Below, piece by piece: positions 1 to 37,514 of a stretch of DNA of 37,514 nucleotides (positions are counted from its first letter, which is position 1; each line of letters begins with the position of its first letter). The stretch comes from Synechococcales cyanobacterium bin31.maxbin.ball.101 (GTDB lineage: Bacteria > Cyanobacteriota > Cyanobacteriia > Leptolyngbyales > Leptolyngbyaceae). The stretch lies in contig JAAFJU010000033.1 in NCBI GenBank assembly GCA_013298165.1, forward strand, positions 1-37,514, in the 5' to 3' direction. The notes beneath the pieces were generated by a model, which searched no databases, was not told the origin of the DNA, and saw only the letters and a list, made by a program, of their open reading frames with translations. A program made the position numbers and the translations under genes.

Positions 1-1
1 T

Positions 2-787
2 TGTGTATTGCATGGGGATACTGCCTCAGAGGCGTTCCTTTCTGAGATTGTCGGGGCAGAGCCTTGGGTCGGAATGCGCCATCCCAATATGGAATCCATG
101 TATGAGTATGGCAGCCGATCGGGCTTTTGGCGATTGCATCGGATGTTTTCGTCGCGCGGTATTCCCGTCACGGTTTATGGCATTGCCATAGCCCTAATGC
201 GCAATCCCGAAGCCGTCGCAGCCATGAAAGAATCCAACTGGGAAATTGCGAGTCACGGCTATCGCTGGATTGATTACAAGAATGTGGATATAGCCATAGA
301 ACGATCGCACCTGCAACGGGCGATCGAGATTCATACGGCTGTCACAGGGAGCCGTCCTCTAGGCTGGTATACGGGACGCAGTAGTGAGAATACGCGGCGA
401 TTGGTTTTAGAAGACGGTGGATTTCTTTATGATTCTGATAGTTACGGTGATGATCTGCCCTATTGGGTGCCGGGGATCGATCAGAAACCACATTTAGTGA
501 TTCCCTATACATTAGATAACAATGACATGCGATTTGCAACCAATCAGGGGTTTAACTCAGGCGATCAATTTTTTAGTTATTTGCGCGACGCCTTTGATAT
601 ATTGTATTCAGAAGGCGAAACGGTGCCGAAAATGATGAGCATTGGTTTACATTGTCGATTGGCGGGGAGACCTGGCCGATCGGCTGCATTGGCAAGGTTT
701 TTAGACTATGTGCAGGGCCACGATCGGGTCTGGCTTTGTCAACGCATCGACATTGCAAAGCATTGGCATCAATACCATCATCCATAG
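2..787 (+). CDS. puuE: Allantoinase, PuuE-type (polysaccharide deacetylase fold), 5' end cut
   Basis: The frame is open to the left edge of the window, reading CVLHGDTASEAF, so the N-terminus is missing; the stop is TAG at 785-787. The residues HGD.ASE, the stretch MRHPNMESMYEYGSR, and SHGYRW (a NodB-type motif) are typical of the cofactor-free PuuE allantoinases, which open the allantoin ring to allantoate in the cytoplasm. What remains is about 261 residues of a family of roughly 300-310. The two genes that follow act in the same pathway and lie 9 and 3 bases apart, which supports allantoinase over a cell-wall polysaccharide deacetylase. The family assignment is from remembered motifs; the substrate is inferred from context. 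Confidence 0.9.
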   Translation, partial: CVLHGDTASEAFLSEIVGAEPWVGMRHPNMESMYEYGSRSGFWRLHRMFSSRGIPVTVYGIAIALMRNPEAVAAMKESNWEIASHGYRWIDYKNVDIAIERSHLQRAIEIHTAVTGSRPLGWYTGRSSENTRRLVLEDGGFLYDSDSYGDDLPYWVPGIDQKPHLVIPYTLDNNDMRFATNQGFNSGDQFFSYLRDAFDILYSEGETVPKMMSIGLHCRLAGRPGRSAALARFLDYVQGHDRVWLCQRIDIAKHWHQYHHP

Positions 788-796
788 CAAAATCCT

Positions 797-1138
797 ATGC
801 TGACGACTCATGTTTTGGATACGGCGAATGGTTGTCCGGCGGCGGGTGTTGAGATTGAACTCTGGTCGATGCAGCCCGATCGCTCCATACGCCTCAAAAC
901 CGTCGTCACCAACCTTGATGGTCGGACGGATGAACCGTTGTTGATGGGTGAAGCGTTTCAGCCTGGAAACTATAAATTGGTCTTTTATATTGGCAAGTAC
1001 TTTTCTGAAGGAGACGAATCTAAATTCATTTTTCTTGACCAAATTCCAATTCAGTTTGGGATTGCGGATATTCAAGCTCATTATCATGTCCCTTTATTGG
1101 TATCACCTTGGTCCTATAGTACCTATCGTGGGAGTTGA
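797..1138 (+). CDS. hiuH: 5-hydroxyisourate hydrolase (transthyretin-like)
   Basis: The product has 113 residues, the usual size of this family. It opens with [11 protein letters not shown] and closes with [18 protein letters not shown]. The C-terminal YRGS tetrapeptide is the hallmark that separates the hydrolases from vertebrate transthyretin, and the N-terminal His of THV and the His of YHVPLL are catalytic in the family. The enzyme hydrolyses 5-hydroxyisourate, the product of urate oxidase, to OHCU, which the first half of the next protein decarboxylates. It lies 9 bases after the allantoinase and 3 bases before the fused gene, so cotranscription is almost certain. No strong Shine-Dalgarno sequence precedes the ATG, which suggests translation partly coupled to the upstream gene. 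Confidence 0.95.
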
Positions 1139-1141
1139 CTT

Positions 1142-2989
1142 ATGGCGTACTCAATGGCGCAACTGAACCAAATGGACCGATCGCAGTTTACGGATGCCTT
1201 AGGTCATATTTTTGAACAGACTCCGACGATCGCCGCTACCGCTTGGGAACAGCGGCCTTTCCAGGATTGGGCGACGCTTTATAAAACGATGGTCGATGCT
1301 CTGTGGCAATTATCTTCGGACCAGCAGCTTGCCTTGATTCGATCGCATCCAGATCTGGGCAGTCGGCTTAAGATGGCAAAGGCTTCGGTGCAAGAGCAGG
1401 CTGGCGTCGGACTCGATCGCCTTTCGCCCGATCGCTTTTTGCAATTGCAAACCATGAATCAGAAATATCGCGATCGGTTTGACTTTCCCTTTATTATTGC
1501 GGTGAAAAATCATACTCAAGAGAGCATTTTGGAGGCATTTATCAATCGTCTACAAAATCCCTCGGAGATTGAATTCAAACAGGCATTGTTAGAGATTTTG
1601 ACGATCGCCCGGTTTCGATTACTGGAGTTAGCTGACTTAGAGAACGACATAGACGCTCTGGCGATCTGCCCCCCAGCCCTCAATTCTGGGGGAACCGGAC
1701 TGGAGAGTTTAGAGGATTTACAGACTGTTCAGAACTTACAGGATTCAAAACGCTTGGATTTGTTGGTGGTGAATGGCGATCGGTTGATGACTCGCATTTT
1801 TGAATTGGCGAAGATTGGCGAATTGTCGAATGGTGGAGTCTGTCGTCTTGCTTTTAGTGATGAAGATATTCAGGCTCGACAGCAGGTGTCGGATTGGATG
1901 CAGGAAGCCGGAATGACGGTGCGCGTGGATGCAGCGGGAAATTTGATTGGGCGGTATGGGGGGGTGCATGACAAGGCGGCGATCGCAACCGGGTCTCACA
2001 TTGATACAGTGCCTGTGGGCGGTCGTTATGATGGGGTTTTGGGGGTTTTGGCGGGGATTGAAATTGTGCAGACGCTGCAGGATCATGAGTTGCAATTGCA
2101 GCATCCGATCGAGGTGATTGTCTTTAGTGATGAGGAGCGATCGGTGATTGGCTGTAAGGCGATGAGCGGTGCTGTTCTGGAACTACCAGAGTATTACGAT
2201 CGTACCGATGGCACGAGTATTCAAAGCTGTCTGACCAAGGTGGGTGGCAATTGGGATCAAATTCATCGGGCAAAACGAGATCGGAATGATATCGCCGCTT
2301 TTATTGAATTGCATGTTGAACAGGGTGGCGTATTGGAAGCTCAACGTGTGCCCATTGGCATTGTGCAGGGCATCGTCGGTCAGCATCGCTTTGCGGTGAA
2401 GATCACCGGGCGGATGAACCATGCTGGGACGACGCCCATGACCGATCGGCAAGATGCCCTGCTGGCTGCGGCGAAAATTATTGTGGCAGTGAATGAGATT
2501 GCCACTTCGACGCCCGGTGATCAGGTGGCTACGGTGGGGTATTTGACGGTGTTACCCAATGCGACGAATACGGTGGCTGGGGAGGCGGATCTGCGGATTG
2601 ATTTGCGGGATTTGTCGGGGGAAAACTTGGTCCATTTGATTCGGAGTATTCGCCAGAGGATTGCAGAAATTGCGATCGAAACGGGAACCACCATCACCTT
2701 TGAAGAAATGCTCAATCTCAAGCCCACCTTAGCCAAAGGTCGGATTCAAGAAACCATTTCTCAAGTTTGCCAAGTTCTTCAATTGGACTACTGTTATCTT
2801 CCCAGCCGAGCGGGTCATGATGCTCAGGAAATGGGGCGTTTTACGCCGATGGGTATGATTTTTGTGCCGAGTCAGCAGGGACTGAGCCATTCAGAGGCGG
2901 AATACACTCGCCCCGATCATTGCATTCAAGGTGCCAATGTTTTGTTGCAGAGTTTTTTGATGCTCGATCGGGAAGAACCGATCGGATAA
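1142..2989 (+). CDS. Fused OHCU decarboxylase / allantoate amidohydrolase
   Basis: This 615-residue protein joins two purine-catabolic enzymes. Residues about 5-166 are an OHCU decarboxylase (UraD type): the catalytic His is at 69 in SHPDLG, followed by VQEQAG and DFPFIIAV. Residues about 212-610 are an M20-family allantoate amidohydrolase (AllC type): metal ligands H286 and D297 in GSHIDTVPVGGRYDG, DEE at 330-332, H391 in ELHVEQGG, H427 in GRMNHAGTTPM, and a late His in RAGHDAQEM. M20 hydantoinase/carbamoylase relatives look alike; the operon favours allantoate. A GGGAG ribosome site lies 7 bases before ATG 1142; a second in-frame ATG is at 1154. The linker (about 174-190) contains a family-B palindromic repeat read as CPPALNSGGTG. 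The fusion lets one polypeptide act at steps two apart in the pathway, either side of allantoinase. Confidence 0.93.
   Translation: MAYSMAQLNQMDRSQFTDALGHIFEQTPTIAATAWEQRPFQDWATLYKTMVDALWQLSSDQQLALIRSHPDLGSRLKMAKASVQEQAGVGLDRLSPDRFLQLQTMNQKYRDRFDFPFIIAVKNHTQESILEAFINRLQNPSEIEFKQALLEILTIARFRLLELADLENDIDALAICPPALNSGGTGLESLEDLQTVQNLQDSKRLDLLVVNGDRLMTRIFELAKIGELSNGGVCRLAFSDEDIQARQQVSDWMQEAGMTVRVDAAGNLIGRYGGVHDKAAIATGSHIDTVPVGGRYDGVLGVLAGIEIVQTLQDHELQLQHPIEVIVFSDEERSVIGCKAMSGAVLELPEYYDRTDGTSIQSCLTKVGGNWDQIHRAKRDRNDIAAFIELHVEQGGVLEAQRVPIGIVQGIVGQHRFAVKITGRMNHAGTTPMTDRQDALLAAAKIIVAVNEIATSTPGDQVATVGYLTVLPNATNTVAGEADLRIDLRDLSGENLVHLIRSIRQRIAEIAIETGTTITFEEMLNLKPTLAKGRIQETISQVCQVLQLDYCYLPSRAGHDAQEMGRFTPMGMIFVPSQQGLSHSEAEYTRPDHCIQGANVLLQSFLMLDREEPIG
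1669..1692. repeat. Family-B palindromic repeat core inside coding sequence
   Basis: The core CCCCCCAGCCCTCAATTCTG followed by GGGG matches the left half of the family-B elements at 7210, 13677, 14758 and 27693, with one or two differences. It lies exactly in the linker between the two enzyme domains of the fused gene and is translated as part of CPPALNSGGTG, without breaking the frame. Confidence 0.75.
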
Positions 2990-3007
2990 CATCAAATCTT
3001 CTAATGA

Positions 3008-3589
3008 TCAAATCCTAGCTAGCGTCACCTGTTCGGATTGGTCTTGGTATTTGCCTTTGCGGGTTTCGTAACTGACCGCACACCGATCGCCTTCAAAAAA
3101 CAGCAATTGCACAATGCCTTCATTGGCATAGATGCGACAATCGGCATTGGAAGAATTTGAAAATTCCAGTGTCAAATGTCCGCGCCATCCGGCTTCTGCG
3201 GGGGTGAGATTTGCGATCAAACCGATGCGGGCGTAGGTTGATTTTCCAATACAAATAACGGTGACATTATCAGGTAGGTCAATTCGCTCTAAAGCCACAC
3301 CCAGCCCGTAGGTATGCGCAGGCAGGATAAAGAATTCACCGGATTCATCTTTATGGAGCTTTGCGGGTTCGAGATTTTCAGGGCTAAAGCGCTTTGGATC
3401 GACGACCGTGCCGGGAATATGACGAAAGATTTGAAAATCGTTGGCGGACAGTCGTAGATCATAGCCATAACTACTCAAACCATAGGAAATCACCGGATTA
3501 CCATCCACACGGCGAATCAATTCAGGATGAAACGGTTGAATCATGCCCTGTTGAGCTTTTTCAGTAATCCAAGTGTCGTGCTTAATCAT
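3008..3589 (-). CDS. dcd: dCTP deaminase
   Basis: The product has 193 residues, the normal length for Dcd. It deaminates dCTP to dUTP, feeding dUTPase and thymidylate synthesis. Diagnostic parts are GLSSYGYDLRL near residue 37, the hydrophobic core LPAHTYGLGVALERIDLP, GKSTYARIGLIANLTPAEAG and GWRGHLTLEFSN with the catalytic-region Glu residues, and the C-terminal stretch AVSYETRKGKYQDQ that closes over the nucleotide. The monofunctional enzyme is more likely than the bifunctional dCTP deaminase/dUTPase, because the sequence follows the standard bacterial form. It converges on the purine operon with an 18-base gap in which I see no clear terminator. Confidence 0.95.
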   Translation of the reverse strand: MIKHDTWITEKAQQGMIQPFHPELIRRVDGNPVISYGLSSYGYDLRLSANDFQIFRHIPGTVVDPKRFSPENLEPAKLHKDESGEFFILPAHTYGLGVALERIDLPDNVTVICIGKSTYARIGLIANLTPAEAGWRGHLTLEFSNSSNADCRIYANEGIVQLLFFEGDRCAVSYETRKGKYQDQSEQVTLARI

Positions 3590-3670
3590 GATCTTGTGAA
3601 CGATGAGGGTTAGAAATAGGGTTTAGAACTTGAGAGAGTGGTTGAAAATCTGTTTGTGAGTATTCCAATA

Positions 3671-3790
3671 CCCGATCCCCCTAGCCCCCTTAAAAAGGGG
3701 GAACCAGATTAGGAGGGGGAGCCAGACTCAAAAGGAAACCAGAATCCCAATCAAAGTCCCCCTTTGTAAGGGGGATTTAGGGGGATCGGG
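3671..3790. repeat. Family-A palindromic (MITE-like) repeat, copy 1
   Basis: About 120 bp bounded by an exact inverted repeat: CCCGATCCCCCTA on the left and TAGGGGGATCGGG on the right. Nested inner repeats (CCCCCTT / AAGGGGG) would let each half fold into its own hairpin. It fills most of the 233-base gap between dcd and the CobO-like gene. A second copy with the same ends is at 5796-5933. It carries no coding capacity. Confidence 0.85.
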
Positions 3791-3822
3791 TCTCCAGCGT
3801 CACGACTTTTTTCAAACAGCCT

Positions 3823-4404
3823 CTAACCTTGCGTACTGCGCCGGAGTTCCGTAATTTGGTCTGCCACATCTAAAATGGCATCCGGCATATCGGGACCTGT
3901 CAAAATGACTTCGACATGTTTTGGGCGCTTGCGGATGAAGTCTAGCACCTCAACGGGCGGAATTAACCCAAACTGCATCGCCACACTCAACTCATCTAGG
4001 ACGACCATTTCATACTGCGCCTCAGAAATCACCCGCTTCGTATATTGCCAAAGGTCCACGATCGCCCGCGCCTCCTCTTCCGTCACCTGCGGCGTATCCA
4101 GACATCGGGGCAAATCACACCGCACCCAATCCAAGTTCTGACCAAACTGCATCGGCCGATCGTACCCCTGCCCAATGCCGCCCTTCATAAACTGCACCAC
4201 CAGCACCGACGTCCCCTGACCCGAAATCCTCAGGGCCTGCGCCATCACCGACGTAAAAAAGCTGCGGTGCGGCGACGTAAACACCTGCACCGACCCTTCG
4301 ATCGCCAAATTCAGCGCCGCCAAATTCAAAGAACCCCGCCCCGGCGCACGGCTCTCCGCACCCTGAGCCGTAGGAAGCAAAGACCGCTGCAATTGAGACA
4401 CCAT
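3823..4404 (-). CDS. CobO/BtuR-like P-loop protein with altered Walker A
   Basis: The 193-residue product has the overall architecture of cob(I)alamin adenosyltransferases of the CobO/BtuR type: a P-loop strand, ALRISGQGTSVLVVQFMKGG, a Walker-B-like VVLDELSVAMQFG and an ILTGPDMPDAILDVADQITE end. Where CobO has a GxGKGKTT nucleotide loop, however, this protein has VFTSPHRSFFTSVMAQALR, lacking the lysine and glycines. From memory, cyanobacterial orthologues share this loop, so it is probably a lineage-specific derivative and not a decayed gene. Corrinoid adenosylation is doubtful. The first 35 residues are poorly ordered. The start at 4404 gives MVSQLQRS; the true start could be slightly downstream. 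It is divergent from the SPFH gene, with a 272-base gap. Confidence 0.75.
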   Translation of the reverse strand: MVSQLQRSLLPTAQGAESRAPGRGSLNLAALNLAIEGSVQVFTSPHRSFFTSVMAQALRISGQGTSVLVVQFMKGGIGQGYDRPMQFGQNLDWVRCDLPRCLDTPQVTEEEARAIVDLWQYTKRVISEAQYEMVVLDELSVAMQFGLIPPVEVLDFIRKRPKHVEVILTGPDMPDAILDVADQITELRRSTQG

Positions 4405-4676
4405 AGAACTCTCTCAGGTAAGGACTCGAAACCACATCACACCACACTCTCGACAGCATCACCTGTCGTCGATCGCCCGCAGATTTAGCGCACAATCAGA
4501 TCCGTGATGCCCATCAAACACCAGATATAGGAAACCGTCAATAGGCAAACACAAAATACATCAAAGTAGTTCATACGTATTATACGATCGTCTTGAAAAA
4601 ATTCCCCATAGCAATTTCTGGAATTCCCACGGGAACCTTGTATTAGTGAAATATCCGTATTCGCGAGGACGATCCT
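4405..4676. promoter_or_regulatory. Divergent promoter region between CobO-like and SPFH genes
   Basis: This 272-base gap separates two divergent genes and must hold both promoters. The only clear element is TATAAT on the minus strand at 4579-4584 (ATTATA on the plus strand), with no good -35 box, as is common in cyanobacterial type-2 promoters. A GAGGA ribosome site at 4665-4669 precedes the SPFH start by 7 bases. Confidence 0.35.
4485..4574 (-). CDS. Possible 29-residue single-span membrane peptide
   Basis: A short frame in the leader of the CobO-like gene starts at ATG 4574 and ends at TAA 4485. It encodes a strongly hydrophobic peptide (YFDVFCVCLLTVSYIWCLMG) with a short polar tail ending in VR. 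The length and single membrane helix resemble the small photosynthetic subunits (PetN, PsaM, Psb30), but I cannot match it to any of them. A TATAAT box lies at 4579-4584 on the same strand, so close that the transcript would be nearly leaderless; no Shine-Dalgarno sequence is seen. It may be chance coding. Confidence 0.28.
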   Translation of the reverse strand: MNYFDVFCVCLLTVSYIWCLMGITDLIVR

Positions 4677-5789
4677 GTGGGACTTTTTGACAAAATTCGG
4701 GGCGAATTTATTGACATTATCGAGTGGTTGGATAATTCCAACGACACGATCGCCTACCGTTTCGAGCGCTTCCAAAACGAGATTAAAATGGGCGCAAATC
4801 TCGTCGTCCGCCCCGGTCAAAAAGCCGTCTTCGTCAACGAAGGCCAAGTCGCCGACGTCTTCGAACCCGGCACCCACGTCCTCAGCACCCAAAACCTCCC
4901 CATCCTCAGCACCCTTCAAGGCTGGAAATTCGGGTTCAACTCGCCGTTCAAAGCCGAAGTCTATTTCTTCAGCACCCGCATCTTCACCAACCAAAAATGG
5001 GGTACCGCCAACCCCATCATGATGCGCGACGCCGAAATGGGTCCCGTCCGCCTGCGTGCCTTTGGGTCTTACAGCATTCGGGTCAACGATCCCCAACAAA
5101 TGCTCGAAGAACTCGTCAGCACCGACGGACTCTTCCAGGTGGATGAAATCAATGATCAGATTCGCAATATGATCATGACCTCCTTTGCCAATAACCTCGG
5201 CGCAAGTCGGATTCCCTTGCTGGATCTCGCGGCCCGCTATGGTGAACTGGGCGAAACCATCCGAATCACCATGCTTACTGATGTTCAGAAGTTTGGTTTG
5301 GATCTAACGCAGCTTTTAATTGAAAACATTTCGCTCCCCGAAGAAGTCGAAGAAGCCCTCGACAAGCGGGCCTCCATGGGCATCCTCGGCAACATGCAGC
5401 AATATGCTCAGTTCCAGGCGGCCAATGCGATCGAAGCCTCAGCCAACAACCCTAACGGCGGCGGCAGTCCCGGTCTCGACTTCGGCGTGGGTATTGCCAT
5501 GGGTCAACAAATGATGAATGCCTTTGGGAATCAGCAGCCCATGAATCAGCCCATGAATCAAGCGCCCGCTGCCAACATGCCCCCGCCCCCACCCCAAGCG
5601 GTCCAATGGCACCTGTCCCGCAATGGCCAAAACCTGGGTTCTTTCCCCGCTGAGCAGCTCCTGCAAAACGGACTCACCCGCGAAACCTACGTCTGGAAAA
5701 CAGGCATGGCGGGCTGGCTTCCCGCGAGCGAAGTTCCTGAAATGGTCAATATCTTAGGCTCCGTTCCGCCACCGCCTCCGATGGGTTAA
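4677..5789 (+). CDS. SPFH-domain protein with C-terminal GYF_2 domain
   Basis: Translation starts at GTG 4677, 7 bases after GAGGA. The 370-residue protein has an SPFH (stomatin/prohibitin/flotillin) domain of the type sometimes labelled virion core protein or YdjI: residues about 30-230, including MGANLVVRPGQKAVFVNEGQ, VYFFSTRIFTNQKWGT, VRLRAFGSYSIRV and a conserved DKRASMGILGNM end. A flexible Met/Gln/Pro linker with a tandem MNQP repeat leads to a GYF_2 (DUF4339) domain at about 305-355, with WHLSRNGQNLGSFPAEQL and WLPASEVPE. There is no membrane segment, so it probably binds membranes peripherally or through partners. Relatives are usually found beside zinc-ribbon proteins, and the next gene is one; a joint role in membrane quality control is an inference. 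Family-A repeat copy 2 follows the stop. Confidence 0.9.
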   Translation: MGLFDKIRGEFIDIIEWLDNSNDTIAYRFERFQNEIKMGANLVVRPGQKAVFVNEGQVADVFEPGTHVLSTQNLPILSTLQGWKFGFNSPFKAEVYFFSTRIFTNQKWGTANPIMMRDAEMGPVRLRAFGSYSIRVNDPQQMLEELVSTDGLFQVDEINDQIRNMIMTSFANNLGASRIPLLDLAARYGELGETIRITMLTDVQKFGLDLTQLLIENISLPEEVEEALDKRASMGILGNMQQYAQFQAANAIEASANNPNGGGSPGLDFGVGIAMGQQMMNAFGNQQPMNQPMNQAPAANMPPPPPQAVQWHLSRNGQNLGSFPAEQLLQNGLTRETYVWKTGMAGWLPASEVPEMVNILGSVPPPPPMG

Positions 5790-5795
5790 TTGAGA

Positions 5796-5933
5796 CCCGA
5801 TCCCCCTAACCCCCTACCCTTCGGGAAGTCTGACGCCTAGAAAAGGGGGGACCGGATTGGACTCAAGTTCAAAGTCTCCCTTTGGACTCAAACTCAAAGT
5901 CCCCCTTGGAAAGGGGGATTTAGGGGGATCGGG
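5796..5933. repeat. Family-A palindromic (MITE-like) repeat, copy 2
   Basis: About 138 bp with ends CCCGATCCCCCTAA and TTAGGGGGATCGGG, the same inverted ends as the copy at 3671-3790. The interior differs in length and includes a short duplication (GGACTCAA..CAAAGTC.CCCTT appears twice, near 5858 and 5883). It lies in the 217-base gap between the SPFH and zinc-ribbon genes. Confidence 0.85.
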
Positions 5934-6006
5934 CATCCAGCTACAACCCATGATCCTTAAATATTCTCTTTAGTTTTGCCTTTGTCCTCACCTTGTCTAA
6001 CCTTCT

Positions 6007-7260
6007 ATGACCTCTACCCGCGCCAAATCAGAAGCCCGATCGTTTCAGGAATTTCCCTGTTCAAAATGCGGTGGCAAGCTGGAATTCAATCCCAAAGCTG
6101 GGAAACTGAAATGTATTTACTGTGGGAATGAGGAAGAGGTTCCGCAGGATGCTGAGGATGTTGAAGAAATCGCCTACGAGGACTTTTTAGAAACCAAGAA
6201 AGTCAAAACCGTCGTCCTTTCTGAAACCGCCCTAGAAGTCTCCTGCCCAAGCTGTCGCGCCCGCGTCACTTTTCAGCCGCCGGATGTCGCCGGGAAATGT
6301 CCCTTCTGCGGCACCAGCATTGTCAGCAAAGGTGAAAAAGCCCATCCCGTCGTCGAACCGGGCGGCGTCATCCCCTGCAAAATCACTCAAAAAAATGCCC
6401 AAACCAATGTCCGAAAATGGCTCGGCAATAATTGGTTTTTACCTAGCTCGTTGAAAGAACTGGCGCAGCAGGAAGGAATGCAGGGTGTGTATTTGCCCTT
6501 TTGGACCTATGACGCACAGACCGAAAGCGATTACACAGGCAGTCGTGGTGAATATTATTACATCACCGAAAACTTTTCTGTGACGAATTCAGAAGGCGAA
6601 ACGGAATGGGAAACTCGTGAAATCAGACATACGCGCTGGTATTCAGTCTCGGGGCATGTTTCACGATTTTTTGATGATATTTTAGTGCCTGCGACAAAGC
6701 AATTAGATGAGAAACAACTGAAGAAATTAAGCGGCTGGAATCTGGATCAACTGCTGCCCTATTCACCGTCCTATTTAGCTGGATTTAAAGCGCAACGCTA
6801 TCAAGTCCCGTTGGAAGCCGGATTGATCACCGCTAAAGAGAAGATGCAATTAGCCCTCAAGAACACCGTCTGCCAAGACATCGGCGGTGATGACCAAACC
6901 GTCAATAGCATTAATACCATTCACCACGCCATCACGTTCAAGCATATCCTCCTCCCCGTCTGGATCTCCGCCTACCGCTACCAAAACAAACAGTACCGCG
7001 TCATGGTCAATGCCCAGACAGGTCAGGTGTCCGGCGATCGGCCCTACAGCAAAACCAAGATTGCGATCGCGGTTTTTGCGGGGCTTGCGATATTGATTGG
7101 TGGGTTCTATTTGTTTGCAAATGCGAAGAAGAGCAGTTCCGGGACTCGACGACGGGTGCGGGTGAGTTTAGTCCAGCCCAGCAATCCGGTTTCTGTCCAA
7201 GCCCTTCTGCCCCCCAGCCCCCAATTCTGGGGGAGCCGATCCATTGAGTTAAATTCATAG
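6007..7260 (+). CDS. Double zinc-ribbon protein with C-terminal membrane anchor
   Basis: This 417-residue protein starts with two zinc ribbons: CSKCGGKLEF...CIYCGNEEE (about 18-46) and CPSCRARVTF...CPFCGTSIV (about 80-105). A long conserved domain follows (about 120-345), rich in aromatic residues (GVYLPFWTYDAQTESDYTGS, HILLPVWISAYRYQNKQY). A single transmembrane helix, IAIAVFAGLAILIGGFYLF, lies at about 355-373. Such proteins are sometimes mislabelled as primosomal PriA-like helicases because of the ribbons; no helicase motif exists here. It probably acts on the cytoplasmic face of the membrane with the SPFH neighbour. The last roughly 18 residues (LLPPSPQFWGSRSIELNS) and the TAG stop come from a family-B repeat, so the original C-terminus has been replaced or extended. 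Confidence 0.8.
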   Translation: MTSTRAKSEARSFQEFPCSKCGGKLEFNPKAGKLKCIYCGNEEEVPQDAEDVEEIAYEDFLETKKVKTVVLSETALEVSCPSCRARVTFQPPDVAGKCPFCGTSIVSKGEKAHPVVEPGGVIPCKITQKNAQTNVRKWLGNNWFLPSSLKELAQQEGMQGVYLPFWTYDAQTESDYTGSRGEYYYITENFSVTNSEGETEWETREIRHTRWYSVSGHVSRFFDDILVPATKQLDEKQLKKLSGWNLDQLLPYSPSYLAGFKAQRYQVPLEAGLITAKEKMQLALKNTVCQDIGGDDQTVNSINTIHHAITFKHILLPVWISAYRYQNKQYRVMVNAQTGQVSGDRPYSKTKIAIAVFAGLAILIGGFYLFANAKKSSSGTRRRVRVSLVQPSNPVSVQALLPPSPQFWGSRSIELNS

Positions 7261-7295
7261 CCCCCAGAATTGGGGGTTTGGGGGCGGTTCGCCAG
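7209..7295. repeat. Family-B palindromic repeat overlapping a gene 3' end
   Basis: The left core at 7210-7233 (CCCCCCAGCCCCCAATTCTG plus GGGG) and the right core at 7261-7276 (CCCCCAGAATTGGGGG) are inverted copies. The outer right end is GGCGGTTCGCCAG. The left half is translated as the tail of the zinc-ribbon protein; the right half lies in the gap before rph. It may also act as a terminator-like hairpin between these convergent genes. Confidence 0.8.
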
Positions 7296-7304
7296 TGAGT
7301 TTGC

Positions 7305-8015
7305 TTAACGTTTACGTTGTAAAACCATCAGATCTTGAATGCCTTTCTCAGCCAGATTCAAAATATTATCGAGCTGCGATCGGCTAAAACTCCCAGCCTC
7401 AGCCGTACCCTGCACTTCAATAATTCCACCCACTTCGTTCATCACAATATTCGAATCAATATCTGCCCGCACATCCTCCACATAATTCAAATCCAAAAAC
7501 GCATCCCCATCAATCAACCCCACTGAAATCGCAGCTACCTGGTGAATCAAAGGCGATCGTTCTAGTAATCCCTTAGCCATTAATAGATCCACTGCATCCT
7601 GCAATGCAACAAACGCACCTGTGATTGAGGTTGTTCGGGTTCCACCGTCTGCCTGCAACACATCACAATCAATCAAGACGGTCCGTTCTCCCAGCAATTC
7701 CATATCCAAGGTCGATCGTAGACTCCGACCGATTAAACGCTGAATTTCTTGGGTGCGTCCCGAGAGTTTCATCGTTTCGCGGTTGTTGCGATCGTGGGTG
7801 GCTCCGGGTAACATGCGATACTCCGCCGAGAGCCAGCCGCGCCCTTGGTTTGCCATCCAGCGTGGCACCTGCTCTTCAATGCTCACCGTGCAGAGGACAT
7901 GGGTCTCCCCACATTTTGCCAGCACAGAACCCGCTGAATGCTTCGTAAAACCATGAATAAACTCGATCGGGCGTAACTGATCAGCGGCGCGATCGTCAGG
8001 GCGTTGCCAGGTCAT
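7305..8015 (-). CDS. rph: Ribonuclease PH
   Basis: RNase PH is a phosphorolytic 3'-to-5' exoribonuclease that trims tRNA 3' ends. I choose ATG 8015, giving [19 protein letters not shown], because the family starts with this RPDxRxxDQLRP motif and GAGGAA lies 4 bases upstream; the frame is open 25 codons further to 8090. The 236 residues match the usual 235-245. Other family blocks are [64 protein letters not shown] and the [13 protein letters not shown] phosphate/active-site region. It converges on the zinc-ribbon gene and is divergent from hsdR. Confidence 0.95.
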
Positions 8016-8141
8016 AAGGTTCCTCAGAGTTTGCTTGGCAATTTCATAGTTTACAGGTCTTTTGATGAAGTTTGTTCGGAATTTACCCATTTTTCCTTGA
8101 AGGGGGCAGAATAAGATATTCTCCGGCTCCGGCTTCTCCCT

Positions 8142-11100
8142 ATGCGATCGCTTAATTTTGAATTCCTAAAGTCTGACGAACCGCTCCTACACAAACTTGG
8201 CACCGCTGCCGAACGCTATTGTTTTGATGATCCGAATGTGAGCTTGTATAAGCTGCGGCAGTTTGGGGAGATGTTGGCGCAGGTGTTGGCGAAGCGGGCG
8301 CGCTTGGAGGTGCCGACGGACCAGCATGGGGTGTTGCGATCGCTGTCCGATCGGGGGATTATTCGGGGGGATGTCGATCGGCTCTTTCATGAGTTGCGGA
8401 AGACGGGGAATGCGGCGGTTCATAATTTTGGTGGCAGTCAGCGGGTGGCGCTGGAATGTCTGGAGTATGCGTACCTTTTAGCGGGATGGTTTTATCGCGG
8501 GTTTATTATTGCGGAGAAGACGTTTAAGCTGCCACCGTTTGTCCCACCCACCTTTCAAGATCCCGCCACGCCATCACTAGAAACCACAAGACTGAAACAG
8601 GAAGTCGATCGCTTAAACCAAAAGCTAGCCGAAAGCTTGAGCATCGCTGAACTCGCGGAAGCCGATCGAGTCCGTCAGGCACAGCAATTGTTAGATTTGC
8701 AGCAGTCGGCAATGGATGCGGCAACCGAGAAGCAACAGATTGAGCAACGGTTGCGGGAACTGGAAGAACGTGCTCAAGATCTGACGCCGCAGACGTTGCA
8801 GAAGCTGGTGAACCGGGCGGTGGATACGACGATCGACCTGGATGAATCAGCAACGCGACGGCTGATCGATCGGCAATTGCAGGCGGCAGGTTGGCTGGCG
8901 GATTCGCAAGGGTTGACTCATAGCAGTGGCGCACGTCCTCAGAAGAATGTGAATCAGGCGATCGCGGAAGTTCCGATCGGCAATGGTCGCGCGGATTATG
9001 TGTTGTATCTTGGACTGGATGCGGTGGGGGTGATCGAGGCGAAGCGGCGGCGGAAGTCGGTGCAGGAGGGTGGACTGCGGCAGGCGATGCGGTATGCGAA
9101 GGGGTTGAACGTGCCGTTTGTGTTTGCGACGAATGGGAAACCGTTGCAGCAACAGTTGCGATCGCAGTCGGGGATTTGGTTTCAGGATTTGCGATCGCAG
9201 ACGAATGGCAGTCGTCCGATGGGCAGTTGGTTGCAGCCGGATGATCTGAAGGATATGCTGAAGCGCGATCGGGCGGTGGCGGATGCGAAGCTGGGCGAGT
9301 TGGAATTTGCGGGGAGTTTGCAACTGTACGACTATCAGCAGCAGGCAGTGCTAGCAGTGGAAACGGCGATCGCAGATCAACGCCGGGAAATCCTATTGGC
9401 AATGGCAACGGGAACGGGAAAAACTCGCACGGCGATCGCGTTATGTTATCGGTTATTGCAAGCCGATCGGTTTCGGCGGATTTTGTTTTTGGTCGATCGA
9501 TCGATTTTGGGCGATCAGACGGAGTTGTCCTTTGGGGAAGTGAATGTGTCGCCGACGTTGCGGTTTTCGGATGTGTTTGATGTGATGGGGCTGAAAAATA
9601 TTGTGCCTGACATTGATACCCGAGTTCAGATTGCGACGGTGCAAGGATTAGTGAAACGGGTTTTGTATGCGGGCGACAATGGGAAGATTTCACCGGGACA
9701 GTATGATTGTATCATTGTGGATGAATGTCATCGGGGCTATACGATCGATCGGGAGATGAGTGACGCAGAATTGGAATTTCGTGATCTCAATGATTACTTA
9801 TCGAAATACCGACAGGTGTTGGATTATTTCGATGCGGTGAAGATTGGATTGACGGCTACGCCTGCGTTACACACCAGTCAGATCTTTGGTCCACCTGTGT
9901 TTTATTACACGTATAATCAGGCGGTGATGGATGGGAAATTAGTGCCTCATGAGCCTGCGATCGCGATTCATACGAAGTTGTCGGATGAGAATGTGATTTG
10001 GGAAAGGGATGCGGAGATCGAAACCTTGAATCCGCTGACCAATCAAATTGATATTTTGCAGGCTCCGGATGAGATTACCGTGTCGGTGGAGCAGTTTAAT
10101 CGGCGGGTGATGGTGCCGGAGTTTAATCGGGTGGTCTGTGAGGCGTTGTGCGATCGGCTTGATCCGTATGGTCAGGGGAAGACGTTGATTTTTTGTGTGA
10201 CGGATGTTCATGCGGATGAGGTGGTGGGTTTGCTGCGGGAGGGGTTGCGCGATCGGTATGGGGAGATTCATCAAGACTTGGTGGCGAAGATTACGGGGGC
10301 GGCGGATCAGCCGAAGGAATGGACGAAACGGTTTAAGAATGAGCAGTATCCAAAGATTGTGGTGACGGTGGATTTGTTGACGACGGGGGTGGATGTGCCG
10401 AAGATTACGAATTTGGTGTTTTTGCGGCGGGTGAATTCGCGGATTTTGTATGAGCAGATGATCGGGCGGGCGACCCGGCTGTGCAAGGATATTGGGAAGG
10501 AGGCATTCACGATTTATGATGCGGTGGGGGTCTGTCGATCGATGGAAGCCCACACCTCCATGACACCTACGGTCGTCACACCCAAGACCAACTTTCGTGA
10601 ATTGGTTCGTCAAATTACGGACACCGATTTAAGCAATGGTAAAATCAATGCGATCGCCAACGTCTCTCAAGCCGTCGATCAAATCTTGTCGAAACTGCAA
10701 CGCCAACGATCGAATTGGACTCAAGAACGCTTATCAACCTTTGAAACGATTGCAGGTGTGACGATCGATGCTTTGGTGCCATTTGTCCGATCGCAGTCAC
10801 CGACGGAGCTTCAGGCGTGGGTGCGATCGCGTCCGGAGTTAGGGGAGTTTCTTGATCAGCGGGAATCGATGGTGCGAAATCTGTGGATTGCCAACCATGC
10901 GGATGAAGTGCGACGAGTTGAGCGGTTGTATAGTGCGTCAGAAGCGAGGGGTAATTCGGCAGGGGATTATCTGGAGCGGTTTCAGGAGTTCTTACGATCG
11001 CATAACGAACTGATTGCCTTAACCGTTGTCACCCAGCGACCACGGGAGTTAACCCGATCGCATCTGAAGGAAGTTCGGCAGCTTTTGAGTGAGTCGGGTT

Positions 11101-11456
11101 TTAATGAAAAAGCCTTGGAAGTGGCGTGGCGGGAGCAAACCAATCAAGAGATTGCCGCGTCGATTATTGGCTTTATTCGGCAGGCGGCGATCGGGGATGC
11201 GCTGGTGCCTTGGGCGGCGCGGGTCGATCGGGCAATGCGGGATATCTACGCCAGTCAAGCCTGGACAACGCCTCAACGCAAATGGTTAGAACATATTGAG
11301 CGGCAACTGCGAGTGGAGTTGGTGGTCGATCGGTCGGCATTGGATCAGGGGGCGTTTGCGACGATCGGTGGGTTTAAGCAGGGGAATAAGGTTTTTGGGG
11401 GCGAGTTGGAGTCGGTGTTGGAGCGGATTTGCGATCGGTTGTGGGTGGATTGTTGA
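8142..11456 (+). CDS. hsdR: Type I restriction enzyme R subunit (HsdR, EcoEI-like)
   Basis: This 1104-residue motor and nuclease subunit has: a DUF4145-type helical domain (about 20-125, with [17 protein letters not shown]); a coiled coil (about 150-215); the PD-(D/E)xK nuclease ([15 protein letters not shown] and [10 protein letters not shown], near 276-300); a superfamily-2 helicase with Walker [12 protein letters not shown] near 420, DECHRG near 525, GLTATP near 570 and motif [14 protein letters not shown]; and an EcoEI-type C-terminal domain that contacts HsdM. All key residues are present, so it should cut unmodified DNA once it is in complex with HsdM and HsdS. The gene is saturated with HIP1-type sites, so it looks long adapted to the host. 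hsdM starts 46 bases downstream. The ATG has only a weak ribosome site. Confidence 0.95.
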
Positions 11457-11502
11457 GGCAATTGGTATTACACTTTTGAGTGACTTTAATGGATGAGTTC
11501 TC

Positions 11503-12918
11503 ATGACGGCTACAACCGATATCGTTCAGAAGCTTTGGAATCTTTGCAATGTGTTGCGGGATGATGGGGTGACGTATCTTCAGTACGTGACAGAGCTGAC
11601 GTATCTGTTGTTTCTCAAGATGATGCAGGAGAACCCAAAACAAGAACTTGAATCGATACCAGAGGGCTATCGCTGGAGCGATCTCGTGAGCCATGGGAAT
11701 GATACTGTTCGGGATTTTTATGTTCAACAACTTCTGCATCTTGGAAAAGCTTCTAAAAGTAAGCATGTTAGACAAGTTTTTGCTAACGCTCAGACTGCTG
11801 TTAAGACACCAACAAATTTACGGAAAATAATTGTTAATATTGACGAGCTGGATTGGTACTCGGCGAAAGCAGAAGGGTTGGGCGATCTGTATGAAGGGTT
11901 GCTGCAAAAGAATGCGAGTGAGAAAAAGTCGGGAGCAGGACAGTATTTTACGCCTCGGGTGTTGATTGATTCGATCGTGCGCGTGATGAATCCAGAGCCG
12001 GGAGAAGTGATCCAAGATCCAGCGGCAGGAACAGGTGGTTTCTTGATTGCAGCGGATCACTTTATTAAATCAAAGACCAGTAACTTATTTGATTTACCTG
12101 AGGAACTTCAAGATTTTCAGAAATTTGAAGCTTTTACTGGTGTCGAGTTGGTGCAGGATGCGCATCGATTGCTGTTGATGAATTTGTTACTCCATGGGAT
12201 TGAGTGTGAGGTGGAGTTGGGGGATTCCTTAGGGAAGGAAGGAAAAGAATTAGGAAAAGCAGATTTGATTTTATCGAATCCGCCATTTGGGACAAAGAAG
12301 GGTGGTGGTTCGCCAAATCGCGATGACTTTACGTTTGAAACATCGAACAAGCAGTTGGCGTTTTTACAACATATTTATCGAGGGCTGAAACCCGGTGGTC
12401 GAGCAGCAGTGGTGTTGCCGGATAATGTGTTGTTTGAGGGGAATATTGGGCAGAAGATTCGGGTGGATCTGATGGAGAAGTGTGATTTGCATACGATCTT
12501 GCGATTGCCGACGGGGATCTTTTATGCGCAGGGGGTGAAGACGAATGTGTTGTTTTTCACGCGGGGGATTTCGGATTATGGCAATACGAAAAATGTGTGG
12601 GTGTATGATTTACGGTCGAATATGCCGCAGTTTGGCAAGCGCACGCAATTGACGCTGGAGCATTTTGCGGAGTTTGAGGCGTCGTGGGAGATTAATGATC
12701 GCGTAGATGGCGGAGAGATGGGGCGGTTGCGCTGTTTTAGCCGATCGGAGATTAGCGATCGGCAAGACAGTTTGGATATTAGTTGGTTGCGCGATGAGAA
12801 CGAGGAGCGCAGTGAGGATTTGCCAGAGCCAGAGGTGTTGGCGCGGGAGGCGGTGAGTGAGTTGACGAGTGCGATCGGGGAGTTAGAGGCGATTTTGGCG
12901 GAGTTGGCGATAGAATAG
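11503..12918 (+). CDS. hsdM: Type I restriction-modification M subunit (adenine-N6 methylase)
   Basis: The 471-residue protein has the HsdM N-terminal helical domain (VQKLWNLCNVLRDDGVTYLQ) and the N6_Mtase domain: YFTPRVLIDSIVRVMNP, motif I DPAAGTGGFLIAADH, and the catalytic NPPFGTKKGGG, followed by VVLPDNVLFEGN. It methylates adenine in the site chosen by HsdS and shields host DNA from HsdR. Order R-M-(inserted genes)-S. The N-terminal third is AT-richer and has fewer HIP1 sites than hsdR or its own C-terminal third. The stop is followed after 24 bases by the mntA-like gene with its own strong Shine-Dalgarno sequence. Confidence 0.95.
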   Translation: MTATTDIVQKLWNLCNVLRDDGVTYLQYVTELTYLLFLKMMQENPKQELESIPEGYRWSDLVSHGNDTVRDFYVQQLLHLGKASKSKHVRQVFANAQTAVKTPTNLRKIIVNIDELDWYSAKAEGLGDLYEGLLQKNASEKKSGAGQYFTPRVLIDSIVRVMNPEPGEVIQDPAAGTGGFLIAADHFIKSKTSNLFDLPEELQDFQKFEAFTGVELVQDAHRLLLMNLLLHGIECEVELGDSLGKEGKELGKADLILSNPPFGTKKGGGSPNRDDFTFETSNKQLAFLQHIYRGLKPGGRAAVVLPDNVLFEGNIGQKIRVDLMEKCDLHTILRLPTGIFYAQGVKTNVLFFTRGISDYGNTKNVWVYDLRSNMPQFGKRTQLTLEHFAEFEASWEINDRVDGGEMGRLRCFSRSEISDRQDSLDISWLRDENEERSEDLPEPEVLAREAVSELTSAIGELEAILAELAIE

Positions 12919-12942
12919 GGGGAGATTGCGGGAGGTAAGCTC

Positions 12943-13299
12943 ATGGTGACTTCGGTTCTCGATCGTCCAATTGATGAGATTTTGATGGCGCGGTTTGGGG
13001 TCGATCGGGCGGCGATCGTGGCGCTGTGTGAGCGATTTCGGATTGTGGAGATGGGGGTGTTTGGGTCGGCGGTACGGGATGATTTTCGGGAGGGTGGGGA
13101 GGATCCTAGTGATGTGGATCTGTTGGTGGTGTTTGAAGAAGGGTATCAGCGATCGTCTCAAGAGCGTTTGGCTTTACGGGAAGCGGCGGAACAATTATTC
13201 AAACGAAACGTAGATATTTGTCAGAAAGAGTTGATTGATAATCCTTATCGTCGGGCGAAAATTATACGATCGGCACAGGTGATTTATGTTGCCAAGTGA
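12943..13299 (+). CDS. mntA: MntA-type nucleotidyltransferase antitoxin
   Basis: The 118-residue protein has a minimal nucleotidyltransferase fold. GVFGSAVRD starts the motif, SDVDLLVVF gives the two metal-binding aspartates and KRNVDICQK the third. The canonical spacing between GS and DxD is about 10 residues; here it is 14, with an EGGE insertion. In characterised type VII systems MntA AMPylates a tyrosine of HepT to block its RNase. A strong GGAGG lies 7 bases before the ATG. The 3' end overlaps the HepT-like gene by 14 bases, the usual arrangement for coupled expression. It sits between hsdM and hsdS. Confidence 0.87.
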   Translation: MVTSVLDRPIDEILMARFGVDRAAIVALCERFRIVEMGVFGSAVRDDFREGGEDPSDVDLLVVFEEGYQRSSQERLALREAAEQLFKRNVDICQKELIDNPYRRAKIIRSAQVIYVAK

Positions 13300-13636
13300 A
13301 GATGATCTGGAATCTCTATGGGATATGCGGAAGGCAATTCATCGAACTCAGCGGTTTACAGTTGGTCTCTCAGAAATAGAGTATCTTGAGAATGATTTGG
13401 TACAGAGTGCTGTGGAACGTCAGTTAGAGATTTTAGGAGAAGCAACAAGGCGCGTTTCACGGGAATTTCAGTTGGCTCATCCAGAGTTAGATTGGCGTAA
13501 TACGATCGGGCTACGAAATGTGATCGCTCATCAATACGATCGATTACAACAAGATGAGATTTGGCGAATTGTACAGACTATTTTGCCTAATTTTTTGACA
13601 TTGCTAGAGTCTTTGTTACCACCGATCGATGGTTGA
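13286..13636 (+). CDS. hepT: HepT-type HEPN toxin (DUF86)
   Basis: The 116-residue all-helical HEPN protein bears RNVIAHQYD, a clean RX4HXY ribonuclease motif in which the tyrosine is the residue AMPylated by MntA. Upstream helices LVQSAVERQLEILGEATRRVS are also typical of DUF86. It should be an active endoribonuclease, probably acting on tRNA or mRNA when not neutralised. It overlaps the antitoxin gene by 14 bases in another frame and has no separate promoter that I can see. As it lies inside a restriction locus, it may act as a guard or addiction element for that locus; this is inference. Confidence 0.88.
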   Translation: MLPSEDDLESLWDMRKAIHRTQRFTVGLSEIEYLENDLVQSAVERQLEILGEATRRVSREFQLAHPELDWRNTIGLRNVIAHQYDRLQQDEIWRIVQTILPNFLTLLESLLPPIDG

Positions 13637-13672
13637 GATGGGTGATGGGCAGGCGATCGTCCCTGCAACGGC

Positions 13673-13710
13673 GGAACGCCCCCCAGCCCCCAAGTTTGGG
13701 GGAGCATGAG
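13673..13710. repeat. Family-B half repeat downstream of hepT
   Basis: GGAACGCCCCCCAGCCCCC followed by AAGTTTGGGGGAGCATGAG is a single arm of the family-B element; it shares the GGGGGAGCATGAG extension with the copy at 14757. No inverted second arm is found nearby. It lies in the 122-base gap before the DUF2281 gene. Confidence 0.7.
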
Positions 13711-13758
13711 TGGGAATGGGTTAAAATAAAGGGGTCGTCGATCGGGAGCGGACTGATT

Positions 13759-13974
13759 ATGGGCGCAGCCATTTTAGAGAAGCTACAGAGACTTCCAGAG
13801 CCAATGCAGCAGAAGGCTTTGCAATATATTGAGGCGTTGTTGGCAGAGCATCTTCAAGCGGAGGAAGGGTCGATCGTCGTTAATCGTCAAAATGTGTTTG
13901 GAATTTGGAAAGGTCAAGTCCACATGGCTGATGATTTTGATGCGCTGCTAGAGGATTTGAAGGAGTATATGTAA
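13759..13974 (+). CDS. DUF2281-family small protein, probable orphan antitoxin
   Basis: The 71-residue protein starts at ATG 13759 (MGAAILEKLQRLPEPMQQKA); the frame is open further upstream but there it runs through the family-B repeat, so a longer start is unlikely. It has an N-terminal helix with LPEPMQQKALQYIEALL and a C-terminal VFGIWKGQVHMADDFDALLEDLKEYM-like tail, split here by the usual linker. Such proteins are mostly antitoxins encoded directly before PIN-domain VapC toxins in cyanobacteria. Here a toxin does not follow directly: 63 non-coding bases separate it from an unrelated HTH antitoxin. It has probably lost its partner, or might cross-talk with the VapC nearby. Confidence 0.72.
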   Translation: MGAAILEKLQRLPEPMQQKALQYIEALLAEHLQAEEGSIVVNRQNVFGIWKGQVHMADDFDALLEDLKEYM

Positions 13975-14037
13975 TCATGATAAACTGAAATAATTCGATC
14001 GCGATAGACTAGAGAAACCCCATCGTCATCCAGCACT

Positions 14038-14328
14038 ATGGCAACCATTTTTACAGAACTACTAACCCTAGAGTCAGCCGCAGGATACCTGCAACTTTCT
14101 CCAGAAACCATTCTCCGTCAAGTCGAGAATGGTCATCTTCCTGCACAAAAACAGGGCGATCACTGGCAATTTCTGCGATCGGATCTCGATACATGGTCCG
14201 ATTGCTACGACCAACGCAAAGTCCTCCTCAAGCAAGCCGGAGCCTTAGCCCATGACGATACGATCGATGAAATGCAGCGACTCATTGATCTGCGTCGTCA
14301 ACAGTCACGTCTAGAGATCACCGACTAA
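14038..14328 (+). CDS. Excisionase-type HTH antitoxin
   Basis: The 96-residue protein has an N-terminal MerR/excisionase-like helix-turn-helix: LTLESAAGYLQLSPETILRQ, then a wing ending in WQFLRSDLDTW. A charged C-terminal helix (IDEMQRLIDLRRQQSRLE) could be the segment that binds the toxin. The stop is 3 bases before the ATG of the PIN-domain gene, so it is the antitoxin and autorepressor of that pair. The binding site would be expected in the 63-base gap upstream, where I see no obvious palindrome apart from the GATCGCGATAG stretch. Confidence 0.82.
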   Translation: MATIFTELLTLESAAGYLQLSPETILRQVENGHLPAQKQGDHWQFLRSDLDTWSDCYDQRKVLLKQAGALAHDDTIDEMQRLIDLRRQQSRLEITD

Positions 14329-14331
14329 CCC

Positions 14332-14751
14332 ATGCATTTGCTAGACACTAACATTTTCACCGCTTTCCACAAAGGCAATCCAAAGATCACTGCTGCACTC
14401 AACGCGCTTGATGAACCCGAAATCGCTACTACGATCGTCAATCAAATCGAACTCATCCAAGGTCGAACGGACTTCCTATTGAAAGCTGAAAACGGCGATC
14501 GGTTGCTCTACGCCCAATCTCTACTGCGAGAGACAGAGTATCTCCTCGCAGAAATCCAAATCATTCCCTTCGATCAATCTGCCGCCGTCTACTTTGACCA
14601 ACTCAAACAACAATCCTCACTCCGCAAATCCGGTAGACCCGATCTGTTAATCGCAAGCATCGCGCTAGCTAACCGCGCCACTCTCGTAACCCGAAATCTT
14701 AAAGACTTTAAAAATGTCCCTAATCTAAAACTTGTCAATTGGCTGGATTGA
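14332..14751 (+). CDS. vapC: VapC-type PIN-domain toxin
   Basis: The 139-residue protein is a PIN-domain ribonuclease. The four acidic positions are intact: Asp in HLLDTNIF, Glu in VNQIELIQG, Asp in GRPDLLIASIA and Asp in TRNLKDFKN. VapC toxins cleave tRNA or rRNA; the target cannot be told from sequence. It forms an operon with the HTH gene ending 3 bases upstream. A family-B repeat begins 5 bases after its stop and fills the space before hsdS, so the cassette end and the repeat coincide. Confidence 0.9.
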   Translation: MHLLDTNIFTAFHKGNPKITAALNALDEPEIATTIVNQIELIQGRTDFLLKAENGDRLLYAQSLLRETEYLLAEIQIIPFDQSAAVYFDQLKQQSSLRKSGRPDLLIASIALANRATLVTRNLKDFKNVPNLKLVNWLD

Positions 14752-14756
14752 GAGAA

Positions 14757-14865
14757 GCTCCCCCAGCCCCCAATTCTGGGGGAGCATGAGTTAGAAACTT
14801 GGTAGCACGGTATGATAGATTCCGGCGGTTCGGTCCCCCCAGAATTGGGGCGGCGGTTCGTCAGA
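14757..14865. repeat. Family-B palindromic repeat between vapC and hsdS
   Basis: The left arm 14757-14780 (GCTCCCCCAGCCCCCAATTC followed by TGGGGGAGC) and the right arm 14835-14865 (CCCCCCAGAATTGGGG, then CGGCGGTTCGTCAG) are inverted copies about 109 bp apart end to end. The right outer end CGGTTCGTCAG matches that of the copy at 27684. It occupies almost the whole vapC-hsdS gap and runs to within 30 bases of the hsdS start. Confidence 0.85.
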
Positions 14866-14892
14866 GTTTTGTGTTTGAGGGAGTGTGCGATC

Positions 14893-16362
14893 GTGCGTGA
14901 GTTACCGGAAGGTTGGGAACAGGTTCAGTTATTGGCGATCACAAATTTAATAACAAAAGGAACAACACCAACCTCAGTTGGTTTTAATTTTGAAAATCAA
15001 GGCACAAGATTTATCAAGATTGAAAACATAAAGGACGGAAGAGTCAATACGGCATCTATTCAGAATTTCATATCTGATGAATGTCATTTAGCTCTCTCTA
15101 GGTCGCAAATCAAGCCAAATGATATACTTTTTTCAATTGCTGGGACGATCGGTAAAACTGCCATCGTAAACGAGACCGATTGCCCTGCAAATACAAATCA
15201 AGCTATATCAATTATTCGTCCTGAATGTGGGTTATTAGAACCTCGATTTTTGAAATATCAACTTGAATCGGAAATCACCTTGGCTATGAGAGATAAGGCA
15301 CGAGGTGGGGCAATGAATAATATATCGCTTGGTGATATTGGAAAACAACCAGTAGTTCTCCCACCCCTCAATGAACAAAAACGAATTGCCGATCGCCTGG
15401 ATCAACTGCTCACGCGCATCGATCGAACCAAAGCGCACCTCGATCGCATTCCCCCGCTCCTCAAACGCTTCCGCCAATCCGTCCTAGCCGCCGCTACCTC
15501 AGGCAGACTCACGGAAGACTGGCGAGAAACCAATATTACTAGCGAAAATGATGATGAGATAGATAAAGTTTTATCCTCAAAAACTCTATCCAACTTTCAT
15601 TTCGAGTTGCCAGAGATCCCAGAAATATGGATATGGAAGACGGCTATTCAATGTTGCGAACAAGTAGTTGATTGTCACAACAAGACCGCACCATATACAG
15701 CTCAAGGCATTAAATTGATTAGAACATCTAATATCCGCAATGGGAAAATAGACCTAGAAAATACTAGATTCATTGACCAGAAAACATATGAATTTTGGTC
15801 AAGAAGATGTCCACCCAAACCAGGAGATTTAATTTTTACACGAGAAGCTCCAATGGCAGAAGTTGGCATGATTCCTGACAATGAAATAATCTGTATGGGA
15901 CAAAGAATGATGCTCCTTCGTTGCGACAATCTTAATTTATTAGGAAATTACTTGCTTATTGTACTTCAAACATCTTATATAGGAGCTTATTCAGACGAGG
16001 TTGCTGTTGGAACTGGAGTGAAACATTTGCGTGTACGAGACGTTGAAAATCTTCCTATTCCTATTCCACCGATCGAAGAACAACAGGAAATCGTCCGCCG
16101 CGTCGAAGCCCTCTTTGCAAAAGCCGATCGTATCGAAGCACAATACCAAAAAGCCCGTCAGCAAGTCGATCGGCTCACCCCCGCCCTCCTCGCCAAAGCC
16201 TTTCGCGGTGAACTCGTCCCACAAGATCCCAAGGATGAACCCGCTAGCGTGCTATTGGAACGGGTGAGGGAAGGGCGATTCTCGTTCCGAGAGGCTTCGC
16301 CAACGGGCGATCGACCTGCAAAGAAAGGGCGTATCAAAAAAGAAAAAATATCTAAGCTATAA
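14893..16362 (+). CDS. hsdS: Type I restriction specificity subunit (HsdS)
   Basis: I choose GTG 14893, giving a start of V/M-RELPEGWEQVQL; GAGGGAG ends 9 bases upstream. The open frame extends to 14812, but that part is translated family-B repeat. The 489-residue protein has two target-recognition domains (about 10-165 and 215-395), each followed by a conserved helical spacer: VVLPPLNEQKRIADRLDQLL and IPIPPIEEQQEIVRRVEALF. HsdS sets the bipartite DNA target and bridges HsdM and HsdR. The recognition domains are AT-rich and nearly free of HIP1 sites, while the spacers are rich in them. This mosaic fits exchange of recognition domains by recombination. The end is a basic tail (KKGRIKKEKISKL). 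Confidence 0.94.
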   Translation: MRELPEGWEQVQLLAITNLITKGTTPTSVGFNFENQGTRFIKIENIKDGRVNTASIQNFISDECHLALSRSQIKPNDILFSIAGTIGKTAIVNETDCPANTNQAISIIRPECGLLEPRFLKYQLESEITLAMRDKARGGAMNNISLGDIGKQPVVLPPLNEQKRIADRLDQLLTRIDRTKAHLDRIPPLLKRFRQSVLAAATSGRLTEDWRETNITSENDDEIDKVLSSKTLSNFHFELPEIPEIWIWKTAIQCCEQVVDCHNKTAPYTAQGIKLIRTSNIRNGKIDLENTRFIDQKTYEFWSRRCPPKPGDLIFTREAPMAEVGMIPDNEIICMGQRMMLLRCDNLNLLGNYLLIVLQTSYIGAYSDEVAVGTGVKHLRVRDVENLPIPIPPIEEQQEIVRRVEALFAKADRIEAQYQKARQQVDRLTPALLAKAFRGELVPQDPKDEPASVLLERVREGRFSFREASPTGDRPAKKGRIKKEKISKL

Positions 16363-16392
16363 TCAAAACTATCGAATCGTCGGTACCTAAAG

Positions 16393-16788
16393 ATGATCCA
16401 AGCCGTCCCAACTCGCATCCCTGAAGCCTCACCACCCCTCAAGACACTTCTAGCCTCAGAGCTGATCGGTCAATATGCGATCACCCTGGATGACGGATAC
16501 ACGGTCTACAATGAACTGTATCCCTTACTGAGCAACGGGTTTAGCGTCACCTTAGACTTTCAAGGTATCACTCATTTCGGCGCACCCTTTCTCAATGCCG
16601 CGATCGGAGGTCTTCTCGCGAGTTTTAGCGTCGATTTTCTCAGAGATAACCTAAAGACCATCAACCTTACATCTGCCGGACAAGGATTATTAGAGCGAGT
16701 CATCATTGACTCCAACGACTATTATTCTAATCCTTTAACCCGAGCAGCCGTCGATCGTGTCCTTCATGAGCAATCGATCGCAGAATAG
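16393..16788 (+). CDS. STAS-like (DUF4325) protein, partner of PIN gene
   Basis: The 131-residue protein has a STAS-like DUF4325 fold: ITLDDGYTVYNELYPLL, then FSVTLDFQGITHFGAPFLNAA with the small-residue turn, and a final helix GQGLLERVIIDSN. Nothing suggests a membrane segment or enzymatic site. STAS-like domains usually mediate nucleotide-sensitive protein contacts. The gene lies 30 bases after hsdS and ends 4 bases before the likely start of a PIN-nuclease gene, so the two form one unit. By analogy with toxin-antitoxin pairs this would be the regulator or antitoxin; that role is inferred from position only. Confidence 0.75.
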   Translation: MIQAVPTRIPEASPPLKTLLASELIGQYAITLDDGYTVYNELYPLLSNGFSVTLDFQGITHFGAPFLNAAIGGLLASFSVDFLRDNLKTINLTSAGQGLLERVIIDSNDYYSNPLTRAAVDRVLHEQSIAE

Positions 16789-16792
16789 ATCC

Positions 16793-17482
16793 ATGGCAAA
16801 CTATCAACCGATCGTCCGAGCTAATGTTGTTGACATTCAAACCGATCGCCCCCAGAAAAGCGATCGGTTTTTAATTGATACCAATGCCTGGTACTGGCTA
16901 ACCTACAGCCGTAGCGAAGACACCTTCCGTCCCGCCAAGACCTACCAAGTTAGACAATACCCCCGCTATATCAATAGGGCACTCAAAGAAATGAGTACGC
17001 TATTTTGGTCAGGATTATCGATGACAGAATTAACAACACTCATCGAACGCAGTGAATATGAAATTTTCTGTCAAATCAATCAGTTAGAACCCCACCTTTT
17101 TACATTGAAGGAGTATCGTCATGGTCATCCTTTAGAACGTGCTAATCAAGTGATTCCAAGAATTAATGTTTCGTGGGATTTTGTTAAGAATATCGGCCAG
17201 TGCCTAGATTCAGTCATCCAGCAAGAGACCGTTACCCAAACAATCGAAGATCTCAAAAATCAAGAAGTAGATGGATATGATGGCTTAATGGTCCATGCCG
17301 CAAAGACTGGAAACATCAGCCAAATTATTACTGATGATATCGACTTTATTACGGTTCCTGGAATCACTGTATTCACAGCTAATTACAACGCGGTATCAAT
17401 TGCAAAATCACAAAATAAACTCATCGATCGTTCCCAATCGGGAAACAGTGGAAAAGCGCTTCAAAGACCACAGCGAAAGTGA
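16793..17482 (+). CDS. PIN-like nuclease domain protein paired with STAS-like protein
   Basis: Starting at ATG 16793, 4 bases after the STAS-like stop, the product is MANYQPIVRAN..., 229 residues; ATG 16766 or GTG 16757 would overlap the upstream gene. A PIN fold is visible with all acidic positions: LIDTNAWYWL near residue 25, LSMTELTTLIE near 78, VDGYDGLMVHAA near 160 and ITDDIDFITVPGITVFTAN near 185. It is larger than VapC, with an inserted region (about 35-65 and 95-140) between the first acidic motifs. It should be a metal-dependent RNase. The basic tail (KALQRPQRK) is unordered. It converges on the winged-helix gene with a 15-base gap. Confidence 0.8.
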   Translation: MANYQPIVRANVVDIQTDRPQKSDRFLIDTNAWYWLTYSRSEDTFRPAKTYQVRQYPRYINRALKEMSTLFWSGLSMTELTTLIERSEYEIFCQINQLEPHLFTLKEYRHGHPLERANQVIPRINVSWDFVKNIGQCLDSVIQQETVTQTIEDLKNQEVDGYDGLMVHAAKTGNISQIITDDIDFITVPGITVFTANYNAVSIAKSQNKLIDRSQSGNSGKALQRPQRK

Positions 17483-17497
17483 ACGAGTGAATCGATC

Positions 17498-18094
17498 TTA
17501 AGATTTTTCAGGGAGTTGAATGGGGAGTTGCAATTGAGCGGCGATCGTCTCCAAAGGCAACCGAAACGCCTCATTACCTTGTTTTAAAACAGGAGACAGC
17601 ACATTTAAAACAGCCAAGAAATAAGCTTTCATGCGGATCAATTTCCGACGATAGGCCACATTCACTTCATTTTGAAGATCCTCTACATACACTTCTAAAA
17701 GTTCACGCCGAGCGATCGGCACTGTTTCCATTTGGCTATTGATTTGGGCCAGGGATTGGGCGATGCGGGCGTAGTCAATCGGAGCGTTGGATGCTGGGGT
17801 GTCGGTGGGCGGTGGGGTAGCGGCAGGGGTAGAAGACTCATTGGACTTTGGCGTGGCATTTTCGAGCGTGGCTTTGCCTTGGTCGGTGAGGTAGGCGCGC
17901 ACGACGATGAAGTCTCGGGTTTCGTTGTCGTAGACGCGGGCGACTTTGAGGTAGCCGTCGTCGGCTAGGGTGTTGAGGTAGTAGCTGGTCATTTGCATCG
18001 AAGAACCGAGGGCCTTGACGATGTCGTCCCCCGTGATATTGCCTTCGTCAATCACCCGCAGGATTTTGATCTGTCTTTCGTTGAGTAATGCCAT
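17498..18094 (-). CDS. Winged-helix DNA-binding protein, cyanobacterial
   Basis: The 198-residue protein begins with a winged helix (residues 1-70: ERQIKILRVIDEGNITGDDI, then a recognition helix MQMTSYYLNTLADDGYLKV and a wing with RDFIVVRAYLTDQGK), of the MarR/ArsR-like class. A Ser/Thr/Pro-rich linker (80-105) leads to a helical domain (110-195) that contains RRKLIRMKAYFLAVLNVLSPV. There are no cysteines for metal sensing. It is probably a transcription regulator; ligand and targets are unknown. It is alone, transcribed away from the upstream hypothetical gene only by 79 bases on the same strand, so the two may be cotranscribed. Confidence 0.65.
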   Translation of the reverse strand: MALLNERQIKILRVIDEGNITGDDIVKALGSSMQMTSYYLNTLADDGYLKVARVYDNETRDFIVVRAYLTDQGKATLENATPKSNESSTPAATPPPTDTPASNAPIDYARIAQSLAQINSQMETVPIARRELLEVYVEDLQNEVNVAYRRKLIRMKAYFLAVLNVLSPVLKQGNEAFRLPLETIAAQLQLPIQLPEKS

Positions 18095-18173
18095 AATTCC
18101 AAATCCCTACCAAATCACACCGACGCCGATCGTACTGCAAGAACGCAGGATTGAATACATTTAAACCCATGGG

Positions 18174-18713
18174 TTACGACGCAGACCGAATCGCCCCCGC
18201 ATTACAGTCCCGCAACCAGACTTTAATCGCCTGGGCGATCGGACCTTGACTGCTTTCGCGAGGGGCCGTGACTTTTTGGTTCAAGGGATCGGTACTGATC
18301 CGAGTGAAGCTTTGGGAGAGCTTCCAGCCTTGGCGGGTTTTGACCAGGAAAAGCCAATGGTATTGCTGCAATTCGCTGCTTTTTTTCTGGGACGTTTGCC
18401 GCTCTAGGGTGGTGATGAAAAGCTGGTGGAGGTTTGGGTCTGGTTTTTGGGGATTGCCGGGGAGTGGTAATGGTTCGATCGTCGGTTGACTCGCGATGAT
18501 GACCTGACTCATTTCCGCAACGTCCGATCGTTTTCTATTCTTTAAAGCAGCGCGATTGGCATAGCTGGGAAGATCCCGCACCAGTAGATTAGCGAGGGGT
18601 TCGACTCGGGTGGGACAGCTTATGCGGGGCTGAATCGGAACGGGGGGCAAATCGCCAAAAAATAACACGGTTGAGCAGATTGAATTAACGCTAATGAATG
18701 CCGATCGTACCAT
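18174..18713 (-). CDS. Conserved cyanobacterial hypothetical protein, possibly exported
   Basis: I do not recognise a named family. The 179-residue product opens with a short hydrophobic stretch that includes a Cys (SICSTVLFFG) and then CPTRVEPLANLLVRDLPSYANRAA, a motif I associate with unnamed cyanobacterial proteins. The body reads as one small alpha/beta domain, with LHQLFITTLERQT and YHWLFLVKTRQGWKLSQSFTR, and the end is AIKVWLRDCNAGAIRS. The two Cys in CPT and RDCNAG could pair in the periplasm. It is divergent from phoX, with the Pho box in between, so it could share that control. Confidence 0.6.
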   Translation of the reverse strand: MVRSAFISVNSICSTVLFFGDLPPVPIQPRISCPTRVEPLANLLVRDLPSYANRAALKNRKRSDVAEMSQVIIASQPTIEPLPLPGNPQKPDPNLHQLFITTLERQTSQKKSSELQQYHWLFLVKTRQGWKLSQSFTRISTDPLNQKVTAPRESSQGPIAQAIKVWLRDCNAGAIRSAS

Positions 18714-18750
18714 AGTTTGAGATGACTCATTGATTGGGTTGAGATTACAA

Positions 18751-18817
18751 CTTAATGTCTTGATGGCATTTTCTTAATGAACAGGCTTTGGTGTTCTTAA
18801 TGTTATGTCGGTAGAGT
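18751..18817 (+). promoter_or_regulatory. Probable Pho box and promoter of phoX
   Basis: Three direct repeats, CTTAATGT at 18751-18758, CTTAATGA at 18773-18780 and CTTAATGT at 18796-18803, are spaced 22 and 23 bases, two helical turns. Each is one base off the cyanobacterial Pho box unit YTTAAYYW bound by SphR/PhoB. A -10-like TAGAGT follows at 18812-18817, 8 bases after the last repeat, and phoX starts at 18936. The site is between divergent genes. Confidence 0.65.
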
Positions 18818-18935
18818 AAGCGAAGTTTTAGGAACGGTTTAATGATTTTCTGACTTCATTACGGCCATCATTGCTGCACTCAAAATAAGACTGTCTTTCT
18901 TTGCTCTACATTATTTACAAGGGAATTCATAGGCC

Positions 18936-21320
18936 ATGACGAATTTTTCACGGCGGCAAATTCTGGCGTTCTTTGGTGGCAGCGCAGTCACGACAGCGGT
19001 TGCTCCCCTCGTGAGTGGTGCCATTGGGAATGCGGTGTTTGGTGTGGATGGGGCGATCGCCGCAGAGCCACCCCTCGGCTTTACACCCATTCGTTTACCC
19101 CACGCCCTACCCATCTATCAAAATACGCCTAGCTACCTCGCGACAGGCATTCAACAGGGCAATATCCTGCCGCAGGTCAAAGCCTTTGAACAAATGCACC
19201 TGAATCAATACACCGTGATTGATGATCTGGTCGTGCCCCCTGAATTTGAGCGCTATGTCATCACCCGCTGGGGCGATCGCGTCTTCCCAAACCCCGATGA
19301 ATACGTCGGCTACAACTGCGACTACACTGGATTTGTGCCGTTGAATGGCAACAAAAACGACGGCTACCTTTGGATCAATCACGAATACGTCGGCTATCCC
19401 ATCTCCCGCCTCGCACCGGAAACCCCCACCGATATCACCGCTGAATTCGCAGAATCCGGTCCTACTGTCGTTCCTGGCTTTCCAACTGCAATGGGCCGAT
19501 CGTTGATGGGTGAATTTTTATATAACCTCGGCGGCTCTATTATCAGAATGCAAAAACGCAACGATCGCTATACGATCGTTCGCGATGGCCTAAATCGCCG
19601 AATTCATGGATTGTCGGGCTTGGGCATTAATAAAAACCGTACGGACAGCTATAAAACCATCACGCAATGGGGCACCAAATCCTACCAAATCGGCGATCAA
19701 AACTATCTGATTGGCACCGGACCCGCAGCGGCCCAAGTCTTCCCCATCAGTAGCGATGGACTCGGCAACCAAATCATCGGCACCGCCTACAACTGTTCCG
19801 GCGGCAACACGCCTTGGAATACGATCATGTCTGCGGAAGAGAACTTCCAAGGTAGCTCCGTGTTCTTCGTTGGCGTCACAGAAGGCGTCAAGCCCGACGG
19901 CACCCAGACAGGCTACACCAGCGGCACCACAGGCGCAGAATTTGGACTGGTGGGTGAGAAGTACGGCTGGATGGTCGAAATCGATCCGACAAACCCCGGC
20001 CAACGATCGCGCAAACACACGGCCCTCGGTCGTTTCCGCCATGAAAACATCACCATCCGCGCTGAATCTGGCAAAAAGCTCGTGGCTTACATGGGAGACG
20101 ATCGGCGCGGCGGTCACACCTGGAAATTTGTCAGTAACGGCACCGTCAGCGACCCCAAAAGCAAAGGGAATAGCCGCCTTTTTGAAGAGGGAACGCTTTA
20201 CGTTGCCAAGTTAAATCCCGGCACCGATCCCCGCCGTCCAACCGAAGGCACGGGCGAATGGATTCCCCTGACGCTCAACACTGCGACCAATCCGATCGCC
20301 CCTAGCTTGATTGCTTCTACGGAAGTCCGAGCGATCGGTGTGGCTCAGCGCAACGGTCGTCTCCCGCTGCCCCGCCGAAACGGGATCGCAGGACAAACTG
20401 GCGACGGTGGCACCTTCAACTGTGAAATCCCCAACGAAAGCACCGCCCTGAAGGACTATCGCGGCAAAAAACTCTCCAACTTCTACAGCTCTCAAGGTGC
20501 GGTTCTTTGTGACGCATTCCTCGCCGCTAACCTCGTCGGTGGAACGCCCACAGCCCGCCCCGAAGACCTAGAAATCAATCCTCGCAATCCTCGGGAAGTC
20601 TTCATTGCCTACACCGATGGCGCACCGGGTGGAGATGGCTATCCGGATTCTCGGATCTTTGTCGTGGCCAAATACGATGGCGGCAATAACACCACGCAAC
20701 AGTCCGGCGGGATTTATAAAATCATTGAAGACAGTTCAGACAGCACGGGACGCACCTTTAGATGGCAACGCATGGTCCAAGGCGGCGAAGCTGGATCTCG
20801 CGATGGCGCTGGATTTGCGAGCGTAGATAACCTCGCCTTCGATGGTAGTCGCAACCTCTGGGGCGTCACGGATATGTCCACCAGCACCCACAATGGTTTT
20901 GATATTGGCTCGAAGGGAAAACCTGCGGATATCAGCCATGCCACCACGGGAAATGTGGCCAGTTACACCGGAATTTTCGGAAATAATTGGATGTTCTACA
21001 TTCCCTTAAATGGTCAGTACGCGGGACAGGTGATCCCCTTTGCCTACGGTCCCAACCGCTGCGAAATCACCGGGCCAACCTTTGTGGGCGATACCTTGAT
21101 TGTGTCAGTTCAGCATCCCGGCGAAGACTGCCCCTACACGCCCCAAGCGACCTTGACCCGATCGTTGCCAATGCTGGCCTTAAATGGCTCCATTGTCTAC
21201 CAAAACCGATCGGTCCTACGCGGCAGTAACTTCCCCAGCAATATCGAAGGCAGCGGAATCATTCCAAAACCAACGGTCATGGGCATTCGCCGCAAACAAC
21301 CCAATGGTCGTTTTGTGTAG
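18936..21320 (+). CDS. phoX: PhoX-family alkaline phosphatase (DUF839), Tat-exported
   Basis: The 794-residue protein begins with a twin-arginine signal (SRRQILAFFGGSAVTTAVAP), cleaved near AIAAEPP. The mature part is PhoX/DUF839: GYLWINHEYVGYP, TAYNCSGGNTPWNTIMSAEE with the conserved Cys and Glu of the iron-calcium cofactor site, GWMVEIDPTNPG, LGRFRHENITIR and YMGDDRRGGHTWKFVS. PhoX is an Fe/Ca phosphomonoesterase working in the periplasm or outside the cell to release phosphate from organic esters. Upstream lies a probable Pho box, so induction by phosphate starvation through SphS/SphR is likely. A terminator hairpin follows 50 bases after the stop. The length is long for PhoX but within the range of cyanobacterial forms. 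Confidence 0.93.
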   Translation: MTNFSRRQILAFFGGSAVTTAVAPLVSGAIGNAVFGVDGAIAAEPPLGFTPIRLPHALPIYQNTPSYLATGIQQGNILPQVKAFEQMHLNQYTVIDDLVVPPEFERYVITRWGDRVFPNPDEYVGYNCDYTGFVPLNGNKNDGYLWINHEYVGYPISRLAPETPTDITAEFAESGPTVVPGFPTAMGRSLMGEFLYNLGGSIIRMQKRNDRYTIVRDGLNRRIHGLSGLGINKNRTDSYKTITQWGTKSYQIGDQNYLIGTGPAAAQVFPISSDGLGNQIIGTAYNCSGGNTPWNTIMSAEENFQGSSVFFVGVTEGVKPDGTQTGYTSGTTGAEFGLVGEKYGWMVEIDPTNPGQRSRKHTALGRFRHENITIRAESGKKLVAYMGDDRRGGHTWKFVSNGTVSDPKSKGNSRLFEEGTLYVAKLNPGTDPRRPTEGTGEWIPLTLNTATNPIAPSLIASTEVRAIGVAQRNGRLPLPRRNGIAGQTGDGGTFNCEIPNESTALKDYRGKKLSNFYSSQGAVLCDAFLAANLVGGTPTARPEDLEINPRNPREVFIAYTDGAPGGDGYPDSRIFVVAKYDGGNNTTQQSGGIYKIIEDSSDSTGRTFRWQRMVQGGEAGSRDGAGFASVDNLAFDGSRNLWGVTDMSTSTHNGFDIGSKGKPADISHATTGNVASYTGIFGNNWMFYIPLNGQYAGQVIPFAYGPNRCEITGPTFVGDTLIVSVQHPGEDCPYTPQATLTRSLPMLALNGSIVYQNRSVLRGSNFPSNIEGSGIIPKPTVMGIRRKQPNGRFV

Positions 21321-21369
21321 AGCGTTGGTCTCACCGCTCATCGATTAATCCTTGTCATATTACAGCAAC

Positions 21370-21410
21370 GCCCGCAATCCCTGAGTCTTCTTGGGGGTTG
21401 CGGGCTTTCT
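21370..21410 (+). terminator. Rho-independent-like terminator after phoX
   Basis: GCCCGCAATCCC at 21370-21381 pairs with GGGGTTGCGGGC at 21394-21405 around a 12-base loop, followed by TTTCTAGTTT. The U-run is modest. It ends at the last codons of the convergent histidine kinase gene and so also separates the two transcripts. Confidence 0.75.
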
Positions 21411-22905
21411 AGTTTGAAATAGGGAGTTCAATGGTGAACGTTGTCCCCTGGCCAAGTTCTGACTCAACTTTCAAATGACCGCCATGCTTTTCCACAATGA
21501 TTTGCTGTGCGATCGCCAAGCCAAGCCCTGTGCCTTTCCCTACAGCTTTCGTGGTGAATAGATGATCAAATATTTTTGCTTTTACGTCTTCGCTCATGCC
21601 GCAGGCATTGTCCGCAATGCTAATGCAGACTTGGTGATCGACTAAAGCGGTACTGATGGTAATGATTTGGGGCTGAATGCTTGAAAATGATTGGGGCTGT
21701 GCCATTTCATCAAAGATGTCGATCGCATTGGCTAAGAGGTTCATAAAGACCTGATTCAGTTGCCCAGGGAAGCATTCAATCAGGGGCAATTGACCATAGT
21801 TTTGAATCACCTTGATCTCAGGACGATGCTCATTGGCTTTGATGCGGTACTTCAAAATTAAGAGCGTACTATCGAGTCCTTCATGGAGATCGGCGCGGAC
21901 CGTCCGATCGGTGTCAGCACGGGAGAAGGTGCGTAAACTGGTGCTAATGCCTTGAATGCGATCGGTGGCCCCGTTCATTGAAATGAGTAATTTGGGAAAA
22001 TCTTCAGTTATAAATTCCAGATCGATCTCTTCTGTATGGTCTTGAATGGGAAGCGCAGGGTTGGGGTACTGTTTTTGGTAAAGGGCAATATGGGCGAGTA
22101 GATCTTGAGCGTAGTCCTGTGCATTCTTAACACTGCCATTGAGAAATCCGATCGGATTATTAATCTCATGGGCAACCCCCGCAACCAGGTTTCCGAGGGC
22201 TGACATTTTCTCAGACTGCACCACTTGCGCTTGACTGTTTTGAAGCTGGTGGAGGGCTGTTTCAAGTTGATAGGACTGCTGTTGCGCTTCATGGCGGGCA
22301 GCTTCGGCCCGATCGTAGAGTTCGATGTGAGAGATTTGCAGCGCAATTTGGTCCGCGAGGGTTTGAAAGATTTCGAGATCCGTCGGGGTTAAAATGGGGC
22401 GCTTTAGGGTGCCTTCAGTTTGATTGCCTAAGAACAAGAGGTAGCGATCGGTTGTTGGATTGCCGAAGGGCACGGTGATGAAATATTTTGCCTGTAGCGT
22501 TTCAGAAATTGATTCTACTAGGGTCGATCGGCTTTCCCCCGTGACGAGGATCGGAGCATTCTCTGAAATTGCAGCGTGAAACTCTGGCGTCTCGGAAGAC
22601 TCCAACACCTGTGGATTTGAATAGCCCCAATGGGCGATCGGAAGACAGCGCTCTTTGACGAGTTTGAAAATTACCGTGCGATCGAAGCCCACCTTTTCGG
22701 ACAGTGACTTAACCGTCAGATGACAAATCCGGGCAATATCGGAGGTTGAACTGATTTCAGTCGTGAGAAGCTGAAGGATTTTAAAGGTCTTTTCTTGGCG
22801 TTTGCGTTGACGTTGTTCATCAATGACAGCCGTTTCGAGACGTAAGACTTCCTGCGTCAACATCTCATTTTCTTGAGCGATCGTGTCTATGTCTCGAAGC
22901 GGCAT
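21409..22905 (-). CDS. Soluble GAF-domain sensor histidine kinase
   Basis: The 498-residue protein has an N-terminal coiled coil (about 10-48), a GAF domain (about 50-195, with VGFDRTVIFKLVKERCLPIA), a second coiled coil (200-240), the H-box GVAHEINNPIGFL near 250 and the ATPase domain with N box QVFMNLLANAIDIF, G1 IADNACGM, and G2 VGKGTGLGLAIAQQI. No transmembrane segment is seen, so it senses a cytoplasmic signal or works with a partner. It starts 12 bases after the FIST gene and is clearly in its operon; the FIST protein is the likely sensory partner. No response regulator is in the window. Confidence 0.92.
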   Translation of the reverse strand: MPLRDIDTIAQENEMLTQEVLRLETAVIDEQRQRKRQEKTFKILQLLTTEISSTSDIARICHLTVKSLSEKVGFDRTVIFKLVKERCLPIAHWGYSNPQVLESSETPEFHAAISENAPILVTGESRSTLVESISETLQAKYFITVPFGNPTTDRYLLFLGNQTEGTLKRPILTPTDLEIFQTLADQIALQISHIELYDRAEAARHEAQQQSYQLETALHQLQNSQAQVVQSEKMSALGNLVAGVAHEINNPIGFLNGSVKNAQDYAQDLLAHIALYQKQYPNPALPIQDHTEEIDLEFITEDFPKLLISMNGATDRIQGISTSLRTFSRADTDRTVRADLHEGLDSTLLILKYRIKANEHRPEIKVIQNYGQLPLIECFPGQLNQVFMNLLANAIDIFDEMAQPQSFSSIQPQIITISTALVDHQVCISIADNACGMSEDVKAKIFDHLFTTKAVGKGTGLGLAIAQQIIVEKHGGHLKVESELGQGTTFTIELPISN

Positions 22906-22917
22906 TGATGAGGTCTC

Positions 22918-24099
22918 CTAAAATGGATTCGTTTCTTCTAACACCAGCAAGACCCCGGTTAAGGCATGACTTTGATTTTCACCATTGACAGGTGCCAATT
23001 CAGAAAAACAAAAAAAGCCCATCAGATCTCTGCTCGTCCCCAGTACGTCCTGCAATGATTCCACATCCGCTTCAGGCTCTCCAAATAAATACGATCCACG
23101 ACCATCACAATTAAAATAAAAGTAAAGGGCTTGGTCCGGATCTCTGACCTTTTCGAGCAGTTGGTTTGCCATGTTTTGAGTTGATTTGAGGATGCGATCG
23201 GGATTCCGACGAACCACTTGAATCGCCGTTCCCGTCGGAATTGCAGCGGTCGTAACCACTGATCTTTGATCCACATCAATTCGCATGGGACACCGCAAAA
23301 GCGTATTTTCTGAATACCCTTGCTCCTCAAAGGGAATCCCAAAGGCGATGACATTGGTGAGTTGTTCTACGTCATGGATGCGATCTTTGCCGATCAGGGT
23401 TTCTAATACATCTAAGGCAGGTTGATGATCGATTTCATAGAGAACCGAGCCTTCCGAACGGGTGATGGTTTTAAATGAACCGAAGGGTTGCGCTCCATGA
23501 CTGACGCCAATGTGATATTTAAATTCTCCCACCATCAAAAGTCCACTCACACCCTGCCTTGTCACCGTTCGATGACAAAATTGTTCGGTATAGCCCGCCT
23601 GATAGTTATTGCCTGCGCCGCCGCCCACAATATCAATTGCACCGCAGGTTTGGTTGATATCGTGAAATACCCTCGAAATATCAACCGTGAGCGGATCAGG
23701 AAACAGGAAGAGCAATCTTGTTTCCGTGGCATCTGGCGTCAAGTGGGCGACTTTTTTCCCGATCGCTTCTCCGATCGATTGAGACGCGTTCCCCTCTTCC
23801 AGCAATGGGTAAAAGCGCACGCTGTCTGACTGTAATCCCATGAGCGCGATCGAGTGACTGGCCTCATCGCAGCCCGCACTCGTAATCATCCCCAACCCTG
23901 AACATCCCGAAATCGGAACCGCTCCTAACACCGATCGAATTCCTTCTAAAAGTAAGGGGACATCATGCTCGATCGTTGTGAATAAGATCAATGCATCAGG
24001 CGTACAGCCGAGTTGAGATTGAATTTGCTGAGCGGCGAGTTTGCCACTTTCTAATGAATCACATTGCTGACAATAGGCGATCGCACGATTAAAAGACAT
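22918..24099 (-). CDS. FIST domain protein (FIST_N + FIST_C)
   Basis: The 393-residue protein carries the FIST N-terminal domain (about 30-225: CTPDALILFTTIEHD, VPISGCSGLGMIT, LFLFPDPLT, DIVGGGAGNNYQAGYTEQFC) and the FIST C-terminal domain (about 240-375, ending with GFFCFSELAPVNGEN and HALTGVLLV). FIST modules are intracellular sensors believed to bind small ligands such as amino acids, often attached to kinases or methyl-accepting proteins. Here FIST is a separate protein encoded 12 bases before a GAF kinase. An N-terminal CQQCDS pair of cysteines could respond to redox. It is the first gene of its operon. Confidence 0.9.
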   Translation of the reverse strand: MSFNRAIAYCQQCDSLESGKLAAQQIQSQLGCTPDALILFTTIEHDVPLLLEGIRSVLGAVPISGCSGLGMITSAGCDEASHSIALMGLQSDSVRFYPLLEEGNASQSIGEAIGKKVAHLTPDATETRLLFLFPDPLTVDISRVFHDINQTCGAIDIVGGGAGNNYQAGYTEQFCHRTVTRQGVSGLLMVGEFKYHIGVSHGAQPFGSFKTITRSEGSVLYEIDHQPALDVLETLIGKDRIHDVEQLTNVIAFGIPFEEQGYSENTLLRCPMRIDVDQRSVVTTAAIPTGTAIQVVRRNPDRILKSTQNMANQLLEKVRDPDQALYFYFNCDGRGSYLFGEPEADVESLQDVLGTSRDLMGFFCFSELAPVNGENQSHALTGVLLVLEETNPF

Positions 24100-24405
24100 G
24101 GGACTGAATGGGGTTTATAAGGTCAAAGTCAGTTGAGAGGGATTTTTAACAATGGTCTTAGTGTTCCCAGAGTTTATCTGCCATTAACTGCTGAGAATGA
24201 TGATGACTGGACTCGAAGGCGATGCTTCAAGCGTTTCAAATTGTAGTGTCGAATACCAATAGTCCTTAGGTACATGAAATAAATACACAGTTTTGTAGAA
24301 AAAACACAAGATTGTCCGGATTCGATTGATCCGGTTGCGATTTTTTCGAGTAAGCTACATCGCAGCAGCTATCGACTAATACCGTGAGTAGGAGATACTT
24401 CAACC
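24100..24405. other. 306-base divergent intergenic region with one hairpin
   Basis: This gap separates the FIST gene and the beta-helix gene and should hold both promoters. CCGGAT at 24316-24321 pairs with ATCCGG at 24329-24334 over a 7-base loop, and a run of six T lies at 24341-24346. As it is in the leader of the plus-strand gene it could be an attenuator or a terminator of an unseen small RNA. AGGAGA at 24390-24395 is the ribosome site of the downstream gene. No tRNA or other reading frame is visible. Confidence 0.45.
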
Positions 24406-26253
24406 GTGACTGACTTCGCTACCAATCCCCGCAATTCCAGTTCCTGTAAGCTTTCTACGCTGATTTTGGCCTGTAGCCTACTGTCCATTGCGCCCGCCGC
24501 CCAAGCGATCGAACCCGCTAACCGTTTTGATCTTGCGCAGGCCAGCACAGGCAGCAGCTACACCACGGTCTTCGTCAATCCAAACACTGGAAATAATGCC
24601 GGGGATGGCAGTCAACAGGCTCCTTTCAAAACCTTGACCCATGCCCTCAGCGTTGCCCCTGCCAATAGCATCATTTCTCTCGCGCCGGGACTCTACAACA
24701 GTGCCAATGGCGAAACCTTCCCCCTCATGCTCAAGTCCGGTGTTACCGTCCAAGGCGAACCTGCCGATCGGGGCCAAAACGTCATCATTCAAGGCTCTGG
24801 TCAATATCTCAGCCGCACCTTCGCCAGACAGCAAATCACGGTATTGGGCAGCGATCGAGCGGGACTGCGCGGCGTCACGGTGAGCAATCCCGATTCTCAA
24901 GGTTATGGTCTGTGGATTGAATCCAGCAGCCCTGTGATTAGCGATAGCACGTTCACGCAAAATGGTCACGACGGTGTGTCGATCGTCGGTAACAGTGCCC
25001 CGATTTTAAAGAACAACTACTTCTACCAAAACGGTGCCAACGGCATCACGATTTACGGCACCTCCCGTCCCGAAATCCGCGATAGCATCTTTGAAAAAAC
25101 CGGATTTGGTATTAATATTGCCCAAAATGCAGCTCCGCGTCTGATTGGCAACCGCATCACGCAGAACAAAGATGGCGTTATCGTTCAAGGCAATGCGGCT
25201 CCTGTGTTTCGTAGCAATGTGATCGATGGGAATGAGCGGGATGGTCTGGTGGCGATCGCCAATGCCCGCCCGGATCTTGGGACTCAGAGTGACCAAGGTA
25301 ACAATACCTTTTTAAATAATGGCGCATTGGATATCAACGCGAAATCCAATTCCCAAGTCCTACCCGTCGCAGGCAATCAATACAGCAAAACCTCCGGTCG
25401 TCTCGATACCAATGCAGTCGAAACGATCGCCGCTCAGCCGATGATTGCACAACCCGTCGCTCAGCCTATTCCCCAGCCCGTCGCCCAGCCTGTCCAAACC
25501 GTTCGGTCTGCGCCGCCTGCGATTCAACCGTTGGCAACGCCTCCCGGAACGGGAATCGCTCCAGTCGTCCAGCCGACGATCGTTCAGGCTCCCGTGACGC
25601 CTGTGGTCAAGAGCGCTCCGCCTGTCCTCGCCGCAGTCCCAACCACCCCCGTTGCCTCAGCCCCTCAGGAACTAACCTTCCGTCGCCCCGATGTTGCCGC
25701 TGCACGATCGGTCATCCCTACATCCCAATCTCCGCTACCGAACAATCCCACCAATCCCATGCCCGTGGCAGGACTCCCCAGCGAACTCATCGTCCCGATC
25801 GCTGTTCAAGCGGGAGCCTCAGGCCGATCGCTCCCCGTCCCCAAGCCTGCCAAAATGAAGACAGCGGTTCCCACGACCATGACCTTCAATAATTTGGTCC
25901 TTCCAAATCAAACCAATCCCACCGTTCCGCAACCCAATTCAAACTTGCTGCCTGTCCCCGGATCGAATATTCCTGTCGGCAACGTCGGAGATTCCGTCTC
26001 GGTCTGGCGTCAACCCGGTCGTCGCACCGCAGCAGCCCAGCCCACCGAACGACCCGCTGGCCTCAAACATCGCGTGATCGTGGAAATGGCCGATGCAGGG
26101 GCGCTGAAGTCGATCGTTCCCGGAGCCTTTGCGGTCTTTTCGGGTGGCAGACAGGTGATGCAGGCGGGCGCGTTTGGCGATGCAGACAAGGCCAACCAAC
26201 TGTTGCAAACCCTCACCAGTCAAGGCATTAGAGCGACAGCCGAGACATTCTAA
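24406..26253 (+). CDS. Secreted DUF1565 beta-helix protein with SPOR-like end
   Basis: Translation starts at GTG 24406 behind AGGAGA. The 615-residue protein has a Sec signal peptide (LSTLILACSLLSIAPAAQA), then DUF1565 with FVNPNTGNNAGDGSQQAPFK, and a right-handed beta-helix to about residue 310, with repeating turns such as PVISDSTFTQNGHDGVSI and PILKNNYFYQNGANGITI. From 335 to 540 it is a Pro/Val/Gln/Ala-rich linker with AQPVAQP repeats. The last 60 residues (FAVFSGGRQVMQAGAFGDAD, then ANQLLQTLTSQGIRA) resemble a SPOR repeat, which in other proteins binds denuded peptidoglycan. A cell-wall-associated carbohydrate-binding or lyase role is possible; no catalytic residues can be named. Confidence 0.85.
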   Translation: MTDFATNPRNSSSCKLSTLILACSLLSIAPAAQAIEPANRFDLAQASTGSSYTTVFVNPNTGNNAGDGSQQAPFKTLTHALSVAPANSIISLAPGLYNSANGETFPLMLKSGVTVQGEPADRGQNVIIQGSGQYLSRTFARQQITVLGSDRAGLRGVTVSNPDSQGYGLWIESSSPVISDSTFTQNGHDGVSIVGNSAPILKNNYFYQNGANGITIYGTSRPEIRDSIFEKTGFGINIAQNAAPRLIGNRITQNKDGVIVQGNAAPVFRSNVIDGNERDGLVAIANARPDLGTQSDQGNNTFLNNGALDINAKSNSQVLPVAGNQYSKTSGRLDTNAVETIAAQPMIAQPVAQPIPQPVAQPVQTVRSAPPAIQPLATPPGTGIAPVVQPTIVQAPVTPVVKSAPPVLAAVPTTPVASAPQELTFRRPDVAAARSVIPTSQSPLPNNPTNPMPVAGLPSELIVPIAVQAGASGRSLPVPKPAKMKTAVPTTMTFNNLVLPNQTNPTVPQPNSNLLPVPGSNIPVGNVGDSVSVWRQPGRRTAAAQPTERPAGLKHRVIVEMADAGALKSIVPGAFAVFSGGRQVMQAGAFGDADKANQLLQTLTSQGIRATAETF

Positions 26254-26348
26254 GCCCTGGCTTCTCGTTAAGGTGAGTCTTAGATGTTTCTGAAGCGCTC
26301 TGTTCGGATACACTAGGACCACTCTAACGTACGGGAACTTTTAGGGCG

Positions 26349-27680
26349 ATGTCCTCCTCTATTTTGAATAGTCTGCTCATCATTTTTCTACTGGTCATTC
26401 TAAACGGCCTGTTTGTCATGTCAGAGTTGGCGATCGTTTCATCCCGAAAGGTTCGCCTTCAGCAGTCGATTAATCAAGGGGATAAGGGCGCTAAAATTGC
26501 CCTAAAGCTAGCCAATGATCCCAATAATTTTTTGGCCGCCGCGCAGATTGGAATTACGTTAATTGCGATCGTCTCCGGGGCCTTTGGTGAAAAGACCTTT
26601 TCGGAATTGTATAAGCCTCTGATTGAGGGCATTCCAGCTTTAAGTCGTTATAGCGAAGGCATTGCTTTTGGTGCGGCGATTTTAACGATTACCTATTTGA
26701 CCTTGATTTTGGGTGAACTCGTTCCAAAACGATTGGCTTTGAATGCGCCCGAGTCGATCGCCCGTGTCGTCGCGAGTCCAATGAACATTTTGGCGAAGGC
26801 AACGGCTCCAGTGGTCTATCTGCTGAGTCGATCGACCGATTTAGTTTTAAAATTCCTCGGTGTCCGCCCCTCGGATGAACCCCAAGTCACAGAAGAAGAA
26901 ATCAAAGTCCTCATTGAACAAGGCACCGAAGCGGGCATGTTCGAGCAGGCGGAAGAAGACATTATGAAACGGGTGTTTCAATTGGGCGATCGGCGGGTCA
27001 GTGCGATTATGACGCCGCGTGTGGATATTATTTGGCTAGATCTCGAAGACTCCGATGAGGAAAATCGCCGCACCCTCAAAGAAGGCTCCCACTCTCGGTT
27101 TCCGGTGTGCAAAGACGGGCTGGATAATTTGCTTGGGGTGATGCAGGTGTATGAATTGCTGATGGAGACGATCGAGGGAGAAGCGTTGAACTTCAGTAAG
27201 TCGCTTCAGCCGCCTGTATTTATTCCTGAAAGCACCAAAGCATTGCGCGTTTTAGAATTGTTTAAACAAACCGGAAACCAAATTGCGTTTGTGGTGGATG
27301 AATATGGTGTGATTCAGGGAATGGTGACGTTAACCGATATTCTGCAAGCCCTAGTGGGAGATTTGCCGTCGGTGGATGAACTGGAGGAGCCGCAAGCGAT
27401 TCGGCGGGAGGATGGGTCTTGGTTACTGGATGGAATGCTGCCTATTTATCAATTCAAAGAAATCATTGATCTCGAAGATAAAGATCTCCCTGGCGAACAT
27501 CGCGGTACTTATCAAACCTTGGGTGGATTTGTGGTGATGTATTTAGGTCGCATTCCGACTTCGGCGGACCATTTCAATTGGGGAAATTTGCGTTTTGAAG
27601 TGATGGATATGGATGGAAATCGGGTCGATAAAGTATTGGTTGCTCCGACGACCAATCCAGAGCATAAGCCTGTTTCGTAA
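26349..27680 (+). CDS. CNNM/HlyC-family membrane protein (DUF21, CBS pair, CorC_HlyC)
   Basis: The 443-residue protein has a DUF21/CNNM membrane domain (residues 1-200) with hydrophobic segments LLIIFLLVILNGLFVMSELA, FLAAAQIGITLIAIVSGAFG and AILTITYLTLILGELVPKR. A CBS pair (about 215-345: AIMTPRVDIIWLDL and FVVDEYGVIQGMVTLTDILQ) and a C-terminal CorC_HlyC domain (about 360-435: LLDGMLPIYQFKEIIDLED) follow. The SR..R, ELA and GELVPKR motifs are standard. Family members transport or regulate Mg2+ or Co2+ or export Na+; the name hemolysin is historical. The family-B repeat directly follows. It stands alone with a 95-base leader. Confidence 0.93.
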   Translation: MSSSILNSLLIIFLLVILNGLFVMSELAIVSSRKVRLQQSINQGDKGAKIALKLANDPNNFLAAAQIGITLIAIVSGAFGEKTFSELYKPLIEGIPALSRYSEGIAFGAAILTITYLTLILGELVPKRLALNAPESIARVVASPMNILAKATAPVVYLLSRSTDLVLKFLGVRPSDEPQVTEEEIKVLIEQGTEAGMFEQAEEDIMKRVFQLGDRRVSAIMTPRVDIIWLDLEDSDEENRRTLKEGSHSRFPVCKDGLDNLLGVMQVYELLMETIEGEALNFSKSLQPPVFIPESTKALRVLELFKQTGNQIAFVVDEYGVIQGMVTLTDILQALVGDLPSVDELEEPQAIRREDGSWLLDGMLPIYQFKEIIDLEDKDLPGEHRGTYQTLGGFVVMYLGRIPTSADHFNWGNLRFEVMDMDGNRVDKVLVAPTTNPEHKPVS

Positions 27681-27683
27681 ACT

Positions 27684-27783
27684 CTGGCGAACCGCCCCCT
27701 GACCCCCAATTCTGGGGGGACATGAGGGATTTTATCAACATTCAGAACCCCCAAAATTGGGGGCTGGGGGCCTGGTTCGTCAG
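27684..27783. repeat. Complete family-B palindromic repeat
   Basis: This is the best-preserved copy: 100 bp with outer ends CTGGCGAACC and GGTTCGTCAG, and inner arms CCCCCAATTCTGGGGGG and CCCCCAAAATTGGGGG, each themselves palindromic. It fills the gap between the converging CNNM and RNase T2 genes and probably also serves as a transcription barrier. Confidence 0.85.
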
Positions 27784-27798
27784 GGTCTACATCAATCT

Positions 27799-28506
27799 CT
27801 ATCGCACACTGCGCAATAGGAAATCTGATTGTCCGCAGCTTTTTTGCGATCGTCTCAGTACTTCGGCGCTACAAATTCCCGGTTTGCCATCTTTGGTGTG
27901 ACAGACTAGCATTTCTTGTAGGAAGCGACCGGACCCGGAACAGGTCGGGGCAAAGCTAGTGGTGCTGTAGCCGGGATTGATTTTGACGAACTCCTGTTTG
28001 AATTGATCGGGGGTGACTCGGACGGGTTTGGTGGGTTTTTGGTACGCGCTGGGAATGCGAACAGTGTTTTTAAGAGTTTGGGCGAGTTCTTGGTATTTTA
28101 CTTGGCTTAAGCCGGAGCAAGTGCCATGCTTTTCCCATTCGTGGGTGTAGAGTTTTTTGCTGGGATAGAGGTCGGGGAATTGTTGGATGATTTTGGGGTC
28201 AAAGGCTTCATTGGTGCAGTTTTGAGGATAGCCCCGATCGTACTGCGGCCATAGTCCATGCAAGACAAATCCCAATTGTCGTCCGGCACCACATTGCTGC
28301 GGGTCATTTCCGCCTTTGGATGCGCAATAGTCAGGCGACCAGGAGAGCGACAGGGCATAACTATCAAACTGCCCTGGAACATTGCGACCGGAGGCATTAC
28401 TTGTGGGTTGGTCCGATTTGAGTTTGGGTTTGGGCTTGCGGGCTTCGGCCATTCCGGAGAATGAAACGGTTAAAATCAAAGCGGAGAGGAGGGCGGCTCT
28501 AAACAT
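27799..28506 (-). CDS. Secreted ribonuclease T2
   Basis: I choose ATG 28506, giving MFRAALLSALILTVSFSGMA, a clean Sec signal cleaved near AEARK; the frame is open 25 codons more to 28581 without a signal-like start. The 235-residue protein has the two RNase T2 catalytic blocks: CAS1 FVLHGLWPQYDRG and CAS2 YTHEWEKHGTCSG, with both catalytic histidines and the Glu. Cysteines at CASKGG, PQQCGAG, NCTNEA, GTCSG, TCSGSG, LVCHT and ICSA would form disulfides in the periplasm or outside. The enzyme cuts RNA with little sequence preference, via 2',3'-cyclic phosphates. It could contribute to phosphate scavenging along with PhoX; no Pho box is seen. Confidence 0.93.
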   Translation of the reverse strand: MFRAALLSALILTVSFSGMAEARKPKPKLKSDQPTSNASGRNVPGQFDSYALSLSWSPDYCASKGGNDPQQCGAGRQLGFVLHGLWPQYDRGYPQNCTNEAFDPKIIQQFPDLYPSKKLYTHEWEKHGTCSGLSQVKYQELAQTLKNTVRIPSAYQKPTKPVRVTPDQFKQEFVKINPGYSTTSFAPTCSGSGRFLQEMLVCHTKDGKPGICSAEVLRRSQKSCGQSDFLLRSVR

Positions 28507-28638
28507 ATCTAAAATTAATGGGGTTGGTAGGCTGGTTCTAGCATCACATCGGGATCTAGAGATTCCGGAATGGTACTCCATAAAATTGCGATCGGCTGTT
28601 TGTTCTCTAGTAAAACGCTATGATGAAAGCTATCACCA

Positions 28639-29448
28639 ATGACGATCGCAGGAACTTCTGTCATGGTTTCCACCCCACCACCCAAACTCCAAGGCCCAAC
28701 TGTAACCTGGGACATTCTCCCAGACACCTACCGTCTCCCCGATGACCCCGTGGAAAATATTCAACAACCTCGTCTTTCTGCCGGACTGCTCGATGCCTTA
28801 GGCAATAATGGTCGGGTTCCAGCCCGGAGCCTGATTGCCTCAAACTTCGCCCTCGTCGCCACGATCAATGGAAAAACGGTAGTCAAGGCTCCGGATTGGC
28901 TGTATGTGCCTGAGATGCATGAACGGGCACGATCGAATACCGCTATTCGTCGGAGCTATACCCCTTGGGCAGAGGGCGGAGCCGTGGCGATCGTGATGGA
29001 GTTTCTCTCAGAAGATGACAATGGTGAACAGTCCGATCGCCATATCCCGCCCTACGGTAAGCGCTACTTCTATGAGCAGATCCTCAAGGTTCCGACCTAT
29101 GTGATTTTCGATCCGGCTGATGGAAACCTTGAAGTGCATCAGCTTCAGACCGATCGTTACCAACTGACACCGCCCAATGTAGAGGGTCGAGTTTGGATTC
29201 CAGAGTTGGACCTGTTTTTAGGCGTGTGGTCCGGTGAACGCGAAGGAACCCATGCCCATTGGCTACGTTGGTGGGACCTTCAGGGGAATTTACTGCTATG
29301 GGGTTCGGAACAAGCCGACTTAGAACGACTGCGAGCCGATCAAGAGCGCATCCGGGCGGAAGCTGAGACGGAACGGGCCAATCAAGCGGAACAGGAGCGC
29401 GATCGTCTGGCGGCGAAACTGCGAGAACTTGGACTGGATCTGAGCTAA
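28639..29448 (+). CDS. Uma2-family (DUF820) putative endonuclease with coiled-coil tail
   Basis: The 269-residue protein is a Uma2/DUF820 member, a PD-(D/E)xK-fold family greatly expanded in cyanobacteria. The core includes VKAPDWLYVPEMHERA, AIVMEFLSEDDNGE, PYGKRYFYEQILKVPTYVIF and a C-terminal charged coiled coil (residues 225-269: LERLRADQERIRAEAETERA) found in one Uma2 subtype. ATG 28663 (MVSTPPPK) is an alternative start. The cellular role of the family is unknown; nuclease activity is predicted from the fold only. It is divergent from RNase T2 and 64 bases before dnaX. Confidence 0.85.
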   Translation: MTIAGTSVMVSTPPPKLQGPTVTWDILPDTYRLPDDPVENIQQPRLSAGLLDALGNNGRVPARSLIASNFALVATINGKTVVKAPDWLYVPEMHERARSNTAIRRSYTPWAEGGAVAIVMEFLSEDDNGEQSDRHIPPYGKRYFYEQILKVPTYVIFDPADGNLEVHQLQTDRYQLTPPNVEGRVWIPELDLFLGVWSGEREGTHAHWLRWWDLQGNLLLWGSEQADLERLRADQERIRAEAETERANQAEQERDRLAAKLRELGLDLS

Positions 29449-29512
29449 TCTGCCGATCGAAGGAGCCGATGAGATCGTACAATTGATCTCTATATTTTGC
29501 GGCGATCGTGTC

Positions 29513-31921
29513 ATGACCTACATTCCTCTCCACCACAAATACCGTCCCCAGACCTTCGCGCAACTGGTGGGTCAAGAGGCGATCGCAACGACCCTCAGCA
29601 ACGCCCTCACCCAAAACCGCATCGCCCCCGCCTATCTTTTCACAGGCGCAAGAGGCACGGGCAAAACCTCCAGCGCCCGGATCTTTGCGAAGTCCTTGAA
29701 TTGCATTGGGGGCGATCGGCCCACGCCTCAACCCTGTGGGGTTTGTGAAGTTTGCAAGGAGATTACGCGGGGTGGGGCGTTGGATGTGATTGAGATTGAT
29801 GCCGCGAGTAATACGGGGGTTGATAGCATTCGTGAGTTGATTGAACGATCGCAATTTGCCCCTGTGCGCTGTCGTTACAAAGTTTATATTATTGATGAAT
29901 GTTTGACAGGTGATTCGTTGGTGATGACGGATGCAGGATTAATGCGCATCGATGATCCTGATCTACAAGGTAAAAAGGCACTGAGTTACAACGAGAACAC
30001 TAGTCAGTGGGAATTTAAGCCAATCCTCCGATGGCTGGATCAAGGCGTTCGCCAGACAATGATTCTGAAAACGGGTTCCCGCGAAATTCGATGCACTGGG
30101 AATCATTTGATCAGGACAGAAACTGGATGGATTCCCGCCCGAAACGTAAAAGAAGGAATGAAAATCTTATCCCCTGTGCCTGTCAAAGAATTAGCTCTCG
30201 CTGGGAATCAATCTTCGCATACGACTAGAAACACTAATCTAAATGCTTGGGATACAAGTTTCGAGATTGTTGAATCGATCGGAACAAGCATTGCTGAAAA
30301 TGTCTATGATATTGAAGTTGAAGACAATCACAACTTCGTTGCGAATGGGTTACTGGTTCATAATTGCCATATGTTAACGTCAGCCGCGTTTAATGCGTTG
30401 TTGAAGACATTGGAGGAACCACCCGATCGCGTGATCTTTGTCCTCGCCACCACCGACCCTCAGCGCGTTTTGCCCACGATTATCTCTCGCTGCCAACGGT
30501 TTGACTTTCGACGAATTCCGTTGGACTCATTAGTTCAGCATTTAGTCTATATTTCTAAACAAGAATCCATTGCGATCGTCCCTGAAGCCCTACATCTTGT
30601 CGGTCAAATTTCCCAAGGTGGATTACGCGATGCAGAAAGTTTACTCGATCAATTGAGTTTGTCAGCGGAAGAAGTATCCGTTGAAAAGGTCTGGGATCTC
30701 GTCGGAGCCGTTCCAGAGCGGGACTTGATGGGCTTAGTCGAGGCGATCGCCGCCGATGATGCCGAAGCAACGATCGATCTCACAAGAAAACTCATGGATC
30801 GCGGACGAGAGCCGTTGATCGTATTGCAGAACTTAGCGAGTTTTTATCGCGATCTCCTAATCGCCAAAACCGCTCCCCAGCGAAATGATCTAGCCGCTAT
30901 CACTCCCCCCACTTGGGCCGCAATGACCGCATTTGTAAAAGCCGCCTCTCTCAGTTGGCTATTGCATGGACAACAGCACCTCCGATCGGCAGAACTCCAA
31001 ATCAAAAACACCACGCAGCCCCGGCTCTGGCTAGAGATCACCCTCATGGGACTCCTCCCAAGCGCGATGGATTCCGATCGATCGGAATCCATCGCCGCCC
31101 CCTCCCGTGCCCCAGCCGCTGTAAGGGCCGCGCATCCCGCACCCCAGCCGCAGATATCATCTCAGCCATCGCCCGCGATCGCCGCTCCGATCGTCCCCGC
31201 CGCCGCTCCGATCGCCGCCGTCAGGGCCGCGCATCCCGCGCCCTCTTCTCCTCCTGCGCCCCCTGTGCCGACCATCCCAGACTCTCCACCCGAGCGCGAT
31301 CTCCGCGCCCTCTGGCAAGAGATCCTCAGTAACATCGAAGAAATCCCCGCCCGCGCCATCCTCAACGCCAACTGCCACATCGCCGAACTCAACGGCAAAG
31401 AAATCAAAATCGGTGTCTTCCAAAAATCCAGCCTCGCGATCGTCAAAGCCCGATCGGCCCAGCTCGGAAAAGCCTGTGCCAAAACCCTAAAGGGCAGCGT
31501 CAAAGTCAGCCTCATCGTCACAGAAGGGAAGGGACCGGAGGGAAAAGCCCCTGAGGTGCAACCCATGAAGCTGGTTGCACCGCCCAAACCCACCGCGCCC
31601 ATCCCCCCATCCCCCGTCACTCCTAAACCCGCCCCCCAAAGCTCACCCGTCGCCACCCTAGTCGCCGAAAACCCCGTCGCCGCCTACGAAGTCCCCAGCA
31701 CAAAATCCTGGGAAATCGACGATCTCACCCGTGCTACCCGAAGTCTAGCGGATGCCTTCAATGGGAAAATTGTCAGTCTAGATGACGATATTGTGATTGA
31801 AGAACCGATCGAAGCCAGCAACGCCACGATCGACCTCATGCCCAACATCGCCGACATCATGGGAAGCGACGCTCTAGATAGCGTTGATGACGACGATGAC
31901 AGCGATGACACGCCGTTTTAG
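29513..31921 (+). CDS. dnaX: DNA polymerase III subunit gamma/tau, interrupted by a mini-intein
   Basis: ATG 29513 starts MTYIPLHHKYRPQTFAQLVG, the family N-terminus. DnaX is the clamp-loader ATPase. The precursor has 802 residues, and 647 after removal of the intein. Walker A GARGTGKTSSAR is near residue 45-56; a four-Cys zinc site (CIGGDRP...CGVCEVC) near 64-81; Walker B YIIDE is split from CHML by the intein at residue 130; IISRCQRF is the SRC arginine-finger motif. Then comes domain III (LLDQLSLSAEEV), a long Pro/Ala linker with a duplicated AAVRAAHPAP segment, a conserved C-terminal domain (ILNANCHIAELNGKEIKIGV) and an acidic tail ending in DDDDDSDDTPF. The stop overlaps that of the convergent mscS-like gene by 3 bases. 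Confidence 0.95.
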   Translation: MTYIPLHHKYRPQTFAQLVGQEAIATTLSNALTQNRIAPAYLFTGARGTGKTSSARIFAKSLNCIGGDRPTPQPCGVCEVCKEITRGGALDVIEIDAASNTGVDSIRELIERSQFAPVRCRYKVYIIDECLTGDSLVMTDAGLMRIDDPDLQGKKALSYNENTSQWEFKPILRWLDQGVRQTMILKTGSREIRCTGNHLIRTETGWIPARNVKEGMKILSPVPVKELALAGNQSSHTTRNTNLNAWDTSFEIVESIGTSIAENVYDIEVEDNHNFVANGLLVHNCHMLTSAAFNALLKTLEEPPDRVIFVLATTDPQRVLPTIISRCQRFDFRRIPLDSLVQHLVYISKQESIAIVPEALHLVGQISQGGLRDAESLLDQLSLSAEEVSVEKVWDLVGAVPERDLMGLVEAIAADDAEATIDLTRKLMDRGREPLIVLQNLASFYRDLLIAKTAPQRNDLAAITPPTWAAMTAFVKAASLSWLLHGQQHLRSAELQIKNTTQPRLWLEITLMGLLPSAMDSDRSESIAAPSRAPAAVRAAHPAPQPQISSQPSPAIAAPIVPAAAPIAAVRAAHPAPSSPPAPPVPTIPDSPPERDLRALWQEILSNIEEIPARAILNANCHIAELNGKEIKIGVFQKSSLAIVKARSAQLGKACAKTLKGSVKVSLIVTEGKGPEGKAPEVQPMKLVAPPKPTAPIPPSPVTPKPAPQSSPVATLVAENPVAAYEVPSTKSWEIDDLTRATRSLADAFNGKIVSLDDDIVIEEPIEASNATIDLMPNIADIMGSDALDSVDDDDDSDDTPF
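29900..30364 (+). other. DnaX mini-intein, 155 residues, no homing endonuclease
   Basis: The insertion starts at Cys1 (TGT 29900) in CLTGDSLVMTD and ends with LLVHN (AAT 30362-30364), followed by Cys+1 of CHMLT. Block B is CTGNHLIRT with the conserved His; block F is VYDIEVEDNHNFVANG; the penultimate His and terminal Asn needed for cyclisation are present. With 155 residues there is room only for the two splicing halves; the LAGLIDADG endonuclease found in some DnaX inteins is absent, leaving a linker near SSHTTRNTNLNAWD. All splicing residues are there, so autocatalytic splicing should give intact DnaX with ..IIDE-CHML.. restored. Confidence 0.95.
31064..31095. repeat. Perfect 32-bp palindrome within dnaX
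   Basis: GCGATGGATTCCGATC at 31064-31079 is followed without a loop by its exact reverse complement at 31080-31095. It is translated as AMDSDRSESIA, at the beginning of the Pro/Ala linker. At RNA level it would form a strong hairpin. Two further near-identical 30-base direct repeats lie just downstream (31115-31144 and 31214-31243). Confidence 0.9.
31115..31243 (+). repeat. Pair of 30-base direct repeats in the dnaX linker
   Basis: The segments 31115-31144 and 31214-31243 share the core AGGGCCGCGCATCCCGC and differ at only three of 30 bases. Each encodes AAVRAAHPAP. They flank a Pro/Ala/Ile-rich stretch of about 70 bases and suggest a recent duplication in the flexible linker of tau. Confidence 0.8.
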
Positions 31922-32667
31922 CTCAAATACTCTTTAATGCTGATCAATAGATCTCCCTTGACCCCGTCATAGTCCTCAGCTTGACACCAAGGTCGCAGCG
32001 CCACGATCGTCCGCTCCCCTTGGGTCAAGCTCATCAGTTGACTCGTCGGTTTTGGAGTGGTTAAAACCTTGGGATGGTGTTCGACGATTTGTAATAGGCT
32101 CTGAATCGTCGATTTTAAAGGCCGATCGGCAATATCAACCTTAAGTTCAACCCGCCGAGTCCCCATCACGGTAAAGTTCTTCAGCGTTCCACTCACTAAA
32201 TTATTGTTCGGCACAATGATGCGGGTGTTATCAGCGGTAACGATCGCCGTCGAAAACAACCCAATCCCGTCCACCGTCCCCGACACGCCCCCACCTTCAA
32301 TCGAATCTCCCACTTCAAAAGGCCGAAAACTAATCAACATAATCCCCGCCGCCAAATGGGACAGACTACTCTGCAACGCCAACCCCACCGCCAACCCAGC
32401 GGCCCCGACGATCGCCACTAAGGTCGTCGTCTCAATGCCTACAATATTCAACGCTGCAATGCCACCCACCACCCAAATGACAATCCCGATCATCTGAAGC
32501 AAAAACTTCTGAAGCGTCGGCTCGATTTTGATCAACACTTGCCGACTGAGACTTTGCGCAAACTTTGCTACAAACCGCGTCACAATCAACAGCACGATCG
32601 CCAATAAGATTTTCGGGGCGAGGGCTGCACCGATGTCCATCAAGGGTTTGATCATTTCAGCATTCAT
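31918..32667 (-). CDS. MscS-family small mechanosensitive channel
   Basis: The 249-residue protein has three predicted membrane helices (ILLAIVLLIVTRFVA, LLQMIGIVIWVVGGIAALNI, and the pore helix TTTLVAIVGAAGLAVGLALQ) and the MscS beta domain (LISFRPFEVGDSIE, GTVDGIGLFSTAIVTADNTR, and the signature VPNNNLVSGTLKNFT). It is near the minimal size of MscS and should form a heptameric channel that opens on hypo-osmotic shock. Its ATG overlaps the TGA of the upstream Uma2 gene (ATGA), so translation is coupled. Its 3' end overlaps the dnaX stop, leaving no room for a terminator between the two. Confidence 0.93.
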   Translation of the reverse strand: MNAEMIKPLMDIGAALAPKILLAIVLLIVTRFVAKFAQSLSRQVLIKIEPTLQKFLLQMIGIVIWVVGGIAALNIVGIETTTLVAIVGAAGLAVGLALQSSLSHLAAGIMLISFRPFEVGDSIEGGGVSGTVDGIGLFSTAIVTADNTRIIVPNNNLVSGTLKNFTVMGTRRVELKVDIADRPLKSTIQSLLQIVEHHPKVLTTPKPTSQLMSLTQGERTIVALRPWCQAEDYDGVKGDLLISIKEYLS

Positions 32668-33239
32668 AGCTCAATTCCTTCATACAAGTCAGCGATCGCG
32701 ATCGTGATGTTGCAACTTTTAAGATGAATGGTATCAGATTCGTCGGTATGGACCGTCAGTAGCCATTGATTGGTCGCCATTTTTTGATGATGTTCGACGT
32801 AGTGTTTGGTTTGGTCTACGAGCACATAATCTTGGAAGTCCGGCATCGATCGGTATGCGACAAACTTCTCACCTCGATCGTAATCTTGAGTCGAAGTTGA
32901 TAATACCTCAACGATCGCAACTGCATTCATAACGGTATCCGATCGCCCGGTTTGAAGTTCGATCGGTTTTTGGAGCACCATTACATCGGGATAGGTATAG
33001 ATCTGAGCATCCGGGAGCCAAAGCCGCTGATCAGCATAGAAGACTCGGTAGGGTGCTTTACGAAGTGCTGTTTTAAGCGCAATGTAAAAATTCCCACCAA
33101 TGTCATTATGATTTGGTTTTCCACCTGGCATGATCATCATCTCTCCATTGCGATACTCGTGACGATCGGTTGAGGCGACTTCGATCGTCAAATACTCCTC
33201 TGGGGTCAACTTTGTCGTCTTGGTGAGTTGTGCGACCAT
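32664..33239 (-). CDS. Uma2-family (DUF820) putative endonuclease
   Basis: I choose ATG 33239, giving MVAQLTKTTKLTPEEYL, because GGAGA lies 8 bases upstream; the frame is open to 33284. The 191-residue protein is a standard Uma2 member: LTPEEYLTIEVASTDRHEYR, YPDVMVLQKP, IVEVLSTSTQDYDRGEKF, YRSMPDFQDYVLVDQ. The conserved Asp of PDV and Glu of EVLS are the presumed PD-(D/E)xK metal ligands. The family is abundant in cyanobacteria and of unknown role. Its coupling to a mechanosensitive channel gene (ATGA overlap) is probably accidental but notable. Confidence 0.9.
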   Translation of the reverse strand: MVAQLTKTTKLTPEEYLTIEVASTDRHEYRNGEMMIMPGGKPNHNDIGGNFYIALKTALRKAPYRVFYADQRLWLPDAQIYTYPDVMVLQKPIELQTGRSDTVMNAVAIVEVLSTSTQDYDRGEKFVAYRSMPDFQDYVLVDQTKHYVEHHQKMATNQWLLTVHTDESDTIHLKSCNITIAIADLYEGIEL

Positions 33240-33295
33240 TATGAATTCTCCATTTGAATGGGTAGCCGATCGATCAGCTACCAAAAGCCCCAGAA

Positions 33296-33724
33296 CTACA
33301 CGGCAACAGCTTCTTTCTGTGACGCTAAGTATTGCTCATAAGCCGCAGTATCTCCATCAAATGACGCGATCGAAACTTGGCGATCGGGCATTTCGTTCAA
33401 TGGAGAGTCGATCGGTGAATATTCACAGTAGCAAACGACAATTTCATCAAAATCACCCATGGGCAATTCTGGGGTGTAGGTTTCTACGCGGCTGACTTGC
33501 CAATCCCCGATGCGATAGTGGGTGGAGGCTTTTGGAAAGTTGGGGTCGATCGACGCATCTACTCGAACGAATTGTTTAGGACGATATCCGGGTTCTGGGG
33601 ACGCTTTGCCGGAAGAGTCAAAATGCTCGCATAGGATTTTGGTGAATGATCCGGTATGGGAATACTTCCGCTCTTCCCAGCCGGGTTGACCTTTATCAGC
33701 TTTGAAGATAATCCACTTACGCAT
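33296..33724 (-). CDS. Conserved hypothetical protein, 142 residues
   Basis: No named family recognised. The protein starts MRKWIIFKADKGQPGWEERK and reads as a compact globular domain with GYRPKQFVRVDASIDPNF, HYRIGDWQVSRVETYTP and FDEIVVCYCEYSPID. The alternation of aromatic and charged residues, with no signal or membrane segment, fits a cytoplasmic beta-rich protein. Its ATG overlaps the TAA of the upstream small gene (TAATG), so the two are translated together and probably work together. Confidence 0.6.
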   Translation of the reverse strand: MRKWIIFKADKGQPGWEERKYSHTGSFTKILCEHFDSSGKASPEPGYRPKQFVRVDASIDPNFPKASTHYRIGDWQVSRVETYTPELPMGDFDEIVVCYCEYSPIDSPLNEMPDRQVSIASFDGDTAAYEQYLASQKEAVAV

Positions 33725-33951
33725 TACAGTTTCTCCTTATCGTAATAGGATGGCGGAAATTCAGTCTCTCCATCAAACACACAATCGACGGGCAAAATAG
33801 GATTCCCGGTCGGTTCAACATCAACCAAGGTCCATCCATTTCGTTCCTCCATCTCCTCACAAGCCTCAGGATTAGCCGCAGCATGACGTGAGACATCTTC
33901 ATCCTCATCGTAGCGAGGTTTCGGCTTGATGCTCTCCTCGGGTTCCGACAT
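33724..33951 (-). CDS. Small acidic hypothetical protein, 75 residues
   Basis: No family recognised. The peptide is acidic and Pro/Glu-rich at the N-terminus (MSEPEESIKPKPRYDEDEDV) and has a more ordered second half with NGWTLVDVEPTGNPILPVDC and FDGETEFPPSYYD. It is probably cytoplasmic. The stop overlaps the start of the 142-residue gene by one base, which supports both as real. A 125-base gap separates it from the HicB gene further upstream on the same strand. Confidence 0.6.
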   Translation of the reverse strand: MSEPEESIKPKPRYDEDEDVSRHAAANPEACEEMEERNGWTLVDVEPTGNPILPVDCVFDGETEFPPSYYDKEKL

Positions 33952-34076
33952 ACCTAAACTAGCTCCTGATCTCGACTGTCCTAGAATTTTAACCCAATCC
34001 AGTTCACCTGAACCATTTCAGCTCCCTCAGAAACTCCGTATTACCTTAAGCTGAAGAACTTTCGTGAATGACCTCT

Positions 34077-34289
34077 CTATGCAAACATCAGTCGTCCTTT
34101 GGGTTCTGGGATCGATCGACCTAATGCCTGAGCCGTGTCGATCCACTCTTGAATAATGACTTCTACGTTTTGGACAGCTTCTTGGTAGGTTTCACCATCT
34201 GCCATACAGCCGGGAAGTTCGGGGACTTCGACGATGAACGCCTCATCAACTTCATTCCAATAAATAATCAATTCGTATTTAATTTTCAT
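34077..34289 (-). CDS. HicB-family antitoxin-like protein, orphan
   Basis: The 70-residue product is a HicB partial-RNase-H fold: YELIIYWNEVDEAFIVEVPE, LPGCMADGETYQEAVQNVEV, IIQEWIDTAQALGR and a short PEPKGRL end. It lacks the C-terminal DNA-binding domain of longer HicB forms. HicB normally neutralises the HicA mRNA interferase coded next to it. I find no HicA-like frame (60 residues, GSH motif) on either side, so this is an orphan copy, common in cyanobacteria. Confidence 0.85.
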   Translation of the reverse strand: MKIKYELIIYWNEVDEAFIVEVPELPGCMADGETYQEAVQNVEVIIQEWIDTAQALGRSIPEPKGRLMFA

Positions 34290-34404
34290 TTAGGAGCTGT
34301 GTCGGAATTTGGTTTAGTTTACCACCCAAAACCTAGACCAGCGCTTTCCGAAACGGGTACACTACAAATCACAATCATCAGCATCAGACCTAAGGAGTAT
34401 TAAA

Positions 34405-34581
34405 ATTCCTACCGTATCCCAGCTAAAAACTTGCTTTGATCTCTGCCAACGACTAACGTTGATGTATCGATCGCTCTCGCTAGTGTGCTTCGATGAGAAG
34501 TCTAGAACGATCTTTATTTTGGCAGGGGACGAAACCGAAATCCTTATCTATCCCGATGGTCAATGGAGATTTCAAAAATGA
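34405..34581 (+). CDS. DUF6888-like small protein with apparent ATT start
   Basis: The 58-codon frame reads IPTVSQLKTCFDLCQRLTLM, continues with SLVCFDEKSRTIFILAGDE and ends with TEILIYPDGQWRFQK. I recognise it as the DUF6888 pattern of cyanobacteria. Homologues in memory start MPT.., placing the initiator at ATT 34405, 7 bases after a perfect AAGGAG (34392-34397). No ATG, GTG or TTG exists in frame before 34459, which would delete the conserved N-terminal third. The TGA at 34579-34581 overlaps the ATG of the next gene (ATGA), as in the DUF6888/DUF6887 pair. Either ATT is used, or the gene lost its start by a single G-to-T change. Confidence 0.6.
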   Translation: MPTVSQLKTCFDLCQRLTLMYRSLSLVCFDEKSRTIFILAGDETEILIYPDGQWRFQK

Positions 34582-34778
34582 AGCCCGAATTCGAAACCAT
34601 GAGTCGCCGATCGCTCAAGACTTACCTTCTTGGACACCGCACGGATCCAGAGGTGATCAGCGCCTACATTCAGCGGATTGTCCATGAACCCAATTGGGTG
34701 ATTTGCTCCGCCTTGGATTCCCCGGAGGACTTGGACAACTATCCAGAATTTTTAGAAAAAGTGGAACGAGATCTCTAA
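34578..34778 (+). CDS. DUF6887-like small protein
   Basis: The product MKPEFETMSRRSLKTYLLGH has 66 residues and contains RRSLKTYLLGHRTDPEVISA followed by YIQRIVHEP and a DSPEDLDNYPEFLEKVERDL-type acidic tail, which I take as DUF6887. ATG 34578 is preferred over ATG 34563 because it overlaps the upstream stop as ATGA. Function is unknown; the small size, the conserved pairing with DUF6888 and the acidic helical form are reminiscent of toxin-antitoxin or small regulatory pairs, but there is no evidence of toxicity. Confidence 0.72.
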   Translation: MKPEFETMSRRSLKTYLLGHRTDPEVISAYIQRIVHEPNWVICSALDSPEDLDNYPEFLEKVERDL

Positions 34779-34789
34779 ACAGCGTAAAA

Positions 34790-35470
34790 ATGTCCCAGCC
34801 CCAATCCCTCGAAGACCTGTCCAACCAACTCGATAGCACCAGCGTCACCGATCGTAAACTCGCCCTAGCAGCCCTGCGGGATGTCGAACCCAGTCTTGCC
34901 TTTCCCCTGATTCAAAAGGTGTTGAAGGATCCGAACCAGCAAGTCCGATCGATGGCGATCTTCGTCCTGGGATTGAAACCGACGCCGGAAGCTCTGCCGA
35001 TTTTGGTCGAGATTTTGCAGACGGAGGCCGACTATGGGGTGCGGGCAGATGCGGCTGGGGCGTTGGGCTATCTTGAAGATGTCGGAGCCTTTGAACCGTT
35101 GGTGCAGGCATTTGAAACCGATCGGGACTGGCTCGTGCGCTTCAGTGCCGCCGTGTCCCTGGGAAACCTTAAAGACCCGCGCGCCAAGGCAACCCTACTT
35201 AAAGCCTTGAAAAGTCCCGAAGTCGTGATTCAGCAGGCCGCGATCGCCGCCCTAGGGGAAATCAAAGCGATCGACACCGTGGAAGCCATTTTAGGCTTTG
35301 TGCAATCTGACGACTGGCTCGTGCGACAGCGATTGGCAGAAGCCTTGGGGAACTTGCCCACCGAAAAAAGCGCCTCCGCCCTCCGCTACCTCGCCAAAGA
35401 CCCTCACCCCAACGTTGCCGAAGCCGCTGCGATTTCCCTGCAGCGGCTTGCAGCAGAACCTACGGTTTAG
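34790..35470 (+). CDS. HEAT-repeat protein, NblB/CpcE-like
   Basis: Starting at ATG 34790 (MSQPQSLEDLSNQLDSTSVT), the 226-residue protein consists almost wholly of about six HEAT/PBS-lyase repeats of 30 residues, e.g. VRSMAIFVLGLKPTPEALPI, VRADAAGALGYLEDVGAFEP, VRFSAAVSLGNLKDPRAKAT and VRQRLAEALGNLPTEKSASA. In cyanobacteria such proteins include phycobilin lyases (CpcE, PecE) and NblB, which acts in phycobilisome breakdown. It lies beside neither phycobilisome genes nor a CpcF partner, so the specific role is open. It starts 11 bases after the DUF6887 stop. The 3' end overlaps the convergent gene by 11 bases. Confidence 0.85.
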   Translation: MSQPQSLEDLSNQLDSTSVTDRKLALAALRDVEPSLAFPLIQKVLKDPNQQVRSMAIFVLGLKPTPEALPILVEILQTEADYGVRADAAGALGYLEDVGAFEPLVQAFETDRDWLVRFSAAVSLGNLKDPRAKATLLKALKSPEVVIQQAAIAALGEIKAIDTVEAILGFVQSDDWLVRQRLAEALGNLPTEKSASALRYLAKDPHPNVAEAAAISLQRLAAEPTV

Positions 35471-36290
35471 TTTTGGCAGCTTTGTCTGGCGTTTTCTCGG
35501 GTTTCTGACTTGAACCTTTAGCGGGACGGGTCAGGTCAATCCGTTGCTGAACTGTTCCTAAACATTGACCCATAAAGCCTTCTTTGGGATCTCGATCGCG
35601 TTCCCATCGTCTCCCCTCGCCTCTTCTAGAACCCTCCCTCCATCTTCTCTCTCTCCACCCAGAAGAATTGTTAGGGTCTGACTTTTCTTGCGACTCATGG
35701 CCTTTTGACTCACGGCCTTCTGACGACTCTTGCCGTGCCACAAATCCCTGGGCCGTTCCTTTCTTTTTACCCGATCGGCCTCGATTGACCTTTGATCCTT
35801 CTTGGTTGTTGAGCAAAACAACGCTCACTTGAAACCGACTTTCCTTCATCATCACTTCTCGATCGCCGATCGGATAGGGTTCCGTTTTCCAGTTCAGTTG
35901 CTGATGGGCGGAAGTTGCTGCTGGCAGCTCGATCGGCTCATAGTAATAGCGTTCGATCTCGGGCGCATAGATACAAAGCCAAGGTGCCAGATCCGTTGGA
36001 ATATCCTTAGCCGTTCCCTCAAACGTCACCATCAGCGGCACGATCGAATTATGTTTGGGGGTATTGATCGTAATTTTGGCGGGATACATCAATTCACTTC
36101 CAGCCTCGATCGCAGGTTTGACCTTAGGGACCGCATCGATCGCATTGGGTAAGAATTCCACAACCGTCCAGATGCCTCCTCCGATCGATATCAGGATCAA
36201 TGCCCACCACTTTCGTCTTAGACGTGAAATGCTAAATTTCAGACGATCGGGCTTATCTGCGCTCTTAGGCGGTTTTAAATTTGTACTCAT
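35460..36290 (-). CDS. Single-span membrane protein with low-complexity insert
   Basis: ATG 36290 gives MSTNLKPPKSADKPDRLKFS; the frame is open to 36335. The 276-residue protein has one membrane helix (WWALILISIGGGIWTVVEFL) and then an extracytoplasmic domain with a SPLMVTFEGTAKDIPTD-like immunoglobulin-type strand set, PWLCIYAPEIERYYYEP and SRFQVSVVLLNN. A block of about 65 residues (170-235) is Arg/Glu/Gly/Ser-rich (SGWRERRWREGSRRGEGRRW), beyond which a conserved-looking KEGFMGQCLGTVQQRIDLTR resumes. The insert looks like expanded low-complexity sequence and is antisense-open. I do not recognise a named family. Confidence 0.65.
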   Translation of the reverse strand: MSTNLKPPKSADKPDRLKFSISRLRRKWWALILISIGGGIWTVVEFLPNAIDAVPKVKPAIEAGSELMYPAKITINTPKHNSIVPLMVTFEGTAKDIPTDLAPWLCIYAPEIERYYYEPIELPAATSAHQQLNWKTEPYPIGDREVMMKESRFQVSVVLLNNQEGSKVNRGRSGKKKGTAQGFVARQESSEGRESKGHESQEKSDPNNSSGWRERRWREGSRRGEGRRWERDRDPKEGFMGQCLGTVQQRIDLTRPAKGSSQKPEKTPDKAAKTKP

Positions 36291-36421
36291 GAGTAGATGG
36301 ATGAAAACAATATAGAGACTTTTTTTTCGTCCCACATTAAATCATGGCACAGCTTATTTCTTGGAAATATGAATTAATTCTTTGAAAATCATCCGAATAT
36401 AGTGAAAAGATTGGAACCCCT

Positions 36422-36449
36422 AAAACAAAAAAAGGGGACGATCGTCCCC
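36422..36449 (-). terminator. Rho-independent terminator of the YdcF-family gene
   Basis: On the minus strand the perfect palindrome GGGGACGATCGTCCCC (36434-36449) is followed by TTTTTTTGTTTT (36433 down to 36422). It lies about 50 bases after the YdcF stop at 36502. The structure is classic, with a HIP1-like GATCG in the loop region. Confidence 0.9.
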
Positions 36450-36501
36450 TAGTCAGTTGATATGAATTGGCCACCGAATCAACAGGTTAGCCTGACTTTA
36501 A

Positions 36502-37514
36502 CTAGCCCGCTCTGAGAGGACGAATCCAGCCTCGAAGGAAGTAGTAAAGGGAGGTCAACGCCTCGTTCAGCACCTTCGTACTCAGTTGCAGCGCATCCAC
36601 ACTCGGCATCAGGTCTGACACCATGAAATTGCGCTCGATTAGGTCTCTGCCCTTGGTTCGCGTCTCTAGCGATCCCTTCGGCGGAATCGTATAGAAATTA
36701 GTCGGACGGGAAATGACCGTCACGGCTTGACCATTGGGATCCAGTTCCTTGCCAAAGGTCAACGCGGTCCGGCTCGCCTCAATGGCAGAAGTCACCACCA
36801 TGATTTGGTTGCCGTAGCGGATATTTTTGGCTTCCAAGAGCTTCCGAACATTGGTCGCAGACTCAATCACCGATCGGCTTTCATGGTCATAGAGCATCGC
36901 ATTCCCAGGAAGCCCAAGCTGGTTTTGAAGGAGTTTTCCAATATCTGCCGCTTCAGACACATCCTCTTTCTTCTCGTCCTTTTTCTCCATTCGCTCGGGT
37001 CTCTTGCCCGCACTGATCACCAAAATTGGATTATTTCCCGCTTCATTTCTGAAGGTTTGAGCGGCTCCAATGATCCGATCGCCCCGCTCCGTCAATTGAA
37101 TTGGCAAATTCGCTAGCAGATCAAAACTCCCTGGTGTAATCGGCTCAGGGGGCGGCAAAATCCCATTCCGTTCGACCTTCTTATCTTGAGGAGCCGCTTC
37201 AGCCCTGGGACTGAGCTTCAGTCGAGTCGTGTTTTGACCTAGCAGAACGATGACCCGCTGGGCACCACCCGGAAGGGCAGGCGCATTCGTCCGCATGATT
37301 TGCACCGCTTCCATCTCCGTACGCTGGGCTAGGAAATTTGCGACCAGCGGCAAACTGAAAATGAGCAGTGCGCCCACCGCCGCCCGCAGCAAGATCTTAT
37401 TGGTCTTGCCACCATTTTCCACATCCCGCCAAATGACGCATAGAACGACGAGCAGCAGTCCAAAGGGATTCAAAATGACAGAAATAATCTGCCACACATC
37501 GCCCAAAAGTCCCG
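36502..37514 (-). CDS. YdcF/DUF218-family membrane protein, 5' end cut
   Basis: The frame is open to the right edge (GLLGDVWQII...), so the start may lie outside; TTG 37506 is the only start-like codon inside. At least 335 residues are present. Two N-terminal hydrophobic segments (IISVILNPFGLLLVVLCVIW and ALLIFSLPLVANFLA) precede a DUF218 domain: VIVLLGQNTTRL, RIIGAAQTFRNEAGNNPILV, ISAGKRPE, LYDHESRSVIESATNV, IMVVTSAIEASRTALTFGKE. DUF218 proteins such as YdcF and SanA/ElyC act in envelope biogenesis and bind nucleotide-like ligands. A charged KKDEKKEDVSEAAD insert and the proline stretch at GILPPPEP are variable loops. A clear terminator follows. Confidence 0.87.
   Translation of the reverse strand, partial: GLLGDVWQIISVILNPFGLLLVVLCVIWRDVENGGKTNKILLRAAVGALLIFSLPLVANFLAQRTEMEAVQIMRTNAPALPGGAQRVIVLLGQNTTRLKLSPRAEAAPQDKKVERNGILPPPEPITPGSFDLLANLPIQLTERGDRIIGAAQTFRNEAGNNPILVISAGKRPERMEKKDEKKEDVSEAADIGKLLQNQLGLPGNAMLYDHESRSVIESATNVRKLLEAKNIRYGNQIMVVTSAIEASRTALTFGKELDPNGQAVTVISRPTNFYTIPPKGSLETRTKGRDLIERNFMVSDLMPSVDALQLSTKVLNEALTSLYYFLRGWIRPLRAG

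Follow-up and report, generated by a model that had tools for sequence, protein, structure and literature searches.

VapKSC, the closest described system, was reported by Chambers et al. (EMBO J 2026, June 2026; PMC13373217) with the structure PDB 9Z7O. According to that paper, VapC is toxic and its D28A variant is not; VapS neutralizes VapC in a 2:2 complex, solved as a VapS2-VapC2 crystal structure, and the C-terminal helix of the Escherichia VapS reaches the VapC active site. Neutralization is abolished by the VapS substitution S48E or by deletion of residues 94-116, and protection against phage Bas42 by VapS S48A, VapC D28A, or VapK F54A (PMC13373217). VapK is proposed to phosphorylate one Ser/Thr of VapS and so release VapC, and its activation by ssDNA is likewise a proposal, not demonstrated on VapK itself (PMC13373217). 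The survey in the same paper counted 289 vapKSC loci, reported that another immune gene lay no more than 10 kb away in 103, and called the Ser/Thr phospho-acceptor "absolutely conserved"; because it started from VapK and retained cases with all three genes, pairs lacking the kinase would have been missed. The main text of PMC13373217 does not contain "hsdS", "CHAT", or "lacking VapK", and any linkage of vapKSC to restriction genes may be in its supplement. In our literature searches the name VapKSC occurred in this paper only; the available text of other papers on DUF4325 does not deal with a STAS-like/PIN pairing, and that of PMC13092281, PMC7159879, and PMC10270631 offers side leads only. 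A nuclease tied to a restriction enzyme is also known: prrC lies inside the type IC operon EcoprrI, and PrrC stays latent as part of the enzyme complex (PMC3874165).

The locus described here lies in the window, that is, the whole stretch of 37,514 nucleotides that was analyzed (Table 1). A first-pass annotation had delimited a two-gene STAS-like (DUF4325)/PIN module with a 4-base gap, placed after hsdS in a defense setting, and we confirmed both open reading frames. They close a run of ten same-direction genes with at most 63 bases between neighbors, in the order hsdR, hsdM, MntA-like, HepT-like, VapB-like, HTH, small VapC, hsdS, vapS, and vapC; the next two genes downstream of vapC lie on the opposite strand. 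The ATG of vapC at 16793 follows the 4-base gap after vapS, and an alternative GTG start at 16757 would give a longer frame overlapping vapS. Three further pieces of toxin-antitoxin type, i.e., the MntA-like/HepT-like genes, the VapB-like DUF2281 protein, and the HTH gene with the small VapC, sit between hsdM and hsdS.

Table 1. Coordinates of the features discussed (positions in the window unless a locus is named)
Feature	Position	Strand	Basis or context
hsdR, type I restriction subunit	8142..11456	+	NCBIfam PRK11448.1, 1324 bits; PADLOC
hsdM, type I methyltransferase	11503..12918	+	Pfam N6_Mtase, 2.4e-72; PADLOC
MntA-like/HepT-like genes	12943-13636		
VapB-like DUF2281 protein	13633-13974		
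HTH gene and small VapC	14038-14751		
hsdS, type I specificity subunit	14812..16362	+	Pfam Methylase_S, 1.8e-30; PADLOC
hsdS/vapS junction, 30 bases	16363..16392	+	relatives of the same order have vapK between hsdS and vapS
vapS, STAS-like antitoxin (DUF4325), 131 aa	16393..16788	+	Pfam, family profile, AlphaFold2
vapC, PIN-domain nuclease, 229 aa; D29, E79, D163, D182 kept	16793..17482	+	family profile, conserved positions, fold
VapS-fused domain, ~130 aa	L029 2344-2736; L064 3094-3486; L065 9158-9631; L068 9249-9631		
VapS and truncated VapC, BREX locus	L132 5529-10754	-	directly after brxL and pglZ
IetS-like gene	L018 10831-13308	-	beside vapSC locus
Fic-domain gene	L010 10737-11780		beside vapKSC locus
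Gene without Pfam match	L077 8700-9389		adjoins vapS
Gene without Pfam match	L134 10861-11679	-	adjoins vapS
Second VapS-like gene	L065 10802-11158		just 3' of vapC

The vapS product matched DUF4325, its sole Pfam domain, with an E value of 1.5e-13, over the curated cutoff, and a vapS-family profile searched against PDB sequences retrieved the Escherichia VapS of 9Z7O (E 8.5e-38). The comparison with 9Z7O was made by sequence because this entry is absent from the structure matches listed (library to April 2026). The AlphaFold2 model of VapS had a pLDDT of 89.6; Foldseek returned nothing from the PDB at E<=0.001, and a second look with VIA-align placed STAS chains on top with middling Z scores of 7.2 and lower, among them RsbV 6m36_F (Z 7.1, 84 aligned, 3.5 A) and SpoIIAA 1thn_B (Z 6.3, 88 aligned, 3.5 A). 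A C-terminal helix was seen both in the alignment and in the model (residues 114-130), where confidence is lower toward the end (block pLDDT 80, 74, and 55); alignment and model suggest that it is the counterpart of the helix required for inhibition in Escherichia, with a predicted similar role here. PADLOC gave no match for vapS or vapC of the window.

The window PIN protein alone fell under the Pfam cutoff (E 0.0015, 19.6 bits versus 23.6), which two of its homologues (L010 and L069, both of two tested) pass, and the vapC-family profile retrieved the 9Z7O VapC from PDB sequences with an E value of 1.6e-70. VapC/PIN chains headed the structural matches of its AlphaFold2 model (pLDDT 94.9), the best being 5x3t_B (VIA-align Z 12.4, 127 residues, 2.6 A). 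As the first-pass annotation had held, all four acidic catalytic positions are kept: D29, E79, and D163 are conserved in 95/95 VapC homologues, and D182, together with D184, in 94/95, with one gap. By our own count on the profile alignment, D29 aligns with D28 of the Escherichia VapC. The same annotation was right that the protein is larger than VapC and carries inserts, with 229 residues versus 139 in the window's own small VapC and with E79 and D163 spaced 84 positions apart by a helical insert whose residues K106 and R109 are found in 94/95 and 95/95 homologues, respectively. Of the two modes of control it had suggested in place of a DNA-binding antitoxin, protein contact agrees, by homology, with the published VapS2-VapC2 crystal structure, and nothing was found in support of a ligand. 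Its statement that no characterized system has this pairing was superseded by VapKSC (PMC13373217), and the profile matches to both VapS and VapC of 9Z7O rule out a categorically new pairing.

We then considered how widely the pair occurs. The PIN family was present in 7/97 genomes of the window's relatives and in 24/386 genomes from its phylum, its own genome included each time, and a scan of one genome per species over 84,980 species yielded 153 related stretches in many phyla, of which the best 80 of 153 were used as relatives. When two PIN queries were run by tblastn on the plasmid and phage collections, nothing matched; IMG/VR contained four related loci. Most loci consist of three consecutive genes: the first encodes VapK, which is STAS-like at its front and has a GHKL-type ATPase part, the second a DUF4325 protein, and the third a PIN protein. 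The two-gene module of the first-pass annotation is real as a pair, but a module normally comprises three genes, and it is the kinase and the phospho-acceptor Ser that are gone in the window. We counted 98 distinct loci in which VapC spans 150 or more of the 207 profile positions: VapS is the immediate upstream neighbor in 96 of them, and in the remaining two VapC starts at a contig edge; the adjacency, which that annotation had proposed to look for across genomes, is far above chance.

To compare kinase and acceptor states across the family, we used a tree of 95 rows with duplicate VapC rows removed (L003, whose VapC is that of L053 and which has vapK and the Ser, was left out); it is of the "quick" type with SH-aLRT support only. 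Kinase calls were made for 92/95 rows, the upstream sequence of L013, L051, and L108 being too short, and Ser states of L091, L114, and L115 were read from a fresh alignment. VapK was called absent when missing or less than 80% covered (26/92 rows), so "absent or broken" takes in fragments (L017, L020, L033, L071, L107, and others) that are possibly assembly errors; 16 rows have no VapK-matching frame at all, and three of these (L018, L039, and L056) show vapK remnants in tblastn or genome searches. Intact VapK with the Ser/Thr was scored in 66/92 loci, absent or broken VapK with the Ser/Thr kept in 20, absent VapK with the Ser lost in 6, and intact VapK with the Ser lost in none. The residue is Ala in the window and L077 and Pro in L029, L065, L068, and L093. 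Loss of the Ser in 6/26 loci without intact vapK versus 0/66 with it gives a Fisher p of 3.2e-4, uncorrected for kinship; only 2 to 4 pairs remained informative after correction for kinship, and they all pointed the expected way without reaching significance (median p 0.5, best 0.125). On the tree the VapK state changed 21 times and the Ser state 5 times. When the genomes of the six Ser-lost loci were searched, five gave no VapK match at E<=1e-5, and the L065 genome gave just a partial one (8.6e-7), inside a 1061-residue frame. With VapS accompanying full-length VapC in 96/98 loci and intact VapK present in 66/92, VapS looks obligatory and VapK dispensable; such counts would be expected if the antitoxin is obligate and the trigger dispensable.

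In the window, vapK was not found and hsdS occupies its place. No VapK match at E<=1e-5 was obtained in the window genome, with all 20 candidates scored; as this is a draft of 356 contigs, 96% complete, a vapK could be hidden in a gap. By our own count on the profile alignment, Ala64 of the window VapS aligns with the phospho-acceptor Ser48 of the Escherichia VapS, and in the model it is the first residue of helix 64-70 (APFLNAA), which contains no Ser or Thr. Family sequences alone also point to the Ser of the FASPFFN motif as the probable phospho-acceptor of a partner switch. With vapK not found and Ala64 in this position, the window VapS should not be switchable by the phosphorylation route.

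Altogether, homology, gene order, the lack of a detectable vapK, the Ser-to-Ala state, and the intact catalytic positions make it probable that the window pair descends from VapKSC as a toxin-antitoxin unit that has escaped phosphorylation control and has been retained within a type I restriction operon. The proposal for the parent system is that VapK, once activated by ssDNA, phosphorylates a VapS Ser/Thr buried in the VapC interface and leaves VapC free to cut RNA. By homology with the Escherichia proteins, the window VapS would bind and neutralize a toxic VapC, with its C-terminal helix at the VapC active site, and the putative trigger would be loss, degradation, or failed resupply of VapS, or another partner, as the only ways to free VapC. 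Turnover or loss of VapS would be the simplest remaining release route and would stabilize the restriction operon, since in such a classical addiction module losing that operon may become costly.

A broader reading, rather improbable though worth setting out, is that VapS-VapC forms a portable cartridge of brake and nuclease whose phospho-trigger was repeatedly discarded in exchange for others: for a CHAT protease that acts via a CHAT-linked domain fused to VapS (L029, L064, L065, and L068), for abutting genes (L077 and L093), and in the window for the type I restriction complex, as a PIN-based counterpart of PrrC. In the four cyanobacterial loci of the first group, a TPR-CHAT gene (CHAT E values of 1.3e-46 to 5.3e-40) precedes vapS in the place of vapK, VapS carries an N-terminal extension of ~128 to 158 residues, and the Ser is lost in 3/4, L064 keeping it. 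The extension family matched in 10/386 genomes of the window's phylum (E<=1e-6); in L151, L153, L161, and L162 the extension domain is a small protein after a same-strand CHAT gene, and a fifth locus, L152, shows no such gene in the 3.4 kb covered. These arrangements suggest protease control in place of phosphorylation, presumably by cleavage, and the ~130 aa VapS-fused domain is a candidate CHAT partner or substrate domain. A same-strand gene lies within ~100 bases upstream of vapS in 6/6 Ser-lost loci, 3/20 Ser-kept rows without intact VapK (L020, L038, and L064), and 25/66 modules with VapK, a comparison made after the data were seen and with distances taken from the fragment where a vapK fragment is present. 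Genes without Pfam match adjoin two kinase-less, Ser-lost vapS genes that carry N-terminal extensions of their own (L077 and L134), and these neighbors are possible replacement triggers. L065 also has a second VapS-like gene, with CTAPFW at the phosphosite motif.

It is rather unlikely that the pair is a decaying VapKSC remnant, in which vapK was deleted, VapS is drifting, and the pair serves no present purpose except that VapS has to be there as long as VapC is active. The branch of the window row is long (1.15 in the tree), so relaxed selection or decay is conceivable; vapK fragments at several loci and 13 partial VapC frames in nine loci, some maybe cut by locus or contig ends, point the same way. 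Against this, both window frames are intact with all catalytic positions kept, and the D-E-D-D set is present in 26/26 rows without intact VapK. The kinase-less L046/L050, the sole close pair with both genomes lacking VapK, is under purifying selection (dN/dS 0.11 for vapS and 0.18 for vapC); together with the values of 0.23-0.30 that the VapS part shows in the CHAT-linked pairs, this argues that kinase-less pairs are maintained. A search for a close relative of the window pair suitable for dN/dS found none.

The association with restriction genes extends beyond the window, and the defense setting after hsdS was well chosen by the first-pass annotation: the order hsdR-hsdM-hsdS-vapK-vapS-vapC recurs in other loci. 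Of 66 loci with at least 5 kb of upstream sequence, 21, from eight phyla, have a same-strand hsdM no more than 6 kb upstream; downstream, hsdM was found in 1/76 on the same strand and in 2/76 on the other strand. Because the sequences used to seed the hsdM profile came from the window, L018, and L056, a match in these three is built in; leaving them out gives 18/63 upstream and 1/74 and 2/74 downstream on the same and other strand. After clustering at 80% identity, with later-fetched loci each counted as their own cluster, 17/50 clusters have the upstream hsdM; by group, it was found in 6/40 cyanobacterial loci, 15/24 other bacterial loci, and 0/2 viral contigs. In ten loci vapK and a specificity subunit come within 3 bases of each other; nine of these were identified with our own profile (L010, L021, L022, L045, L048, L049, L061, L062, and L078) and the tenth, L031, through Pfam Methylase_S. 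About 18 residues of vapK are left between hsdS and vapS in L056 (Chlorobiota), and a search of that genome found no vapK; here, independently of the window, vapSC without the kinase again comes after hsdS, with the Ser kept. Other defense-type neighbors were observed as well: brxL and pglZ of a BREX locus directly ahead of VapS and a truncated VapC, an IetS-like gene beside a vapSC locus, and a Fic-domain gene beside a vapKSC locus.

This linkage, with the 30-base hsdS-vapS junction in the window and the precedent of prrC latent in the EcoprrI complex (PMC3874165), would suit a PrrC-like guard, in which the HsdM-HsdS complex, or its loss or inhibition, directly controls VapS-VapC and a phage that blocks restriction unleashes the nuclease. 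We regard such a guard as improbable: nothing in our data points to contact of VapS or VapC with Hsd subunits, VapK is the proposed sensor in the parent family, and among the 26 rows without intact VapK only three (the window, L018, and L056) have a same-strand hsdM in the 6 kb upstream. Far less credible still is a phospho-switch that persists through another kinase in trans or another residue, which the intact vapK elsewhere in the genomes of L058 and L017, whose loci are kinase-less or kinase-broken, shows can occur as trans control and which the Ser/Thr kept in 20/26 rows without intact VapK would favor, but which finds in the window genome no VapK match and in VapS helix 64-70 no residue to phosphorylate.

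The addiction-type unit that we favor thus combines a known pairing, VapS with VapC, with a state that is new, i.e., a kinase-less pair with Ala64. Also new are the linkage to an upstream hsdM, with the window keeping the hsd order without vapK, and the TPR-CHAT gene in the place of vapK in four other cyanobacterial loci. At position 64 the window VapS matches the S48A variant, with which phage protection is abolished in the laboratory system (PMC13373217), and this suggests that the VapS brake can persist without the published release mechanism. In several phyla, the recurrent hsdRMS-vapKSC order links a restriction system with a growth-arrest nuclease.

Compared with other known systems, the window pair resembles PrrC/EcoprrI in that a nuclease gene is linked to hsd genes, a likeness of gene linkage and not of compared sequences, and differs in that nothing here points to Hsd control of VapSC. 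With the SpoIIAA/SpoIIAB and RsbV/RsbW partner switches it shares the STAS fold of VapS, at middling Z scores; unlike in these, the partner is a nuclease and not a sigma-factor circuit, and the kinase and phosphosite are missing. VapBC type II toxin-antitoxins likewise couple a PIN toxin to a protein antitoxin, and VapC chains top the structural matches of the window VapC, whereas the window antitoxin is STAS-like and not VapB, and its VapC is larger, with the helical insert between E79 and D163. CapK and CapS include a STAS-type protein and share the GHKL-kinase switch with the parent lineage, and nearly 20% of capKS sit downstream of a restriction-modification operon (PMC13373217); CapS, however, represses by binding DNA and has a C-terminal wHTH (PMC13373217), and the window VapS has DUF4325 only. 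In VapKSC itself, VapS and VapC are homologous to those of the window and arranged alike, with the same catalytic positions and the VapS C-terminal helix, while in the window vapS directly follows hsdS. Two defining features of VapKSC were examined in this regard, and since no vapK was found and the phospho-acceptor Ser is Ala64, we do not file the window pair as VapKSC; it is a derivative of the VapKSC family.
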